This document shows, one piece after another, positions 1 to 64,000 of a stretch of 64,000 bases of DNA. Source of the stretch: a virus; the IMG/VR virus record IMGVR_UViG_3300007511_001080, positions 1 through 64,000 of that record. The stretch is one strand, 5' to 3'. The notes under the pieces were generated by a model. The model had not been told where the DNA came from. It did not search any database and saw only the letters and a program-made list of their open reading frames with translations. The first letter of the stretch is position 1. Each line of letters starts with the position of its first letter. The translations under genes and the position numbers were made by a program.

Positions 1-81
1 CCATCCAGAAGTAGTTTGCCACACCTCACCATCTTTTCTACCAACTTCATTTAGTGCTCTGTGGAATGTAGTAAATGCCAT
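1..81 (-). CDS. N-terminus of a late gene (runs off the window)
   Basis: Only the first 27 codons are present (starts MAFTTFHRALNEVGRKDG). A TGGAG ribosome site lies 6 nt upstream of the ATG, and an exact TATAAATA late promoter lies at 116-123, so this is a real, late, probably virion-related gene. I do not recognise the product from so short a piece. Confidence 0.6.
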   Translation of the reverse strand, partial: MAFTTFHRALNEVGRKDGEVWQTTSGW

Positions 82-115
82 TATAACTCCAGAAAAAGAT
101 TGTATCTACCTACAA

Positions 116-123
116 TATTTATA
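116..123 (-). promoter_or_regulatory. T4-type late promoter
   Basis: Exact TATAAATA on the minus strand, about 35 bp upstream of the ATG at 81. This matches the T4 late -10 element read by gp55, and gp55 is encoded at 36704-37252. Confidence 0.75.
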
Positions 124-124
124 C

Positions 125-463
125 TCAGACCGCCTTGGGTGGCTCTGGCTCGTTATCTCTACTCACTCTTTCTGCAGTTTCTATGAATACATCTGGGGAT
201 AGGTCATGCCAACCCTTAGTAACTCCTTCGACCATTTGTTCGCCAAAGATGTTACCAAACTGGTCTTCCATGATATAAACTGGATCTTTTTGTGTGTGGA
301 ATTTGTCTGTGAGGAAAATACAATGAACCATTACACCTAACTCTGGGTAGATGTAATACTTGCCCGGTTCAAAGGTCAAAGCTGGTGGGAATTTTACCTT
401 TTTCTTTTGTTTTTCTTTACGAAAGTCTGCAAGATTAATTATATTTTCAGTCTGCTGGTTCAC
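125..463 (-). CDS. hypothetical protein, 112 aa
   Basis: Not recognised. The frame opens with GTG at 463, eight nt after an AAGG ribosome site, and overlaps the 3' end of clpS by 17 nt, which suggests translational coupling. The N-terminus is basic (FRKEKQKKKVK near residue 14), followed by a compact mixed region with no membrane segment or known motif. Confidence 0.65.
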   Translation of the reverse strand: MNQQTENIINLADFRKEKQKKKVKFPPALTFEPGKYYIYPELGVMVHCIFLTDKFHTQKDPVYIMEDQFGNIFGEQMVEGVTKGWHDLSPDVFIETAERVSRDNEPEPPKAV

Positions 464-776
464 CTGTAACCTTTAATGGATAATCATTTTCTCTCGCAGA
501 CTCCAAAACCTCATTAATTTTAGTCTCTGCAATTTGATAATCATATATACCTGCAACTGCAGTTCCTAACTTGTGAATCTCTAACGTAATAGAATCTGCT
601 TCTGGTTCTGATTTATTAAAGAAAGCTATTAAAGACCAAGACACAAACTCCATAGGAGTATAATCATCATTGTGATAAATGACTTTAAACTGTCTTGGAG
701 GCTTTGGTCTAGACTTTATTCGTTTAGGAGGCCGTTCTTTTACATCCGTGCCTCCTGACGAGTTCATGTGTTCCAT
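447..776 (-). CDS. clpS: ClpS-like adaptor of the Clp protease
   Basis: 109 aa. ClpS delivers N-degron substrates to the ClpAP protease. Seen: a basic, proline-rich flexible N-terminal tail (about 28 residues), then the ClpS core with the FKVIYHNDDYTPMEFV element, a long helix, an IH..G.AV.GIY.Y.IAE segment and the terminal YPLKV strand. Length and order fit the family. The start overlaps the stop of the oxygenase gene (TAATG). clpS is a known accessory gene in T4-like marine phages; a role in redirecting host proteolysis is inference. Confidence 0.9.
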   Translation of the reverse strand: MEHMNSSGGTDVKERPPKRIKSRPKPPRQFKVIYHNDDYTPMEFVSWSLIAFFNKSEPEADSITLEIHKLGTAVAGIYDYQIAETKINEVLESARENDYPLKVTGEPAD

Positions 777-1606
777 TAAGCCTCTGTATTAATGGTCAAC
801 TTCTCTGGAGCTCCTTGAATTGGTGGTGGTGGAGCTTGTTGTTGCTGTTGTTGCTGTTGTTGTAGTTTCTCCCACTCTGCTTTGTTTATGAAGTCAGCAT
901 TGAATGAAACACTCCTTCTCTCAAAATCACCATCAGTTTTGAATGGATATACACAATGTTGAAGATGGGCAGGAAATATGAAGAAATCACCCACTTTTGG
1001 TTTGTGTTTGATAATATTACGAGTCAATCTTGCATTCTGGTGACCTGCACCGATAAACATAATACAACCATCATCGTCACGTTCTGGTTTTGTAGATGGT
1101 AAAAACTCAGGCATTTTCAGATACATTACTGTAGAAAGGGCACATTCTGTGTGAATGTGAATTGGATTATACTCACCTTCCCATTGACTAATAATCCAAC
1201 AACTTTTCATTTGAGTCAACCATTGTATGTCTTTAACCTTATCAAAGTCTGATCTGGTAGCTTGTTGAAAACTACATTGTTTGATATACTCTCCAACTAC
1301 ATTCATAAGAAATTCAAAAACTGAACCACCTGTTGAGATTTTATGATTCTGCATCATTTCATGTGGAACCAGAGGTTCATCAGCAATCTGACCTGCAAGA
1401 TTGTCTCCCCAATTTTTCCTATCTGGGTCTTGAAGAACTGTGTCTGTAATTTCTAACATGGCATCAATAATTTCATTTGGCAGTTTGACTTTCATCAAAA
1501 CATCAGACCAAGGTTGAATCATCTCCATGTCGATACTATATGTGCCCGCCTTTTGTTGAGCTTTCTTTTCAGCACGTTGTTGTTGTCTTCTTTGTGATCT
1601 ATTCAT
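776..1606 (-). CDS. 2OG-Fe(II) oxygenase family protein
   Basis: 276 aa from the ATG at 1606, chosen because a CGGAG site precedes it by 8 nt; an in-frame upstream ATG at 1645 lies inside gp41. Candidate iron ligands are H152 and E154 (HTE), then H217 (HCVYPF), followed by an arginine pair near 231 (ERRSVSFN) that would bind 2-oxoglutarate. The C-terminus carries a run of about ten glutamines and then five prolines. Such oxygenases are common in marine T4-like phages; the substrate is unknown and it does not look like a TET enzyme. Overlaps gp41 by 8 nt. Confidence 0.8.
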   Translation of the reverse strand: MNRSQRRQQQRAEKKAQQKAGTYSIDMEMIQPWSDVLMKVKLPNEIIDAMLEITDTVLQDPDRKNWGDNLAGQIADEPLVPHEMMQNHKISTGGSVFEFLMNVVGEYIKQCSFQQATRSDFDKVKDIQWLTQMKSCWIISQWEGEYNPIHIHTECALSTVMYLKMPEFLPSTKPERDDDGCIMFIGAGHQNARLTRNIIKHKPKVGDFFIFPAHLQHCVYPFKTDGDFERRSVSFNADFINKAEWEKLQQQQQQQQQAPPPPIQGAPEKLTINTEA

Positions 1607-2996
1607 AGTCAAACTCCGAGAAATCTCGCTTCTTAAATTTTCCATTTGTTGCTACATCAAATGAAGGTGTGTCATCTTCTTGGCCATTATCGACCAATTC
1701 ATCTTGAGCTGCTTGGTCTACATCAAACAATCTCATTTTTGCTCTATCAATACCAATTACAAATTTACGATTTACAGTTGGGTCATTATATCTATTCTTC
1801 AACTGTTTGACCATTATCTGCCCTAGTTCTTCCATCTGTTCTGTAGATATAATTGCAAACATAAGATCCGCCGTAGCAGGAAGTCCAAAACTTTCAGAAG
1901 TATCTTCCAAGCCCACATCGGTATTTGAGTATCCTGACCTTGTTGTTTGAGTTGCAGATACGATTGGAATTTTATTTTCCACAGCCAATCCACGAAGTTC
2001 CTCAGCAATAGACTTAATGTAAGTATAAGAGTTTACATTTGCTCCTGGCCGTATTCTTGAAGAAGTACATATATTTAAATAATCAACAAAAATAATATCT
2101 GGAACAAATGACCTTTTCAAATTCAACTCATTCAACAGTGCACGAAAATGATTCACATTTGCCGATGCAGTGGGATACTCCTTGACTATTAATTTACCCT
2201 TAGTTGTTTTTCTTAAATTTTCAATCTTTCTATCATACATATCTTTGGACAGAGCATGAAGGTCATCCATTGCAATGTCCAACATATTTGCATCAACCCT
2301 CTCGGCAATCTTTTCCTCTGCCATCTCCAATGTAATATAAAGTACATTTTGATTTTGAGATAAACATGCTGATGCAACATGACACATAAAAAGAGATTTA
2401 CCTACACCTGTTCCTGCCAAACAGATATTCAAACTTTTTTGTGGTAATCCCCCTTTTGTGATTTTGTTGAAGTATTCCAAATCGAAAGGAATCTTCTCTT
2501 CCACTCTGTGATAAAACTCAAATCTATCATCTGAATCGTCAAGATAATCGTGGCCCACATGAGGATCAAAACTAACACTAAGGGCATCACTAAGTATTTC
2601 AGGAATAGCTCCTTTACCTTGATTAGACTTTGGATTATCCAAGATTGAGATAGATTCAACGACTGCATTGTAGATTGCTTTATCCTGACAAAATTTTTCT
2701 GTTGTGTCCAATAACCAGCCAAGATCGGTATATTCTTCTGTATCTTTTGAGATTTCATCCAACAACTCCATCGTTTCTTTGAACTCTTCCTCATTGATTT
2801 TTACTTCTTGTAATTCAATCGAAAGAGCTTCTTTAGTTGGAAGTGAATTGTATTTTGTTACGAAATCATTTACTGTATCATAGACAATTTTCTCACCATT
2901 ATTTGTAAAATAATCAGTTTTTAAGAATGGTAACACTTTTCTAGTGTATTCTTCATTCTGTAACAGATTTCCCAGAATTGTTGTCTCTATTCGCAT
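1599..2996 (-). CDS. 41: replicative DNA helicase gp41 (DnaB family)
   Basis: 465 aa, close to T4 gp41. A hexameric 5'-3' helicase that works with primase at the fork. Seen: an N-terminal helical domain, Walker A GTGVGKS near residues 195-201, Walker B IIFVDYLNI near 295, and the RecA-fold motor continuing through SATQTTRSGY. It sits downstream of uvsX as in related phages. Its first 44 nt overlap the end of the upstream small gene. Confidence 0.95.
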   Translation of the reverse strand: MRIETTILGNLLQNEEYTRKVLPFLKTDYFTNNGEKIVYDTVNDFVTKYNSLPTKEALSIELQEVKINEEEFKETMELLDEISKDTEEYTDLGWLLDTTEKFCQDKAIYNAVVESISILDNPKSNQGKGAIPEILSDALSVSFDPHVGHDYLDDSDDRFEFYHRVEEKIPFDLEYFNKITKGGLPQKSLNICLAGTGVGKSLFMCHVASACLSQNQNVLYITLEMAEEKIAERVDANMLDIAMDDLHALSKDMYDRKIENLRKTTKGKLIVKEYPTASANVNHFRALLNELNLKRSFVPDIIFVDYLNICTSSRIRPGANVNSYTYIKSIAEELRGLAVENKIPIVSATQTTRSGYSNTDVGLEDTSESFGLPATADLMFAIISTEQMEELGQIMVKQLKNRYNDPTVNRKFVIGIDRAKMRLFDVDQAAQDELVDNGQEDDTPSFDVATNGKFKKRDFSEFDYE

Positions 2997-3318
2997 TCTC
3001 TGCTGTCTCTAAAATAAGTTCTAATATTGCTTCACCTAATTGTCTTTCAAAAATCTGTCCCTGTTCGTCTGTAATATCATCATCAATACTAGATGGTGCA
3101 TAGATTATGTCATACTGATAATCACAATCCAACGAACCATCATCATTCAATTTTTTATTTGTGACAAAGTTCTTGTATTTTACTATCACATGACAGAATG
3201 GACCTTCAAGGATTTGAATACATAAATTTTTATCATCTGGGTCTTCTGGATTAGATGTAACTCTAAACCAGTTCTCCTTTAACTTCCTCTTCGGTATTAT
3301 CGGTGCTAGGTTCGGCAT
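2953..3318 (-). CDS. conserved hypothetical between uvsX and gp41
   Basis: 121 aa from the ATG at 3318, picked because AAGGGAG precedes it; a longer in-frame start at 3363 lies deeper inside uvsX. Soluble, starts [20 protein letters not shown], with an acidic middle ([10 protein letters not shown]) and a C-terminal helix. It overlaps uvsX by 56 nt and gp41 by 44 nt, so it is squeezed between two replication genes and probably co-translated. Function unknown. Confidence 0.7.
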
Positions 3319-4330
3319 CATCTCCCTTTCCATAAGAAAATTCTTTGTCAGCAACTTCATCAATCCTATTCAGAAGTTCCTCTGTGAAATACTTTTCAGG
3401 GTCATTCAAAATCTGTTTACCATACAGTTTTGCACCATCAGGCATTTCGTAACGAGTTGATACTTTTTTTATTATATCATACTTTTCAGCTAGTTCAAGT
3501 AATCCATAATAACGACTCAACCCCTCATCATAAGTCAAAAGTACATCAACCATCTTGTTCTCTTTGGTCAATCTGGATTTGAAATTCTTACAATGAATAA
3601 TAATACCAACAACATCTGTTCCTACTTTCTCTTTTCGTTTTGATAGGAATACAATGTTAGAAGCAGCATATTGTAAACCAGAACCACCACCCATCACATC
3701 TTGTGGAAACATTGTTCCAACTTGTTTGTAAGTGTGATTGGTGACTAATAATGGAATACCTGCTTTGGCCAGTTTGAGAGTCAAGACTCTGAATGCACCC
3801 TTGACAATTCTCGCCTTGGTCATATCAACTTTGTCTGCACCCTCAGTCGTATCTCCAACCTCTTTTGCAGTTGACAACATACCAAGACTATCAAGACATA
3901 AAAGTAATGGTTTACCCTCACCCTTTTCAAGATGTTTGTCTACCACCCTTGTACATTGCATAGCAAACTCTTGGATTGTTGCAACTGGTATCTGAGCAAA
4001 CCTAGATTTGTCGATACTTTTTTCTTCTAACATTTCAGGAGTCAATGCTGATTCAGACTCAAAGTAAAGAACACCCCCGCCAGGATTATCTGTAAGAAAC
4101 TGTTTGCACAAACCAAGTAGAAAAAATGTTTTTCCAGTCGCACTCTCTCCCGCAAAGGCCGTAATTTTATTAATCGGTAAGCCTTTGTGTATACTACCAG
4201 ACAATAAAGCATTGAGAATATAAGAACCAGTGTCAATGTATCCATCTACGTTCCCCAACATTCCATCCACAACTTTAGAAGCATATTCGTTTCCAGTTGC
4301 AGATATTAATTCATCTAAAAAGTCAGCCAT
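3263..4330 (-). CDS. uvsX: UvsX recombinase (RecA family)
   Basis: 355 aa. Strand-exchange protein for recombination-dependent replication and repair. Walker A GESATGKT lies near residue 66 and Walker [10 protein letters not shown] near 145, followed by the RecA-like core ([23 protein letters not shown]). The C-terminus is acidic, as in T4 UvsX. Partners are also in this window: UvsY (38797) and UvsW (37368). Confidence 0.95.
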
Positions 4331-4616
4331 TTACAATTATCTTTCCCCTGTCTCCAAGTCTATTTGCAAGTTCATGTTCACACATATCTCTCAGACATAC
4401 AATGTCTTCAAGTTCCATTTTCTTAATGTGGTCTAAATGGACTTCAATATGTCCAGAAATATCTAATGCTCTTTCTGTTGGAACTGTTGCCAAAATGCCT
4501 GGTTGATTAGAAGGTCTTGGAACTCCTTCATACATAACAACCTGTCCAACATTGGCACGTACTCCATAATGAGCATGTAAATATTCTTCAGAATATACGA
4601 TTGAATTTTTATCCAT
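4323..4616 (-). CDS. hypothetical protein, 97 aa
   Basis: Not recognised. Starts [18 protein letters not shown] and has a C-terminal amphipathic helix. Overlaps both neighbours by 8 nt, placing it in the uvsX operon right after the promoter at 4788. Confidence 0.7.
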
Positions 4617-4776
4617 CTAATTTGTTCCTTTTTTGAATTTCAGCCATAACAATTAGTGCATTTTGATTTATTTGTGCTCTATCAGAATAATCTTCAAGTC
4701 TATCCCTCTCTTTTATCAACTCTTCATACAATTCTCTCAAGTCTTCTGTGAGCCAACTATCATAATCCATTTGCAT
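4609..4776 (-). CDS. small coiled-coil protein, 55 aa
   Basis: Read directly from the gap between gp43 and the 97-aa gene. The ATG at 4776 has an AGGAG site 6 nt upstream and follows the promoter at 4788-4815. The frame is open for 55 codons, starts MQMDYDSWLTEDLRELYEE and is a charged helix throughout. It ends overlapping the next gene by 8 nt. Function unknown; probably the first gene of the uvsX-gp41 transcript. Confidence 0.7.
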   Translation of the reverse strand: MQMDYDSWLTEDLRELYEELIKERDRLEDYSDRAQINQNALIVMAEIQKRNKLDG

Positions 4777-4787
4777 TTAATACTCCT

Positions 4788-4815
4788 ATTATATCATGTA
4801 AATTATGTTTGTCAA
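4788..4815 (-). promoter_or_regulatory. sigma70-like promoter for the uvsX-gp41 operon
   Basis: TTGACA (4815-4810), 16 nt, TATAAT (4793-4788) with an extended TGA just before the -10. The -35 lies over the stop codon of gp43. Confidence 0.75.
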
Positions 4816-7271
4816 GAAAAGAAGTCCATTATAGTAGATTTTCTTTCATAGTCCCACCCAATCTTTTCAAGGATACCCTTCATTGGGTCAAGAAAAGACT
4901 TCTCAAACTGCCTGTCATAATCTATGTATTCTTCCAAATTAAACTCTTTTGGGAGAGTTGTCAACATGGCAATTGCAGAATCACCACTAGGATTTGGTTC
5001 TTTGAGGTAAGTGTATTTGATTTTCTCACCCTCTTGAATTATTGGATACTTTTTTGTCAGTTTGTTTTTCTTCAACATCATATTGTAAATCAAAGACCCT
5101 TTGACATGCAATGGCGTTGACTTACGATAGATTGTGACAGAATCTTGATACTTTGAAAGTCCTTTTACAGACCTTGGAAAAGATACCTCTTCTGCAGAAA
5201 GAGATTTGAACTGACCTTTGAATTCTTGAATATAATCTATAACATCATCTTCTGTCCCATTCACAACAATCTTAAATGCTTTCTTCAGGGCATTTCTACA
5301 ATGTTCTGGTGTAGAAGATTTAACTGCCTCAATACCCATAATTTTAAGTTTAGGTTCCTCATACTGTACACCTTCAGAATTGTGGACATTCAGAATATAG
5401 TGTTTCTTCCCTGTCCAGATTCCAACATCAGCAAGAACCTCTCTCTTCATCACCATCTTTTGTTGAAATGCATTGATGTATTCTGCCAGTTCACCATAAC
5501 AATCATCAATCACCTTTTGAATTTTACCATCACAAACTGTATCGAGAAACTTTATCACTTTATTCGTGTCAGTCAGTCCTACTTTCTCAACCATGGCTTC
5601 CATAGTCACATATAAAGAATCTGTATCTGACGCCAGAACATAATCTCTGTCTTCAGTTTCTAAAACTTTATTCAAATATTGATTGACTGCCCTCTCTGCC
5701 CATCGGATAGTAAGTTGACCTGCGACAGAGACTGCCTCAGCATTTCTCACATCATAATATCGAAACCATTGATTACCAAGTGCACCATAAGCAGAGTTTA
5801 GAGCAATTTTGAGATTAATCTGCATGTTGTGATACTGTGCCAACTTGTTTGGGTCTGCAGACCTACCTTTCTTCTGTTCCTTAATCATCAACTTTTTATA
5901 TTTCACTCTATCTGTATACATTTTCTCCATTAAAGCAGGAAGAAACCCCTGTTTCTTACGAGTATACAATGAACCATTTGGCGTCATTGTCATATTTTTG
6001 TCTTTAAGAAACTGTGTATCTATTTCCCTGTCAAGGAGTGCCTCAACCATCTTATCTCTTGGATGCATTTTGAGAAGTGTTTCAGGAGAAATATTATACT
6101 GCATAATCAAATGCGGGTATAAACTATTCAAGTCAAAACTACAAACCCACTTATGGCGACCAAGTTGAGGTTCTTTGACATAGGCACCTTCATATGCCTC
6201 TGATTTAGTCTCATATTTCTTTGGTGGAATTACAATCTTTTGTTCTCTCAGATGATTGTAAATGATACAGTCCCACATTTTCACAGGCGAGAATACATCA
6301 TTGAAATTACACTTGGCCATATATGCCAGTGAAATAATCATCTCTATGAGTTTCATCTTCTCTTCTAGTCTCTCCACCAGAATTACATCGTGCACATTGT
6401 AATCAACAAACTTTTGAAAATTTGTTTTGTACAATTCATGAAGAGTTGTTGCTTCAGAAAAATCTAATTTCTTTTCACCTAGTTCTGCATAAGCAATATG
6501 ATTTAGAGAATAAGATTCTTGATTGACATAGGTAAACTTTTTATATGCATCCATGTAATCAATACTTGAAATGCCGACAAGTTCATAGACTTGATGTTTT
6601 CGATTACCAACAAGTGTTACCTCATTCTCTTTGAACCAACCCCAAGGAGATAGTTTGTTGGCATACTTTTCTCCAAGAATCCTAATGATACGATTCATCA
6701 GATAAGGAATATCAAAGAAACGAGAATTCCAACCAGTGACAATATCTGGATAGTTTGACGCCCAATCATCAATGAAAGACTTCAGGAGTCCTTCTTCATT
6801 TGGGCAGTTGATGTATTTTACGCCAGGACTTGGATTGTATTCCCCACACCCATAAACTTTGAAGTCATCACCAATCTTAATTGAGATGGCAAGAACCTCT
6901 TCGTTGGCACGTCTAATGTCTGGAAACCCATACTCAGAACTACATTCAATATCAATAAAGGCAACTCTTATCTTGGAAAGTTCATAATCAACCAAGCCAG
7001 GATAGTTGTCAGAAATAAAAGAATACTGAAAACCCCCAATACCAAAAACATCGCTAGGATACTCTTTCATTGCTTGTCGAGTATCTTTCATTGGCCCCCA
7101 TTTTACAGGAGATACCATTTTGCCGTCTAGGGTTTTCCATTGGGATTGTTTTTGTGTGGTAACAAATAAGGTAGGTTCGTAGTGAATCTTTCTTTTTATA
7201 GATTCACCACGTTCATTGATACCTCTCAGAGCAATATAATTTCCAAGAGATTGAACATTAGTATAAAACAT
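4812..7271 (-). CDS. 43: DNA polymerase gp43 (family B)
   Basis: 819 aa; T4 gp43 is 898. It combines replicative polymerase and proofreading exonuclease. Exo I is FIDIEC (D107, E109) and Exo III YNVHDV (D295). Polymerase motif A is FDLNSLYPHL (D380), motif B is KIALNSAYGALGN near 490, motif C is SDTDS (D549, D551). All catalytic aspartates are present. The ATG at 7271 has no clear ribosome site. A perfect consensus promoter lies only 42 bp upstream, and RegA (10722) may control it as in T4. Confidence 0.97.
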   Translation of the reverse strand: MFYTNVQSLGNYIALRGINERGESIKRKIHYEPTLFVTTQKQSQWKTLDGKMVSPVKWGPMKDTRQAMKEYPSDVFGIGGFQYSFISDNYPGLVDYELSKIRVAFIDIECSSEYGFPDIRRANEEVLAISIKIGDDFKVYGCGEYNPSPGVKYINCPNEEGLLKSFIDDWASNYPDIVTGWNSRFFDIPYLMNRIIRILGEKYANKLSPWGWFKENEVTLVGNRKHQVYELVGISSIDYMDAYKKFTYVNQESYSLNHIAYAELGEKKLDFSEATTLHELYKTNFQKFVDYNVHDVILVERLEEKMKLIEMIISLAYMAKCNFNDVFSPVKMWDCIIYNHLREQKIVIPPKKYETKSEAYEGAYVKEPQLGRHKWVCSFDLNSLYPHLIMQYNISPETLLKMHPRDKMVEALLDREIDTQFLKDKNMTMTPNGSLYTRKKQGFLPALMEKMYTDRVKYKKLMIKEQKKGRSADPNKLAQYHNMQINLKIALNSAYGALGNQWFRYYDVRNAEAVSVAGQLTIRWAERAVNQYLNKVLETEDRDYVLASDTDSLYVTMEAMVEKVGLTDTNKVIKFLDTVCDGKIQKVIDDCYGELAEYINAFQQKMVMKREVLADVGIWTGKKHYILNVHNSEGVQYEEPKLKIMGIEAVKSSTPEHCRNALKKAFKIVVNGTEDDVIDYIQEFKGQFKSLSAEEVSFPRSVKGLSKYQDSVTIYRKSTPLHVKGSLIYNMMLKKNKLTKKYPIIQEGEKIKYTYLKEPNPSGDSAIAMLTTLPKEFNLEEYIDYDRQFEKSFLDPMKGILEKIGWDYERKSTIMDFFS

Positions 7272-7312
7272 TAGTAATATTTTTGATAAGGGATTTCTAA
7301 CTTGTCAAAGAC

Positions 7313-7341
7313 ATTATAACACCATTTGATCTGCTTGTCAA
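7313..7341 (-). promoter_or_regulatory. perfect consensus promoter for gp43
   Basis: TTGACA (7341-7336), 17 nt, TATAAT (7318-7313), preceded by an extended TGT. It sits between the endolysin stop and the polymerase ATG, so gp43 can be transcribed independently. Confidence 0.8.
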
Positions 7342-7413
7342 CCCAAGACCTTTTGGATTGAAACAGACCAATGGCGAATAAAGATTGGAGATATATTTTG
7401 AGGACTAGTCCAA

Positions 7414-7878
7414 TTAGAAAATAAGACCCTGCTTGTATTGAGTTTTTCCATTTACTCTTAAAGCGGTCATAATCTTCTGACGATTTGAACCATCTTTTTT
7501 GAAACTGCAATGTACCCATCCGCTGTTCGGCTTTCCTTTAGTGTAGAATTCCAAAATTAACTGGTCAAAGTCGAGTTCCTTACTAATCCAAGAAGCAACT
7601 TCTCCATTTGGTGTACCCAGCTGTTCAAAGTCTGCTGCTTCTCCAAAACAATGTTGACTTGTTTTAGATCCGCCTACCTTACCATTGAGTTGTGGTGACC
7701 TATAACCACTATTGACAGTTATCACTCCAAACCTTTCTCTGACAGGTTGTAGCACGTGATGAGTGAGAACTGTAAGGTTTACAATTTCTTCAATTCCTGG
7801 CTCATTTGCTATTCCCATTCTATTTGCTGTTGAACTCTTTGTAAGTTCACTCAACCAAAAGTTCTGTGATAATCTCAT
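7414..7878 (-). CDS. endolysin, peptidase M15 type
   Basis: 154 aa. A zinc peptidase that cleaves the peptide stem of peptidoglycan for lysis. Zinc ligands of the M15/VanY fold are visible: H76 (SQHCFGEAADF), D83 and H123 (GWVHCSF), preceded by the NSGYRSPQLN segment. There is no signal peptide, so it would need a holin. It overlaps the upstream 102-aa gene by four nt (ATGA). Confidence 0.88.
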   Translation of the reverse strand: MRLSQNFWLSELTKSSTANRMGIANEPGIEEIVNLTVLTHHVLQPVRERFGVITVNSGYRSPQLNGKVGGSKTSQHCFGEAADFEQLGTPNGEVASWISKELDFDQLILEFYTKGKPNSGWVHCSFKKDGSNRQKIMTALRVNGKTQYKQGLIF

Positions 7879-8183
7879 GTTATGACCTCAAGTTTTTGTG
7901 TGTTTGGGTCAAATTTTACTTTGACTGTCATTTCAATTGGTAATAATTTACCATCTTTCATTTTCACAGGAAGTTTACCCTCAACCGCTCCCATCAATGC
8001 ATCTTTGGCATTATCGAAAGTGTGGTCTGGGTCTTCCTTGATAATTTTATCTAGTTCTTTCCTTTGTTTATCTGGAAGAACATCATCTATCATTTTTTCA
8101 ACATGGTCTTTTGCTAGGTCTTGTGCTTTATCAACTACAAGCCCAGCGACCACATTGAATAACATACCAGCAAGTGGTAACAT
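7875..8183 (-). CDS. hypothetical protein next to the endolysin, 102 aa
   Basis: Starts with a short hydrophobic stretch (MLPLAGMLFNVVAGLVV), then a charged helical middle and a beta-rich end. Ribosome site AAGGA. Coupling to the endolysin hints at a lysis or virion role, but a single weak membrane helix is not enough to call it a holin. Confidence 0.65.
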   Translation of the reverse strand: MLPLAGMLFNVVAGLVVDKAQDLAKDHVEKMIDDVLPDKQRKELDKIIKEDPDHTFDNAKDALMGAVEGKLPVKMKDGKLLPIEMTVKVKFDPNTQKLEVIT

Positions 8184-8185
8184 AA

Positions 8186-8392
8186 TTATCCTTTATTATA
8201 ATTCTCCCAAGCTTCAATTGCTCTTTGAGAGTTTGGTCTATGTTCCATATTAACGGATTTCAAAAATTGTTCTTTGGTCATCTTTTTAGATTCTTCTTTA
8301 AGTAGTTGTGGTTCTGGTGCAGGTTCTTCTTTAATAAGTTCCTCTTCCTCAAACATAACTTCTTTTAAAACTTTCTTTTCAGACTTAGCCAT
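8186..8392 (-). CDS. hypothetical acidic protein, 68 aa
   Basis: Not recognised. Glutamate- and proline-rich middle (EEEELIKEEPAPEPQ), lysine-rich ends, probably partly disordered. Strong AGGAG site seven nt before the ATG. Confidence 0.6.
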   Translation of the reverse strand: MAKSEKKVLKEVMFEEEELIKEEPAPEPQLLKEESKKMTKEQFLKSVNMEHRPNSQRAIEAWENYNKG

Positions 8393-8400
8393 GCAATCTC

Positions 8401-8895
8401 CTAATTAATAATTTCTTCATTTCCAGGCTCAATCACCACACCATCATCGGTGACTTCCTCTGTCCCAACTACTTTATTTAGGATTTCAGTTACCCACTCT
8501 GGACCTTTTTGTGTATCTGGAAAACCATCCTCTGATGCTCTCCAAAGAATCTCTCCATCAATTTCAATCACAATATCATCTTCTGGAATTGAATGTCTCT
8601 CAACATCTGATGGTTTACCTACAAGTTGTGGTTTGTGATTTGCAATACCTGCAGTGATTTGAATACCATGAGGAAATCCATATTGTTCATTCATGAAAAT
8701 ACGAACTTTCCTACCTTCTTCAAATGCAGGTGCTCTCATACTCTCAGGGATTTCCATATTTTCTAATCCCTTACCAGTTGAAGTATCAAGCACTACACCA
8801 TCATTTTCTTCTGGTGTGTCAGAATCTTGTTCTACTTTTACTGCTTTATCTTCAACTTCTTCTTCAGTATTAACTTTAAATGTTTCTTCTGCCAT
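8401..8895 (-). CDS. hypothetical protein, 164 aa
   Basis: Starts at the ATG at 8895 (MAEETFKVN), eight nt after TGGAG; the longer in-frame opening at 8931 runs into a hairpin and is rejected. The first 45 residues are acidic and low complexity; the rest is a compact domain with FPHGIQITAG and ILWRASEDGFPDTQKG. Function unknown. Confidence 0.65.
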   Translation of the reverse strand: MAEETFKVNTEEEVEDKAVKVEQDSDTPEENDGVVLDTSTGKGLENMEIPESMRAPAFEEGRKVRIFMNEQYGFPHGIQITAGIANHKPQLVGKPSDVERHSIPEDDIVIEIDGEILWRASEDGFPDTQKGPEWVTEILNKVVGTEEVTDDGVVIEPGNEEIIN

Positions 8896-8910
8896 TTCTA
8901 TCTCCATAAA

Positions 8911-8946
8911 GGGGCTCAAGCGGATTCCCACCCAACCATGAGCCCC
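8911..8946 (-). terminator. stem-loop after hsp20
   Basis: GGGGCTCA pairs with TGAGCCCC (8 bp, 20-nt loop) 10 bp downstream of the hsp20 stop, followed on the minus strand by only a short TTTA. A weak terminator or a 3'-end stabilising hairpin. Confidence 0.5.
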
Positions 8947-8956
8947 CGCGTCATTA

Positions 8957-9400
8957 TTAAGAACCGATTTGAATCAGTCGTGGTTTCTTTTCATCGGGAA
9001 TCACTCTTTCAAGGTCAATAATCAACATACCATCCTTGAGATCCGCACCCTTTACAATGATGTCATCGGACAAAGAAAATGTCCTACTAAAAGACCGCCT
9101 TGCAATCCCTTTGTGGACGAAAGAATCAGATTCTTCATCTTTCTCATTATCTTTGGAACGGATAACTAATTGTCCATCCGTTACTTCAACTTCAATATCA
9201 TCCTTTGAGAAACCAGCAAGGGCTAACTCAATAGAGTATTGAAATTCATTCTGTTTCCGAATGTTATATGGTGGATACGATTGCTGTGAACCTGTATCCA
9301 TATTGAAAAAACGATCAAAGATGTTATCGAAACCTACAGATAGGCCCATCATCTTTTGAAAGTCTTGGGGTGTAAACGCGGAGTGTCGTGCTAGTACCAT
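8957..9400 (-). CDS. hsp20: small heat-shock protein Hsp20 (alpha-crystallin type)
   Basis: 147 aa. An ATP-independent chaperone that holds unfolding proteins. Seen: an aromatic N-terminal arm, then the alpha-crystallin domain with YSIELALAGFSKDDIEVEV, QLVIRSK, the F.R.F.L segment (RSFSRTFSLSDDI) and A-L-DG-L-I. Strong AAGGAGG site. hsp20 is widespread in marine T4-like phages. Upstream lie two bulged hairpins, a small gene and a long structured leader with its own promoter, so expression is probably controlled at the RNA level. Confidence 0.92.
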   Translation of the reverse strand: MVLARHSAFTPQDFQKMMGLSVGFDNIFDRFFNMDTGSQQSYPPYNIRKQNEFQYSIELALAGFSKDDIEVEVTDGQLVIRSKDNEKDEESDSFVHKGIARRSFSRTFSLSDDIIVKGADLKDGMLIIDLERVIPDEKKPRLIQIGS

Positions 9401-9433
9401 AATGCCTCCTTATAAAGCGAGGTTAATAATATC

Positions 9434-9459
9434 CTCATCCTGTAGCACACAGCGATGAG
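9434..9459 (-). promoter_or_regulatory. bulged RNA hairpin in the hsp20 leader
   Basis: 26 nt: CTCATC pairs with GATGAG, one bulged G, then CTGT pairs with ACAG around a 5-nt loop. Lies 34 nt upstream of the hsp20 start. Same architecture as 9467-9492. Confidence 0.5.
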
Positions 9460-9466
9460 TAGTGAA

Positions 9467-9492
9467 TGAGGTTTCCACTATGGACAACCTCA
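9467..9492 (-). promoter_or_regulatory. second bulged RNA hairpin upstream of hsp20
   Basis: 26 nt: TGAGGTT pairs with AACCTCA, one bulged G on the 5' side, then TCCA pairs with TGGA around a 3-nt loop. It covers the stop codon of the 56-aa gene. No U-run follows, so it is unlikely to be a terminator. Confidence 0.5.
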
Positions 9493-9660
9493 GTCGCGCC
9501 AACCTTCTCCTGCACGGAGATGTTCGCAACGATGTTTGAAAACTATCCAAAATAATTCGATAAGAGAGTCGGCTGAATAATTTCCGGCTCCTTTAACCAA
9601 TAATTTATATTTAGTTTCCATACTGTCTTCCTCAATCATCCAATTTACATGATGTTTCAT
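9490..9660 (-). CDS. conserved small protein, 56 aa
   Basis: From the ATG at 9660 (MKHHVNWMIEEDS); an in-frame ATG at 9711 lies inside the structured leader and is rejected. Core is KYKLLVKGAGNYSADS..ELFWIVFKHRCEHLRAGEGWRD, a pattern I associate with small conserved proteins of T4-like cyanophages. Function unknown. Sits between the structured RNA and hsp20. Confidence 0.65.
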   Translation of the reverse strand: MKHHVNWMIEEDSMETKYKLLVKGAGNYSADSLIELFWIVFKHRCEHLRAGEGWRD

Positions 9661-9670
9661 AGTATATAGG

Positions 9671-9902
9671 TAAAAAAGGGTGAGGTGGGTAGTGGGACTC
9701 GGCGTACCCACAACATCGGAGAACGAACTTCCGTTAGCTTTATTCCTCCGTACCAGAACCCTCGCTGGTAAGCGAGATGTGACCCCCCTCTATTACTAGA
9801 GGGGTAGCCTCGGCACCATCCGTGAACTGTCTGACTATCCAGGCTCTCGACCAGATTATTATCAGTATACCCAAGGTCCGTCAACCTTTTGTTCACCCTT
9901 TA
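9671..9902 (-). ncRNA. large structured leader RNA (candidate manA-type motif)
   Basis: The transcript from the promoter at 9909-9936 runs 240 nt before the next ATG and is packed with helices: a closing stem AAGGGTGA/TCACCCTT (9900-9893 with 9683-9676), AAGGT/ACCTT, CCCCTCT/AGAGGGG, CTCGC/GCGAG, CGGAG/CTCCG with nested AACG/CGTT, and GTGGGTA/TACCCAC. The closing stem is followed by six U. The manA RNA motif is known from marine phages and bacteria, including upstream of ibpA-type chaperones, which fits hsp20 downstream; that assignment is inference. Confidence 0.6.
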
Positions 9903-9908
9903 TTCAAT

Positions 9909-9936
9909 AGTATAACATATATATACGATTTGTCAA
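9909..9936 (-). promoter_or_regulatory. sigma70-like promoter for the structured RNA and hsp20
   Basis: TTGACA (9936-9931), 16 nt, TATACT (9914-9909), extended TGT in front of the -10. Confidence 0.75.
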
Positions 9937-9946
9937 GTGGTCTGAA

Positions 9947-10207
9947 CTACTTCTTGGAATAAATTCCCCAAAGTACCCAAACTGCTACCAAACCTACAAG
10001 ACCTTCTGAACCAAGTTTACTCACAAGAGCAACTACTGACCCAACAATATCAAGACCAAGGAATGGAATTGTGGCTCCAAAAATCACCTGAAGTACGACT
10101 CCAAGAGCGATAATTGCTAAACCAACTTCTGTAAGGTTGCGAATCCAACCCAATACTTTATCTACCATAAAACTTCCTCCATTAGAAGATTTTTTCTTTT
10201 CAGCCAT
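9947..10207 (-). CDS. small membrane protein, 86 aa (holin candidate)
   Basis: A basic N-terminus is followed by two likely membrane segments, about residues 28-50 and 56-83 (LAIIALGVVLQVIFG and LVGLVAVWVLWGIY), separated by a short glycine-rich turn. Small two-helix proteins of this kind recur in T4-like marine phages. No other holin is evident near the endolysin, so this is a candidate; proof is lacking. AAAGGAG site 5 nt before the ATG. Confidence 0.65.
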   Translation of the reverse strand: MAEKKKSSNGGSFMVDKVLGWIRNLTEVGLAIIALGVVLQVIFGATIPFLGLDIVGSVVALVSKLGSEGLVGLVAVWVLWGIYSKK

Positions 10208-10219
10208 ATAACTCCTTTG

Positions 10220-10741
10220 TTATGTGCCTGTTGACCCAAATCCTCCATCTCGTTCAGTTTTTTGAGTTGGTGGCTCTGAGACTTGTACTAAACTATGATA
10301 TACCTTTTCTACCAATTCAGCTTGACATATCCTATCTCCATTATTTATTGTCTTTGGAGACTGAGATATATTAGTTAACATGACAAAAATTGGCTCAACA
10401 TAGTCATAATCAATTATACCTTCACAATTTGTAAGATATATGCCGTCTTTCCAAGCTAATCCTGACCTTGAATGTAGACGAACTGAATAGCCCTCTGGAA
10501 TATCTAAAATTAATCCAGTAGGGACCATTACCCGCTCCATGCAGAATATTTGTATTGAATTACCTTTTATTGGTTTTTCAATAGTTCTATTTAGTGTGTC
10601 TTGATTTACCTTATATTTGGTTCCATCAAGAATACTTGCATGTATATCAAAACATGCTGACCCCTTAGTTGCAAAAAATGGGTCTTTTACACTAGGGTCT
10701 AATTTATAATATTTAAGTGCATCATTCGCTGCTGTCATCAT
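10220..10741 (-). CDS. dut: dUTPase (dUTP diphosphatase)
   Basis: 173 aa. Hydrolyses dUTP to dUMP, keeping uracil out of phage DNA and feeding dTMP synthesis. All five trimeric dUTPase motifs are present: SACFDIHA, HSRSGLA, GIIDYDYVEP, GDRICQAELV and the C-terminal RDGGFGSTG arm. A longer than usual insert separates motifs I and II. The start overlaps regA by 20 nt. Confidence 0.93.
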   Translation of the reverse strand: MMTAANDALKYYKLDPSVKDPFFATKGSACFDIHASILDGTKYKVNQDTLNRTIEKPIKGNSIQIFCMERVMVPTGLILDIPEGYSVRLHSRSGLAWKDGIYLTNCEGIIDYDYVEPIFVMLTNISQSPKTINNGDRICQAELVEKVYHSLVQVSEPPTQKTERDGGFGSTGT

Positions 10742-11141
10742 CTATCCTTTTACTCCCAATATTATATTTCGCCACAAGATTCCATTGGTCCTTCTCTTTG
10801 AAAGAGAGAATCTTGAGCTGATTAAGAGGAACTGTCAATTCCTCTGTATCATTAGGATTAACCAATTGGATTAATCCCCACTCAGTTAAAAGGTTTGCTA
10901 CTGTATTTCTTCTTGCTTGATCATTTTCTGAAAAATTTGTGGGTTTACCATCAAGTGCAAATAATTCTTTAAAATGTACAATAAAATATCTACCCTGTTT
11001 ATGTAAAATATGACAAGATTGATATAATGTTTTATCTTTACGAGAAGCAACTCCAATCCTTGTCAAAGTTTCTCGTACCTTCAGAAAATCATCTGGATTC
11101 TCCAAGGTGCATTCCACCATCGTTTCAATAGATACATTCAT
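10722..11141 (-). CDS. regA: RegA translational repressor
   Basis: 139 aa. An RNA-binding protein that represses early phage mRNAs at their initiation regions. The strongly conserved core is visible: DDFLKVRETLTRIGVA, KTLYQSCHILHKQGRYFIVHFKE and the final WNLVAKYNIG. The order gp62-regA matches T4. ATGA overlap with gp62. Confidence 0.93.
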   Translation of the reverse strand: MNVSIETMVECTLENPDDFLKVRETLTRIGVASRKDKTLYQSCHILHKQGRYFIVHFKELFALDGKPTNFSENDQARRNTVANLLTEWGLIQLVNPNDTEELTVPLNQLKILSFKEKDQWNLVAKYNIGSKRIDDDSSE

Positions 11142-11518
11142 TTCTCCACTCCACCTTGATTCAATTTATCTTTGATAAAGGCCAGTTCATCCTTAGTAAG
11201 CACGCTAAGAGCATCTTTGGCCTTTCCATTACTGAATCCATAATACTCTTTCACAACATCTAAGTCATGTAGCTTTTCGGGCTTCAACCATTTACTGTAC
11301 CTTTTTTTCTGTCTGATACTATTTAGTAAATAGTCAAACTGAAGACGAGAATCTAGGTGTGCATTTTGGTTCATTTCATTGGCTTGAAAGATAGTATCCA
11401 TGAAGAAAGATAACCCACGATTTACGATGAAAGCAGAGTATTTCTTCTCTGCAAACTCATCTACGAGAACATCTTCCTTCGTTTCATTGATAGCCTTTAG
11501 ACAATCAAACGGACCCAT
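11138..11518 (-). CDS. 62: clamp-loader small subunit gp62
   Basis: 126 aa, shorter than T4 gp62 (187) but similar to marine relatives. It joins gp44 to load the gp45 clamp. Recognised by its position before regA and by its helical sequence (FDCLKAINETKEDV, DYLLNSIRQKKRYSKW). Here gp44 and gp62 are separated by three inserted genes (HNH, glycosyltransferase, 99-aa protein). Confidence 0.85.
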   Translation of the reverse strand: MGPFDCLKAINETKEDVLVDEFAEKKYSAFIVNRGLSFFMDTIFQANEMNQNAHLDSRLQFDYLLNSIRQKKRYSKWLKPEKLHDLDVVKEYYGFSNGKAKDALSVLTKDELAFIKDKLNQGGVEK

Positions 11519-11804
11519 CTTCCACCCATTTCAATACATTTGCTTCTTTCTTTTCCCTTGCAGGATACCAGATTGCTTTAGTTTTAGTCGTTATGTTTTC
11601 TTGACCAACTTTTTTGGCAAACTCTCTCAAGTCCTCTTCACAATCAAATCTGACTCTCATTAGATGAAATTGACCTTTTTCTGGATTATCAAATTCTGGC
11701 ATGTCATCCCAACCAAAGGGAGTTTCTTCGACATAATCTTCATCAATGAATCCCATAAGACTAGTAGCATTTTTATCTGGAACCTTATTTAATACATTAC
11801 CCAT
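11505..11804 (-). CDS. conserved phage protein, 99 aa
   Basis: Contains FHLMRVRFDCEEDLREFAK, GQENITTKTKAIWYP, a small alpha-beta domain I recall also as a C-terminal module in phage ParB-like proteins. Function unknown. Overlaps gp62 (14 nt) and the glycosyltransferase (8 nt). Confidence 0.7.
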   Translation of the reverse strand: MGNVLNKVPDKNATSLMGFIDEDYVEETPFGWDDMPEFDNPEKGQFHLMRVRFDCEEDLREFAKKVGQENITTKTKAIWYPAREKKEANVLKWVEDGSV

Positions 11805-12744
11805 ACTGGACTTCCTTTTCTAATTGTTTCGGGAACTCTTTTAAAACCAAACCATACTCATTGTTTCCCTTTGGTATATTTAGCCCACTTTTTAGGATAG
11901 GTTTTTGTTTGTATCTGTAATAATCCACATAATGATGCCATCTGTCATATTTCCATGTGACTCTGGCAACATCTGGATGTTGATTTGCAATAGACTCTGC
12001 AAACTTTCTTCTCTTGTCAAATTTCTCACCACTCCTAGACTCTTTACCGCCTGGGTCATCTACTGCATAGACTTCTTGGGTATTACCACCTTTCATAGTC
12101 ATGGAAGCAGCCTTACCGATAAGAAAACAATTGAACAACATAGTACAAAGACCTGCCTTCAAAATTCTAATACTAATATCAGTATCTTCATTATACAACC
12201 CACGCCATCTTATGTCAAGTGTGTTATCAAGTAGAATACATGAATATATTCTTGTATTCAAAACGTATGGTGGTCTTTTAGATATAGCAGGAATTATGAA
12301 ATCATAATTCATACCTGCCATGCCAACATTTGTATATCTGTCAACAAAGTTTTCCAAGATTCTAAATGGTGAACCACTTTCAACTTGTAGTTTTCTATTC
12401 TGGTGTAAACGATAGAGTGGTGCCATGTTGTCATCAAGAATCCAATGTCTCTTGTGACCCTCTGACTTTGAATGTTCATAAACCCAATTACGAACAGGGA
12501 TTGAACCACCCATTGTATCTGTGACTTCACACCTCACAGCATAAAGTGGATTCTCTCTGAAATCTTTAGGAAGTGCCAGTATCTTTTCTTCTGGTACGTT
12601 CTCAGCATAAGCATCAAACTCCGAATCTTCAACAACCATCCGATACGGCACACCATACTTCTCAAGCATTTCCTGAGTAAGTCTAAGGCCATTTTCGTAA
12701 CGACCTTTTGAAATAATGTAAATAGGATATTTTGGTTTCATCAT
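11797..12744 (-). CDS. TET-associated-type glycosyltransferase
   Basis: 315 aa from the ATG at 12744, after GGAG. Features I associate with the TAGT family: N-terminal YPIYIISKGR, LDDNM at 103-107 (nucleotide-sugar/metal site), YTNVGMAGMNYDF near 137-149, NTRIYSCILLDN near 163, WRGLYNEDTD near 180 and MKGGNTQEVYAVDD. Family members are thought to glycosylate oxidised 5-methylcytosine or related bases in phage DNA. No TET-like dioxygenase was found in this window. A GCTAAATA late-like element lies just upstream. Confidence 0.8.
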   Translation of the reverse strand: MMKPKYPIYIISKGRYENGLRLTQEMLEKYGVPYRMVVEDSEFDAYAENVPEEKILALPKDFRENPLYAVRCEVTDTMGGSIPVRNWVYEHSKSEGHKRHWILDDNMAPLYRLHQNRKLQVESGSPFRILENFVDRYTNVGMAGMNYDFIIPAISKRPPYVLNTRIYSCILLDNTLDIRWRGLYNEDTDISIRILKAGLCTMLFNCFLIGKAASMTMKGGNTQEVYAVDDPGGKESRSGEKFDKRRKFAESIANQHPDVARVTWKYDRWHHYVDYYRYKQKPILKSGLNIPKGNNEYGLVLKEFPKQLEKEVQYG

Positions 12745-12780
12745 ATCAACTCCTTTCAATACTATTTAGCATTATTTAAA

Positions 12781-13188
12781 TTACGTTTTTCTTGCATGAT
12801 AGATTTCAAAGCATCTGGATGATTCTTTTGCTTTTTCCGTTTCAATTACATGACATATTTTACAGAGAACATCACACTTTCTAATCTCTAAAAAAAGATC
12901 ATGTATATATTCTCTATTAATTTTTTTATATTTCTCGTTTCTTCTACTACCTGTCCCCGCAATACGTTTTACCAATCCATTCATTCCTGAACCACCTTTT
13001 CCTTGACCTACAACTTTGGGATGTTTATCCAAAGGATCTCTATGTGCAAAATCTAATCCCAAACCACCGCACCTATTTCCATCATAACCACAATCTCTAC
13101 ATCCAATAGCCATTTTTATTTTACGAATCCAATACCATCTTCTCGCTTTAATCCTATCTCTTTCTGCAGTATTTGTTGGTGTTCCCAT
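12781..13188 (-). CDS. HNH endonuclease (free-standing, likely homing)
   Basis: 135 aa. A zinc-type HNH layout: C-R-D-C pair, then LDFAHRDP (first histidine), then CDVLCKICHVIETE with a second C-x2-C and histidine. A basic N-terminus with three tryptophan/tyrosine residues would bind DNA. It is inserted between gp44 and the rest of the clamp-loader operon, and its ATG overlaps the gp44 stop (TAATG). This is the pattern of a mobile homing nuclease beside a conserved replication gene. Confidence 0.8.
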   Translation of the reverse strand: MGTPTNTAERDRIKARRWYWIRKIKMAIGCRDCGYDGNRCGGLGLDFAHRDPLDKHPKVVGQGKGGSGMNGLVKRIAGTGSRRNEKYKKINREYIHDLFLEIRKCDVLCKICHVIETEKAKESSRCFEIYHARKT

Positions 13189-14132
13189 TACTTAAACTCA
13201 CACTCTACCATAATTTCAGTCAGACAGGCAACAAGATTAATTTCTTGGTCTACCACAAATGCTGACTTGTATTGATAGTCAGCAATAATCAAAACTGCCT
13301 GTGGGACAGATTGAGGTTTGAGATGCATGTTGAGAACATCATACATTTTTCTGAATACTCTGACTACATCCGTATCCATGTTTGAGTTTGCCCACTTTCT
13401 CATTTCAGAAAACTTCTTGTTCTTGAGATAGTTGACCAATTCAGTAACATTAATTTCTGAAATAGATGAAAGAATACCTGTATCAATTCTACCACTTGCA
13501 GAATATTTTTGTAACTCGTTTATTATTCTACGGAAATCTCCAAAGTGTTTAGCAACAAGTTCTCTGACAACTCTTTTGTCATACTCAACTTCATTCTCTT
13601 CAAGTATCTGGCAACATCTTTCAAGATACCTTATACCAATTTTTGGTTTCTCGTTTACTGGAATAAAGAAGTCAAAGATAGCACAGCGGGAATGGATGGG
13701 ATTAATAATACGAGTAGGATAATTACAAGTAAAAAGAAAAGAGACATTATTTCCAAATCGTTCAATGAAACCTCTTAGTGCGGGTTGGACAGAATCGGGA
13801 TTCATGTAATCAGCCTCATCCATGATGATGGCCTTACGATTGCCCGTCATGGAAACCGAACTACAATATTGTGTCAGTGTGGTTCTAACAGTGTCGATGT
13901 TTCTACCTTCATCAGAGCCATTGACCATTAGGTAATCCGTATTTGTCTGTTCACAGAGAGCCTTGGCAGCAGTAGTCTTACCAGTGCCAGGCAACCCTGT
14001 GAAAATCAGATTTGGGAGTTTACCTATTTCAACGAATTCTGAAAAAGTTTCTTCAAGGTCACTCGGTAGAATACATTCACTGATAGTCTTAGGCCTGTAC
14101 CGCTCGACCCAAAGAAAATCATCTCGTTGCAT
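13188..14132 (-). CDS. 44: clamp-loader large subunit gp44
   Basis: 314 aa, T4-sized. AAA+ ATPase that opens the gp45 ring with gp62. Walker A GLPGTGKTT (46-54), Walker B AIIMDEADYM near 105, arginine-finger region HSRCAIFDF near 150. The start overlaps the gp45 stop (TAATG). Confidence 0.95.
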   Translation of the reverse strand: MQRDDFLWVERYRPKTISECILPSDLEETFSEFVEIGKLPNLIFTGLPGTGKTTAAKALCEQTNTDYLMVNGSDEGRNIDTVRTTLTQYCSSVSMTGNRKAIIMDEADYMNPDSVQPALRGFIERFGNNVSFLFTCNYPTRIINPIHSRCAIFDFFIPVNEKPKIGIRYLERCCQILEENEVEYDKRVVRELVAKHFGDFRRIINELQKYSASGRIDTGILSSISEINVTELVNYLKNKKFSEMRKWANSNMDTDVVRVFRKMYDVLNMHLKPQSVPQAVLIIADYQYKSAFVVDQEINLVACLTEIMVECEFK

Positions 14133-14788
14133 TATCCTCCAAATGTTGAGTCAGATTCAGTTGCGATAAAATATTGAAGATTACTGGAAGTGTGGGAAAA
14201 TTTTGAAATACCCTTTGATGTCAATTCAACATCATAATCACCTGCATATAATTTAAGGTTTTCAATCTTGAATACCATATTGAAAACCATATCAGTTTCA
14301 CCAAGTTCTGACCGATACTCATCAGAGGATGTATTATGTACATCGGTGGCAACAAGATTTATCTTGCCGTCTTTACCCTCTACACAAATATGTGGAAGAC
14401 CCAAGAGTGTTGCAGCCTTGATGGTCTGATTAAATTCAGCATTAGTCAAAATAAATTTAATTTCTGCCTCAGGAAAGGTCAATTCCTTCTCTGGTGGAGA
14501 AACAATCATTGTAGGGTCTGCAAACATATAGTCCACCTTACCACCGATTTTCATGGTCTTATCACCAATTTCCATTTCTGGGTCTGGAAAAAGATTCATG
14601 ACCCCAAGCAATTTGTTCAAATCATAGATTGCAAAATTACTTGGAAAAGTTTCAGGAATCTCAGCATTCACCAGAATATTTTTCTGTGCCGAGATTGTTG
14701 ATAATCTGTTTCCCGACTTGAACTGCAAGTTCTGATTGATACTGGCAAAGTTCTTGAGTAAAGAAACAGTTTGTTCACTTAATTTCAT
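14132..14788 (-). CDS. 45: sliding clamp gp45
   Basis: 218 aa. Trimeric processivity ring for gp43 and, in T4, the activator of late transcription with gp55 and gp33. Recognised by length, two-domain clamp pattern (KMFADPT-like YMFADPTMIV, VATDVHNTSSDEY) and position before gp44. Own promoter at 14817-14845. Confidence 0.92.
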   Translation of the reverse strand: MKLSEQTVSLLKNFASINQNLQFKSGNRLSTISAQKNILVNAEIPETFPSNFAIYDLNKLLGVMNLFPDPEMEIGDKTMKIGGKVDYMFADPTMIVSPPEKELTFPEAEIKFILTNAEFNQTIKAATLLGLPHICVEGKDGKINLVATDVHNTSSDEYRSELGETDMVFNMVFKIENLKLYAGDYDVELTSKGISKFSHTSSNLQYFIATESDSTFGG

Positions 14789-14816
14789 AGTATACTCCTT
14801 ATTAAATTATATGATT

Positions 14817-14845
14817 AGTATAACATAGTATTTTTAAATTGTCAA
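14817..14845 (-). promoter_or_regulatory. sigma70-like promoter for gp45-44 operon
   Basis: TTGACA (14845-14840), 17 nt, TATACT (14822-14817), extended TGT. The -35 overlaps the end of the upstream glycosyltransferase gene. Confidence 0.75.
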
Positions 14846-15801
14846 CTCTTCTTCTTCCTCTTATCTCGTGCCATTTTTCTCCGCTCCGCACGAGAGAGCT
14901 TTCTACCTGCTTCTTTTTCAACAGCTTCTTCCTCTTCTTTAGTCACAAGTTGCGGTCTTGTTGTGGTATCCATACCATGCGCTGCATAGTCAAGATTAGC
15001 AAGAGCTGGAAGTTGACCATTGAAAACATAATTTCCAATATGACCAAGTTTCATCCAAGGACATAAGTAAGTTTTGATTCCAATCTTTCTAGTGAACTGA
15101 CAGAACATATAATCTTCTGACAGATAGCGGTCACTCCCACTTGAACCTTCACCTGCAAAAGCATCAGAGTCAATGACAGTATCAAAGAAGGCATGAATGT
15201 ACCTTGAACCATCGAAATTCTCTGACCGATTGTGGTCTGGTTTATAGTTGAATTGTGGATAAGCATCTCTGAACTTTTCAAAGACCTCTCTTGCCACTAG
15301 CATGAAACCTGTACCGATTTCAAGTACTTCAACTGGTTCAGTAATTTTGATTTCATTTGTTCCACCTGCTGGATTGAAAACAAAATCACCAGTATACTCT
15401 TCAAGTTGATTTGGGTCTTCATCTGCCAAACCCGCATCAACTGCATTTCTGACCTTTTCCCAAGCAATACATTTCTTAGGATATGGTGCACCAATGATGT
15501 CTTTGTCAAGTGCAGCAAGAGTCAATACATCATTTGGATTGAAGTGAATGTCACTATCAATAAACATCAAATGAGTGTAAGGGCTTCTCAAAAATTCATC
15601 TACAAGATAATTTCTTGCACGTGTGATAAGACTCTCATTGAAAAGATAGAAAAACCTTATGTCCATTCCATACTGCGTTGAAATGGTTGCAAGGTCACAT
15701 GAAGACTTTGTGTACATACCTGAACACTGCCCTCCATACATTGGAGTTGCCACGAAAATCTTTTTCTTTCGTAGTTCCTCAATTTTTATTTCTATTTCCA
15801 T
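14842..15801 (-). CDS. glycosyltransferase-like protein (GT-A fold)
   Basis: 319 aa. IFVATPMYGGQCSGMYTKS opens a nucleotide-sugar fold; FIDSDIHF near residue 80 is a DxD-type metal site; IIGAPYPKK and SEDYMFCQ..R..GI..Y..P continue the GT-A pattern. The last 30 residues are very basic (SRAERRKMARDKRKKKS). It could modify DNA, cell surface or virion; with the TAGT gene next door DNA modification is plausible but unproven. Confidence 0.75.
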   Translation of the reverse strand: MEIEIKIEELRKKKIFVATPMYGGQCSGMYTKSSCDLATISTQYGMDIRFFYLFNESLITRARNYLVDEFLRSPYTHLMFIDSDIHFNPNDVLTLAALDKDIIGAPYPKKCIAWEKVRNAVDAGLADEDPNQLEEYTGDFVFNPAGGTNEIKITEPVEVLEIGTGFMLVAREVFEKFRDAYPQFNYKPDHNRSENFDGSRYIHAFFDTVIDSDAFAGEGSSGSDRYLSEDYMFCQFTRKIGIKTYLCPWMKLGHIGNYVFNGQLPALANLDYAAHGMDTTTRPQLVTKEEEEAVEKEAGRKLSRAERRKMARDKRKKKS

Positions 15802-15809
15802 TAATCTCC

Positions 15810-16151
15810 TTAGTACTGGTTTTCAAAAACATTTGCTGTAGTTTCTTCTTCATTACCGAGCACTACAGTCTCATGCTCTACTTCCCTAAATCCATCATCT
15901 TCTGGGGGTGGAACTTCTGTATTTTCAGTCCACATTGTATCTTCAAGATTTGAAGAAAATATTCTGTTTTCTCTGTCGCCATGATTTACTGCTCGTACTT
16001 CATCTACATAAATGAAACCACCTATAACTAAAATATCTTGCACTGCACGAAGAACATCTGTTAAAGAGAGGTCTTCATTTTGGCCTATCTCAATTCTGGC
16101 AGTTTTATTGCCACTATTGAAACAAAATTCATAAGTATCAGCTTTGTACAT
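15810..16151 (-). CDS. hypothetical protein, 113 aa
   Basis: From the ATG at 16151 (MYKADTYEFCFNS); longer openings lie in the overlapping small membrane gene. First 70 residues form an alpha-beta domain (RIEIGQNEDLSLTDVLRAVQDIL), the rest is acidic and probably disordered. Function unknown. Confidence 0.65.
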   Translation of the reverse strand: MYKADTYEFCFNSGNKTARIEIGQNEDLSLTDVLRAVQDILVIGGFIYVDEVRAVNHGDRENRIFSSNLEDTMWTENTEVPPPEDDGFREVEHETVVLGNEEETTANVFENQY

Positions 16152-16314
16152 ATCGCTCGTATGTTGGAAGGGTTGATTCAAAAAGTTTCCAGCCAAAAAA
16201 CAGGAAACCAACTGCAAGTGTAAGGTCTGCATACTTATAATCAAGAATCACAAGTGCGACCATTACCATCGTAAAAGATACAATCCATTTGAATATTCTA
16301 AAAACTTTGTCCAT
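16138..16314 (-). CDS. small membrane protein, 58 aa
   Basis: Read from the gap; ATG at 16314 with AAAGGAA eight nt upstream. Two likely membrane helices: residues 10-25 (WIVSFTMVMVALVILD) and 30-42 (LTLAVGFLFFGW). Overlaps the next gene by 14 nt. Function unknown. Confidence 0.7.
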   Translation of the reverse strand: MDKVFRIFKWIVSFTMVMVALVILDYKYADLTLAVGFLFFGWKLFESTLPTYERYVQS

Positions 16315-16341
16315 GTTAAATTCCTTTCACTAGAACATTAT

Positions 16342-16421
16342 AAAAAAAGTGGTAGTGAATGGGCTCTTTTTGTCTTGGCGGTCACATCCCCTGACCGCTT
16401 ACTTGGTTTATCACTACCACT
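16342..16421 (-). terminator. long terminator hairpin or small RNA downstream of cobS
   Basis: An 11-bp perfect stem AGTGGTAGTGA/TCACTACCACT (16421-16411 with 16358-16348) ends in seven T on the minus strand. Its loop holds a second stem, GCGGTCA/TGACCGC. A good promoter at 16428-16455 would start transcription almost exactly at the first base of the stem, so this may be a discrete 80-nt RNA or an attenuator for the genes below rather than only the cobS terminator. Confidence 0.75.
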
Positions 16422-16427
16422 CTATTT

Positions 16428-16455
16428 AGTATACCATATTTTAGAAGGGTGTCAA
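16428..16455 (-). promoter_or_regulatory. sigma70-like promoter at the end of cobS
   Basis: TTGACA (16455-16450), 16 nt, TATACT (16433-16428), extended TGG. The predicted start falls at the edge of the hairpin 16342-16421. An ACTAAATA late-like box overlaps it. Confidence 0.65.
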
Positions 16456-17628
16456 GTCCTCATCAGTATCATCAACACCTTTGTTATCACCAGGCATCAA
16501 TTCTTCTGACTCTTCAGCCATCTTATTTGAAACCTCTTCATCAACCTTTGAGTAAAGGTCAAGGAAAGAAGTTTTGGTATCCTCATCGAAACGAGCGATA
16601 CACATTTCAATCGCCTTCTTACGCTCACCAAAGATAGCATATGCATTGGCGATGTGGACCAGACGCCGTGTGGCGATGATTTCATCAATTCCACCTTCAT
16701 AGAAGGTCTTACGAATGATGTCGGCCCAAGTGACCAATCTCTCAGCGAAATCACCAGATTCCACATCAAGACTAGTGAAAACCTTGTCAAGAATTTTCCG
16801 TTCAACTGACATTGAAGGATACTCTTGTTCAACTGTAATCGGAAACCTTTCAAGGAAGGCTTCATTCAGAATGTTAGTTCCGATAAATCGACCATCTTCA
16901 GACCCCTTACCTTTTGTATTGGCAGTGGCCAGAACATTAAACCCCTTAGAAGGAGCAACGAATCGGTTTACTTTTTTGAGGAACACTCCATTACCCTCAA
17001 GTACGGGCTGGAGACACATGATTTTAGAAGATGCCAAGTCAATCTCATCAAGGAGCAGTACGGCACCACGTTCCATGGCCTTCACAACTGGCCCATCCTG
17101 CCAGACTGTATTACCATCAATCAGAGCATAGTGACCTAACAAATCATCTTCATCAGTCTCTACTGTAATATTGACTCTGAAAAATTCTCTCTTTGCCTTG
17201 GCACACGCCTGTTCAATCATGAAGGTTTTACCATTACCTGACAATCCAGTAATAAAGGCTGGATAATACCGACCAGACTTTACGATACTGTAAATATCAT
17301 TGAAGTGACCAAACGGCACATATAATGGGTCTTTACTAGGGACCAGACTTTCGGTAGGATTATGATATGCCATTACGGCTTCAGATTCTTCCACTACAGT
17401 TTCTCTCACTACAGGTTTTGAAATAATTGGAGTGATGGACTCACCCTCAACTGGCAGTTTAAACAAACCACGGCCAACTCTGTAAGGAGGCCGAACAAAC
17501 CAACTTGGCCATCCAAGACCATGTTCTTCTCTAATACTTGTAACATCACTCATCTCAAGTGTGGCACCTTCACCATACTTGGCTGCTGCGAGGTCAACGA
17601 ATTTCTGTTTTGCTGGACTCAAACTCAT
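16441..17628 (-). CDS. cobS: CobS-like AAA+ ATPase (MoxR type)
   Basis: 395 aa from the ATG at 17628 (GGAG eight nt upstream). Walker A GLSGNGKTF near residue 130, Walker B VLLLDEIDLAS near 190, sensor region VLATANTKGKG near 240. Annotated in marine T4-like phages as the cobaltochelatase subunit CobS, but the family is a general MoxR ATPase that works with a VWA partner. That partner is probably the 816-aa protein at 18066, one gene upstream. Confidence 0.87.
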   Translation of the reverse strand: MSLSPAKQKFVDLAAAKYGEGATLEMSDVTSIREEHGLGWPSWFVRPPYRVGRGLFKLPVEGESITPIISKPVVRETVVEESEAVMAYHNPTESLVPSKDPLYVPFGHFNDIYSIVKSGRYYPAFITGLSGNGKTFMIEQACAKAKREFFRVNITVETDEDDLLGHYALIDGNTVWQDGPVVKAMERGAVLLLDEIDLASSKIMCLQPVLEGNGVFLKKVNRFVAPSKGFNVLATANTKGKGSEDGRFIGTNILNEAFLERFPITVEQEYPSMSVERKILDKVFTSLDVESGDFAERLVTWADIIRKTFYEGGIDEIIATRRLVHIANAYAIFGERKKAIEMCIARFDEDTKTSFLDLYSKVDEEVSNKMAEESEELMPGDNKGVDDTDEDLTPF

Positions 17629-17674
17629 ATCAATCTCCAAAAGAATTATTCATAATTATATAATACAAAATTTT

Positions 17675-17902
17675 TCACAAAGAGTCAAGTGAAAAATCGG
17701 TTTCACCAAAAAATTTTACAATCGTATTTGTATTCAACTCAATTTCAAGGTCACGACCAGCGATGTAATCTATCAAGTAATTACGCCTGGCAGTTGAATG
17801 AGAATTTGCGAGAAGTTCAATCGCTTCTTCTTTCTTAGCAAGAATACCTCTCAAGTGGTCTTTGACTGTATCAACATTTCCGTTCATTTTCCAAGCAGCC
17901 AT
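17675..17902 (-). CDS. hypothetical protein, 75 aa
   Basis: Small, mostly helical (KDHLRGILAKKEEAIELLAN, then an NYLIDYIAGRDLEIEL segment). Lies between the VWA protein and cobS behind its own promoter at 17947. Function unknown. Confidence 0.65.
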   Translation of the reverse strand: MAAWKMNGNVDTVKDHLRGILAKKEEAIELLANSHSTARRNYLIDYIAGRDLEIELNTNTIVKFFGETDFSLDSL

Positions 17903-17941
17903 AATTATCTCTCATTAAAGGTTATTGTCTCACTCACCATG

Positions 17942-17975
17942 ATTATATTGTCTCAAAAGCACATAACATTGTCAA
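17942..17975 (-). promoter_or_regulatory. promoter with shared leader (copy 1)
   Basis: TTGACA (17975-17970), 17 nt, GACAAT (17952-17947) with TGA before it; a TATAAT lies directly downstream. The leader continues GAGTGAGACAATAACCTTT, shared with the promoters at 20557, 23798 and 26776. Confidence 0.6.
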
Positions 17976-17995
17976 GTCTTTTTTGCATTATTTTT

Positions 17996-18069
17996 TGGAG
18001 TGAGGTGGCGGAATCGAACCGCCCTAAATGGTTTTGCAGACCATCACCTAACCGCTCGGTCAACCTCAC
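17996..18069 (-). tRNA. tRNA-Cys (GCA), CCA encoded
   Basis: Acceptor GTGAGGT/ACCTCAC, anticodon loop CTGCAAA, T-arm GGCGGTTCGATTCCGCC, discriminator T and encoded CCA. Its first bases contain the TGA stop of the upstream VWA gene. Confidence 0.92.
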
Positions 18070-20516
18070 GTAGCCACCATATCTACAAACTTTGAAAGTA
18101 AAAGACGATTCTTCAATTTGTTCTTGTTCATCTTGGCGAAGGCTCTCTTAATCTCACCTTTCTTGGCTCCAGTATTGACATCAAGATTTGTCTCTTTGAC
18201 ATCAAGACTCTTTCCACCACGGATAAGATAAAGTTCTGTCCAGCCACCATAGTTTTCACCAATGATGTGACCTTCTTTTCTCCAACATGAATGGAGTCTT
18301 TCAATTTCTGCTGACCTATCTTCAGCTTTCTTAGGTACAAAGTCAACAACATCATACCTACTCAACTTGGGAATGATATAGAAGTTTACAACATTCACAT
18401 CATGAGCATCCCGCAGGATTTCTACCAGAGTGTTTGTCATTTCATTTCTACTATATCTTCCAGCACCATATGCATCAAGAGTATATTCTTTCTTGGTTTT
18501 GGTATCTCGTATTATAGTCTTGACCTTTTGGTTTCTATTCCAGCGGTATCCACGCTCGAGATTACGAATTTCTTCATACTTCTCATAAGTATTTCCAGTG
18601 TAATCTTTATGAGTGTGAGTCCTACGTTCCCAGATATATTCACCACCTGCGGAATCGCCGTCTGTGAGATAAATCAGATTTACAATCTGAACATTGTTCT
18701 TCGCCTTGAACTCTGGCAAATAAGTATGCATTGTCATGAGTGAATCATTCAGAGGTGTGCCACCCAAAGTCAATTCGGAAGGCATTGTCCTATACCCACG
18801 ATAGTATCCATTCCCATCACTATCAAAACACTGAGCCAAGGCTGTCATGTTGATATAAGCGGTATGTAACTCGTTGGCTCTCATCCTTGAAGAAAAGACA
18901 TTCAGAAGATTGAAACCATTGATCAACAAGTCTCCATTCTTCCCGCCGTCTTTGTGAGTCCAGCCAGTAGCATCTCTTCTACCAAATTCACGACGTGCCT
19001 CTGAAGGATACGAATCTGAAAAAAGAAAAACCTCAAAAGGAATATTGACTCTCTTGGCGAACATCACCAGAACCATCATCTGCTCGATAGACCCTTTGAT
19101 GTTTCCGTTCATTGAACCAGACCAATCGACAACCATCACTAGACCATGATTCTTGCCGTCAGTAGTCACATTGATTTTCTTAAAGATATGTTCATTGTAC
19201 TTATACTCATGAAGCATTCCAGTATCAATAATTCCAGAGTTGGCTGTCGCAGTCCTTGAATAGGCATCTGCAGCCTTCTTCATCTCAAATTCCTTGGCAA
19301 GATACTCAACAGTTTTCTTATTGTCTGAACGAAACTTGATAAAACCTTTTTGGGCACGACCAATCTCATCACTGTCTTTGAAATTTTCCAAAGACTTTTT
19401 GTAATGCTTGGTAATTACTTCGTGAATCTCTTTATGGTCAACGATAATCTTTGAAGTGTCTGCCACTGGCATGTTTCCGTAATCAATACTGTAACCAGCA
19501 CCAGAATCTTGAACCAGTTCACCTTCTCTGTTACGAAAAATCTTGTCAGTAAAAGATGAAGGGTCAATCTCTACTGGCTTGTCACCTTCAACCATTTCAC
19601 CTCTAGAAGCACCTCCACCGAAATCATCATGTTTTCCATTGGAATCTTCACTAGGTTCATCAGAAGAATCTTTTGACTCAGAACCTTCTTCATCCTCCGC
19701 TGACTCATCGCCAACAGACTCACCTTCCGAATCTGAATCTTTATCTTCACCCTCATTCTCAGCAGAGGGACCATCAGTTTCAGAATCTTCTTTTTCTTCG
19801 TCGCCGGCCTCAAGACCACGCTTTCCTAATTCTTCATTTTTACCTTCATCAAACTCAGCAAATTCCTCACCTTCCAAGCCTATTTCCATTTCTTCGGATT
19901 CACCTTCACCAAAATCAGCCATAGACATCATGGAGTGGTCTGACATATCAGTTTCAGATTCATTCTCTTTGGCATACTCATACAGTTCATTGGTGACACG
20001 AACCACATCATCCCAAGTCATAGTATTTCTGACTTTCTCAACAAACTCAAACTCTTCTTCAGTAAATTCAATATCATGAACGAATCCACCTTTGAAGTAA
20101 AGATTGATTCTATCAATGAGATTGAGTGTGTTCAAATCCACACCTTTGATGCCGAAAAAGTCTTTCTCAATCAAATCAAGATACCCTTCAGTAAAAGCCC
20201 TACGACCGCCTGGATACTTGTCTTTGATTTTTCTCTCAATTCTGGCATCCTCAACAACATTAAGGAATGACTTGTAACCAGCACCTTTATCAGATGCTGA
20301 CTCATGCCATCCATCTTCTGGTGTGTAGAGTGCATGTCCAACCTCATGAAGAACCATAAGGTCATACAATGAACCACTCATCTCTTTCCAGATTGGAAGT
20401 CTGAGAACTCGATTCTTGACATCCATCGAAGCAGTTTGATAATTACCATGTTCAATGGTCAAGTTTTCACTAGCCAGTAACTTGGCCAACAAGGATTTTG
20501 TATTTACTAATGACAT
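18066..20516 (-). CDS. CobT-like metallopeptidase/VWA protein
   Basis: 816 aa. Residues 57-61 are HEVGH, a gluzincin-type zinc site, followed by a second-helix region rich in E/D (NVVEDARIE). A long acidic low-complexity linker covers about residues 200-310. The C-terminal half is a VWA domain with an intact MIDAS, DWSGS, then a conserved threonine and LTDGDS. This is the usual partner of a MoxR/CobS ATPase, encoded next door. Cobalamin synthesis is doubtful; ATPase-driven remodelling or proteolysis is inference. Confidence 0.85.
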   Translation of the reverse strand: MSLVNTKSLLAKLLASENLTIEHGNYQTASMDVKNRVLRLPIWKEMSGSLYDLMVLHEVGHALYTPEDGWHESASDKGAGYKSFLNVVEDARIERKIKDKYPGGRRAFTEGYLDLIEKDFFGIKGVDLNTLNLIDRINLYFKGGFVHDIEFTEEEFEFVEKVRNTMTWDDVVRVTNELYEYAKENESETDMSDHSMMSMADFGEGESEEMEIGLEGEEFAEFDEGKNEELGKRGLEAGDEEKEDSETDGPSAENEGEDKDSDSEGESVGDESAEDEEGSESKDSSDEPSEDSNGKHDDFGGGASRGEMVEGDKPVEIDPSSFTDKIFRNREGELVQDSGAGYSIDYGNMPVADTSKIIVDHKEIHEVITKHYKKSLENFKDSDEIGRAQKGFIKFRSDNKKTVEYLAKEFEMKKAADAYSRTATANSGIIDTGMLHEYKYNEHIFKKINVTTDGKNHGLVMVVDWSGSMNGNIKGSIEQMMVLVMFAKRVNIPFEVFLFSDSYPSEARREFGRRDATGWTHKDGGKNGDLLINGFNLLNVFSSRMRANELHTAYINMTALAQCFDSDGNGYYRGYRTMPSELTLGGTPLNDSLMTMHTYLPEFKAKNNVQIVNLIYLTDGDSAGGEYIWERRTHTHKDYTGNTYEKYEEIRNLERGYRWNRNQKVKTIIRDTKTKKEYTLDAYGAGRYSRNEMTNTLVEILRDAHDVNVVNFYIIPKLSRYDVVDFVPKKAEDRSAEIERLHSCWRKEGHIIGENYGGWTELYLIRGGKSLDVKETNLDVNTGAKKGEIKRAFAKMNKNKLKNRLLLSKFVDMVAT

Positions 20517-20535
20517 AATGACTCCGAAAAGGGTT

Positions 20536-20585
20536 TCTCTCTCATTTCTTAATTATATTATCTCAAAATGAGAGAGATTTGTCAA
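20536..20585 (-). promoter_or_regulatory. promoter with shared leader (copy 2) and 12-bp inverted repeat
   Basis: TTGACA (20585-20580), 17 nt, GATAAT (20562-20557), TGA before the -10. TCTCTCTCATTT (20536-20547) and AAATGAGAGAGA (20566-20577) form a perfect inverted repeat around the -10, a possible operator. The leader ends AACCCTTTTCGGAG before the VWA gene. Confidence 0.65.
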
Positions 20586-20592
20586 GACAAAA

Positions 20593-20811
20593 TTAGCCTT
20601 TGAGGTTCTTTTTTGTATTTTCAAGAGAAATACGAGCTCGGTCGAGCTTCTTTTGGCGAAGTTTCTCAACTTCATCTGAGGAAAGTTTCTTGGTCAACTC
20701 TTTGTCTTCCAAGATACGTTTGGTGAGCTCTAGGCTCTTTTCATGAGAAGCGATGGTACTCTCATGCAGTTTGATTGCTCGTTCTTGACGAGCACGTTTC
20801 ATAGGACTCAT
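20593..20811 (-). CDS. small coiled-coil protein, 72 aa
   Basis: Almost all charged helix with heptad-like leucines (KRILEDKELTKKLSSDEVEKL). Overlaps the upstream gene by four nt. Last gene of a chain of small overlapping genes from 22376. Function unknown. Confidence 0.65.
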   Translation of the reverse strand: MSPMKRARQERAIKLHESTIASHEKSLELTKRILEDKELTKKLSSDEVEKLRQKKLDRARISLENTKKNLKG

Positions 20812-21188
20812 GCATCCTTTATTGTTTTGATGGCATCCAAATCAATACCACCATGTTTTTCAATAACCCTGTCAACCAATTCAACAGGGACATAACCATA
20901 AACAGTATCACAAGGTTTTTCATCATCCTCACAATAATCCATAATCAAACTTTCCAAATCACTTGGAAATCCTATTTCAACTTCTGAATACTCATCTGCA
21001 AAACCCTTTGGTTCACAATAATGAGTTTCAGATGCCTGAACAGACATTTTAAAACCATCTTTACAGACGATAATCGGATTTCTAATATATCTCCGAATAC
21101 CATTCTCGTAATAGTTTTCTAATTCAGTACCGCGGTAGTCTTTTTCATCTACATTGCGGTACTCTCTTATAAACTCATTCGTTAGCAT
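20808..21188 (-). CDS. hypothetical protein, 126 aa
   Basis: From the ATG at 21188 (MLTNEFIREYRNV). Acidic, soluble, with a C-terminal LVDRVIEKHGGIDLDAI helix. No known motif. Confidence 0.65.
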   Translation of the reverse strand: MLTNEFIREYRNVDEKDYRGTELENYYENGIRRYIRNPIIVCKDGFKMSVQASETHYCEPKGFADEYSEVEIGFPSDLESLIMDYCEDDEKPCDTVYGYVPVELVDRVIEKHGGIDLDAIKTIKDA

Positions 21189-21468
21189 CTTCACTCGCTA
21201 CTTCTATTATCTCCATACAGGAGTCTCGCCAATCACCCAACTCTTCAGACAAGTGAGCAGCAGATACAGGAGTCTTGGGGCTCAACTGCATCGTTTCACC
21301 TTCATACACATCCCACATATCACATGCGAGAGGATTTTTATTTGTACCATAATCCAGATTTGGTTCCTTCTCAAACGCATGGACTGAACCATCTTGGTCA
21401 CGTGCGACATATTTGAAGTTCTCTGGAATTAGGGTTTCAATAACCACTCGTTTCATTACGCGTGTCAT
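21175..21468 (-). CDS. hypothetical protein, 97 aa
   Basis: Starts MTRVMKRVVIETLIP after GGAA. Contains FKYVARDQDGSVHAFEKEP, a small beta-rich fold. Overlaps both neighbours. Function unknown. Confidence 0.65.
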   Translation of the reverse strand: MTRVMKRVVIETLIPENFKYVARDQDGSVHAFEKEPNLDYGTNKNPLACDMWDVYEGETMQLSPKTPVSAAHLSEELGDWRDSCMEIIEVASEDANE

Positions 21469-21643
21469 AACTATTTCCTACATAATAAGGATAAGAATAT
21501 ACTCTGGATACCCCAAGACGAACACCACCTTGGCCAGAGTAGTAATTGTGAGCTCTTGACGATGCCTCTATAGTATCGTATAACTTCACAAAAGAATTGC
21601 CGTCTTTCAATTCAACTAATACGGCTGGATTTCGTTTTTGCAT
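21437..21643 (-). CDS. hypothetical protein, 68 aa
   Basis: Tyrosine- and glycine-rich C-terminal half (YYSGQGGVRLGVSRVYSYPYYVGN). No clear ribosome site, but its ATG follows the upstream stop codon by one nt (TGATATG), suggesting coupled translation. Confidence 0.5.
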   Translation of the reverse strand: MQKRNPAVLVELKDGNSFVKLYDTIEASSRAHNYYSGQGGVRLGVSRVYSYPYYVGNSYDTRNETSGY

Positions 21644-21644
21644 A

Positions 21645-21737
21645 TCAAAGTTTTGAATTCATTATTAAAAAAAATACAATCACTATAATAACTATTGCAG
21701 TACCAAACATAGAAAGAGCTAGTGAAAGTGCATCCAT
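21645..21737 (-). CDS. 30-residue single-pass membrane peptide
   Basis: Read from the gap. ATG at 21737 overlaps the upstream stop (TAATG) and its own stop lies one nt before the next ATG. Residues 5-26 are one hydrophobic helix (LALSMFGTAIVIIVIVFFLIM) with a short polar tail. Tight coupling on both sides makes it a likely gene. Confidence 0.55.
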   Translation of the reverse strand: MDALSLALSMFGTAIVIIVIVFFLIMNSKL

Positions 21738-22027
21738 TACATACCACCTCTCAACTCTGCCTTTTTTTGTTCATACTGTATATCTACATCTCTTATAAAT
21801 TGCTTCATGTATCCAAGCAATTCCTCAATATGGGATGGATACAAATCCTCTGTGATTTTATTTCGTATCAAATCTGGATTTTCTATCATTTCTTTAATTT
21901 CAGTATAACTAAAATGTGGTGAACTGTCAAGTGAAAACATACAACAAAATTGTTCATCTTCTTTTTTTGATGCACTACCTGACCAAAAAGTATAGAAATC
22001 AGAATTTATCCAGCGGGAATAGCTCAT
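21737..22027 (-). CDS. hypothetical protein, 96 aa
   Basis: ATG at 22027 overlaps the upstream stop (ATGA). Aromatic-rich start (YSRWINSDFYTFWSG), then a long helix ending AELRGGM. Function unknown. Confidence 0.6.
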   Translation of the reverse strand: MSYSRWINSDFYTFWSGSASKKEDEQFCCMFSLDSSPHFSYTEIKEMIENPDLIRNKITEDLYPSHIEELLGYMKQFIRDVDIQYEQKKAELRGGM

Positions 22028-22254
22028 CTCAGACCACTCCAATTCATATCTGGGTCATCGAACATATCTTGTTGTTCTGACCTATACGTTTTCTCTATTG
22101 CCTCTTCAACTTTTCTTTCGTCAATCACATGCTGAGGACAATTCCCCTCTTCTGGAATAGAAATTTCCACATCTTCATTTTCATTCTGAACAACCATATC
22201 TTCAGTCAAAGTAAAAACAATTTCAGTTTCTTCTTGGTTTTTCATTATTCCCAT
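22024..22254 (-). CDS. hypothetical acidic protein, 76 aa
   Basis: AAAGG precedes the ATG at 22254; a second ATG at 22245 forms TAATG with the upstream stop and may be used instead. Acidic, contains PQHVIDERKVEEAIEKTY. Function unknown. Confidence 0.55.
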   Translation of the reverse strand: MGIMKNQEETEIVFTLTEDMVVQNENEDVEISIPEEGNCPQHVIDERKVEEAIEKTYRSEQQDMFDDPDMNWSGLR

Positions 22255-22376
22255 GTTACCTTTTTACGACAAAGTTTTTTAGATAGACGCTTCTTGTCGT
22301 TACCTTTACGTTTGGTAGAGAAACGACTCATCCGAAGGACAGCGTCAAATTTTTTGAGTTCAGATAGTGTTTCCAT
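22245..22376 (-). CDS. small basic protein, 43 aa
   Basis: Read from the gap. ATG at 22376 after AGGGGAAATT, just downstream of a strong promoter. The second half is lysine/arginine-rich (STKRKGNDKKRLSKKL), so nucleic-acid binding is possible. First gene of the small-gene chain. Confidence 0.6.
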   Translation of the reverse strand: METLSELKKFDAVLRMSRFSTKRKGNDKKRLSKKLCRKKVTWE

Positions 22377-22405
22377 AATTTCCCCTTTTCTCACTTTCTA
22401 CTTTC

Positions 22406-22434
22406 ATTATATAGAAAGTAACAGGATTTGTCAA
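22406..22434 (-). promoter_or_regulatory. consensus sigma70-like promoter
   Basis: TTGACA (22434-22429), 17 nt, TATAAT (22411-22406). Drives the chain of seven or more small overlapping genes 22376 to 20593. Confidence 0.75.
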
Positions 22435-22441
22435 GACATAT

Positions 22442-23194
22442 TTAAGTAAAATTTAATAGTGGTGCAATATCTTCTATTCTTTTTTTAGCAATATCATAAT
22501 ATTTCTCTTCCTTTTCTATACCTATAAATTTTCTATTTGTATTTTTACAAGCAACCCCTGTAGTACCAGAACCCATACATGGGTCAAGAATAGTATCATT
22601 TTCATTACTATATGTTTTTATAAGATATTCCATAAGAGCTATAGGTTTTTGTGTAGGATGTAATTTTCCTTCCCTTTCGGCAGTTCTGAAATATATTACA
22701 CTACGAGGAAATCTTTTACCGCTTTCACTTTTAACATGAACTTCTGTTGTTTGTTTTCCGTAAGCCTCTGTATCTCTCACACCAATTCCTTTATCGTATG
22801 GTTCTCCATCTACCATTTGTGGATTATATGTACATAATTTTTTATAAAAAACTACTATGTCTTCATGTGCTTTTAGGGGCATCTTTTTTGAATTAAGATA
22901 ACCAGTTGCTTTAGATTTCTCCCACACTAAACAATAACGAAACATCAAATAGTTTGTAGATATGAGTTTAGATGTAAATGGTTGTTGAGCTGTTGATATT
23001 ATAGCTGCATTAGGTTTACATATTTTATCAACATATTTCCAAAATTGCTCATAATCAATTATGACATCCCACTCATTCCTTTTATTCAAAGTGCCGTATG
23101 GAAAGTCTGTTAATAATAAATCAATACTTTGAGGTTCAATCTTCCCCAAAATATTGAACATATCATCATTATATAATTTTATTTTTGAAGCCAT
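22442..23194 (-). CDS. DNA methyltransferase (N6-adenine/N4-cytosine, beta-class order)
   Basis: 250 aa. Catalytic motif TDFPYG near residue 30, in the family's D-L/F-PYGT form rather than DPPY; SAM-binding motif DPCMGSGTTG near 205 comes last, giving beta-class order. PLKAHEDIVVFYKK and LHPTQKPIALMEYL are typical. It overlaps the upstream putative restriction endonuclease by 16 nt, so the two form one operon behind the promoter at 23798. Confidence 0.88.
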   Translation of the reverse strand: MASKIKLYNDDMFNILGKIEPQSIDLLLTDFPYGTLNKRNEWDVIIDYEQFWKYVDKICKPNAAIISTAQQPFTSKLISTNYLMFRYCLVWEKSKATGYLNSKKMPLKAHEDIVVFYKKLCTYNPQMVDGEPYDKGIGVRDTEAYGKQTTEVHVKSESGKRFPRSVIYFRTAEREGKLHPTQKPIALMEYLIKTYSNENDTILDPCMGSGTTGVACKNTNRKFIGIEKEEKYYDIAKKRIEDIAPLLNFT

Positions 23195-23754
23195 TCTGTA
23201 AACTTTTTTACTTCAGACATATCAAGATTGAAATCACTTCTATATTTTTCCATATAGATTGCTTTCTTTGGATTACGTTGTTTGTGATGATTAAGAATAA
23301 AAACCTTCAGGTCTTTACCAGTTGCCCTCTTAAACTTTGCAGGATGATATTGCAATGCCGTGTCCGCAAGAGCTCTTTGTCCGGCCACAATAGCATATTC
23401 TACATTATCTGGAACTTCTGGTGAATTATAAAGTTCAATAAAGTCATTAACCGCACGTTTCAAGTAACAAACATCCAAATAGCATTTGGATTCTATCACT
23501 TTAACCAATACACCATCTCTATAACAATGTTTATCTACTGAATGGTTATTAAGTTGTATACCATCAATTATCTCTGATTTTTTAGGGTCTTTTTCACCTT
23601 TCTTTGCAACAAGTCCAAAGAACCCACACATACTCTTGATAAAGTTCTCAAAAATAAGTCCAGATTTACTTCTTACTGCACCCCCACCTTTAGTTTTATG
23701 TAGTAGTGGTAAACCATCAACTTCATTATTGTAAATTTCAATAATATCTTTCAT
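23179..23754 (-). CDS. putative type II restriction endonuclease (PD-(D/E)xK-like)
   Basis: 191 aa. VLVKVIESKCYLD around residue 88 gives E88-x-K90, with D80 eight residues earlier and E61/D64 upstream, matching a PD-(D/E)xK nuclease core. A glycine-rich N-terminal segment (TKGGGAVRSKSG) precedes it. Identification rests on this motif and on being co-transcribed with a DNA methyltransferase. It could instead be another nuclease paired with the methylase. Confidence 0.65.
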   Translation of the reverse strand: MKDIIEIYNNEVDGLPLLHKTKGGGAVRSKSGLIFENFIKSMCGFFGLVAKKGEKDPKKSEIIDGIQLNNHSVDKHCYRDGVLVKVIESKCYLDVCYLKRAVNDFIELYNSPEVPDNVEYAIVAGQRALADTALQYHPAKFKRATGKDLKVFILNHHKQRNPKKAIYMEKYRSDFNLDMSEVKKFTEWLQK

Positions 23755-23797
23755 CTCGAATCTCTGAAAGGGTTATTGTCTCTCTCATCATGTTTAT

Positions 23798-23826
23798 ATT
23801 ATATGAAACTTTATTGCAAATGTCAA
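23798..23826 (-). promoter_or_regulatory. promoter with shared leader (copy 3) for the R-M pair
   Basis: TTGACA (23826-23821), 17 nt, TATAAT (23803-23798). Leader reads GAGAGAGACAATAACCC then TTTCAGAG before the ATG, like copies at 17942 and 20536. Confidence 0.72.
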
Positions 23827-24008
23827 GAAGTTTTTTGCCTTTTTTCATTTTCTTTTACAACTGACCTGTTGAGAATCCTGAGATGTGCATCTGAGAGATG
23901 GTGTAAGACAATAATTTTGTCTTTGTCTATTGCAGTTCCAAGGTCTACATAGGTTCTACAGAGGTCCATACCTCTGGCTTGTGAACGGACATATTCTTCG
24001 TTATTCAT
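23823..24008 (-). CDS. hypothetical protein, 61 aa
   Basis: From the ATG at 24008; an in-frame upstream ATG would read through tRNA-Pro and is rejected. The AAAGGAA site directly follows the CCA end of that tRNA. Charged, contains LGTAIDKDKIIVLHHLSDAHL. Function unknown. Confidence 0.6.
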   Translation of the reverse strand: MNNEEYVRSQARGMDLCRTYVDLGTAIDKDKIIVLHHLSDAHLRILNRSVVKENEKRQKTS

Positions 24009-24018
24009 TTTTTTCCTT

Positions 24019-24095
24019 TGGTCGGCGTGGCAGGATTTGAACCTGCAACCACATGGACCCAAACCATGCATTCTACCAGATTGAACTACACGCCG
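24019..24095 (-). tRNA. tRNA-Pro (TGG), CCA encoded
   Basis: Acceptor CGGCGTG/CACGCCG, anticodon loop TTTGGGT between CATGG and CCATG, T-arm GCAGGTTCAAATCCTGC, discriminator A, CCA encoded. Confidence 0.92.
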
Positions 24096-24105
24096 ATCTT
24101 TCCAT

Positions 24106-24819
24106 TTACCATTTAATTATCTTTAAATTTTTGACTATACCTTGTTGAAAGGTATTCCAATCAGATTCCCATATAATATGGAAATTATATCCTTGAGATT
24201 TGATAAATTCGGCTCGTATTTTATCTTTTTCCCATTTCTCTTGAGCAGTATACCCAACAATTTTCTTATCAGCAGAATATATGTTTGGATTTGCATGAAA
24301 ATAATCACCAAAAAATTCATATACATTATTTTCAATCAATCCATCAACAAAATATTTTCCAATCTTAACTTCCCTATTTGATTCACCACTAGGTATGTTT
24401 AGATAATCTAAACATTGTTCGGAATTTGAACTTCCTCTACCAAATTTTTTATATAATGCTTTATCTAAATCTGGAACTGGTCTTTTTAATTTTTCATATA
24501 CTCGTATGTAAGCATCTTTTGTCAAATCCCCTCTCAATAATGGTTTATTATATTCTGGATTTTCATCTCTCACCTGTTGTTTTATTTCTATCCACAAACC
24601 ATAATTTGGATGAAGTTTATTTCCTATGGTTATTAATTTTCCATCTACAACTGCCCTCAATCCATTTGACAAACAATGATTTACCCTCTTTCCAACTTTA
24701 GATTGAGAATGTCTTTTAGAACCATCTGGAGCATTCCATCCCCAAGATGCTTTATCAAATTCGGTATAATGACATAGTTTACCAGTAGTATTACATACTT
24801 TATGTTCAAATATTTTCAA
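24106..24819 (-). CDS. Vsr-like homing endonuclease
   Basis: 237 aa. C-terminal half carries the Vsr/EDxHD-type nuclease pattern: KYFVDGLIENNVYEFFGDYFH near residue 155, then a NP.IY.....VGYTAQEKW segment, then KGYNFHIIWESDWN-like GYNFHIIWESDW. The N-terminal half is probably a DNA-binding region. It is free-standing among tRNA genes, as expected for a mobile endonuclease. TGAGG precedes the ATG. Confidence 0.75.
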   Translation of the reverse strand: MKIFEHKVCNTTGKLCHYTEFDKASWGWNAPDGSKRHSQSKVGKRVNHCLSNGLRAVVDGKLITIGNKLHPNYGLWIEIKQQVRDENPEYNKPLLRGDLTKDAYIRVYEKLKRPVPDLDKALYKKFGRGSSNSEQCLDYLNIPSGESNREVKIGKYFVDGLIENNVYEFFGDYFHANPNIYSADKKIVGYTAQEKWEKDKIRAEFIKSQGYNFHIIWESDWNTFQQGIVKNLKIIKW

Positions 24820-24843
24820 TTTTCAACCTCAAAAATTTTTAAT

Positions 24844-24917
24844 TGGCAGGTCACCAAGGAATCGAACCCTGACCAAGAGATTTGGAGTCTCTTATTCTAC
24901 CATTAAACTAGTGACCT
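24844..24917 (-). tRNA. tRNA-Trp (CCA), CCA encoded
   Basis: Acceptor AGGTCAC/GTGACCT, anticodon loop CTCCAAA between AGAGA and TCTCT, discriminator G, encoded CCA. Two bases overlap the stop codon of the upstream gene. Confidence 0.92.
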
Positions 24918-25164
24918 ATTTCTTCTTTTTCTTCTCAATCTTCTTTTCAAGATTTTTCAATTCTTCTTTCTTATTAATAATCTCTTTTTTTAGTCTTTCC
25001 AAATCCTTCATATCTGCTAATGCCATCTCCATGCGATTTACCATAGTTTGAGTCTCTTCGATGAGAGAAGGTAGAATTGCGAAATTTCTAGTTTCCATGC
25101 AGGTTCTCATTTCAGTAAGAACATCACACACATAGCGATTTAGACCATAAAGACCATAATTCAT
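24916..25164 (-). CDS. conserved coiled-coil protein, 82 aa
   Basis: Starts MNYGLYGLNRYVCDVLTEMR, a pattern I associate with T4-like marine phages, then a helical region ending in a lysine/glutamate coiled coil (KKEELKNLEKKIEKKKKK). Function unknown. Confidence 0.7.
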   Translation of the reverse strand: MNYGLYGLNRYVCDVLTEMRTCMETRNFAILPSLIEETQTMVNRMEMALADMKDLERLKKEIINKKEELKNLEKKIEKKKKK

Positions 25165-25183
25165 ATATACTTTCTGTTAAATT

Positions 25184-25259
25184 TGGAGCGAGTGAAGGGG
25201 CTCGAACCCTCGACATCCACGTTGGCAACGTGGCTCTCTACCAGCTGAGATACACTCGC
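25184..25259 (-). tRNA. tRNA-Gly (GCC), CCA encoded
   Basis: Acceptor GCGAGTG/CACTCGC, anticodon loop TTGCCAA between CCACG and CGTGG, discriminator T, encoded CCA. Confidence 0.93.
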
Positions 25260-25265
25260 TCATGT

Positions 25266-25326
25266 TAGGGATGATAGGACTTGAACCTGCGACCTTATGC
25301 TCCCAAAGTATGTGCACTATCTCCCT
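25266..25326 (-). pseudogene. decayed tRNA-Pro(TGG)-like sequence
   Basis: 61 nt. The 3' half is tRNA-like (loop TTTGGGA, GGTCGCAGGTTCAAGTCC, acceptor 3' side ATCCCT), but about 12 nt of the D-arm are missing, the T-stem and anticodon stem have mismatches, and CCA has become ACA. It differs from the intact tRNA-Pro at 24019, so it is not a recent copy. The end of the 61-codon gene at 25295 lies inside it. Confidence 0.7.
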
Positions 25327-25483
25327 TTTGAACATCTATTTTGACCTCAACCTTTGCGAATTCTTTTAGTATTTCTATTAGTCTTGCATTTTTCTCAGGA
25401 CTTAATTTGCGCATTTGCTGAATACTCGCACCATCAAAACCCATTTTATATAATTCGTTATGTCCTATTTCTTGGTTTGACAT
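25295..25483 (-). CDS. hypothetical protein, 62 aa, ending in tRNA remnant
   Basis: Helical (GFDGASIQQMRKLSPEKNARLIEILKEFAK). The last ten or so codons (GDSAHTLGA) and the stop are read from the tRNA-Pro remnant, so the original C-terminus was probably different. Function unknown. Confidence 0.55.
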   Translation of the reverse strand: MSNQEIGHNELYKMGFDGASIQQMRKLSPEKNARLIEILKEFAKVEVKIDVQKGDSAHTLGA

Positions 25484-25873
25484 TTATCCTTCAAAAATAC
25501 TCACTAGTTCTTTAGTTAAATTCATTGCGGTTACCGTAGCAGGAATAACACTTCCTAACATAACTGCTTTATCGTTCCAATAAAATCCTACTGCCGTCCA
25601 AGAATATGCTCCAATCACATAAAATAATTGTCCAAATAAAGGTAAGTCTGAATTCTGTAAAAATATTCCTATAACAGCTGATACAACTCCAATCCATTTG
25701 AAATATGAATCTGGCCCACCTGTTGGTGTACTTGGCGAAACCTCTTCAAACTGTTGTTGCATTTCTTCAAGTTCTTCTTGAAGTCGCCTTTTTTCTTTCG
25801 ACAATTCCATTGCAAGACTTCCCGCCTTGCTCATTTGTCTTTCTTCTTTTAAATCTATATCTTTAGTATTCAT
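25484..25873 (-). CDS. membrane protein with coiled coil, 129 aa
   Basis: A charged N-terminal coiled coil (about residues 5-45) is followed by two or three hydrophobic segments (YFKWIGVVSAVIGIFL, LFYVIGAYSWTAVGFYW, a weaker third). Not recognised. Confidence 0.65.
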   Translation of the reverse strand: MNTKDIDLKEERQMSKAGSLAMELSKEKRRLQEELEEMQQQFEEVSPSTPTGGPDSYFKWIGVVSAVIGIFLQNSDLPLFGQLFYVIGAYSWTAVGFYWNDKAVMLGSVIPATVTAMNLTKELVSIFEG

Positions 25874-25887
25874 ATAACACTAATGGT

Positions 25888-26136
25888 CTATCTCGTTAGA
25901 TTACTATATATCTCAAGTTTTTCCATTTTGTTCTGTATACCTTGAACAATATCTGCATCATCTACCAAACCATTCTTTTTCATCAGTTCAATCATACACA
26001 CAACATCTGCAACTTCTTGTTTCAAGTCTCGTAAGGCATGAACTTTGAAATCGGTCCTTAAAACCTTGGAACATGCTTGAGTCAGTTCACCACATTCTTC
26101 CATAGTGATAATCATAAGTTCTGTAAGTTTTTCCAT
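25888..26136 (-). CDS. mazG: MazG-like nucleotide pyrophosphohydrolase
   Basis: 82 aa. EECGELTQACSK (E-E-x-x-E) near residue 12 and LKQEVADVVCMIELM (E-x-x-D) near 40 are the metal-binding helices of the MazG fold. It hydrolyses NTPs or alarmones; in marine phages it is discussed as a modulator of host ppGpp or nucleotide pools. A minimal single-domain form. Confidence 0.85.
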   Translation of the reverse strand: MEKLTELMIITMEECGELTQACSKVLRTDFKVHALRDLKQEVADVVCMIELMKKNGLVDDADIVQGIQNKMEKLEIYSNLTR

Positions 26137-26148
26137 AAATTACTTTCT

Positions 26149-26226
26149 TGGCGGTCCCAATGAGATTTGAACTCATGTCTCGGCAGTGACAGTGCCGTGT
26201 CCTAGACCTGACTGAACGATGGGACC
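26149..26226 (-). tRNA. tRNA-Asp (GTC), CCA encoded
   Basis: Acceptor GGTCCCA/TGGGACC, anticodon loop CTGTCAC between CGGCA and TGCCG, discriminator G, encoded CCA. Confidence 0.93.
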
Positions 26227-26227
26227 A

Positions 26228-26303
26228 TGGCTCCCCGAGCTGGACTCGAACCAGCGACCGAGGCGTTAACAGCGCCTTGCTCTACCAACTGAGCTATCGA
26301 GGA
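26228..26303 (-). tRNA. tRNA-Asn (GTT), CCA encoded
   Basis: Acceptor TCCTCGA/TCGGGGA, anticodon loop CTGTTAA between AGGCG and CGCCT, discriminator G, encoded CCA. Confidence 0.93.
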
Positions 26304-26304
26304 A

Positions 26305-26379
26305 TGGAGCACCCTCTCGGATTTGAACCGAGTATTGAAGCTTACAAGGCTACTGTTATACCAATTTAACTAAGGGTGC
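26305..26379 (-). tRNA. tRNA-Thr (TGT), CCA encoded
   Basis: Acceptor GCACCCT/AGGGTGC, anticodon loop CTTGTAA, one T-T mismatch in the anticodon stem, discriminator T, encoded CCA. One nt from tRNA-Asn. Confidence 0.9.
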
Positions 26380-26482
26380 TTGTCTTATAAAGAATTAATG
26401 CATATGCCCTTTGTACGGAAGAGGAAAATTATCCAGTTCTTGCCATCCTTCCCTAAATTATCACATAAATCAATCCTATTAT

Positions 26483-26566
26483 TGGTGGGCGGAGGCGGAG
26501 TCGAACCACCACAGTCTTAGACGGCAGATTTACAGTCTGTTGAGCTCACCTATGCTCAGTCCACCC
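26483..26566 (-). tRNA. tRNA-Tyr (GTA), CCA encoded
   Basis: 84 nt with a long variable arm. Acceptor GGGTGGA/TCCGCCC, anticodon loop CTGTAAA between CAGA and TCTG, discriminator A, encoded CCA. The 5' part is overlapped by the coding gene at 26546. The gap 26380-26482 shows nothing else. Confidence 0.92.
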
Positions 26567-26734
26567 TTTAGTATAAAATCCAACGAACATCCTGGCAGTC
26601 TCTGGACTACCTTCAAAAATATGTTGAGAAGTCGCTTCTCTAAGGTCATCAAACTCAATCCCCTCTTCATCCGTAGTGGACATCACTTCACCAGTGAAGC
26701 GACGTTCAACATCAAACACAAAATACTCATCCAT
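26546..26734 (-). CDS. hypothetical protein, 62 aa
   Basis: ATG at 26734 after CGGAG within the shared leader type. Acidic (STTDEEGIEFDDLREATSQ). Its last seven codons run into tRNA-Tyr, so the tail may have been acquired when the tRNA was inserted. Function unknown. Confidence 0.6.
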   Translation of the reverse strand: MDEYFVFDVERRFTGEVMSTTDEEGIEFDDLREATSQHIFEGSPETARMFVGFYTKGWTEHR

Positions 26735-26775
26735 TTCGTATCTCCGAAAAGGTTAATCATCAATTGTTGAACCTT

Positions 26776-26804
26776 ATTTTCTCATATGCTGATAACATAG
26801 TCAA
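26776..26804 (-). promoter_or_regulatory. weak promoter with shared leader (copy 4)
   Basis: TTGACT (26804-26799), 17 nt, GAAAAT with TGA before it. Upstream ATGTTAT and downstream AACCTTTTCGGAG match the copies at 17942 and 20536. Confidence 0.45.
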
Positions 26805-26813
26805 GTCTTTTTT

Positions 26814-26871
26814 TGGCACCCCCAACATCCAAATTACAAGCTTGGTGCTCTGCTAATTGAGCTACACGGGC
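26814..26871 (-). pseudogene. decayed tRNA-Thr(TGT)-like sequence
   Basis: 58 nt. The 5' acceptor GCCCGTG, D-arm and anticodon arm (CCAAG CTTGTAA TTTGG) are intact, but the T-arm and most of the 3' acceptor strand are deleted before a final GGTGCCA. Not a copy of tRNA-Thr at 26305. Confidence 0.75.
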
Positions 26872-26900
26872 ATAGATAGCGAAATTTAATCATAATCATT

Positions 26901-27074
26901 CTACAAAACAAGTTCCACATCACATTTTGCAACCCCTGCATGTGGTGCAACAAAAATGTCACACTCAACCGGCTGCAGAACTTGTGTTGGTTGCAGTTTT
27001 TGTTCTTCACTGGGAACTTCTTCTTCCCATTCTTTGTTGCAGTAATTACATCGGTAATTATACGTAGGTGACAT
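26901..27074 (-). CDS. small zinc-ribbon protein, 57 aa
   Basis: Read from the gap. ATG at 27074 after AGGGAG. N-terminal YRCNYCNKEW gives C-x2-C like FmdB-type ribbons; two more cysteines are at residues 38 and 51. Follows the promoter at 27109. Role unknown, possibly regulatory. Confidence 0.62.
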   Translation of the reverse strand: MSPTYNYRCNYCNKEWEEEVPSEEQKLQPTQVLQPVECDIFVAPHAGVAKCDVELVL

Positions 27075-27108
27075 TTTTTGTTGCTCCCTTTTAATTTAAT
27101 ACTTTATA

Positions 27109-27136
27109 CTTATATTTAAGATTCCTTTATTGTCAA
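27109..27136 (-). promoter_or_regulatory. sigma70-like promoter
   Basis: TTGACA (27136-27131), 16 nt, TATAAG (27114-27109), upstream of the zinc-ribbon gene. Confidence 0.55.
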
Positions 27137-27140
27137 GTGA

Positions 27141-27557
27141 TTACCACTCAATATCATATTCAAAGTTATTGGTGGTCATATTTTCTGCAATCAACTCTGC
27201 TCCATTACTCAAGTGAAACTTTGTTGCCATCTCTGTCTTTGGACTGAGCGTGACAAGTCTCTTGAATCGGTATGTTTCTCTAATCATGGCTTGTAAATCA
27301 AGGATAATTTTTCTACCCATCCCCTTCTCAAGTGACCAAAGTGTATATGCAACTACAATCGAGCCCACATTTGCGGACAATAAAGTTTCCTCATCTGCAG
27401 GAACCCTATCAAGATAAGCAAGACAGACGAATGCTCTTTCATCAATATGATAGACATCTCTACCTGGAGCAATTCTAACCTTACCCTTAATATGTGGCCG
27501 CACTGGGTCTTTTTTGATATACATCGACACAACTTTTGAGTCTACTTTTTCTATCAT
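27141..27557 (-). CDS. GNAT-like acetyltransferase, 138 aa
   Basis: From the ATG at 27557 after AAAGGAAAT; the longer in-frame opening reads through two tRNAs and is rejected. A central SIVVAYTLWSLEKGMGRKI resembles the acetyl-CoA loop of GNAT enzymes, followed by RLVTLSPKTEMATKFHLSNGAELI. Substrate unknown. Confidence 0.65.
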   Translation of the reverse strand: MIEKVDSKVVSMYIKKDPVRPHIKGKVRIAPGRDVYHIDERAFVCLAYLDRVPADEETLLSANVGSIVVAYTLWSLEKGMGRKIILDLQAMIRETYRFKRLVTLSPKTEMATKFHLSNGAELIAENMTTNNFEYDIEW

Positions 27558-27567
27558 ATTTCCTTTG

Positions 27568-27643
27568 TGGTGGAGCTGACAAGAATCGAACTTGCTACCT
27601 TCTGCGTGCAAGGCAGACGCTCTCCCAGATGAGCTACAGCCCC
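27568..27643 (-). tRNA. tRNA-Ala (TGC), CCA encoded
   Basis: Acceptor GGGGCTG/CAGCTCC, anticodon loop CTTGCAC between TCTGC and GCAGA, discriminator A, encoded CCA. Confidence 0.93.
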
Positions 27644-27644
27644 A

Positions 27645-27719
27645 TGGCACCCCGACTTGGAATTGAACCAAGAATGATGGCTTAGAAGGCCACTGTTATA
27701 TCCATTTAACTATCGGGGC
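27645..27719 (-). tRNA. tRNA-Arg (TCT), CCA encoded
   Basis: Acceptor GCCCCGA/TCGGGGT, anticodon loop CTTCTAA between GTGGC and GCCAT, discriminator G, encoded CCA. One nt from tRNA-Ala. Confidence 0.92.
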
Positions 27720-27729
27720 CTACACTATT

Positions 27730-27757
27730 ATTATACAGTATAAACCCCTTTTGTCAA
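27730..27757 (-). promoter_or_regulatory. sigma70-like promoter for tRNA-Arg/Ala
   Basis: TTGACA (27757-27752), 16 nt, TATAAT (27735-27730), ten bp before tRNA-Arg. Confidence 0.72.
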
Positions 27758-27767
27758 GTAACTCTAT

Positions 27768-27875
27768 TTAGGTGGAAGTATGACAATCTTCTGGACAAAG
27801 ATTATTGGGTGAACATCTACAAATTTCACAGGTACAATTATTACATTCACAATTTGGATTATTACAATTAGGCAC
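27768..27875 (-). CDS. cysteine-rich 35-aa protein (metallothionein-like)
   Basis: Read from the gap. GTG start at 27875 with a near-perfect AGGAGGT site. Nine of 35 residues are cysteine, in C-x-C and C-x2-C spacings (NCECNNCTCEICRCS), the pattern of metal-thiolate cluster proteins. No hydrophobic core. Lies downstream of amt. Metal binding is inference. Confidence 0.65.
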   Translation of the reverse strand: MPNCNNPNCECNNCTCEICRCSPNNLCPEDCHTST

Positions 27876-27907
27876 GGAACACCTCCTTCCTGAGCTTAGG
27901 TTGAGGA

Positions 27908-27931
27908 ATATGTGGAGTTGCCTCCACATAT
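27908..27931 (-). terminator. 10-bp stem with GCAA tetraloop after amt
   Basis: ATATGTGGAG pairs with CTCCACATAT around GCAA (a GNRA loop) just below the amt stop. No U-run follows, so it may be an mRNA 3' stabiliser or processing hairpin rather than a terminator. Confidence 0.5.
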
Positions 27932-27938
27932 CTATTTA

Positions 27939-29162
27939 TCACACAGGAACCATTTCTGCTTTAGGTTTTGAGTAACCCCGAATCATTTTGATTTCATCCT
28001 GAGTTACGAACTCACCTTGGCCAATAGTATAGGCGGCATGACCAAATTCTGCTAGGTCAATACCTTGTGTTTCTTCTTCAACTGAAACTCTCAACCCTAG
28101 TATTATTTTTACGATATACCAGACAATTAGACTTGTCGTAAATACAAACCCCCCTATAATTCCGATACCATAAAACTGGGTTAGGATTGATGCGTCTTCT
28201 TTGAAGATGCCAACTGCAAGTGTACCCCAAATTCCTGCAACAAGATGGACTGATAAAGCCCCCACAGGGTCATCTATTTTAATTTTATCAAAAAGTGGAA
28301 TTGCCAGAACTGCTAGACCTGCTCCAATAATTCCTATCATAATTGCTAAACCTATTGTTGGATAATCTGGTCCTGCTGTAATCGAGACTAAACCAGCAAG
28401 TGCACCATTCAATACCATCGTAAGGTCAACTTTCTTATACAGAAATTGAGTTATAATCATGGCAGTTACTGCACCAGCAGCTGCGGCCATGTTGGTGTTT
28501 AAGATTACACTTGCGATTGCATTGACATCATCTTTGGTTCCCATTGCGAGTTGAGAACCACCATTAAATCCAAACCAACCGAACCATAGAATAAAAGTAC
28601 CAAGTGTTGCTAATGGTAAATTTGATGGTGGAATAAGATTCACTTTTCCATCTTCAGAATACTTACCTGTTCTTGCACCCAGAAGTATTACTCCTGCGAG
28701 TGCGGCCCATCCTCCAACGGAGTGAACTATTGTTGAACCAGCAAAATCAGAGAATCCCATTTCAGATAGAAATCCCCCGCCCCATGTCCATGCACCTTGT
28801 AGTGGATAGATAACACTAGCAAGTACAAGAACAAAAAGCATAAATGACCAGAACTTCATGCGTTCTGCAATTGTTCCCGAAATGATACTTGCTGCCGTTG
28901 CAACAAACACCACTTGGAAAAAGAAATCTGACATACCAGAATGTTCTCCGTCTGAGATACTTCCATACATCAATTGATAACCTACTATGAAGAAGGCTAG
29001 GCAGGAGAGTGAATACAGACAGATATTCTTTGTCAGAATTGCTGTTGTATTTTTGGTTCTCACCATTCCTGCTTCTAACATTGAAAAGCCTGCCGCCATC
29101 AACATTACTAGTATACCACTAAAAAGAAGCAGAAAGGTATTTAATATATATTGAATTTCCAT
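27939..29162 (-). CDS. amt: ammonium transporter (Amt family)
   Basis: 407 aa, full family length, with eleven or so membrane helices. Conducts ammonium/ammonia across the inner membrane. Seen: TAASIISGTIAERM, WTWGGGFL, SDFAGSTIVHSVGGWA with D139 and the first pore histidine H147, WFGWFGFNGGS, and SVHLVAGIWG with the second histidine H306. The C-terminal cytoplasmic tail is present, as needed for PII control. Strong AAAGGAG site. An unusual auxiliary gene for a phage; it would raise host nitrogen uptake. Confidence 0.95.
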   Translation of the reverse strand: MEIQYILNTFLLLFSGILVMLMAAGFSMLEAGMVRTKNTTAILTKNICLYSLSCLAFFIVGYQLMYGSISDGEHSGMSDFFFQVVFVATAASIISGTIAERMKFWSFMLFVLVLASVIYPLQGAWTWGGGFLSEMGFSDFAGSTIVHSVGGWAALAGVILLGARTGKYSEDGKVNLIPPSNLPLATLGTFILWFGWFGFNGGSQLAMGTKDDVNAIASVILNTNMAAAAGAVTAMIITQFLYKKVDLTMVLNGALAGLVSITAGPDYPTIGLAIMIGIIGAGLAVLAIPLFDKIKIDDPVGALSVHLVAGIWGTLAVGIFKEDASILTQFYGIGIIGGFVFTTSLIVWYIVKIILGLRVSVEEETQGIDLAEFGHAAYTIGQGEFVTQDEIKMIRGYSKPKAEMVPV

Positions 29163-29232
29163 AATTCTCCTTTCAAAATGTATATATTATAATCACTTTT
29201 TAAGGGAATTATTAATCAAAAGTCGAAAAGGG

Positions 29233-29251
29233 GTGATTAAAAATTAATCAC
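29233..29251 (-). terminator. weak terminator after the Na/Pi gene
   Basis: GTGATTAA/TTAATCAC, 8-bp stem with a 3-nt loop, five bp after the stop codon, followed on the minus strand by CCCCTTTT. Confidence 0.4.
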
Positions 29252-29255
29252 ATAT

Positions 29256-29693
29256 TTAAAATCTTGATACAAACTTTGCTATTTGATGTACAAGAGGTAG
29301 GAGTAAAACTGCCATAAAAAGATTTACACCAGTATGTACCATTGCAATATGTCTGGTGATTCCTGTTGGAATTCCATCTGAAACAAGAAGTCCTGCAAGC
29401 CATATCGTTCCAGTAGTTCCAATGTTTGCACCAAGGACTGCACCAATCGCAGCTGGAAGAGGTAGGGCACCACCAGCAACCAGACCAATAATTGCAGTAG
29501 TAGAAAGAGAACTGGATTGCCAAAGAAGTGTCATAATAATCCCACCGAAAAACATATATATTGGATTTCCAAGAAACCATTGAAGATGGTCAATGTTACC
29601 CATCGCTTTCATACCACCTGAAAATAGTTTTAAGCCCACATAAAATATGACTAAACCAATTAATGTTTGAATGATAGGATTATTGAATTCCAT
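29256..29693 (-). CDS. half-size Na/Pi cotransporter-family protein
   Basis: 145 aa from the ATG at 29693 (AAGGTG site); an in-frame ATG at 29738 adds a basic N-terminus but has no ribosome site. The NptA/PF02690-type repeat is clear: WQSSSLSTTAIIGL with QSSS at 59-62, then GAVLGANIGTTGT. Four or so membrane helices. Full transporters carry two inverted repeats, so this single repeat would have to dimerise or pair with a host protein. It precedes amt on the same strand. Confidence 0.85.
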   Translation of the reverse strand: MEFNNPIIQTLIGLVIFYVGLKLFSGGMKAMGNIDHLQWFLGNPIYMFFGGIIMTLLWQSSSLSTTAIIGLVAGGALPLPAAIGAVLGANIGTTGTIWLAGLLVSDGIPTGITRHIAMVHTGVNLFMAVLLLPLVHQIAKFVSRF

Positions 29694-29796
29694 CTTCTGC
29701 ACCTTCTTAATAAGTTTTGCTTTCTTCGATACTTTCATACATTATATATTTTTCATTGATTCTTTAATGTTTAGAAAATGTTAAGAAGACGATATA

Positions 29797-29804
29797 TCTA
29801 AATA
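29797..29804 (+). promoter_or_regulatory. late-like promoter on the plus strand
   Basis: TCTAAATA (one base off the TATAAATA core), 37 bp upstream of the GTG of the zinc-finger gene. Confidence 0.45.
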
Positions 29805-29840
29805 AAAAGAAATCGCTGGTCAAGTGATGGAAAGGATAAA

Positions 29841-29996
29841 GTGTCGAATATAAAAGAGAAAGAAAAACAACCAGATAATTATTGTGAATATGGATTTATA
29901 AGTTGTTTTGAATGTGATGAAATTTTTACTAATAAAGAAGAATTAGAAAAACATGAAAAAGAACATTTAATAAATGAACAAGTAGTAGCAATTTAA
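29841..29996 (+). CDS. small C2H2 zinc-finger protein, 51 aa
   Basis: One of two plus-strand genes. GTG start at 29841, preceded by AAAGGA. CFECDEIFTNKEELEKHEKEH is a C-x2-C-x12-H-x3-H finger; the N-terminus is charged. Oriented against its neighbours and behind a late-like promoter. Function unknown; nucleic-acid binding is inferred. Confidence 0.6.
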   Translation: MSNIKEKEKQPDNYCEYGFISCFECDEIFTNKEELEKHEKEHLINEQVVAI

Positions 29997-30012
29997 AAAT
30001 CTAGTTCTGGTT

Positions 30013-30228
30013 TCAAGATTCTTTATACCACGAACCATCTTCTCGTTGTTTCATATTTCTCCAATGCTTGCCCGGATAAAAAGCATCTAAATGGCAATCT
30101 TCATGAGTTAAACATTTTGTATATGGTTCATTTTTTAATATATGAGTATTTGATATTTCTTTTATAACTAAATTACGATAAATCCCCCAACCCTCAGAAA
30201 ATGGATTAGGTTGTTTAACTTTAGTCAT
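30013..30228 (-). CDS. hypothetical protein, 71 aa
   Basis: Two cysteines and several histidines in KCLTHEDCHLDAFYPGKHW could bind a metal; ends GSWYKES. Not recognised. Confidence 0.6.
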   Translation of the reverse strand: MTKVKQPNPFSEGWGIYRNLVIKEISNTHILKNEPYTKCLTHEDCHLDAFYPGKHWRNMKQREDGSWYKES

Positions 30229-30254
30229 AGTTTTTTTCCTTTATTGTAAATATC

Positions 30255-30725
30255 TTAAACAGGTGCATTCCACCAGCCTTCATGCGGAAAAAATATCCAG
30301 CAATTCTCTGTATCCTTAGCCATATCTTGTGCATAATAATGTGGTTTGAATTGTGCTTCATTATTCCACCATAAGGTTGCATATCTAACATCTACTATAT
30401 TCTGTTCTGGTCCTTTTCGTGGCCCTTTAATATGTTGAGCCATTCTTTCAAATGTTTCTCCCGAATCACAAATATCATCTACAATCAAGACTCTTTCATC
30501 TGTAGGTCTGGGTAAATAATCTTCCCAAGTCGGGAAATCTCGCAATGCTGCTTTAACAGGTTTGAATGGTTTCTTGAACCAATGACTCAACATGACGCCT
30601 GGAACCAGACCACCCCTTGAAATACCAACTATTACCTGTGGGTCAAATTTGGATAATACAATCTCTCTACATAATACATTGACATCTCGCCTCATTTCCT
30701 CCCATGAATACCATAGTTTTTTCAT
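30255..30725 (-). CDS. purine-type phosphoribosyltransferase
   Basis: 156 aa. PRPP-binding motif VLIVDDICDSGET near residue 80, SRGGLVPG loop near 37. Size and motifs suit a xanthine/guanine phosphoribosyltransferase that turns a free base and PRPP into a nucleotide. ATGA overlap with guaC: one purine operon. Confidence 0.82.
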   Translation of the reverse strand: MKKLWYSWEEMRRDVNVLCREIVLSKFDPQVIVGISRGGLVPGVMLSHWFKKPFKPVKAALRDFPTWEDYLPRPTDERVLIVDDICDSGETFERMAQHIKGPRKGPEQNIVDVRYATLWWNNEAQFKPHYYAQDMAKDTENCWIFFPHEGWWNAPV

Positions 30726-31723
30726 GAAAATACCTCATTTAATTGTCGATTAACTCTTACGAAAGTTGTACACTTAGGTAAGTCCTTTATAGTTCTTGCA
30801 CCCGCATAAGTACAAGCACTTCTCAATCCACCTATAATTTCTTCTATAGTATCTTTAACTGGTCCTTTATAATCAACATAAACCACCTTTCCTTCTGATG
30901 CACGATGTGATTGTTTTTCTCCATAATATTTGAGTTGTGCATCTTCAGAAGACATGCCATAAAATTTCATTTTAGCACCACGATGATTCCCCACCTTTTC
31001 ACCACTACATTCAGCGTGGCCGGCCAACATACCACCTAACATTACAAAGTCGGCACCAGCCCCAAAGCTCTTTGCTATATCCCCCACCACTGTGCAACCG
31101 CCGTCTGTGATGATATGACCGCCGAGACCGTGCGCTGCATCTGCACACTCCATCGTTGCACTCAGTTGTGGATAACCAATGCCTGTCATCTTGCGAGTTG
31201 TACATACTGAGCCAGGGCCTATCCCAACTTTTACAATATCGGCTCCTGCTAATATTATTTGTTCCGTCGCTTCTGGTGTGCATACATTCCCCGCTATGAT
31301 TATTTTGTCCTTGGTTGCCTCGTGTCCTCTCATTTTTGCAACATAATCATTAAATCGCTCTGTATATCCATTTGCCACATCAAGACATATCCATCTTGAA
31401 TCATCATAGTCTAATACATCTAAATCTTGGTCTAATCCAATTGTCTGTATGAGATTTCTAGTACTATCAAGATTACTTGGCCATTTGGTAAATTTACAGA
31501 GTGCAGTCAACATCCCCTTCTTACTCAATTCCTTAAACATATTCAAGGTTCCTGTATGATCCATATTGGATGCAATTATAGGAATACCTTCCCAATCCCT
31601 ATTTGAATGTCTAAATTTGAATTTTCGTGCTAACCAAGCATCTTTGCGTGAGAACAGAGTAGATCTCTTTGGTTTGATCAATACATCGCTAAAGTCGAGT
31701 TTTACCTCTTCAATTATTCTCAT
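30722..31723 (-). CDS. guaC: GMP reductase
   Basis: 333 aa from the ATG at 31723 (GGAAGGG site); an upstream in-frame opening is rejected. IMPDH/GMPR barrel without a CBS insert. Catalytic C174 in GIGPGSVCTTR, then MTGIGYPQLSA, DGGCTVVGDIAKSFGAGADFVMLG. It converts GMP to IMP with NADPH, rerouting guanine to adenine nucleotides, useful for an AT-rich genome. Paired with the phosphoribosyltransferase. Confidence 0.9.
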   Translation of the reverse strand: MRIIEEVKLDFSDVLIKPKRSTLFSRKDAWLARKFKFRHSNRDWEGIPIIASNMDHTGTLNMFKELSKKGMLTALCKFTKWPSNLDSTRNLIQTIGLDQDLDVLDYDDSRWICLDVANGYTERFNDYVAKMRGHEATKDKIIIAGNVCTPEATEQIILAGADIVKVGIGPGSVCTTRKMTGIGYPQLSATMECADAAHGLGGHIITDGGCTVVGDIAKSFGAGADFVMLGGMLAGHAECSGEKVGNHRGAKMKFYGMSSEDAQLKYYGEKQSHRASEGKVVYVDYKGPVKDTIEEIIGGLRSACTYAGARTIKDLPKCTTFVRVNRQLNEVFS

Positions 31724-32024
31724 CTTGCCCTTCCGACCCAAATGAGTAGTGATAAAGTAAACAAACATAGTGCATACATTTGAGAAGATCCTTCCGATTC
31801 TTCCCATTTTTCTTACCAAATCGAAAGAGATACTTCATCGCACAGCCACGAGTGAATTCTTCCGAAATGTCCATTTGTTCAAATACATCTTGTATCTGAA
31901 TATTTTTTCCACCACCTGTGTAGTGTTCGCCATAAGTACTTTTTATGTACTCACGGACTTCATCTAAAATCAAATCTTCATTATATTTAAAAAGCAACTT
32001 CCTTGCTTCATCTTCACTTGTCAT
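31710..32024 (-). CDS. DUF3310-type protein, 104 aa
   Basis: YGEHYTG..KNIQIQDVFEQM and EEFTRGCAMKYLFRFGKKNG.NRKDLLKCMHYVCLLY are the DUF3310 pattern found in many phages, including T7 nucleotide-kinase-like gp1.7. Overlaps guaC by 14 nt, which suits a nucleotide role. Confidence 0.8.
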   Translation of the reverse strand: MTSEDEARKLLFKYNEDLILDEVREYIKSTYGEHYTGGGKNIQIQDVFEQMDISEEFTRGCAMKYLFRFGKKNGKNRKDLLKCMHYVCLLYHYSFGSEGQDENN

Positions 32025-32036
32025 AATAAATCCTAA

Positions 32037-32207
32037 TTAAAAGGGTTTGAACTCCTTTTGTTTCACACCTTCCTTATAGAGTTCACAAGGAACTTCATTC
32101 TTTTGATACTCAACATACTTATTATAAGCTTGTTGATAATCTGAATATAAATGATTTCCCTTTTCTGTCTCCACTTGAAAGGTAGGTAACTCAACAGTAT
32201 AGGCCAT
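32037..32207 (-). CDS. small protein, 56 aa
   Basis: Read from the gap; ATG at 32207 with AAGGAA. Starts MAYTVELPTFQVE, tyrosine-rich helix in the middle. Located just below the structured RNA and a CTAAATAC late-like box. Function unknown. Confidence 0.65.
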   Translation of the reverse strand: MAYTVELPTFQVETEKGNHLYSDYQQAYNKYVEYQKNEVPCELYKEGVKQKEFKPF

Positions 32208-32257
32208 GGGATTCCTTAATGTAAAAGTTACTTGATTACTAGCAAAAAGTATTTAGG

Positions 32258-32381
32258 AAAAAGAGGTGCTAGGTCAGTAGCCCGCCACATTCTCATAATG
32301 TGCCGAGAATGGCTCCTTTACGCTACATCATTAAGCGGGTGACTAAATCCGCCATAGGGGATGTGAAGGTTAGTCACACCT
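32258..32381 (-). ncRNA. structured RNA with likely pseudoknot
   Basis: Closing stem AGGTG/CACCT (32381-32377 with 32268-32264) followed by five U. Inside: GTGACTAA/TTAGTCAC (8 bp), CCCGC/GCGGG (5 bp), CATTCTC/GAGAATG (7 bp), and GTAGC/GCTAC that crosses CCCGC/GCGGG as a pseudoknot. Lies between the HAD gene and a 56-aa gene. Could be a cis-regulatory RNA (marine phages carry manA and wcaG motifs) or an independent RNA. Confidence 0.55.
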
Positions 32382-32393
32382 ACGACTCCCAAG

Positions 32394-32855
32394 CTATAAC
32401 ACCTCTATTGCCTGTTCGATGTTACTTTTGAATTCCGAAATAGAACCTTCAGATTCGCGACGAACACCGACTGCTTTATCATCAATCCATACATCATATA
32501 GTGGTTTGAATACTGCTACATCATTGTACTTGACTCCCCAATCGTCAAGTTGTTTTCTGGTTTCTTCAAGATAGTCTTCACCATCCCAACAACCTCTAGC
32601 TGTCCAATAATGTAGAAAATGACCTTCATCATATAAACTATTCATATATTCTATTCTTTTTGGATAAGGAACAGCTTCTCTAAATCCAAATTGGTCATCG
32701 CCAGACTTTGGGTCGCCTGGACAATGACAGATAGTTCCATCAATGTCTACCATAATATACTTTTTACCCATTTCGTGAGCCTTTTCAGACATTAAGACTC
32801 TACGAGTGATTTCTTGTTTTATATGGTCACCTACTGTCAACTCGCCATCTGCCAT
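32394..32855 (-). CDS. HAD-family phosphatase
   Basis: 153 aa. Motif I VDIDGTI near residue 36 (nucleophile and acid aspartates), motif II YWTARG near 93, motif IV WIDDKA near 128. Resembles the phosphatase part of T4 polynucleotide kinase and small nucleotidases. Substrate unknown. Confidence 0.82.
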   Translation of the reverse strand: MADGELTVGDHIKQEITRRVLMSEKAHEMGKKYIMVDIDGTICHCPGDPKSGDDQFGFREAVPYPKRIEYMNSLYDEGHFLHYWTARGCWDGEDYLEETRKQLDDWGVKYNDVAVFKPLYDVWIDDKAVGVRRESEGSISEFKSNIEQAIEVL

Positions 32856-33007
32856 TCTTCTTCCTCATAGTAATCATCGTCAAATTCATCAACAAAATCT
32901 TCTGGTCTATTTCCTTTCAGATAATTTCTTACTTGACCCCTTTGACGTTTATTGTTTAATCTTTTTTGTTTTCTACTAGAACCAAATTTTTCAATCTGTT
33001 CTTCCAT
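32837..33007 (-). CDS. small protein, 56 aa
   Basis: Read from the gap. ATG at 33007, overlapping def by 17 nt and the HAD gene by 19 nt. Basic first half (RKQKRLNNKRQRGQVRN), acidic second half (EDFVDEFDDDYYEEEE). Function unknown. Confidence 0.6.
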   Translation of the reverse strand: MEEQIEKFGSSRKQKRLNNKRQRGQVRNYLKGNRPEDFVDEFDDDYYEEEEWQMAS

Positions 33008-33599
33008 TGTGTCTGCCCTTTCTTAATAATTTCTTTTGTTTTCTTCTAGCAGACTGCAAGAAAACTTTACTCACCTTGTCTAAAAATGTATTACCTTTCA
33101 TGTGGTCCATTTCATGGTGAAAGATTCTTGCAGCTAAACCCTCAAAATGTACATTAATTTCATCTCCATCTGCATTCTGATATGTACCCTCTATTGCTTG
33201 AGGTCTTTTTACATTCAGATACAATTGTGGATAACTTAAGCAACCTTCTTTCATCATTACTGTTTCATCTGATTCCTTTGTAATTTTTGGGTTGAAACAT
33301 ACGATGGCATTATCTGAATCATCAACTCTCATTGCAAAAACCTTGACGGGCATCCCTATTTGATTGGCAGACAAACCTAATCCACGATGGTAGACCATAT
33401 TTTCAAGCATGACATTATGCATCCTTTTTGGGTCTGGATTTACACCAAACTGCCAATGGACAGGTTCTTTGTGTATTATTGGGTGTGATTCGTCAAGTAG
33501 TTTAATTATGTGGAATGGCAGTTCTACTTCTGTCACTTGATGTGGGTCTACACTTGGGATAATAGACGAACTACTAGAAGGTATTATTATTTCTGCCAT
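32991..33599 (-). CDS. def: peptide deformylase
   Basis: 202 aa. All three motifs: GLSANQIG (75-82), EGCLS (118-122, metal-binding cysteine), HEMDH (162-166). Removes N-formyl groups from new proteins; a known auxiliary gene of marine phages. A serine-rich N-terminus and basic C-terminal tail are added. The start abuts gp46 (TAATG). Confidence 0.93.
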   Translation of the reverse strand: MAEIIIPSSSSSIIPSVDPHQVTEVELPFHIIKLLDESHPIIHKEPVHWQFGVNPDPKRMHNVMLENMVYHRGLGLSANQIGMPVKVFAMRVDDSDNAIVCFNPKITKESDETVMMKEGCLSYPQLYLNVKRPQAIEGTYQNADGDEINVHFEGLAARIFHHEMDHMKGNTFLDKVSKVFLQSARRKQKKLLRKGRHNGRTD

Positions 33600-35311
33600 T
33601 ATGCTATTCTTGAAAAATTCTTATGTTTTTCAAACTTAATTGTCTTATCAAATTTGTCATAGAGGATTTCACCTTTATGACTGATTACGAAAACATTCAC
33701 ATTACCAGTAAGGTCATATAATATTTTAAGAAACTCATCAGTTCCTGCTGCATCCAAAGAAGAATCAAACACTTCATCTAATATAAGTAGATTTGTGTTC
33801 ACACTATTCTTCAATTTGGCAATGGCTCTCCATGTGAAAAGAAGTGCGAGGTCAATTCGCATCTTCTCTCCTTCACTAAACGAATCATAAGTAAATTCGT
33901 CACGATGCCTCGATTTGATGGTTTCGGCGAACCCCTCATCAAGTTCAAAGGATACATAAAAATCCATCTTTCCAAGATGAACATTAATATACTTGTTTAT
34001 GATTGGTAGATATTGCTTGATTATTTTAGCTTTGATACCACCATCTTTGAGAAGATTTCCTGCAATTTCATACAGATATTTTTGGTCTGATAATCTTTCC
34101 TTCTCTTCAGTATATATATGAATGTCTTTTTTACACTCTTCCAGTTCCTTTTTATGTTCCTCAATATCATCTTCCATATTGGAGAGTTCTTCCATCTGAT
34201 AAGATACTTTCTTTATATATTGGTTACATGCTGAAATATGACTATTGATATTGATTTGTTCGTTCAAATTCCTATCATATTCTTCAGTAACCTTTTCAAT
34301 CTCATCAAGTCTGGATTTTTGTCCATTAAGTTTATGCCCTAAAGACACCAATCCACCGCTCAGTTCATGCATCTTATCATGAAAATTTTCAATCATATTT
34401 TCACGATGGTCTTCTGTTATCTCCTGTTTACAAGTTTCACAAGTTTCTGTATTCTCATAAAATTCAATGTCTCCTTCACATTTAATTATGCCCTTTTCAA
34501 TACCTTTCTGGTAATCAAGTAATTTATCAATTTCCTTTCGGACTCTTTTTTCATCCGATATTGAATCATTGAGTTCTTTATTTTTGTCAAGAATTTTATC
34601 AATTTGTTCTCTATAGTCTGCAATAGCTTTTTCATGTTTCTCTATATCCTTCTTGTTTGCCTCAATTTGAGAGGTTTTATTTTCTTTGAGTTTATCTATA
34701 AGAAATTCGACATTCTCTCTTTCACCTTTAGTTAATCCAAGAGCAATATCTACTGTACCCATATCTTCTTTGTTCTGTGCTACTCTAGCCTTGAGCAGTT
34801 GATTCATCACAGAAAAGATTTCTATATCCAGAAGGTCTTCAATAATAGCTCTTCTATCACTTGCCTTCAATTGCATAAAAGGAACAAATGAGGAATTACC
34901 CAAAATTACAATCTGAGTGAAAGACTTGTAATTGAGTTTAAGGATTGTCTTTTCAAGATATTCTTGATAATCTCTCACAGAAGCATCTTGATTGAGCATT
35001 TTACCATCTTGGTATATCTCAAAAAAGTTCTTCTTGATGCCCCTTTTTACAAGATACTGTTTGGAACCGATAGAGAACTCAATCTCTACCTCTGTGCCAC
35101 TTTGATTTACTGAATTTATAAGTTGATTTTTATTGACTGCACGGAATGGTTTTCCAAACAATACAAAGGTCAATGCATCCAGAATAGTAGACTTCCCTGC
35201 ACCATTATCTCCAATGATAAGAGTTGATTTGACTCTATCTAATTGGACTTCTGTAAACGCATTACCAGTACTTAGAACATTCTTCCAACGAATCTGCTTA
35301 AAATGAATCAC
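33599..35311 (-). CDS. 46: recombination nuclease subunit gp46 (Rad50-like)
   Basis: 570 aa, T4-sized. SMC-type ATPase: Walker A GDNGAGKST near residue 35, long coiled coil interrupted by a CETC zinc hook, signature FSEGEKMR and Walker B LLILDEVFD near 515. Works with gp47 to resect DNA ends and degrade host DNA. Confidence 0.95.
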   Translation of the reverse strand: MIHFKQIRWKNVLSTGNAFTEVQLDRVKSTLIIGDNGAGKSTILDALTFVLFGKPFRAVNKNQLINSVNQSGTEVEIEFSIGSKQYLVKRGIKKNFFEIYQDGKMLNQDASVRDYQEYLEKTILKLNYKSFTQIVILGNSSFVPFMQLKASDRRAIIEDLLDIEIFSVMNQLLKARVAQNKEDMGTVDIALGLTKGERENVEFLIDKLKENKTSQIEANKKDIEKHEKAIADYREQIDKILDKNKELNDSISDEKRVRKEIDKLLDYQKGIEKGIIKCEGDIEFYENTETCETCKQEITEDHRENMIENFHDKMHELSGGLVSLGHKLNGQKSRLDEIEKVTEEYDRNLNEQININSHISACNQYIKKVSYQMEELSNMEDDIEEHKKELEECKKDIHIYTEEKERLSDQKYLYEIAGNLLKDGGIKAKIIKQYLPIINKYINVHLGKMDFYVSFELDEGFAETIKSRHRDEFTYDSFSEGEKMRIDLALLFTWRAIAKLKNSVNTNLLILDEVFDSSLDAAGTDEFLKILYDLTGNVNVFVISHKGEILYDKFDKTIKFEKHKNFSRIA

Positions 35312-35622
35312 TTATTTTCGGTCAAAAATTGAGGTTTAGGATTATGTTCAAATCTATAATCTAAATCATGCAACTTATCTTTGATAATATTGTTTATCAT
35401 AGAATTAATTGTTATGTCTCTTTCATGTGCAGCTTTTGCAACCTTCAAAAAGAGATTGTCACTAATATCAATTTCAAAAGTTTTGAATTCTTCCTCTCCA
35501 ATTTTTACAGATTGTGGCCATTTTTTATCATCTATCATTGAATCAACTATTTGTTGACTCTTTTTTGCTTCTGACAATCTTTTTTCTTGTCTACGCATCT
35601 CATCCTTGTTATAGTCTGCCAT
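35308..35622 (-). CDS. putative ribbon-helix-helix protein between gp46 and gp47
   Basis: 104 aa. FEIDISDNLFLKVAKAAHERDITINSMINNII reads as a beta strand and two helices of the RHH/Arc kind. ATGA overlaps with both gp46 and gp47. A small DNA-binding or accessory factor for the nuclease is inference. Confidence 0.65.
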   Translation of the reverse strand: MADYNKDEMRRQEKRLSEAKKSQQIVDSMIDDKKWPQSVKIGEEEFKTFEIDISDNLFLKVAKAAHERDITINSMINNIIKDKLHDLDYRFEHNPKPQFLTENK

Positions 35623-36707
35623 TAAATTGTCTCCATAGTTAGAGATTCAGTATACAATGATTTCATCAAAGAATCAAGTTCTTTTTTATTTTCTACTTCT
35701 AAAGAATTGACATATTTTGATAAAATCGTCATGGTATCTTCTGCTTCATCAATGAGGTCTTCAGTATCAAAGTCCTCAATATCAAAATTTTCAACTACCG
35801 ATATATCCTCGGTATTTACTTTGTAAAGTTTGTCAATAAGTGTGTCAAACCAAAATGGATTCTTTTTGTTGACTACTATCACCTTTACATAACAACCTTC
35901 ATATTGTGAGTAGTCCTGTGCTTGAATTTCTTCAAGTGTAGTCTTCTCATCATCATAGTAAATCTTATGAAACATCTCATAAGGATTCAAAATAAATTCA
36001 AGCTCTCTGGTTTCAGTATCGAATATGTGAAACCCTCTTGGGTCTTTGTAATCTGACCATGTTATCTGATATGGATTACCAAGATAATACACATTACCAT
36101 TATCAGACTTGTGGTGAAAGTGGCCACTAAATGCATACTCAAACTTTTCAAACACCTTGGGTGACAATCCCTCATAATTTACAGTACCAAGATGCATCTC
36201 AAATCCTTGTACCTCAAGATGTCCGAATAAGATTTGTGCGTCTGTCTTGGACATTGCATCCAAAGATTGTTGTTTGTTTTCTGGACATATCCAAGGCTGA
36301 AAGAATACCTTTGTCCCATCAAAGACAACTTCAGTGGGGTCATGATATATTCTTACCATGCCACCGCCGTCACCTTCATCACCATTCATCATCATCCTGA
36401 GACAATCCATACTGTTTATGACATTTGTATTTCGCAGGAAAGTATCATGATTACCGATTATTGCATGGAGACTGATATACCTGTCCCAGCATACATCAAA
36501 AAATATTCTTCTCATATTGAAAAGACTCCTATAGTTGATATATTTTCTTCTATCAACTATATCACCCATATGCACAACTGTACTAATATCTCTTTCTAAT
36601 AGAGTAGGAAAAAAGATATTTTCATAAAAATTTTCAAAATAATTCATGAAAACTTGGCTGTCATTGCGAGCACCAAAATGTGAATCGGTGATTATTGCGA
36701 GTTTCAT
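35622..36707 (-). CDS. 47: recombination nuclease subunit gp47 (Mre11-like)
   Basis: 361 aa. Calcineurin-like phosphoesterase motifs: DSHFGA near residue 8, HMGDIVDRR near 46, GNHD near 87, FGHLEV and SGHFHH. Partner of gp46. ATGA overlap with gp55. Confidence 0.95.
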   Translation of the reverse strand: MKLAIITDSHFGARNDSQVFMNYFENFYENIFFPTLLERDISTVVHMGDIVDRRKYINYRSLFNMRRIFFDVCWDRYISLHAIIGNHDTFLRNTNVINSMDCLRMMMNGDEGDGGGMVRIYHDPTEVVFDGTKVFFQPWICPENKQQSLDAMSKTDAQILFGHLEVQGFEMHLGTVNYEGLSPKVFEKFEYAFSGHFHHKSDNGNVYYLGNPYQITWSDYKDPRGFHIFDTETRELEFILNPYEMFHKIYYDDEKTTLEEIQAQDYSQYEGCYVKVIVVNKKNPFWFDTLIDKLYKVNTEDISVVENFDIEDFDTEDLIDEAEDTMTILSKYVNSLEVENKKELDSLMKSLYTESLTMETI

Positions 36708-37252
36708 ACGCCCATGAATAGTTCAAGTGAAGTTGATGCCTTTTTAGTCGCCTTCTTTTTCTTTTTAGTGTCTTCAAAATTAGAAATAAAATCATACATA
36801 TTTGCTTTCTGGTCTGTATTCATAGTCTCAAAAACATAATTCTGTTCTTGGTCATGTTGTGAAACTTCTACATTATCTCCAAGAGATGCATTACTATCCA
36901 TAGTTTTATATTTAATATAAAGTTGTTTCTTTTCTTTCTGTATTCTTCTAACAAAAGCATAATATATTATTTGTGTAAAATAGGCAAATGGGTTTTTGGA
37001 TTTTTCAGGATTAAAATTGTTCATATACTGAACACAATTTTCTATACCATCTGAAATCATATCATCTCTAAAAGCATAATTGATAAAATTTGGTCTAAAT
37101 GATAATCTATTTGCAATTTTCATAAAACATTCCCCTATGTACTCTGGACATGGTGGAAGCTCTTCTCCATTATCTTTAGCTATATTTCTTATATCTTGAT
37201 ATTCTGTAATCTCTTCAAGAAACCTTTGATTATCTACATAATGTTCTGCCAT
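36704..37252 (-). CDS. 55: late-transcription sigma factor gp55
   Basis: 182 aa from the ATG at 37252 (AAAGGAG site). Directs host RNA polymerase to TATAAATA late promoters with gp45 and gp33. Conserved gp55/sigma region 2 pattern: NFINYAFRDDMISDGIENCVQYMNNF near residue 55, then NPFAYFTQIIYYAFVRRIQKEKKQ. The C-terminus ends in the clamp-binding-like SLELFMG. No gp33 was recognised in this window. Confidence 0.93.
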   Translation of the reverse strand: MAEHYVDNQRFLEEITEYQDIRNIAKDNGEELPPCPEYIGECFMKIANRLSFRPNFINYAFRDDMISDGIENCVQYMNNFNPEKSKNPFAYFTQIIYYAFVRRIQKEKKQLYIKYKTMDSNASLGDNVEVSQHDQEQNYVFETMNTDQKANMYDFISNFEDTKKKKKATKKASTSLELFMGV

Positions 37253-37283
37253 GAATCTCCTTTCTACAATAAACAATACTTAT

Positions 37284-37311
37284 ATTATAACATAATCTGA
37301 TAAAATGTCAA
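37284..37311 (-). promoter_or_regulatory. sigma70-like promoter for gp55-47-46-def
   Basis: TTGACA (37311-37306), 16 nt, TATAAT (37289-37284), extended TGT. Confidence 0.8.
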
Positions 37312-37315
37312 TGAC

Positions 37316-37344
37316 TTGACAAAACACTTGACAAATGTTATAAT
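37316..37344 (+). promoter_or_regulatory. divergent consensus promoter on the plus strand
   Basis: TTGACA (37316-37321), 17 nt, TATAAT (37339-37344), extended TGT. No plus-strand gene follows; transcription would run antisense into the 3' end of uvsW. ACTTGACAAA is repeated in tandem here. Confidence 0.6.
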
Positions 37345-37367
37345 TACTGTGTAGGGTTTAAATGAGA

Positions 37368-38807
37368 TTAAGTCTTTAGTTGTATGTGATAAGTAGCCAG
37401 AGGAAATTTTTCTTCTTTATATGTTTTTATCCTTTCTTCAAAATGCTCCAGAGTATAATTTTTTTTATTTTTAAATTTTAAATCGTCCGCAATATCATAT
37501 AGAGTTGCAATTTCTTTTTTATCTGACAATCTCAATCCTCTACCTATTGATTGTAGATTTCTTATACGAGACTTAGAAGGACTAGCGAAAATGATGTTAT
37601 GGAGATTCCTAATATTGACGCCAACACTAAATACGCCATAACTAGCAACGATGACGGCATTTCGTTCCGATTCAACGATGGCTCGAATCTGTTCTCTTGT
37701 GTCTGTATCAGTTCCCCCATAGACAAAAAATATTTTTCTATCATCGGTATTCTCCTTTAACATCCTGTAAAGTAACTTCCCATGTTTTTCTACAAACCGA
37801 AAAAGTAGGAGAGTGTTTCTCTCCAATCCTATAGTCAAATTAACTATGTATTTGTTTCTTGCCTCTGACGAAATCAGATATTCTAGTTCTTCTTGATAGT
37901 TAATACCTTTTAAATTGTGACAAATTGAATCTGGATGTTTTAAGACGAGTGCATTGATTGTAAAGGGGGAGAGGTGCTTTTGGTCTATCAACTTTTTAGT
38001 TGTAGTTACCTTATGTACTTTTCCGAATAACCCCTCTAAAACCAATTTATGTGTTTGCGTTCCGTCCAGAGTTCCAGTTGTACCTATTCGATATTTTGCA
38101 TTAATACACTTAGTCATTATTGCTGTGAGAGATTTGGATTTGAAACCATGGGCTTCATCCCCAATCACCAGTTCATATTGTTCAAAGTACTTTTGTTGCA
38201 TTTTGTAAATTGACTGCCACGTTGAGATAATGACAGGCAATTCAGAACCTTTGTCTCTTCCAGCAAAAACAGTATGACAATTATTTGCAACATCCCATCC
38301 ATATTCCCTGAAATCGTTGTACATCTGTGAAACAAGAGATGTGGTTGGTACAAGGATGAGTGTTTTCAATTTTAAATATCTTACTAATATATAGATGATT
38401 AGAGATTTACCCGATGCAGTGGGTGACAGGAGTAATGACCTATGTTTTGATAGAGCATGATTTATAGCATCTAATTGATAATCTCTGATTTCTACTGGTA
38501 ATTTGGGAAGGTCTTTGTGAGTTAGAATGATTGATTCAGTTTTGAAATCATCTACAAATTTGGTTTTATAATTCCTATGATAGAGAAACTTACAGAGATG
38601 CTCGAGCAGACCATAGTACAAGAGATGGTTCATCACATTGAATAATCTGATTTTTCCATCCCATAATTTTTTTCTGTATGCTGGAACAAAGGTATGCCCC
38701 GGCACCAAAAATGTAAAGTGGTCTGAAATTTCCTGAGCAATATCTCTTTGACAACTGACTCGTATATAAACCTCATTCACCTTAGATATTTCTACATCAT
38801 GAGCCAC
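37368..38807 (-). CDS. uvsW: UvsW-type DNA/RNA helicase
   Basis: 479 aa. Superfamily 2: Walker A SPTASGKS near residue 125, DEAH box GDEAHGF near 215, motif VI QSIGRGLR near 430. Unwinds R-loops and branched DNA when replication shifts to recombination-dependent mode. The start overlaps uvsY. Confidence 0.93.
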   Translation of the reverse strand: MAHDVEISKVNEVYIRVSCQRDIAQEISDHFTFLVPGHTFVPAYRKKLWDGKIRLFNVMNHLLYYGLLEHLCKFLYHRNYKTKFVDDFKTESIILTHKDLPKLPVEIRDYQLDAINHALSKHRSLLLSPTASGKSLIIYILVRYLKLKTLILVPTTSLVSQMYNDFREYGWDVANNCHTVFAGRDKGSELPVIISTWQSIYKMQQKYFEQYELVIGDEAHGFKSKSLTAIMTKCINAKYRIGTTGTLDGTQTHKLVLEGLFGKVHKVTTTKKLIDQKHLSPFTINALVLKHPDSICHNLKGINYQEELEYLISSEARNKYIVNLTIGLERNTLLLFRFVEKHGKLLYRMLKENTDDRKIFFVYGGTDTDTREQIRAIVESERNAVIVASYGVFSVGVNIRNLHNIIFASPSKSRIRNLQSIGRGLRLSDKKEIATLYDIADDLKFKNKKNYTLEHFEERIKTYKEEKFPLATYHIQLKT

Positions 38808-39231
38808 TTTTAAACTTTATCCAATCTATGGCACTTTTTATTTGAAAGCCCCTGTTATTAATCATCCTTACAATGGAGTCAAGATAGTTTATCTTTTCCT
38901 CCATTATTACTATCTTACCCTTTATCTTGAAAATGTCTTCATCCGATTCAAGATAAGAATGCATTTCACCCTTGAGTATTTTACCAAGAAAAGGTTTCCA
39001 CCCTAACTTTTCCAAATCCTCTTGAGCCATCCTACCAGAATAATAGTCAGATTTGAGTCTGACCATCTTGGAAAGTTCAAACTCTAAACTCTTGAGTTTT
39101 ATTCTTTCGTCAATGTAAATTTTTAAATATTTGTCATGGAGTTGTGGTATTCTTACAGACTCTAATGCCAGTTCTGCAATATCAATTTCACGATCTCTAT
39201 TCCAAAGTTCTTGAATTTCTTCAAGTTTCAT
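38797..39231 (-). CDS. uvsY: UvsY recombination mediator
   Basis: 144 aa. Loads UvsX on single-stranded DNA coated with gp32. Recognised by N-terminal KLEEIQELWNRDREID, the YYSGR segment near residue 65 (LDYYSGR in T4) and the C-terminal NRGFQIKSAIDW (KSRGFAIKHI in T4). Confidence 0.88.
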   Translation of the reverse strand: MKLEEIQELWNRDREIDIAELALESVRIPQLHDKYLKIYIDERIKLKSLEFELSKMVRLKSDYYSGRMAQEDLEKLGWKPFLGKILKGEMHSYLESDEDIFKIKGKIVIMEEKINYLDSIVRMINNRGFQIKSAIDWIKFKSGS

Positions 39232-39238
39232 TCACCTC

Positions 39239-39793
39239 CTAATTTTGTTGGCGAGTCCCTTCATAAGACGATTCATTATTAAGTAGGTTTTCTACTCTAT
39301 ATGTGTCATATCGAAATGAAACATTCGCTGTTACATAATCTACATCTGTAGCCGTTGTATTAAATTCAATAGAGGAAAGATTCAACGGCCATACCTCATT
39401 GAAGTAAAAATTAATTTGAGCATTCATGTTACTAGTCAGTACAGTCAATACAGCACTTGTTCTTTCTGTGCCTTCATTTTGTCTTTTTATCAACTTTTCT
39501 CTATCTTTTATTGTTGGAACACCAAGAGCTATTATCCAATCATAAATTGACAACCAATTTTTCATATTTTCATCTACGACAAAACTAATTGTCAATTCTT
39601 CAAAAGAGACTTCATCCCCAGACATATAACCAGTTGATGTTGGCGTCGGCAAATCAATTTGACCAATACTGACGCCAGGTATATTAGCAGACTGACAAAA
39701 GTAATTTACTTCTGGAAAATTAGAAAGTTGAAATCTAAAACCTATCGGAGAAAGATAACTTATATTGGATGGTAGTGCTTGTAAAACTGACAT
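39239..39793 (-). CDS. tail-tube-like structural protein
   Basis: 184 aa. Beta-rich with CQSANIPGVSIGQIDLPTPT and VSFEELTISFVVDENMKNW..IYDWI, resembling the gp19/gp54 tail-tube fold. A second, better gp19 is at 57524, so this is a paralogue, perhaps a baseplate or tube-initiator protein. Confidence 0.68.
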   Translation of the reverse strand: MSVLQALPSNISYLSPIGFRFQLSNFPEVNYFCQSANIPGVSIGQIDLPTPTSTGYMSGDEVSFEELTISFVVDENMKNWLSIYDWIIALGVPTIKDREKLIKRQNEGTERTSAVLTVLTSNMNAQINFYFNEVWPLNLSSIEFNTTATDVDYVTANVSFRYDTYRVENLLNNESSYEGTRQQN

Positions 39794-39799
39794 AGATTA

Positions 39800-40534
39800 T
39801 TAACCTACCGCAGTTTCAGTTGTAGCTGCTGAACCAGATGGTTGTAATACCTCAGCAATCCATTTTTCTGCACTTCCTCCTTCAATACAAGTTAAACGAC
39901 AAAGAGTTCCTACAGGAACATCATTAGTGAAAGTAATTACATCTCCACCATCTACATCTACCCCAGATGTTCCAGCTGTATTCATGTACATATATATTAC
40001 ATCACCAGAAGTACCATTAGTAGAAATTTCAAGATTATTAGTACCTGAAAATGATGTTATAATTGCAACATCGACATGAAATCCTTCACAACCGACAGGA
40101 ACTGCTGGAAGCTTAAGGTCTAAATCAAAAGCTGCACCTGTTACTTTAACAATTGCACCAGAATGTTGTAATGTCAATTCTATTGATTCATCATCTACAC
40201 CTGCCGTTACAGCATAAACTGGTCTACGAAATCCAAATCCACCCTTTCCTGTGCCACCAGATAAAGTTGATGCACCAGTACCAGAAGATGTAACACTATT
40301 CGTATCACCATCATGGATACGAGCAACTTCAATTCCATCGAACTGTTTGATTGCTACATCTTGCCCATCAGTCACACTTTGTACAGTATTTGAATATAAC
40401 TTTGAATGTAATGTCTCTAGGGTTATTTTTCTATTTGATGGTGTAGATGTTGATGGATTATCAACAATCACCGCAACATCGTCTTTTGTAGGTGATGTTG
40501 TTTCTGATAAATTTATAATTGTAGTATCTGCCAT
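39800..40534 (-). CDS. virion structural protein, 244 aa
   Basis: Glycine/serine/threonine-rich beta protein (GTGASTLSGGTGKGGFGFRRP) after an N-terminal ETTSPTKDDVAVIVDNPS domain seen in phage fibre-like proteins. A late-like box lies upstream at 40557. Exact role unknown. Confidence 0.62.
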   Translation of the reverse strand: MADTTIINLSETTSPTKDDVAVIVDNPSTSTPSNRKITLETLHSKLYSNTVQSVTDGQDVAIKQFDGIEVARIHDGDTNSVTSSGTGASTLSGGTGKGGFGFRRPVYAVTAGVDDESIELTLQHSGAIVKVTGAAFDLDLKLPAVPVGCEGFHVDVAIITSFSGTNNLEISTNGTSGDVIYMYMNTAGTSGVDVDGGDVITFTNDVPVGTLCRLTCIEGGSAEKWIAEVLQPSGSAATTETAVG

Positions 40535-40591
40535 AGTTGCTCCTATTAATCCTTTCTAGTATATTTAGTAAGGTTGAAAGCATGTGCAAAC

Positions 40592-40633
40592 AAAAAAGGG
40601 GAGAACAGGCCTCTTTTACCCAATCTCCCCTTT
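40592..40633 (-). terminator. terminator of gp23
   Basis: AAAGGGGAGA/TCTCCCCTTT, a 10-bp stem, then TTTTTT on the minus strand, 28 bp after the gp23 stop. Confidence 0.85.
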
Positions 40634-40660
40634 GATAAAAAACACAAAAAGTGTTTTCCT

Positions 40661-41983
40661 TTACATCAGATTGTCTACTCTGACCATTCTGTAGTAATAG
40701 TTACCATTTGCATCAATAACTCCGTCAGCATCGGAATGACCGAATGGATTGGATACCATTCCGTAACGTGTCTTGAATCCGATTGATGGTTGGAAAGATG
40801 TCTCACTGACTGCACGTACCATTTGAATTGGTACATAAGGACAGTAGAAGATACCAGCATCATAAGCACTGGAACCTTTATATCCAACAACAAAGAAATT
40901 TGTTGCTGATGCACTAAAATATGGGTCAACATAAACTTTGTAACGACCATTCAATGTACCTACGAATGTGTTACCAGTGTCATCAATATTTGCCCCATCC
41001 ATTACACCACTCATTGCAAGAGCAGATGCGACGTCTGAAGATGTGATGATGATGTTACCTTTACCCCGGCGTGTTGCTTTAGCAATAGCATTAGCTTCAC
41101 GTTCAATCTGGAACATCAGACCTTTGAATTTCTCGACTGACCATCTTCCGTTGGAATCTGTGTCAAGGTCAAAAACACCAGTTGTTGTTGTGTTATGTTG
41201 TGCACCATGCTCTGCAGCAAAGTAAATTGTTCTGATAACTTCTCGGTTAATTTCAGCAAGAATCTCTTGTGAAATGATATTAGCCAATTCGGTTTCTGCA
41301 TCAAGACCATGTACCGCTTTGAGGTCTTGAGCGAGTTCCATTGAGTAAGTACCTTTCAAACCTCTGGTTTTTGCCGTAACAGCAACTCTCTCGATTGAGA
41401 AAGCCATTTGTTGAAAGTCAGAACCAGCAGTACCGGCCATTTCAGCTGTACCATAGTCCTCAAATGTGGCTGTAGCAACACCGACACCATCCATTGCAAG
41501 TGCAGGTGAACCACCTTGAGCACCTGCTGTAGCAGCTGTACCGACAGAACCTTCAGATCCAGCATCAGATGAATGACGAGTATCTGCTTCATTGTAGTAT
41601 GCTTCAGTTCCACTTTGAGTGTCATACTTAGGACGCATTGCAAAAATAAGTCCTGTTGGTCCACTCATTGGTTGAACACCGCAGACATCATATGCCATCA
41701 AATTAGGCATTGCTCTACGAATCATTGAAATCAAGATTGGGTCTTGATAAGCAATGGAGTTAGATGCAGACGAACCAGTTGTGGTTGCGTTTACTGGAGC
41801 AGGGGCTTCTTGAAGACTCTGGAATCCGAAATTACCCATTCCGTGCTCTTCAGCCATTGCTTTTTCTTGGTTTTCCAGAAGAACAGCGGTAACTGCTTTT
41901 CTGTAGGAATCCTTAATCTTAGGCATATCTTCATGGTCTAAGACAGGAGCCCACTTTTGTTGTAGTCCTTCAGCTAGATACAT
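40661..41983 (-). CDS. 23: major capsid protein gp23
   Basis: 440 aa precursor. Forms the head hexamers. The N-terminal propeptide ends at LQE near residue 58, a gp21 cleavage site, releasing a chain that starts APAPVN. The conserved RAMPNLMAYDVCGVQPMSGPTG segment of T4-like gp23 follows. Ends with its own strong terminator. Confidence 0.96.
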   Translation of the reverse strand: MYLAEGLQQKWAPVLDHEDMPKIKDSYRKAVTAVLLENQEKAMAEEHGMGNFGFQSLQEAPAPVNATTTGSSASNSIAYQDPILISMIRRAMPNLMAYDVCGVQPMSGPTGLIFAMRPKYDTQSGTEAYYNEADTRHSSDAGSEGSVGTAATAGAQGGSPALAMDGVGVATATFEDYGTAEMAGTAGSDFQQMAFSIERVAVTAKTRGLKGTYSMELAQDLKAVHGLDAETELANIISQEILAEINREVIRTIYFAAEHGAQHNTTTTGVFDLDTDSNGRWSVEKFKGLMFQIEREANAIAKATRRGKGNIIITSSDVASALAMSGVMDGANIDDTGNTFVGTLNGRYKVYVDPYFSASATNFFVVGYKGSSAYDAGIFYCPYVPIQMVRAVSETSFQPSIGFKTRYGMVSNPFGHSDADGVIDANGNYYYRMVRVDNLM

Positions 41984-42013
41984 TTTTTTTATCTCCTAAA
42001 AGGTTGTTAAAAA

Positions 42014-43108
42014 TTAATTATTTTGTCGCTTCATAGCCTTTACATAAAGACTCATTGCGGGGTCAACTTTTTCTTCCTCTTCATCTGAAAGAGTATTTTC
42101 AACTTCTTCAGTGATGGTTTGAGGTTGACTTTCTTGAGCAGTTGGAAAATAGTTCTCTTTAATGACTTCAATTTTCTCCTTGTATTGTTCGTCATCTTCA
42201 AAATCTACTCCATCGGAAAGAGTCTTTAATTTCTCTTTTTCCGTGTCTGCAAGACCTTCAGAAACTTCTCTCAAAGTTTCTTCTTTCTTATATTCTGCAA
42301 GTTGTTTTTTGACTTCTACGTTGTCATTGATAGATTCATCAAGTTTCTGTTCAAGCTCTTCGACTTTCTCAAAAAGGTCATCTACCAAGTCAACCTTCTC
42401 TTCTGGAATGTCAATGTAATGCTCTGTAAAGAGGTTCTTGAGTCCTGTCATGAAATCTTCTACCAACTCAGAGCGAATACCCTTTTCGACTGCGAGTTCG
42501 TTTTCTTTCATCCACTCTTCAACAACATAGTTGAGGTATCCATCTACCTTTTCACTCATAGAGTTAAGATGTTCCTCTTTGGCCTCTTTGAGTTCTTTTT
42601 TGTAATTTTCCTCAAAGACACCAATTCTGTTATTAACTTCTTCGATAACTTTGGCTGATACTGCTGCCTCAAAGATAGTTGCTGCTTTAGTCTTGAATTC
42701 CTCAGAGAGTTCTTCGTTACCCATCATGGCATCAATGTCTTCTTTGACACTAATTTCCAATTCCTCTTTACTGAGTTTCTTGACTTCCTTCATTTCTTCT
42801 TCGACTTCATCAGCATCCACCTCTTCCTCTTCAGCAAGAGTTGAACCCATGATTTTACCGAATGAATCAGAAAGGTCAGCTTTCTTCATGGAATTGATTT
42901 GGTCGTAAATGGCCTTTACCATTCCTGCTTTAGTTTTAGGAATGTCAAAGGATTCTTCCACTTCTTCCTCATCATCTTCTTTTTCGTCTTCCATCTCTTC
43001 AGACTTAGCCTTTGTTTCTACTATTTCTTCGTCTGAAGACTCTGCCACAGCTTGTTGCTTTTCTTCCAGTTCTTCCTCAGACTGTTGTTCCAAAATTTCT
43101 TCAGACAT
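42014..43108 (-). CDS. 22: prohead core scaffold gp22
   Basis: 364 aa. Very acidic, glutamate-rich coiled coil throughout (residues 1-60 and 80-290), as expected for the internal scaffold that gp21 digests. Lies between gp21 and gp23 as in T4. C-terminal AMSLYVKAMKRQ resembles the conserved gp22 tail. Confidence 0.88.
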   Translation of the reverse strand: MSEEILEQQSEEELEEKQQAVAESSDEEIVETKAKSEEMEDEKEDDEEEVEESFDIPKTKAGMVKAIYDQINSMKKADLSDSFGKIMGSTLAEEEEVDADEVEEEMKEVKKLSKEELEISVKEDIDAMMGNEELSEEFKTKAATIFEAAVSAKVIEEVNNRIGVFEENYKKELKEAKEEHLNSMSEKVDGYLNYVVEEWMKENELAVEKGIRSELVEDFMTGLKNLFTEHYIDIPEEKVDLVDDLFEKVEELEQKLDESINDNVEVKKQLAEYKKEETLREVSEGLADTEKEKLKTLSDGVDFEDDEQYKEKIEVIKENYFPTAQESQPQTITEEVENTLSDEEEEKVDPAMSLYVKAMKRQNN

Positions 43109-43147
43109 TGAAAATCTCCTATTTGGTTTAGTAAATTATACTATTAT

Positions 43148-43155
43148 TATTTATA
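43148..43155 (-). promoter_or_regulatory. T4-type late promoter for gp22-gp23
   Basis: Exact TATAAATA on the minus strand, 40 bp upstream of the gp22 ATG. Confidence 0.78.
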
Positions 43156-43167
43156 AAAATATAAACT

Positions 43168-43818
43168 TTACAGTTTAGTTATAAAATCCTCAAAAGCACT
43201 AACGAGTGTCTGCTCTCTGTCTTTTCTTGATGATTTCTCTACCTTTTCCTTAATTTGTTGGACTTCTGCTTCTCTCAGAATCCCATTATCCCAAATCCAT
43301 TCCTTACCTTCCATAATTCCGGCAACAAATGCGTCTGGTGCAGAAGGGTCAGCAACGATGTCGGCAGCAGTGGCTAAATAGAAGTCACCCTGCACCTCTT
43401 GAATGCCACCCTTACCTGGCTTTAATGAACCCATACCTCTTGATGAGACACCCAATCGAGCACCTTCGTCAATGAGATTCTTTACAATCTTTCCGTATGG
43501 CGTGTCCAAAATCTTTGCTCTTCCCATAAAATTATTATCAACCTCTTCAAGTTCCTCAATCATGTGTGAAACTCTTTCAAGATTAACAGTTGGACCATCT
43601 GGATGCCCCAACTCACCGAAAGCTCTCTTAGTCTTGATAAAACTTTCAGAGTATCTTTTGGCTTCTTTTTGCAGAACATCTTTAGGATATATTCTTCCAT
43701 TTCTGTTCTTTGTTTCAGCTTGCATAAAGACACCTTCGATAAAATAATTCTTATTTCCGTCCTTAGTGGCTTCGGTAAGAAATTCTATATCGTGAGCTTC
43801 TTCGCTTATAAGTTTCAT
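43168..43818 (-). CDS. 21: prohead maturation protease gp21
   Basis: 216 aa. Serine protease that processes scaffold, capsid and internal proteins. Conserved ELGHPDGP (histidine near residue 69), RAKILDTPYGK and GVSSRGMGS (serine near 125), then VADPSAPDAFV. Confidence 0.93.
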   Translation of the reverse strand: MKLISEEAHDIEFLTEATKDGNKNYFIEGVFMQAETKNRNGRIYPKDVLQKEAKRYSESFIKTKRAFGELGHPDGPTVNLERVSHMIEELEEVDNNFMGRAKILDTPYGKIVKNLIDEGARLGVSSRGMGSLKPGKGGIQEVQGDFYLATAADIVADPSAPDAFVAGIMEGKEWIWDNGILREAEVQQIKEKVEKSSRKDREQTLVSAFEDFITKL

Positions 43819-43829
43819 AGTTCTCTCCG

Positions 43830-44198
43830 TTATGACTCTGGATTTTGGGAACTAACCCTCTGTTTAAAGGTGTCCTTCATTCTTTTTCTAACTTCTGGTT
43901 TTAACTTTTTAGTCCATACAGACTTCTTTTTTGTGAGTAATTTCGATGCCTTCTTTTCCAAATTAGCTTTGGTTCCAGCAGCTGCACCTTGATACACACC
44001 CTGTTTATCTACTATCGACAGAGCTTTTTGTCTCAATTCTCTGTTTAATGCTTTCTGTACCTTTTCAGGAGTTGGTGGTTTTCGCATTGCCAGTTTTCGT
44101 TTTATGGCAGCTTTCTTTGAAAACCTTCTAGCAGTAATTGACTTCTTCATTCTCTGCATGACAGTCAATTCTGAAATCATCTCCTTGTACTTTTTCAT
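43830..44198 (-). CDS. basic internal head protein candidate, 122 aa
   Basis: Very lysine/arginine-rich. The N-terminus MKKYKEMISE ends in I-S-E, a gp21-type cleavage site at residue 10, the same place as in the T4 capsid-targeting peptide MKTYQEFIAE. Adjacent to gp21. A DNA-associated core or ejected protein is inferred. Confidence 0.7.
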   Translation of the reverse strand: MKKYKEMISELTVMQRMKKSITARRFSKKAAIKRKLAMRKPPTPEKVQKALNRELRQKALSIVDKQGVYQGAAAGTKANLEKKASKLLTKKKSVWTKKLKPEVRKRMKDTFKQRVSSQNPES

Positions 44199-44488
44199 TT
44201 TTGTAAATTTTTCTTTTTATCTCTCATTCTTTGTGCTGCACCAGTACCACCTCTGACAGATATGTTTCTTCCTGTTGCTGTTTTACCTCTTTTTGCCATC
44301 ATTTTTGATTTTCTTTGATTCACTTTGTATGCAGCAGATTTTCTATATTTTCTCATTTGTTGAATCTTTTTTGCCCGGTCTTTTCTATAGTCTCGTTTTT
44401 GTGCCATTCTGTCAGAGGCAGTTTTCCTATCTCTTACATTAACTGTAAGTTCTTGTAACTCATCTTGGAATTCTTTAAACTTTTTCAT
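44195..44488 (-). CDS. basic internal head protein candidate, 97 aa
   Basis: Strongly basic (KRDYRKDRAKKIQQMRKYRK). N-terminus MKKFKEFQDELQE has an L-Q-E cleavage site at residue 13. ATGA overlap with the neighbouring basic gene. Same interpretation as at 43830. Confidence 0.7.
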   Translation of the reverse strand: MKKFKEFQDELQELTVNVRDRKTASDRMAQKRDYRKDRAKKIQQMRKYRKSAAYKVNQRKSKMMAKRGKTATGRNISVRGGTGAAQRMRDKKKNLQK

Positions 44489-45219
44489 TAATACCTACCT
44501 GGCAATGCATATTGATTACCTAGATTGCCTTCGTAATTTGGTGTATTAAAGCCTCCAGTTTTCTTTACTTCTAACATCATAGTTATAGTATCATACTGTG
44601 CACCTGCAGCTGCCGTTGTGAGTAAAATATCTCCTGCAGCAGCACCTCCTGTTGCACTTCCCATCGTAATAGGAATTAAATGATTTGCTGAATCCCAAAC
44701 TCCACTACCTGTGAAATAACCAATATCTTGTGTAGAGGTTCCACCATATTGAAGTTTTATTGATTCAGCTCCATTGACTGACCATCTTACACCATTTATT
44801 TGAACTGTTCTTGCATTAAATGTACCAGTAGTACTGCTGTGTGTGGTTACAGTATGTGTTCCTGAAATTGAACCAACTATTGCTTCACTTGTTCCGGGCA
44901 AAGTAGTTCCAGACCAACCCAAAGGAGTTTCATCTGTACCACTTGTACAACGATAAACTGTCATTGTAGTACCACCAGTAATATGATTTTGAACTACCAT
45001 ATTGATAGAGTCTGCTGTTACAATCTCTCCGATAACGAAGGTATCTGATGCTGATGTTGCTGCTGACAGAGTTAATGTTGCCAATGCATATGTTGCAGCA
45101 CTAGAATCGTAAATTGTGGCCGATGCGGCTGCAGCAGGACTGGCATCAATTCCGTAAGCCATAAATACTGATGTTGTAGCAGTATCTGAAAGTGTTCTAG
45201 TATTAATAGTAAAAGCCAT
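44488..45219 (-). CDS. virion structural protein, 243 aa
   Basis: Alanine/threonine/serine-rich beta protein (ASPAAAASATIYDSSAAT). Ends NTPNYEGNLGNQYALPGRY. The start is four nt after its upstream neighbour. Likely a head decoration or fibre-like protein; not recognised. Confidence 0.62.
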   Translation of the reverse strand: MAFTINTRTLSDTATTSVFMAYGIDASPAAAASATIYDSSAATYALATLTLSAATSASDTFVIGEIVTADSINMVVQNHITGGTTMTVYRCTSGTDETPLGWSGTTLPGTSEAIVGSISGTHTVTTHSSTTGTFNARTVQINGVRWSVNGAESIKLQYGGTSTQDIGYFTGSGVWDSANHLIPITMGSATGGAAAGDILLTTAAAGAQYDTITMMLEVKKTGGFNTPNYEGNLGNQYALPGRY

Positions 45220-45222
45220 TCT

Positions 45223-46032
45223 TTACTCTCCGTGTGCTTTCCCAAGGACTTTCATGAAACCTCTCTCAGTCCGTTGGATTTGATTAATAACCTTTTTCTG
45301 TTCTGAGGATTTTAAACCCTCTATATATTTAACAAAAATCTCTGCCGTCATTGGGTCGATAGGAATTTCTGCCCCATCACTCAATTTAATTTCCATATCT
45401 TTCTTGGACTTGGATATTTTCTTCAAGTCCTTCATAACATCTTCTGTGATGAACTCACCAAATTTTAAAACTTTACTTTCTTGTTTTCCAACTCTTTTTC
45501 TACGTGCCATTTCTTTTTTATAATCAGTAGTTGTCATCAATTCTGGTTTTTCTTTAGTACCAGCATTTCTCCACCCTTTTGGAGCTTCACCATTATTTTT
45601 GAAATACATTTCTGCATCTTTTACATCTTCAATACCACCTCGTTCTTGTTTAGCAGTATCATCTGCAGCATCTTTTTCACCTTCTTTTGAAGCATTTTTA
45701 GGGTCTTCTTTCTTTTGTAACTCTTTTCTTTTTTTCTCTAAATCATCATTTGAAATTCTGGCTTCTTTAGAACCTGCTTTTGCATACAATACTGATTTAG
45801 TTACAACTTTACCTTCAGTATCATCCCATTTTTTTATATTAACGTAAACATCTCTTTTTGAATTTTCTTCTTTCTCTTTTTTGGCTTCCTTATAACTCTT
45901 AAATTTACCAACAAGTTTCTTCGCAGCCATAGCACCACCAACCAAACCAGCAACTCCTGCTAGTGTGGCAGCTATAGGACCGATTTCTGTAACATATTGT
46001 TGTTCAGATTTAAACTCTCTAAATTGTCTCAT
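45223..46032 (-). CDS. internal head protein candidate, 269 aa
   Basis: N-terminus MRQFREFKSEQQYVTE ends in V-T-E, a gp21-like site, then a glycine/alanine hydrophobic stretch (IAATLAGVAGLVGGAMAA) and a long lysine/glutamate-rich body. With two neighbours it shares the M-basic-x-F/Y-x-E-F targeting pattern. A membrane-active ejected protein is possible. Confidence 0.62.
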   Translation of the reverse strand: MRQFREFKSEQQYVTEIGPIAATLAGVAGLVGGAMAAKKLVGKFKSYKEAKKEKEENSKRDVYVNIKKWDDTEGKVVTKSVLYAKAGSKEARISNDDLEKKRKELQKKEDPKNASKEGEKDAADDTAKQERGGIEDVKDAEMYFKNNGEAPKGWRNAGTKEKPELMTTTDYKKEMARRKRVGKQESKVLKFGEFITEDVMKDLKKISKSKKDMEIKLSDGAEIPIDPMTAEIFVKYIEGLKSSEQKKVINQIQRTERGFMKVLGKAHGE

Positions 46033-46298
46033 TCTGCCGGCACGTCTGTCTCTGGAACTGTAGTCATACCATTATCTGGTTTAATTAGAGGTTGTGGAGT
46101 TTGTACATCTGGTACATTAACTTCTGGTTTTTCTCCAACAACCGCATTATTAAACATGGCTTGAGCGACTTCTGCTTTCTTCGCTTCCAGCGCTTTCATA
46201 ACTTTATTTGCCAAGACACCTTTGATAGTATCTTGGGCTTGAGTGGCGTCTCCACTCATTGAATATTTCACTATGTCTTCTGGTGTATAGTCACTCAT
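46029..46298 (-). CDS. small prohead core-like protein, 89 aa
   Basis: YTPEDIVKYSMSGD..QAQDTIKGVLANKVMKALEAKKAEVAQAMFN resembles small core proteins of marine T4-like phages (gp67/68 position). Behind an exact late promoter. Proline-rich tail. Confidence 0.6.
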   Translation of the reverse strand: MSDYTPEDIVKYSMSGDATQAQDTIKGVLANKVMKALEAKKAEVAQAMFNNAVVGEKPEVNVPDVQTPQPLIKPDNGMTTVPETDVPAE

Positions 46299-46331
46299 GA
46301 CTGTTTTCCTTTAGTTAGGGTTTTACATTAG

Positions 46332-46339
46332 TATTTATA
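46332..46339 (-). promoter_or_regulatory. T4-type late promoter
   Basis: Exact TATAAATA on the minus strand, 34 bp upstream of the ATG at 46298; drives the core/protease/structural run down to gp21. Confidence 0.78.
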
Positions 46340-46340
46340 T

Positions 46341-48839
46341 TTATTTTGACTTGGAAACGAGTTTCTTGAGTTCGTTAATTTCGTTTTGTTGTTCTTTCAT
46401 ACCTTCTATGAGAAGAGCAACCATTTTAGAATATTGTAAACTTGTAGGGCTATCATCGTTGAATTGTACTACTTCTGGTATAACTTTTACCACATCGTCA
46501 GCAATAAGTCCTATCTGTTTACCTTGTTTCCTATCTTTCCACTCAAAATTGACACCTTGAAGTGCCATAATCTTGTCAAGAGAATTACTCATTGGTATAA
46601 TGTTTGTCTTGAGTTCTCTTGCAGATGATTCTGTGAGTCCAGTTGTAGTAATACCTGCATCATTGATTGTAAGTTGTGCAGTGGCTTCATCAACTGAAAA
46701 GGTCATCTGTCCATGATTTGCAGTTCCACTTGCAGTTTTTGATGTGAAAGAAACACTTTCTGCCGTTTTGTTACTTGCTCCATTTAAAACTGAAATAACA
46801 AGAGCTTCTGTTGCACTTGTTCCTATTGATAGAGATGCATCTGCATTATTTGAATCATGAAAAATTGTTGGGTCTTGTAAGAAATTAACTACCTGACTTG
46901 TATTGATTGTTATCGAGGCAGTCGTTGCATGTGCAGTTCCTGTTCCAATCTCAAATAAATCTGAACTATCGTCAATACCCATTCTAATATCGGTTGCATT
47001 TCCATCAAACACAATCATAGTATCTTCTGCCTGACCATTACCTATTTTTAATTGTTGCCCGATATGAGTATTTGCATATCCAGTTGCAGCTGGTGTATAT
47101 ACTTCTCCTGGGCTTGAAAGAGTTCCGTCTTTTGCAAAGATAAATTCATTCGCGGAAATATCCCATCCCATGAATCCAACTTTTGCAGATCCAGTATAAT
47201 ATTTTAATTCTAAACCTCTGTCTTTAGTGGAAGAACCAGATTCAGCAGCAGTTCCACCTGAACCACCACCTAAAGACATTATTGGGTCAACTACATTTAC
47301 AGTTGTACTATCTACAGTTGTGGTAGTACCAGATACAGTCAATGTACCAGTTACGGCCATATTACCACCGATGGTTACACCCTGAGTTGAATTTGCAGTA
47401 AGGAAAGCAGTTAGAGAAGATGCACCTCTATTTGCTAATTCTACTTTTGTTTTATCATCGTCTGCTGAACCTTCCTTTTTGACATCAACCTGAAACATAG
47501 TAACTGCATCATCTGATTCTACTTGTATTCTTGACCTTTTTGCATCTGCAGAAGTGGAAGTATCTGTAGATTTAACTCTCACAATTGGTGCACTATCGTG
47601 TACATCTAATTGATACCCAGAAGTTACTGTAGTTGTACCGATTGTGAGATGGGAATCAGTTGTACTTGTGAGACTTACATTTCCAGTAAAATCAACTTGT
47701 GGACTATTTACATTTGCAGTTGTAGAGGCAGTTACATTAACTGTGGGTGCAATAAGTTCTACTTTTGTATCTGAATTAATTTGTGCAAGAGTATCAGAGT
47801 TGATTGTAAGAGTATCATCAGATTCTATAGTAATTGATGTAGTGTCGCCTTGAATATACTGATTTGTATCTTGCCAGTAAATCTTTTCACCAGATGCCAG
47901 TTCACCTGAAGCAGTTCCACCACCAGCAATACCCAAAACACTTAATTCAGTTGGGTCTTCATCAAAAGTTGTAACATCGTTTTTTGTGATTCTCATCCTA
48001 CCAATGAGTCTTACCGCAACTGATGTTCTTGCAGAGGTAGAATATAGAGTAGATGCTGAATCTGCAGTTCCATCTATTGCTGTAGAAGTATGTAGAACAC
48101 TTTCATCTAATCTTTGTCCATTGGTAGCCCCAAGTTCTACTGTTCCTCCATTATTAAGTGCATAAATGTAGACTGTAGCTTCTATATTATTTGTCATTCC
48201 AAGAGTTGCACCAGAAGTAAGTGCAAGAGTTGTTGCAGCTACAGCTTTACCTGTCTCTGCTTGACCCAATTTGAGTGAAGCAGCTGCAGTTCCACTCTTG
48301 ACTCTAAACTCAAATTGAACAGCACCTGTTGCAGTTGGTGTACTTCCGTTCTTATCTAAAAGTGTGAGAGTCATTGCTCCCGAACCCTGAGATTGTGTTA
48401 ATCTGTAATTTGAAGCATTTACGGAAGGGTCTGTAGAGGATGCGTCGGAAGCTACTACATCTACCTGTCTTAATTGGTCAATTGCATTAGCTATGAAAAG
48501 AGCATTAAATCCATTTGCATAGTTATTACCTTGAACTACATTATAACTAGTTCCACCATAAGAACCAGAAGACCCAGTTGTATATGGAGTTTCAGCAGCA
48601 TCTTGATGACCAAAAAATATTTCTTCAATTAAATCACCTGCAGCAGTATTTGTTCCAGATTTTGAATTAATATATGTTACATTGTCACTTATAATTTTGT
48701 AAGCTTTAGAATAAGCATTTAACTCTTGTCCCTTTGCAGATGCTCCTGCATTTGCAGCTGCACCTGGCGATAAAGTAGACCCTGTAATGTTATTCGCTAT
48801 GGTATGTAAAATATCATTTGCATTAATTGTTGCGCCCAT
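46341..48839 (-). CDS. tail fibre with S74 intramolecular chaperone
   Basis: 832 aa. The C-terminal 100 residues are an intramolecular chaperone of the endosialidase/S74 type: SSARELKTNIIPMSNSLDKIMALQGVNFEWK, QIGLIADDVVKVIPEVV, then a coiled coil. Such domains trimerise a fibre and cut themselves off at the serine. The rest is repetitive beta structure; a module near residue 500 (VSGTLTVSGTTTTV) recurs in the fibre at 50064. Confidence 0.85.
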   Translation of the reverse strand: MGATINANDILHTIANNITGSTLSPGAAANAGASAKGQELNAYSKAYKIISDNVTYINSKSGTNTAAGDLIEEIFFGHQDAAETPYTTGSSGSYGGTSYNVVQGNNYANGFNALFIANAIDQLRQVDVVASDASSTDPSVNASNYRLTQSQGSGAMTLTLLDKNGSTPTATGAVQFEFRVKSGTAAASLKLGQAETGKAVAATTLALTSGATLGMTNNIEATVYIYALNNGGTVELGATNGQRLDESVLHTSTAIDGTADSASTLYSTSARTSVAVRLIGRMRITKNDVTTFDEDPTELSVLGIAGGGTASGELASGEKIYWQDTNQYIQGDTTSITIESDDTLTINSDTLAQINSDTKVELIAPTVNVTASTTANVNSPQVDFTGNVSLTSTTDSHLTIGTTTVTSGYQLDVHDSAPIVRVKSTDTSTSADAKRSRIQVESDDAVTMFQVDVKKEGSADDDKTKVELANRGASSLTAFLTANSTQGVTIGGNMAVTGTLTVSGTTTTVDSTTVNVVDPIMSLGGGSGGTAAESGSSTKDRGLELKYYTGSAKVGFMGWDISANEFIFAKDGTLSSPGEVYTPAATGYANTHIGQQLKIGNGQAEDTMIVFDGNATDIRMGIDDSSDLFEIGTGTAHATTASITINTSQVVNFLQDPTIFHDSNNADASLSIGTSATEALVISVLNGASNKTAESVSFTSKTASGTANHGQMTFSVDEATAQLTINDAGITTTGLTESSARELKTNIIPMSNSLDKIMALQGVNFEWKDRKQGKQIGLIADDVVKVIPEVVQFNDDSPTSLQYSKMVALLIEGMKEQQNEINELKKLVSKSK

Positions 48840-48850
48840 TCTTTATTCCT

Positions 48851-49516
48851 TTAAGATGCGTCTACTTCAACTAAACCAAGAGTTCTTAGAGCCCTCTGAA
48901 GTGTATCTGTTCCACCACCACTACCTGTAATTCCCAAATTATCGGGAGACACTTTTTTAAAAACAGCGCCATCATCGTCATAAATTAGTAACATATCATC
49001 TGTGGTATCAACGGCACCAGAACTAAGAGCAGATAATCCAGTAACAGCTCCTGTTTGTAACAATGCTGCTCCAGTTGATGTTACAACTGCAGTACCACCA
49101 ATCTGATATGTGTCACCACTTTCCAGATTTAAACCACTCGTTCCAAATGTGGCACCAAGTGTACCAGAATACTTGATTTCTACTGTGTCATCCTCAGCAT
49201 CAAGTATAATACCAGCACCATTTGTACCATCCGTCAAAATAGTTAGGTCACCAGTATTATTCTCAATAAAACTATGACTACCATTGTGATACATACCCAA
49301 ATCATCACCAGCACCTACATTGATAGAACTTGTTGCATTTATATCAGTCCCATCAGCACCAGTTTTAAATATAGAAGATTGTAGGGTTGCTGTACCTTTT
49401 GTAAATGTAAATGAAGATACTGCATTAATATCATTGTTGTCATTAAACATAACATGAGTATCATCACCTGCCGCGAAGACCTCATATTTTCCACTAGTTG
49501 CTACAAATCCTGACAT
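48851..49516 (-). CDS. fibre-like structural protein, 221 aa
   Basis: Repetitive beta pattern (INVGAGDDLGMYHNGSHSFIEN, ILDAEDDTVEIKYSG) shared with neighbouring fibre genes. C-terminus TLQRALRTLGLVEVDAS. Probably part of the tail-fibre assembly. Confidence 0.65.
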   Translation of the reverse strand: MSGFVATSGKYEVFAAGDDTHVMFNDNNDINAVSSFTFTKGTATLQSSIFKTGADGTDINATSSINVGAGDDLGMYHNGSHSFIENNTGDLTILTDGTNGAGIILDAEDDTVEIKYSGTLGATFGTSGLNLESGDTYQIGGTAVVTSTGAALLQTGAVTGLSALSSGAVDTTDDMLLIYDDDGAVFKKVSPDNLGITGSGGGTDTLQRALRTLGLVEVDAS

Positions 49517-49517
49517 A

Positions 49518-49826
49518 TTAAATCGTTGTGTATGTACCTGTTACTGTTATCTTACTAGCCACTGAAGCCAGACCCTTTATGAAGTCTGCAGCAGCTAGAA
49601 TTATTCTTTCGTTATTCATCACAAATGTATCTTTAGAAGCTATAGATATATCTTTCCAAATAGCATTCGTATCATCTGGTGTACCCGAACCATTTATCAA
49701 ATACAACGTAACTGTAACTGCAGCAGAATGAGTGTTACAAAGAAATAAAGTTGTAACAGCCGAATCTGCAGTTGGGTCAAATACTGTAGTAGCACTTGTA
49801 CCAAGTTGTGTCTGAAATAGTGCCAT
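49518..49826 (-). CDS. small structural protein, 102 aa
   Basis: Beta-sandwich-like pattern (VTTLFLCNTHSAAVTVTLYLIN, DTFVMNNERIILAAAD). Similar short proteins sit beside fibre genes in marine T4-like phages. Role unknown. Confidence 0.6.
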   Translation of the reverse strand: MALFQTQLGTSATTVFDPTADSAVTTLFLCNTHSAAVTVTLYLINGSGTPDDTNAIWKDISIASKDTFVMNNERIILAAADFIKGLASVASKITVTGTYTTI

Positions 49827-49833
49827 TATTCTC

Positions 49834-50043
49834 CTAGAATATTAATCCAAAAGTTATGGCTTTCTTCTTGGATACCAATTCATCTACATTATTAGAATCT
49901 GTTTGATTCTTAAAAAATACACCCGTGCCCCCACTACCTGTAGTCTTTTTAAATAATACTACTTCATCTGTCTCTGCATCTGGATTACTACCTTGATTAT
50001 CCAATGCAACACCCACCCTTGTTCTTAAAGGTTTACTTGCCAT
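49834..50043 (-). CDS. small structural protein, 69 aa
   Basis: Starts MASKPLRTRVGVALDNQG, includes GTGVFFKN. In the fibre gene run; not recognised. Confidence 0.55.
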   Translation of the reverse strand: MASKPLRTRVGVALDNQGSNPDAETDEVVLFKKTTGSGGTGVFFKNQTDSNNVDELVSKKKAITFGLIF

Positions 50044-50063
50044 ATCTTACTCCATTATAAAGA

Positions 50064-52787
50064 TTAACTATCGCCTGGAATCTCAACCAAGTGTGCAACA
50101 CCTGCATAGGTCATTGCATCTGTTCCAGAGGGATTTTGAATTTTGAAATGAACGTGTTTGTCACCATTACTTGTCAAACTAGTTCCATCTGCATCACCCA
50201 TAGATGTTGTTAAAGTCTCTCCTAATTCTGTTCCCAAAGTGGCAAATTCTGTAATAAAAATATTTGTCCCATTTGTATCTGGATCTCCTGTATGATGAAT
50301 CATAATTTTCTTAGTCTCAACATCTGTTCCTTTTTTGAGAGTAAGCACTATCTCTCCACCTTGATAGTTTGTTGCACCAGTTGGACTTGCTGTTCCATCT
50401 TTTGCCTTAAATGTAAAAACCACTTCAGTTGCACTTGTTCCGATTGTTCCAGAAAATGTTTGAGTTGAAGCGACTGCAACTGAACTATTTGTTGCACCAT
50501 AAAGTACTGTGTTATTAGAAAATGCAACTGAACCACCTGCACCAATTCGGATTGCATCCGTATCGGTAGTTCCAATTACCGATTCATCCGTAATTACAAT
50601 AGAACCACCAGTAAGGACACCAGTTGTTGAGATAGCAGACGAACCAGTATCAATTGTTCCAAAATTAGATGTGATAGAACCGGCATCAAGAGCACCAGTT
50701 GTAACGATATTTGTACCACCGACTGTAATACTATCAAAATATGTTGAGAGGGTATCAACATTTGTCATTCTCATGGTTCCTGCATCATTAATCAGAACAC
50801 CATCACCAGATGCAACAGCAGTTGTTCCTCTTGCAGTTCCTCCGTCTATCAAATTAATTTCTGCAGCCGTTGCAGTTACTGCTGTACTACCAAGTGTAAG
50901 TTGTCCATCTGGAACTATCAATCCTGCTGCACCATTAAGAATCAAATCATCAGCAGAGGCATCCCATGTCATATTTGCACTTGCAGTTTCTCCGTAAAGA
51001 ATTACATCAAAACCAGCATCGTTTGCACCGACTGTTACAGTTCCGTCAATAGTTAATGCACCACTTGTAAGTGTCATCAAATCGGTATCACTTGTATGTC
51101 CGATTGTTGTTGAGTTGATTATAACATTATCTACTGTGAGTGTGGTTAGTGTACCAAGAGATGTAACATTTGGTTGTACTGCTGTTTGGAGTGTACCAGT
51201 AAGGTCACCATTGATATTACCAGTTACGTTACCAGTTAAATCACCTTCAAAAGTACCAGCAACAACTGTGGCTGCTGTATATCCTGTTGCACCAGTATTA
51301 ACTGTTGTGTCAGGTTCAGTTTGTGAATCTTTGAAAAATTTAAATTTACCATCATTTGCATCTCTAAAAAGACCTGCATATAAATCTAGTGAACCAGAAG
51401 TATCATAAGTTCCAAAGAATCCAATGTCAACCGCATCTGACCCTGTGTTATTTTGAGCTAAAAATATTAATGGGTCATTAACTTCAATAGTTGTTGAACT
51501 TACTGTAGTTGTTGTACCAGAAACAACAAGGTCACCACTAACAGTTAATGCACCTGCAGAACTAAGAGACATAACTTCTGATGCAGTACCAGAAGAACCC
51601 AACATAAAACTCATTTTTGCTGCATTGTTAGTTGCGGAAAAATCACCTTCTGAAATAACTCTTATTGCTCCAGCAGTAGTTATGGCATCAGTTCCAGTAC
51701 CCTCATCTGGGGCAACAAAATCAATAGCACCAATAACATCATTTACTGCAATATCTGTGTCACCAGTAGCAAGAGTAAAAGTTGGAAATTTGTCATCCGC
51801 TGTTGCAGCATGTTTTAAAGTAAGACCTTTATCTGCATCGTGTGTAAGTGTAATCTCTTGGTCAGAACCAAATTTGATTATCGAACTATCGGCCAAGAAT
51901 ATGTCGTTGAATTCTTTTGTTGCACTTCCAAGATTAATCGTTCCAGATGCATTCGGAAGAATATCTGCACTAAAATCAGCAGGATTTGCTCCAATATAAT
52001 CTGCAATATTTGTTGCAGGTATCTGTTTTGTTGTTGTTCCATCAATGATAAGAAAAGCATCAGCGTCTGCAATAGTGATTGATGAAGTAGACTTCGCAGA
52101 ACCATCTAATAAATTTAATTCTGCAGCGGTAGAGTCAACAGCAGCAAGTTTTGTGAAGTCTGCCTGAACAAGACCAGATACATTATCTAAAAGATTAAGT
52201 TCAGCGGGTGTAGAAGTAATATCTACTCCACCGACCTGAAGTTTTGTAGCATTCACTTCACCAGCAGAACCATAAATGACTGCTTTGGAATTGACAACTG
52301 TACCTGCAGAAGAACCATCAACAAGATTGATTTCGGCAGCAGTAGAGGAAACTGCTGTTCCACCAATCTGTACTGATGTTGCATTAATTGTGGCAACCTG
52401 AAGTTTACCTGTTCCATCTGATGCCAAAATTGCTGCTGTACCATCAGTTACATCAGAAGATGATGTGATAGCATGAGCGTGAGTTGTTGCACCGACTGTA
52501 TCAGTTGTACTAACTGTGAGAGTTGTAGGTGCTCCCATTGTGACAGTAACAGTTGAAGCTGTTCCACCACCAGTAAGACCATTTCCAGCTGTAACTGTTT
52601 CAACTACACCAGCACCAATATCACTTTTGATTTGGGCCTCGGTACGAGTTCCCATTTGACCAGTACCATCTGTGATGAGTATTTGTCCAGCGGCTGTCGG
52701 TGTTAGTTCCCCAGACAGTTCACTCATTAATATACTGGCCGTATTTACAGTAAGACCATTTTTTGCTACAAATGCTTTATTAGCCAT
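50064..52787 (-). CDS. long tail-fibre protein, 907 aa
   Basis: Almost entirely repeated beta structure. A recurring TAAE(I/L)NL(V/L/I)DG element appears at least four times, and the VSGTTTTVSSTTIEVNDPL module also occurs in the fibre at 46341. Starts MANKAFVAKNGLTVN, typical of marine phage fibres. Probably receptor-binding or a proximal fibre. Confidence 0.75.
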   Translation of the reverse strand: MANKAFVAKNGLTVNTASILMSELSGELTPTAAGQILITDGTGQMGTRTEAQIKSDIGAGVVETVTAGNGLTGGGTASTVTVTMGAPTTLTVSTTDTVGATTHAHAITSSSDVTDGTAAILASDGTGKLQVATINATSVQIGGTAVSSTAAEINLVDGSSAGTVVNSKAVIYGSAGEVNATKLQVGGVDITSTPAELNLLDNVSGLVQADFTKLAAVDSTAAELNLLDGSAKSTSSITIADADAFLIIDGTTTKQIPATNIADYIGANPADFSADILPNASGTINLGSATKEFNDIFLADSSIIKFGSDQEITLTHDADKGLTLKHAATADDKFPTFTLATGDTDIAVNDVIGAIDFVAPDEGTGTDAITTAGAIRVISEGDFSATNNAAKMSFMLGSSGTASEVMSLSSAGALTVSGDLVVSGTTTTVSSTTIEVNDPLIFLAQNNTGSDAVDIGFFGTYDTSGSLDLYAGLFRDANDGKFKFFKDSQTEPDTTVNTGATGYTAATVVAGTFEGDLTGNVTGNINGDLTGTLQTAVQPNVTSLGTLTTLTVDNVIINSTTIGHTSDTDLMTLTSGALTIDGTVTVGANDAGFDVILYGETASANMTWDASADDLILNGAAGLIVPDGQLTLGSTAVTATAAEINLIDGGTARGTTAVASGDGVLINDAGTMRMTNVDTLSTYFDSITVGGTNIVTTGALDAGSITSNFGTIDTGSSAISTTGVLTGGSIVITDESVIGTTDTDAIRIGAGGSVAFSNNTVLYGATNSSVAVASTQTFSGTIGTSATEVVFTFKAKDGTASPTGATNYQGGEIVLTLKKGTDVETKKIMIHHTGDPDTNGTNIFITEFATLGTELGETLTTSMGDADGTSLTSNGDKHVHFKIQNPSGTDAMTYAGVAHLVEIPGDS

Positions 52788-52799
52788 TGTTCATTTCCT

Positions 52800-55793
52800 C
52801 TAAACTATAGTTGTCATACGAGTGACTTTAATTGTTTGATTATTGGAGTTAGTAGTTACTAATAATCTACAGTTACCCCCTGCCACATCTGCATCAAAAG
52901 CTGGGTCTGGTACAGTGCCAGAACCGACAGTCACATCTCCGAATTGTGTGAGAGAGGCTGCCGTTCCATTATGTACCACTAATGCCTCAGTTGTTGCAAA
53001 TGTTGTATCATCTGTATCACTCACTGAAATAATATATTTTGCGGCTCTGAAAGTAGAAGTTGAAAAATTGTCAACCGCCGTTGTTCCTGCTGTCGCAACA
53101 GTAAAAGTAGATGAAACCACTGTCATTATGGAATTTACTGTTACAGAAGTAATTCCACTTGCTGCACCTGTTAGATTACTTGCGGTTGTATAATGTGACC
53201 CCTGTTGTCCGTCAAGTAAATCCGCATCTATATTAGACCCAGCACCATCTACAGTAACTAATAAATTTTTGACCTGAGTTGCGGTAATAGAACCTTCACC
53301 TGTGACAGTTCCTGCAATCCATTTTTGAGTACTACTATCATAGATAAGTGCTTGACCATCACTTGGACTATCTATGTTTACACTACCAAAATCACCAAGG
53401 TCTGTATTATTTATTACGTTTGTAATCTTGGAACCAATTGACTGTTGAGTTGCTAAAGCAGTATTACTATTAGAAACAAAATCATCTTCATCAAGAATTT
53501 CTGTAACTTGTATTGAATTTTCAAATGTAATAAGTTGATTTCCAGTATTATCTTCCATAATAATACGATCGCCACTATTATCTTCATTTGTGATAGACAT
53601 TGGTTCAAGTCTTAAACCATTCACATCAATTAGAAGTTTTTCACTTCCATCTGCATGAACTTTTACAGAACCATTTATTCCTGTATCTGTGACTTGTACA
53701 TTTGAATTATTAGCAGTAATAGCACCAGCTTGGACACCCGCAACAGAAGTGTCTACATATGCTTTAATAGATTGTTGAGTTGCCAGACCTACAGCACTAT
53801 CAGAATTCATATTATCTTCATCGAGAATTCTGTCTACTCTAGCATTTGAACCTCCAAGTCTCATTCCCGAATCTGTAACATCTACTTCTAAATTTCCATC
53901 TGTATAGATATTAACTGTTCCATCTGTACCAGTATCTACAACGTGAACATTTGAATTATTTACAGCAATACTACTTGAAGAAATCCCTGCAACTGAAGTG
54001 TCTACATAAGTTTTTGTAGATTGTTGACTTGGTGGCCTCGTTGCAGAATTTGAAGACATATCATCTTCATCTATCAAACTCAAAGATTGAGAATCAACAT
54101 AAGCTTTAACTGATTGTTGAGTTGGAACTTTTGTTGCTGAATCAGATGACATATTATCTTCATCAACTACAAATCCCATACCAGAAATACTTGAATCACT
54201 AACCATTACTGCACCAGCAGCATCCACATTTGTAGCATCTGTTACATCTGCACCAGCCTCAATACCATTTAATTTTGTATGATCAGCATCTGTAAATACG
54301 TTTGAGTCACTTGCTGATTCTACTAATGTTCTTATTTCTGCTGCAGTTTGGTCTGCAGTAGCACTTGCTTCTATACCATCAAGTTTTGAATGATCAGCAT
54401 CTGTGAATACATTAGAGTCACTTGCTGATTCTACTAATGTTCTTATCTCTGATGCAGTTTGATCTGCAGTAGCACTTGCTTCTATACCATCAAGTTTTGA
54501 ATGGTCTGCGTCAGTAAAAACATTAGAGTCACTAGCAGAACCAACTAATGTTCTTATCTCTGATGCAGTTTGGTCTGCAGTAGCACCAGTCTCAATACCA
54601 TCTAATTTTGTACCATCTGTTGCAATATCTCTTCCATCAACTGTTCCACCAACTGTAACATTATTTGTGACATCTAAAGACTGTGTATAAGTACCTCTCC
54701 AAGACTTTGTGGTTGAACCAAGGTCATAAGTATTATCAACATCTGGAAGAATATGAGAAACAACATCAGCTCCAAATGTTACAGTATCCGTATCAGCATC
54801 ACCAAGAATTATATTTCCATTTGCTGTAATATTTCCAGTTGCTACAATATTTCCTGCAACACTTAAATTTGATGAAACAATAAGTCCATTGGTTCCACCA
54901 GAATTTCCTGTCAAATTTCCTGACAAACCAAGACCTACTAAATTTACAGCTCCATCAACAGTTAAATCACCACCAACCCCTAAATTTTCAGTAATATCTA
55001 ATTCTTTGAAAGAAGCCGAACCTTCTACAGCAAGAGTATCTTGTCCTGTAATTGTGAGAGAATGCATTCTAACTGTTGCATTTGGGTCAATTCCAATACT
55101 TAAAGTATGGTCTGTATCACTAGTATATAAAGCTATACCATTATTTGGAGTTAATGATTTAAATCTTAATGTATCTTGTCCATCTATCGTTACTTTATCT
55201 TTAAAAAATGTAACACCTTCAAGGTCAAATGTTCTTGTTGAAAACATATCAGATTCTTGTAATAATAAATCTCCATCCTCTAAAAGTAATTCATCATATT
55301 CAGTAATGACTCCAATTTCGTCACCACCACCGCCACCACCATCATATTCACCCCAACCTCTAGCAGCTTTACCACCAGCACCAAAATTAAGATTTGATAT
55401 TCTATTATTGATTTTAGTAAGTTCATCATCAACATATTCCATATCCGCATCTTGACCAGGCATACCCATCGGCCCCAGCGGTCCTTGTTGTCCTTTTGGC
55501 CCTTTCGGTCCTTGAGGACCAGTTTCCCCCTGAACACCCTGAATTCCACGAATACCTTGTGGGCCTTGTGGCCCTATTTCGCCAGGAAACCCTCTATCCC
55601 CCTTATCACCTTTTAATCCTTTTGGTCCTCGTTCACCCTTAACTGGTAAAACAACAGCACCTTCTTCTGTGATAGTGGTTTGAAGTTCTTCTTTAAGTTT
55701 TTTGACTTCTTTTTGAGTAAATTTTAAACTAGCGGCAAGAACTTTAGCAGTATCTAAATGTACTTTCTCAAAATCAATTTGGTTTGATTCCAT
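52800..55793 (-). CDS. collagen-like tail-fibre protein, 997 aa
   Basis: Residues about 53-117 are Gly-x-y collagen-type repeats ([19 protein letters not shown] and onward), after an N-terminal coiled coil that would trimerise it. A glycine stretch follows, then beta repeats. Around residues 395-515 a 37-residue unit ([20 protein letters not shown] and following) is repeated about three times in tandem. The end overlaps portal gp20 by 20 nt. Confidence 0.78.
54270..54605 (-). repeat. tandem 111-bp repeats inside the collagen-like fibre
   Basis: Three in-frame copies of a 111-bp unit encoding KLDGIE..ATADQT(A)[20 protein letters not shown]. Copies differ by scattered third-position changes, so they are not very recent. 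Confidence 0.75.
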
Positions 55794-57450
55794 TAGAATC
55801 CTCTTCTAAAACTGATTTGAAAATATCATTGATATTCATTTTCAACTCTTCATCCTTTTCTTTATCTATAATTTTTTCTTCTACGATTTTGTCAAGTTCT
55901 TCATTGAGGTTTTGACCTTCTTTTGGAACAAAAGATTGATATTCATCTTCTGGTTCTCCACCACCACCTTCTTGTTCAATCTCTCTATCCATCTGGTCAA
56001 TTTCTTCTTGAGTCTGTTTCAGAATCCTCTTTCTGATATAATCTTTAGAGTAGAAGTTTCCGACAATCTCATCTGCAAAATTCATACTCTGTAACAGATT
56101 GAGTCTTTCTTGTAACATCTCTGCTTCTTTGAGTTCTGCAAAATGAGAATCGGTTTGCCATTCGTAATGAACATTTTTAGAAATATTTCTCCAATCGTTA
56201 AGAGTAAGGATACCCTTTAGAATGAGTTGTTTTTCTAAACAAGTGTGGAAAAGATTATTGAATCTACCTCTGAGTCTTTCTACGAATCTTGAGAATTTTA
56301 CCTCATCTCTGGAAATTTCTTGTGCTCTACCAAGAGTAAATCCACTCTCTTGTTCAAGTCTTGAGGAAGGTACGTTCAAGGCCTTGTACATTTTCTTTTG
56401 AAAGTATTCTATGTCAGCAAGTTCTCCAAGATTCTCACCGCCTGGTAGTGTGGTAATTTCTGTACCTCTTCCACCTTCTCTTCTTGGTAACCAATAATCT
56501 TCTAACATTGATTGATGTCTGCGGTCATCCCTTACTTCACCAGAGTTTGCATCATATACCATCTTGTTTTTGTATCTTGTCATAATATCTCTAAGATACT
56601 GTTCTGCTTTCATCTTTGGTAGGTTTCCGACATCAATATAAAATATTCTTCTCTCTGGCGCTCTTGATATTCGGTATATGACTACAGCATCTTCAATCAT
56701 TCTTAATTGATTGAGTGGTTTGATTGCTTTATGTAGATAACTGAGAACTAATTTTTTGTCTTCACTCAATAAACCAGAGTGACAATATGCAATAGAATCT
56801 GGTGCTATTTTGATGTGATTTGCTGCACTTGATGAACCATACTTTGCATCAATACCTAACTCATTGAACATAAAATATTCTTCAACTTTTGGCATTGTTG
56901 GAGAGTCATAACCTTCTTTTGGTGGGATTATTTGTCTTATCTTTTTAATCTTGAGAGCATCTATGGGTCTGAGTTCTAATATACCACGTTTTGGATTTAC
57001 TTGGTCAATGATTATATGATAGTATATTCTTCCATCAACGTACCATTTTTTGAATGTGTCATATCCAGTTTCATTAAAATTGAGAAGATTAATCACCTCA
57101 TGAAAATTTTCTAAAATCTTATCTTTAATATCGAGTGAAAGATTGACATTGGATAAATTGATGTTTACTGGATTCTGTTCTCTATCTGCTACAACAGCCT
57201 CATTGACTATATCATCGACAGCCAATTCAGACTCTGGGAATAGAGCCATTTGTCTATATTTTCGGATTAAATCAGATTCGTTTTTGGCAGCGCCGTCCAT
57301 ATCAAGGTAAGTGCCGTAAGCACCACCTGCAGGACCAGAAATATCAAGGGAACCATCTTCTAAGGAAGGAAGAGCAAAAGAAACTTTATCTTTTGCCTCT
57401 TGTTCTTTTTGTGTTCTTCCAATAGTAAAACCAAATAATTCAATAGCCAT
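55774..57450 (-). CDS. 20: portal protein gp20
   Basis: 558 aa, T4-sized. Dodecameric portal through which DNA is packaged. Conserved segments: [19 protein letters not shown] near residue 68, [20 protein letters not shown] near 270, [29 protein letters not shown] near 300 and [22 protein letters not shown] near 360. An acidic C-terminal tail follows. Confidence 0.96.
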
Positions 57451-57470
57451 TCATATACTCCTAGAGGATG

Positions 57471-57496
57471 AGGGGCCGAGAAGCCCCCATGCCCCT
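57471..57496 (-). promoter_or_regulatory. GC-rich hairpin upstream of gp20
   Basis: AGGGGC/GCCCCT stem around a GC-rich loop, in the 73-bp gap between gp19 and gp20. No U-run; perhaps an mRNA processing or stabilising hairpin. Confidence 0.4.
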
Positions 57497-57520
57497 AGTT
57501 AATTGGAAACTTATATAATA

Positions 57521-57528
57521 TATTTATT
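57521..57528 (-). promoter_or_regulatory. late-like promoter for gp20
   Basis: AATAAATA (one base off TATAAATA) overlapping the gp19 stop, 71 bp upstream of gp20. Confidence 0.5.
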
Positions 57529-58069
57529 TAGTAATTTGATCGTGTTGCCAATAATCGTATGCAAAATCAATAGTATATTCTTCAATTGTGTCATTAGACC
57601 CCCAATCAAGTCCAATTTCACCTAAAGCTACTGGAAATGCACTAAAAAACTTCCAAGGAGTTGAAGCAACATTACCATCTCTTGTAAAATGTGTAATAGT
57701 TATACCACCAAACAAAGCAACACTTCCAGCACCACCTGCTGCAGATTTATTTGCCAGATGATTATTTATTTCAGCCATCCATTTTTCTATACCATTTCTA
57801 ATTGCAAAATCTTCATCATTAATAACTGTCATTGAAAGATTGTCAAATGTTCTATTGCCTGGAACTTTAACCATTCTACCATAATAAGGAACTTCAATAA
57901 CACCTAATGTTGATGTTGGAATTGATGTAATCTTACATAAAAATGGAAATTGTGTTGTTGGTAGGCCTGCTTCTGCTGGTACACCAGTAAGTTGAACATT
58001 AAATAAATTTGGTCGGGCACCACTACTTACTATACCCTGACTTCTAAATTTTGAAATATCGAAAGCCAT
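57524..58069 (-). CDS. 19: tail tube protein gp19
   Basis: 181 aa. Polymerises into the inner tail tube. NLFNVQLTGVPA.., ITSIPTSTLGVIEVPYYGRMVKVPGNRTFDNLSMTVIND and NGIEKWMAEINNH are the gp19 pattern; position between sheath and portal matches T4. Confidence 0.93.
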   Translation of the reverse strand: MAFDISKFRSQGIVSSGARPNLFNVQLTGVPAEAGLPTTQFPFLCKITSIPTSTLGVIEVPYYGRMVKVPGNRTFDNLSMTVINDEDFAIRNGIEKWMAEINNHLANKSAAGGAGSVALFGGITITHFTRDGNVASTPWKFFSAFPVALGEIGLDWGSNDTIEEYTIDFAYDYWQHDQITK

Positions 58070-58091
58070 ATATTTTCTCCGAAAACAAGAT

Positions 58092-58160
58092 TAAAAATAA
58101 AGGTGGGGAAGCTTATTTTACAAGTACACCCTTCGGCTGTTTCCGTCTTCCCCCACCTTT
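58092..58160 (-). terminator. terminator hairpin between gp18 and gp19
   Basis: AAAGGTGGGG.AAG/CTT.CCCCACCTTT (13 paired bases, one bulge) then TTTATTTTTAA. It lies below both the gp18 stop and the late promoter at 58174, so a transcript starting there would have to cross it to express gp19. Confidence 0.7.
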
Positions 58161-58173
58161 GATTAGTTATTAC

Positions 58174-58181
58174 TATTTATA
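58174..58181 (-). promoter_or_regulatory. T4-type late promoter for gp19
   Basis: Exact TATAAATA on the minus strand, five bp after the gp18 stop. Confidence 0.75.
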
Positions 58182-58185
58182 TCAC

Positions 58186-60420
58186 TTATCCAATGATTTC
58201 TGAGAATGCCACTCCACTTCTAACTGCAACAAAGTTGAGTTGAATGAAGTTGATTGCTCTGTTTGGTTTAACATAGATATCGCCAACAAACTCATTTCTA
58301 TCAATGACAGATGGTGTATTATTGGTTTCATCACAAATAACTACGAAATCGGTAATACCATCTCTTCCCTGTACATCTCTCAAGAAAGGTTCAACTGCAC
58401 CAACAAATTGTGCTCTTGTGAATGCATCATTGAATTCAAAGAGTTGAGCTCTTGCAAATCTAGCAATGGCTTTCTCCATGATGATGAACAATCTTCTGAT
58501 ATTGATTCTGTCAAATGCAGAAGGTTTTGCAAGAAGAGTTTTGTCTCCAAAAAGAACTGTTCCAGCACCCATGAAGGTTGTTACTGGATTGACACCATTT
58601 TTGTAGAGTGTATCTCTCTCAGATTTTCTTGGATTAAAAGGTAATCTTACTACATTTCTTACGATACCTCTAGTGAATCCAGCAGGTGAGAACCAAGCAT
58701 CTCTGTTTGCTTCTGTTGCAGCTGCAAGACCAGCAATGTCAGCATTAAGAGGAATATATCGAAATACATCATTATATCTATCATACTGGTATTTCCATCC
58801 AGAATCCATCATTGCATAAGATGTACTTCCGATTGCATTTCTAAAATCTACAACAGCATCTGCTTCACCACCTGAGTTATTTACAACATCAGATTGTTCT
58901 GGTGACATGAATGCTACACAATCTTTTCTTGTTTCACAGATTGAAACAACATCAAGAGCAACTGTTGCAGAAGCTTCTCCACAAATCATAAGACCAATAT
59001 CAGTTTCTTCAGTATTCTCAAACTTTCTGAAACCTGTAATCTTATTACCATCAGTTACATCTGAACCATCAACTCCACCACCAAGACTTGTGGTTGAAAT
59101 TAATGAACCTGAAGAGGATGAAGAAGCATATTCTGTTCCAGCAGTTGGAGTTGCACCCCAAGCAGAAACTGCTGCTCCACCAGTAGTGTAAGCATCACCT
59201 TTTGCGTTATGGTCTGCCCACCAAATGTACTTTGACCTACGATTTAGAGCATCAACATAGTATGCTTTTGAACCATCTTCAAACTTAGCACCCTTTGCTA
59301 CTGAAAGACCAGTGAAAAGTTCAAGACCTTCTCCAAGATTTCCTGTCCATTCTCCGTCTTCATCAATTACTGCAACGTGAACCTCATCATAGAGAGCACC
59401 TTTATCTGCAGAATGTTGAGTTGTTACTGGTTCTTTGTCGAAAAGACCAGAATATTCCCATGTTCTGGAATAGGTTTGTGCTGTTGCTGTATTTGTAAAT
59501 CCAGTATTAACTGTCATGGATGAGGAATTTGTTACTGCTGTAACTCTTCTTTCTTCACTATTAATCTTGATAATATCACCAACAGTAAATTGCTTGTCAA
59601 ATTGACAAGAATCATGAGCTCCTGCGGTAGCTACTGTTGCTGTAACTGTTGCAACATTAGCAGAAACCGCTACGGTTCCTACCATATTTCTTGCTGGTTC
59701 TCCAAATGGTGATCTTTTTAATCGTACTGCAGCTGAACTAGAAATTGCACCAGTTGTTGGATCACAATGTACAGTTGCAGCAGTATTACTTGTGATTGAA
59801 GCAATAATAAAAGTATTTCCACTACAAACTATAACATCTCCGACTCTGAGTTCAGTTCCAAAAAGTGAACCAGTTGCTGAGAGTGCTTTACTTGATGCAT
59901 GAACTGCAAATGTAGCACCACCTGTGAGTGTTATGTCTGAATTGGAAGCAACTACTGTGTTTCCAGATGCAAGGTTTGCTCTTGTTGGACCACATAAAGA
60001 AACTTTAAGACTGTTACCCAATTCTCCTGCATACTTGGCCATATAGTCGCCTCTAGTATCTGCAACAGAAGAACCACCTTCATCGTATGAATCCCAAAAT
60101 ACAGTGTTATTTGCTACAAGAATTGCACCACCACTTGTTGAAGCTGCATTCTTAGCTGCTGTGGATATACATCGTACCACATGAATTTTATTTGAATATT
60201 GTAGAAAATTGGCTGCAGAAAAGAACGATGTGTATGTATTTGCATCAGGTTTTTGGAATGTTTGTACCAAAAGGTCTTCTGAATCAATAAGTGTCACATC
60301 GTTTGCTGGACCCCATCTGAAAGGACCAGCAAATCCAGCATCAATGGAAGAGATGCCAGGAACTACTGTTGTTAAATCAATTTCAGATGTATTTACGCCA
60401 GGACTTACTTGAAAAGGCAT
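58186..60420 (-). CDS. 18: tail sheath protein gp18
   Basis: 744 aa; T4 gp18 is 659. The contractile sheath subunit. N-terminal FQVSPGVNTSEIDLTTVVPG..AGFAGPFRWGP and C-terminal DRINIRRLFIIMEKAIARFARAQLFEFND plus a RDGITDFVVICDETNNT block are diagnostic. The extra length lies in a variable beta region in the first half. Confidence 0.96.
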   Translation of the reverse strand: MPFQVSPGVNTSEIDLTTVVPGISSIDAGFAGPFRWGPANDVTLIDSEDLLVQTFQKPDANTYTSFFSAANFLQYSNKIHVVRCISTAAKNAASTSGGAILVANNTVFWDSYDEGGSSVADTRGDYMAKYAGELGNSLKVSLCGPTRANLASGNTVVASNSDITLTGGATFAVHASSKALSATGSLFGTELRVGDVIVCSGNTFIIASITSNTAATVHCDPTTGAISSSAAVRLKRSPFGEPARNMVGTVAVSANVATVTATVATAGAHDSCQFDKQFTVGDIIKINSEERRVTAVTNSSSMTVNTGFTNTATAQTYSRTWEYSGLFDKEPVTTQHSADKGALYDEVHVAVIDEDGEWTGNLGEGLELFTGLSVAKGAKFEDGSKAYYVDALNRRSKYIWWADHNAKGDAYTTGGAAVSAWGATPTAGTEYASSSSSGSLISTTSLGGGVDGSDVTDGNKITGFRKFENTEETDIGLMICGEASATVALDVVSICETRKDCVAFMSPEQSDVVNNSGGEADAVVDFRNAIGSTSYAMMDSGWKYQYDRYNDVFRYIPLNADIAGLAAATEANRDAWFSPAGFTRGIVRNVVRLPFNPRKSERDTLYKNGVNPVTTFMGAGTVLFGDKTLLAKPSAFDRINIRRLFIIMEKAIARFARAQLFEFNDAFTRAQFVGAVEPFLRDVQGRDGITDFVVICDETNNTPSVIDRNEFVGDIYVKPNRAINFIQLNFVAVRSGVAFSEIIG

Positions 60421-60468
60421 ATCATCTCTCCTAATAATGGTTTATTCGGTGTAAATTGTTACTATGAT

Positions 60469-60476
60469 TATTTATA
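60469..60476 (-). promoter_or_regulatory. T4-type late promoter for gp18
   Basis: Exact TATAAATA on the minus strand, 49 bp upstream of the gp18 ATG. Confidence 0.78.
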
Positions 60477-60495
60477 AAAAAGAAATTCTTGAGAA

Positions 60496-60503
60496 TATAA
60501 ATA
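60496..60503 (+). promoter_or_regulatory. T4-type late promoter on the plus strand
   Basis: Exact TATAAATA on the plus strand, 37 bp upstream of the HNH gene and 20 bp from the divergent gp18 promoter. Confidence 0.7.
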
Positions 60504-60539
60504 ATTATTGAGATATAAATTTATTTGTGGAGTTTAAAA

Positions 60540-60908
60540 ATGAACGCAATTGACCGCTTTTTAGGCAAGATTTCTAAACAAAACTCAGGGAGTGAATGTT
60601 GGCAATGGACTGCTTCAAGAACACAACAAGGGTATGGTATGTTCTCTTTTCAGGGAAAATCTATTCCTGCACATCGGTTCGCCTATGAACATTTTAAAGG
60701 AGATATACCTGACAAACACATAGTGCACCAAGTATGTCAAAATAATTGTTGTGTAAATCCAGAACACCTTATTATATGTACTAAGAGTGAATCGAGACTC
60801 AAATATAATTCTACTAGAATTCATCCAGATGCAAAAAAGTTAATACAAAGTATTAAGGAAAAAAGACCAGAAGAATTAGATGATTTTGGATTTAGTAGTG
60901 AGGTTTAA
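60540..60908 (+). CDS. HNH homing endonuclease (plus strand)
   Basis: 122 aa from the ATG at 60540 (GGAG site). HNH_3 pattern: CWQWTASRTQQGYGMF, AHRFAYEHFKGDIP, then HQVCQNNCCVNPEHLIICT with the catalytic histidine pair and N. Inserted between gp17 and gp18, opposite to all virion genes. Its stop overlaps the gp17 stop by four nt. Own late promoter at 60496. Confidence 0.88.
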   Translation: MNAIDRFLGKISKQNSGSECWQWTASRTQQGYGMFSFQGKSIPAHRFAYEHFKGDIPDKHIVHQVCQNNCCVNPEHLIICTKSESRLKYNSTRIHPDAKKLIQSIKEKRPEELDDFGFSSEV

Positions 60909-62533
60909 AAATAATTCCTTTGATAATCTTCTACGACTCGCCATGTAGTACCTTCATTATCTGTGAATGTATTATCATCTCTACCATCGTCAATAATCCC
61001 AAATGGTAACATATCTTCTTCCATGCTTTTCATTTGGTCTTTATACATTTGTTGTCGTATATCAAGGTCTGTCATATCCTTGAAATATTGTTGTTGTACC
61101 AACCATGCAAAAACTACGAGGCCCATTGCAAGGTCATCATGATGCCCTTCTTCTGCTTCGTATGAATTGTACTTCGATGCAAAGGTTGTCAGTTCTGCAA
61201 TAGTGTCAAAATCTGGGATGATGAGTTTATCAGTCTCAATCATTTCTTTCAGAGCAGCACAACCAATCCTCTTGAGTTGTTTACTGGTCCTTATACCATA
61301 TTGAGCATTTTTACCAAATCCACTACCAATTTTTTGACCTGCTCTTCCATGCATTGAACACATTAACATATTCTCATACTCTAGGTCATTGTAAAGAGAT
61401 TCTGCCACTGCCTGACCAATATCGTTAATTTCAATCAGAGTCCATGCATTATTGTATCTTCTTCCAACTTGATATATCACATTCGGATAAACCATTGGAG
61501 AAATAACATTGTCTCTATATTTTGCAACTTGTCTGTATGGAATTTGAGTTATATCGAAAACAGAAAATGCAGAGTAATCCTGACCTTTACCATGAGAAGT
61601 ATCTGCTACAATACTATATGACTTACCACTTTGAGGTTGTTCATAAACATCCATTCCATTTTTAGAAACTAGTGGAGTTTGAAAAGTCATAGTCTTGAGT
61701 TTAGATGGGGCTATGAGAGTGAGTGTAGAACCAATAAATTCACATTCAAATTCTTGAGTAAATTGTTGTAGACTCGTATTCTTAATTGTCTCTTCTTTCC
61801 ATTTGTCATCCCTACCAGGCACTTCTCTCCAATCAACTTCTATTGGAGTGTAGTTACTTCTACCCTCTTCTGCATCTATCCACATTTTATAGAACATATT
61901 GAGGCCAAGTGGTGTAGATACAATGAAAACTTTAGTAGTTTCACCAGAAGAAATTGTAGGATAAACGGAAGTGAAGAACTGGTCTGCAATGTTATTAGGA
62001 ACGTGAGCAAACTCATCAAGGAAGATGATATTGAAAGAACTACCTCTGACTGCAGATGAAGATGTGGCCGCTGCAAGAATCTTAGAACCATTCTCTAACT
62101 CAATGTTTCCTTTGTTCCATACGACCACACCCTGTTGCATCCACTTTGGTAGATGCTCGTATGCAAGTTGTAATCTGGATAGGAGTTCTCTGGCTGTGGC
62201 TAGTTTGTTTGCCAGAATTGCACAGTTCACACTCTCGTTAAACAGAATATAGTGTAGAAGGAAAGATATAAATGTTGTAGATTTGCCTGTCTGTCTGGGC
62301 ATCTTACAAATTACAAATCTATCATTAATAAATGAATCTATCATTTTTTTCTGATAGGGATACATATCAAATGAAATCAAGCCTTTATCTACATGAATGA
62401 CCTTGACATAATTTTCTATGAAATGTTGAGGGTCTTCCATACATTTTCTGTATTCCTTTACAGATTCTTCTGTCCATTCTACAGATTGTCCTACTGATTT
62501 TAGATTAGGATTACCCAGATAGGTTTCAGCCAT
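60905..62533 (-). CDS. 17: terminase large subunit gp17
   Basis: 542 aa. Packaging motor and nuclease. Walker A CKMPRQTGKST near residue 77, Walker B IIFLDEFAHV near 170, then the RNase H-like nuclease domain with VADTSHGKGQDYS near 305 and GHHDDLAMG near 460. Confidence 0.96.
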   Translation of the reverse strand: MAETYLGNPNLKSVGQSVEWTEESVKEYRKCMEDPQHFIENYVKVIHVDKGLISFDMYPYQKKMIDSFINDRFVICKMPRQTGKSTTFISFLLHYILFNESVNCAILANKLATARELLSRLQLAYEHLPKWMQQGVVVWNKGNIELENGSKILAAATSSSAVRGSSFNIIFLDEFAHVPNNIADQFFTSVYPTISSGETTKVFIVSTPLGLNMFYKMWIDAEEGRSNYTPIEVDWREVPGRDDKWKEETIKNTSLQQFTQEFECEFIGSTLTLIAPSKLKTMTFQTPLVSKNGMDVYEQPQSGKSYSIVADTSHGKGQDYSAFSVFDITQIPYRQVAKYRDNVISPMVYPNVIYQVGRRYNNAWTLIEINDIGQAVAESLYNDLEYENMLMCSMHGRAGQKIGSGFGKNAQYGIRTSKQLKRIGCAALKEMIETDKLIIPDFDTIAELTTFASKYNSYEAEEGHHDDLAMGLVVFAWLVQQQYFKDMTDLDIRQQMYKDQMKSMEEDMLPFGIIDDGRDDNTFTDNEGTTWRVVEDYQRNYF

Positions 62534-62936
62534 CCTTCTTACCCTTCAACATTTTTTGAAGTTCTGCTGTAGACCCCACAAAAAGAGCATTGGTGACATT
62601 TGTGGGTCCACCCTTTTCAGTCTGTATGTCTTTTTTGGTTTTGTGTAGATTGAGAAGTTCTTTGTTGGTTGTGGTCAGTTTATCTATCATTTGACCAACT
62701 ACCTCAAAGGCACGAGGATGTTCTGACTGTTTAGCAATTTCAATAAGTTCCTCCAAACCATCTTGCCCACGTTCAATTAGGTTGTAAAGATTCTCACGAG
62801 CGTACTGAAAATCAGTATCCTCATCCTGACCATTATTTAATGGCTTTACTTTCTCTACTTTTACGACCTCTTTCTTAGGTTTTTCGATTATACCCAAAAC
62901 CTCGTCCAAGTGGTCATCAATATTTGCTACTGTCAT
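62526..62936 (-). CDS. 16: terminase small subunit gp16
   Basis: 136 aa. Recognises DNA for packaging and stimulates gp17. The central helical pair DFQYARENLYNLIERGQDGLEELIEIAKQSEHPRAFEVV is typical of gp16. Overlaps gp17 by eight nt. Confidence 0.9.
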   Translation of the reverse strand: MTVANIDDHLDEVLGIIEKPKKEVVKVEKVKPLNNGQDEDTDFQYARENLYNLIERGQDGLEELIEIAKQSEHPRAFEVVGQMIDKLTTTNKELLNLHKTKKDIQTEKGGPTNVTNALFVGSTAELQKMLKGKKDG

Positions 62937-63874
62937 GTATAATCTTCGCCTGTCTCAGGGTCAAAGTTTTTAGGATTGTCGAAAAATTCAAATGTCTCAC
63001 TAAATCCATAATCACTATCAGCTTGTGCAGTGTCTGGGGATGGAACCACTGTATAGCGAGATTTCACAGTTGCATCACCAATATCTTGACTAGATTTTTC
63101 AGTCATAATTCTTTCATAATTTCCAGTTTCCAGAAGTATATAGTCTGAAGTAGCCAAAGCATCTTTCGTTGTTTCCAAGACAATAAATTCTTGTTCTAAC
63201 TCTTGTACATCACTATCACCACTGCCTGGTATTCTGAAGTTGACCTCAATGGACTTGATGAGTGTACCACTCTTGACATCTGGATACACAAAACCTTTGA
63301 GAAGAAAACTTAGAGTCCAGATGATTGTCCTTCTTGTTGCAAGTTCACCTTCATATTCATCGGACTGACTGGCAGAATTGAGAACGATAGGGACATCTGC
63401 CTTAATTCCCATGTCTGGAATTGTGTTTATCGTGACTGTAAATTCTGGTGTGAAGTAGGGAAGAATCTGTTCAAGAATCTGAGTGCCGTCTTCAGCATTA
63501 TTAACCAGAATGAAAAGTTCAAAATCAAAGTTATATGGAACAGGATTATATTGACTCATTACAGAACCAGTAGAGGCTGTATTTGCTGCCACATTTCTAA
63601 TTACAGTATTGAGTTTCCTTACTGAATCATAATTTACACCTGTGAGAGCAAAACCTATTCTTGGCAGTCTAGCACCTAAAACTCTTCTTTGGTCTGTAGT
63701 TTCAGAAAGTGCCAGAATCCATTTTTGTCTTGGTCCATAGGCCAGAGGAACTTTAACTCTTTCAATAACTGTACCAGATGAGTTTTTCCTTTCAATATTA
63801 ATGTCATTGAAAAGAGTTCCAAATGCTGCCACATACTTGCGTATCGTTTGATGATAAAAGGTAGAACCTAACAT
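62933..63874 (-). CDS. 15: tail completion/sheath stabiliser gp15
   Basis: 313 aa. Caps the tail and joins it to the neck. N-terminal FYHQTIRKYVAAFGTLFNDI and VPLAYGPRQKW..AL match gp15. ATGA overlap with gp16 and TAATG overlap with gp14. Confidence 0.92.
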   Translation of the reverse strand: MLGSTFYHQTIRKYVAAFGTLFNDINIERKNSSGTVIERVKVPLAYGPRQKWILALSETTDQRRVLGARLPRIGFALTGVNYDSVRKLNTVIRNVAANTASTGSVMSQYNPVPYNFDFELFILVNNAEDGTQILEQILPYFTPEFTVTINTIPDMGIKADVPIVLNSASQSDEYEGELATRRTIIWTLSFLLKGFVYPDVKSGTLIKSIEVNFRIPGSGDSDVQELEQEFIVLETTKDALATSDYILLETGNYERIMTEKSSQDIGDATVKSRYTVVPSPDTAQADSDYGFSETFEFFDNPKNFDPETGEDYT

Positions 63875-64000
63875 TAGTAATTAGTCCCTTCACTAAATGG
63901 ATTACCCTCTGTAAAATCAAGAATTGAATCAGCATCACCTTCGATTTGTTTATTACTCGTCACTCTTTCTTGTGTTCCTGCCTCAATTTGTGCAAGAGTT
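63874..64000 (-). CDS. 14: C-terminus of neck protein gp14 (runs off the window)
   Basis: The last 42 codons are present, ending NPFSEGTNY and a stop that overlaps the gp15 ATG. Identity rests on the T4 gene order 14-15-16-17, not on sequence motifs. Confidence 0.65.
   Translation of the reverse strand, partial: TLAQIEAGTQERVTSNKQIEGDADSILDFTEGNPFSEGTNY

Follow-up and report, generated by a model that had tools for sequence, protein, structure and literature searches.

The structured RNA encoded upstream of hsp20 on the minus strand of a marine phage genome is a new, divergent member of the manA family, and the arrangement of its promoter, ends and neighbours suggests that it is probably an autonomous, mobile, early-type phage RNA that would act in trans. 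A wider proposal, which we place just on the probable side, is that manA constitutes an autonomous gene for a small RNA in marine T4-like phages, a single-copy, trans-acting cassette (promoter, ∼200–250-nt RNA and terminator) which moves as one and would act on host or phage, and that phage hsp20 genes carry a ROSE-type thermometer of their own. The window, the whole stretch of DNA analysed, comprises 64,000 nt of a virus record of 66,263 bases. Its DNA polymerase, assigned as such by PHROG, is ∼50% identical to the polymerases of T4-like cyanophages (cyanomyoviruses) and, because identity is only of this order, the record is taken to represent a marine phage of the T4-like group that has no close relative among named phages. 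Gene order on the minus strand is dUTPase, an 86-aa protein, the manA feature, a small ORF and hsp20. The latter (8957–9400, minus strand) encodes a 147-aa small heat shock protein (Pfam PF00011, HSP20, 5.5e-19; PHROG 432) and lies ∼270 nt past the U-run at the end of the RNA, so that manA at this locus is situated in the potential 5′ UTR of a chaperone gene. The small ORF (9490–9660, minus strand) starts 11 nt past the U-run. The first-pass annotation described a 56-aa gene followed by hsp20, and both are indeed found downstream, the small ORF measuring 56 aa when read from its first ATG (9660); just 43 aa from the ATG at 9621 (9490–9621; METKYKLLVK..GEGWRD) recur in relatives. This 43-aa ORF is retained upstream of hsp20 in many relatives, is absent in L326 and L331, and the small ORF had no match in Pfam or PHROGs.

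A permissive Rfam scan of positions 9380–10000 (621 bases) matched the full manA model (RF01745, model positions 1–192) at 9682–9887 on the minus strand with a score of 56.3 bits (E 1.1e-13), narrowly above the gathering cut-off of 55.2. The default Rfam scan, run on the entire window, does not detect manA, and a covariance search of the whole record confirms it and detects a single copy. The leader had been put forward as a manA candidate to be compared with the manA and wcaG models; the former is matched whereas wcaG (RF01761) has no match in the window in either the default or the permissive scan, nor has glnA (RF01739) in the default scan. The annotation also stated correctly that manA occurs in marine phages, partly upstream of ibpA, as Weinberg 2010 reported it both from cyanophages and from possible 5′ UTRs of genes for ibpA chaperones and, like Rfam, classed it as cis-regulatory (PMC2864571). 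A 2023 paper again found manA in cyanophages and called the regulatory role unverified (PMC9964418). Because manA in cyanophages and beside ibpA/hsp20 has already been published, the window RNA is considered a divergent member of a known family. manA matches within the window clade range from 18.7 to 58.6 bits, with most members at 44–59, and 5 of the 16 relatives' contigs with a match reach the cut-off. Typical cyanophage members score 164–195 bits, which places the window clade on a far branch of manA. Homology of the leader to named phages is visible solely by covariance model, a DNA similarity search of named phages yielding no match with the window leader and one chance match with a clade relative.

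Covariation, which the annotation suggested as a check, is extensive. In 13 distinct homologues, pairing across the 70 named pairs of the 12 helices amounts to 94.9%, compared with 85.6% in shuffles, and two-sided, compensatory changes occur in 22 pairs, a number reached in none of 500 shuffles, with slid controls giving 0–4. All six pairs of the helix formed by columns 47–52/61–66 are replaced by compensatory changes, and helices 6 and 10 are less well paired (72–74%). The earlier description of a ∼230-nt leader with at least six helices is thus upheld. The minimum free energy of the minus-strand RNA is below that of shuffles (z −2.3; 4/200), a difference which is modest taken alone. A plus-strand structure is equally stable by energy (z −2.8) but was rejected, since it is the minus strand that carries the promoter, the U-run and the manA match. 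A coding reading of the region (a 79-aa frame at 9657–9896) was likewise discarded, because one-base alignment gaps shift the frame and changes track base pairs.

The RNA is preceded by its own promoter. At 9909–9936 on the minus strand a sigma70-type sequence, TTGACA (9936–9931), a 16-nt spacer and TATACT (9914–9909), matches the consensus at 11 of 12 positions, has an extended −10 TG and is conserved in relatives, so that the consensus promoter described at first pass is present in near-consensus form. The window has 12 exact TTGACA-N16/17-TATAnT sites, of which this is one; allowing one mismatch gives 22 promoter-type sites (10 + 12) against ∼3.5 expected per spacing, and a further exact site lies directly upstream of the tRNA cluster (27730–27757). 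Transcription is expected to start ∼5–8 bases past the −10 box (9904–9901), coinciding with the first bases of an outer stem, P0, which is outside the Rfam model. The 5′ strand of P0, AAAGGGUGA, occupies 9893–9901 and the 3′ strand, UCACCCUUU, together with the U-run occupies 9672–9683, both on the minus strand, with partner bases at 9683–9675 running into a terminator-like U6; the closing stem and U-run noted earlier are therefore confirmed. Since the expected start meets the 5′ strand of P0 and its partner runs into U6, we predict an autonomous manA-family RNA of ∼230 nt with paired ends at 9672–9904 (minus strand), these ends being deduced from promoter spacing, the position of the outer stem at ∼+1 and the U-run, combined with covariation. 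P0 is invariant in the 13 relatives and within the main clade, and covariation is therefore informative for it solely through the more distant L336, in which P0 is AGAGGGGUGA/UCACCUCUCU, ten pairs being kept with both strands changed. L336 has no visible promoter and no immediate U-run. In L326 the stretch from manA to the small ORF seemed to contain a T4 late promoter, TATAAATA, a reading that was rejected because 7/8 or better is reached at 6 of 20 loci, with 4.8 expected, and the window shows no excess of such sites.

manA and hsp20 are separable. In the clade, manA precedes hsp20 in 24 of 29 stretches (L007 included) and is missing at hsp20 in L020, L038, L011, L018 and L019. In L038, P0 persists as a plain hairpin, AAAAAGGGTGA..TCGCCCTTTTT, and in L020 a mini-hairpin, AAAGGGTGA..TTACCCTTT, is found at the hsp20 site right after an intact TTGACA-N17-TATAAT. 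The contig of L020 (3300009104_001678) carries promoter, manA and P0 before an unrelated ORF near gp45 (L090/L340), ∼8 kb from the hsp20 site, and the promoter and P0 of this relocated unit are of the same kind. The ORFs which follow manA in L336 and L337 appear oxygenase-like on reading of their sequence. The initial view of manA as the leader of hsp20 is weakened by its loss or movement in close relatives that keep hsp20 and by the lack of a constant downstream gene, as well as by its own promoter and terminator-like end.

The same organization is observed across marine phages. At least 57 manA sites were collected from IMG/VR by the RNA-core pattern alone, a sample which favours well-conserved members, relies on automatic ORF calls and includes contigs that are possibly misassembled. 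Among the matches listed, upstream sequence was sufficient for 46 manA RNAs, and in 45 of these a dedicated sigma70-type promoter is located no further than 95 nt away (score of 10/12 or higher; 1.0 expected from shuffling); its −10 box ends 20 or 27–28 nt ahead of the GGGAG core in 37 of the 45 cases. Also among the matches listed, a U-run (T5) is located no more than 24 nt from the manA 3′ end in 20 of 47 (2.5 expected), a same-strand tRNA gene within 80 nt in 7 of 47 (0.22 expected) and a separate terminator-like hairpin further downstream in 13 of 56 (1.5 expected). The 54 ORFs downstream of manA among the matches listed fall into ∼30 groups, gp32 and transaldolase being the commonest by Pfam, and approximately one quarter of these manA RNAs closely precede gp32 with no terminator visible. 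Exactly one manA copy is present in each of 10 complete cyanophages. Neighbours in named phages are gp23, gp32, purL-hsp20, talC, pstS and a carbamoyltransferase gene, and in P-TIM68 an opposite-strand gene; manA lies before or near hsp20 in P-SSM2, L133, L145 and L161. When 84,980 cellular genomes were scanned with a core pattern, five stretches emerged, of which three are true manA, and by this test manA is thus essentially a viral RNA. The window record, a virus record with a polymerase ∼50% identical to those of cyanomyoviruses, conforms to this marine, T4-like phage distribution.

Additional sequence elements are associated with manA in these phages. A 3′ module of ∼45 nt, ACCUAAGAUGCAAC, a stem-loop and GGGCAGAUGGU, usually followed by a U-run, is found 12–22 nt past manA, examples outside the window being L161:4050–4084 (minus strand), L107:523–556 and L110:3493–3527, among many others. 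When the module is searched for without manA, each of the 59 distinct sites that have sufficient sequence upstream directly follows manA (47 by script, 12 by eye), and the module has no Rfam match. In many cyanophages (L219, L221, L222, L223 and L226) the gene before manA ends in a terminator hairpin that contains the −35 box of the manA promoter (GAGGGTGCTTGACACCCTCTTTTTTTATGCTATAAT). In L098, wcaG and manA occur in one contig (136–243 and 3043–3248), manA being right before tRNA-Pro and a tRNA array.

An autonomous, trans-acting RNA is the preferred explanation because manA has its own promoter at the 5′ end, occurs in one copy, has changing neighbours and moves with its promoter and P0. Host RNA polymerase would transcribe the unit early, the manA fold would join the two halves of P0 and transcription would stop at the U-run. 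The resulting stable RNA of ∼230 nt may act in trans through its conserved junctions, binding a protein or a small ligand, and would not regulate whichever gene chances to follow. Several observations argue against autonomy: manA is before or near hsp20 oftener than random placement suggests, a structured loop of ∼200 nt is unusual for an intrinsic terminator, the quarter of manA RNAs close before gp32, among the matches listed, has no visible terminator, and L336 lacks a visible promoter and an immediate U-run. The position of manA before hsp20 in most of the clade and the recurrence of hsp20 or purL-hsp20 neighbours in P-SSM2, L133 and L161 would rather fit a cis-acting leader or riboswitch, in which a signal or ligand sets P0 formation and termination, the small ORF and hsp20 being read when P0 is open. 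P0 and the U-run, between promoter and hsp20, could then be the expression platform. A riboswitch class is generally found before genes of a single pathway, and often in multiple copies, whereas manA is present once per genome and its downstream ORFs share no pathway (∼30 groups for 54 ORFs, among the matches listed), and in other phages it is followed by tRNAs or an opposite-strand gene. Furthermore, hsp20 is kept without manA in five relatives, one relative has manA elsewhere, hsp20 has its own hairpin hiding the Shine-Dalgarno sequence, and no alternative antiterminator pairing was identified. We thus regard cis-regulation as unlikely, in spite of the cis-regulatory class given to manA by Weinberg 2010 and Rfam (PMC2864571).

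The coupling of promoter and RNA start almost everywhere, the variable downstream genes and the gp32 group which follows without a terminator are also consistent with a processed or stabilising 5′ module, in which manA begins early transcripts and is cut off or shields the 5′ end but carries no signal, any downstream gene benefiting from promoter strength and 5′-end stability. Neighbouring tRNAs would supply RNase P cut sites. The strongly conserved junctions and the strictly manA-linked 3′ module suggest a specific function instead and U-runs are over-represented, which leaves this explanation more doubtful than cis-regulation. A mere terminator of the upstream 86-aa gene with internal structure arising by chance, to which the plain terminator hairpin of the same P0 sequence in L038 might point, is highly improbable and is refuted by covariation, the full-length manA match and the 22 compensatory pairs excluding chance.

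Control of hsp20 is most likely translational, exerted by a ROSE-type hairpin predicted to mask the ribosome-binding site. Three hairpins are predicted on the minus strand in the 100 bases immediately preceding hsp20, hairpin 1 at 9468–9491, hairpin 2 at 9434–9459 and the ROSE-like hairpin CCUCGCUUUAUAAGGAGG at 9405–9422. In the predicted fold the latter masks the entire hsp20 ribosome-binding site, a U(U/C)GCU motif (here UCGCU) with a bulged G lying opposite the Shine-Dalgarno sequence. ROSE-like thermometers have as their hallmark a U(U/C)GCU motif that pairs with the Shine-Dalgarno sequence before a small heat shock gene (PMC3669281). This pairing, in the 3′ proximal hairpin, is found in the window and in nearly all distinct phage hsp20 5′ UTRs, a strict motif match being obtained in 40 of 47 distinct hsp20 entries, the rest comprising one empty entry, one with a misplaced start and five with related hairpins. 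The association is specific, as 42 of 173 genes with AGGAG-ATG starts (L002–L177) have the motif, all 42 encoding Hsp20 and none of the 131 other genes possessing it. The window contains exactly one such site, at hsp20, and the hairpin is present both in isolates such as P-SSM2 and in uncultured phages (for example L219:2108–2124). Pairs outside the Shine-Dalgarno sequence change together, from C-G to U-A and from A-U to U-A, as read by eye. Rfam ROSE models remain below cut-off, in the window with a local ROSE_2 match to hairpin 1 only (9469–9490; 14.2 bits against 65), at the P-SSM2 hsp20 start with 13.9 against 65 and 16.7 against 43 bits, and at that of P-RSM4 with sub-threshold ROSE_2 and ROSE_3 matches. 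In nearest-neighbour folding from 5 to 45°C, a model which ignores the non-canonical pairs of ROSE elements, the Shine-Dalgarno sequence is mostly closed, mean unpaired probability changing from 0.01 to 0.12. Because energy folding reveals no melting below 45°C, temperature sensing stays a proposal.

What is new, as far as searched, comprises the outer stem P0, the 3′ module linked to manA, the ROSE-like hairpin of phages and the evidence that speaks for autonomy and relocation of manA. In the open-licence literature, we found neither a report of a ROSE-like hairpin in phages nor work on cyanophage thermometers or cyanophage manA transcripts. Marine viral contigs are rich in manA RNAs, and if these are stand-alone RNA genes, seeking a ligand of the downstream pathway is the wrong test. 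If the Hsp20-specific ROSE-like hairpin works, marine phages gauge temperature when making their chaperone.

With manA (RF01745) the window RNA shares a full-length match above cut-off, the order of helices, a marine T4-like phage as carrier and a nearby ibpA/hsp20 gene. It differs in being very divergent and in having the extra outer stem P0 with its U-run, and the evidence from genomic context speaks against the cis-regulatory role assigned to the family. The candidate riboswitches wcaG (RF01761) and glnA (RF01739) are likewise structured RNAs borne by cyanophages, neither being matched in the window. CfrI of cyanophage S-PM2 is a phage-encoded non-coding RNA of similar size (∼225 nt) from the same phage group; it is antisense to psbA, whereas manA is intergenic and folds into a multi-helix structure (PMC2984593). 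The phage hairpin at hsp20 shares with ROSE thermometers (RF00435, ROSE_2 RF01832 and ROSE_3 RF02523) the pairing of motif and Shine-Dalgarno sequence before a small heat shock gene but differs in scoring far under the Rfam cut-offs, in being phage-borne and in that its temperature response is a proposal.
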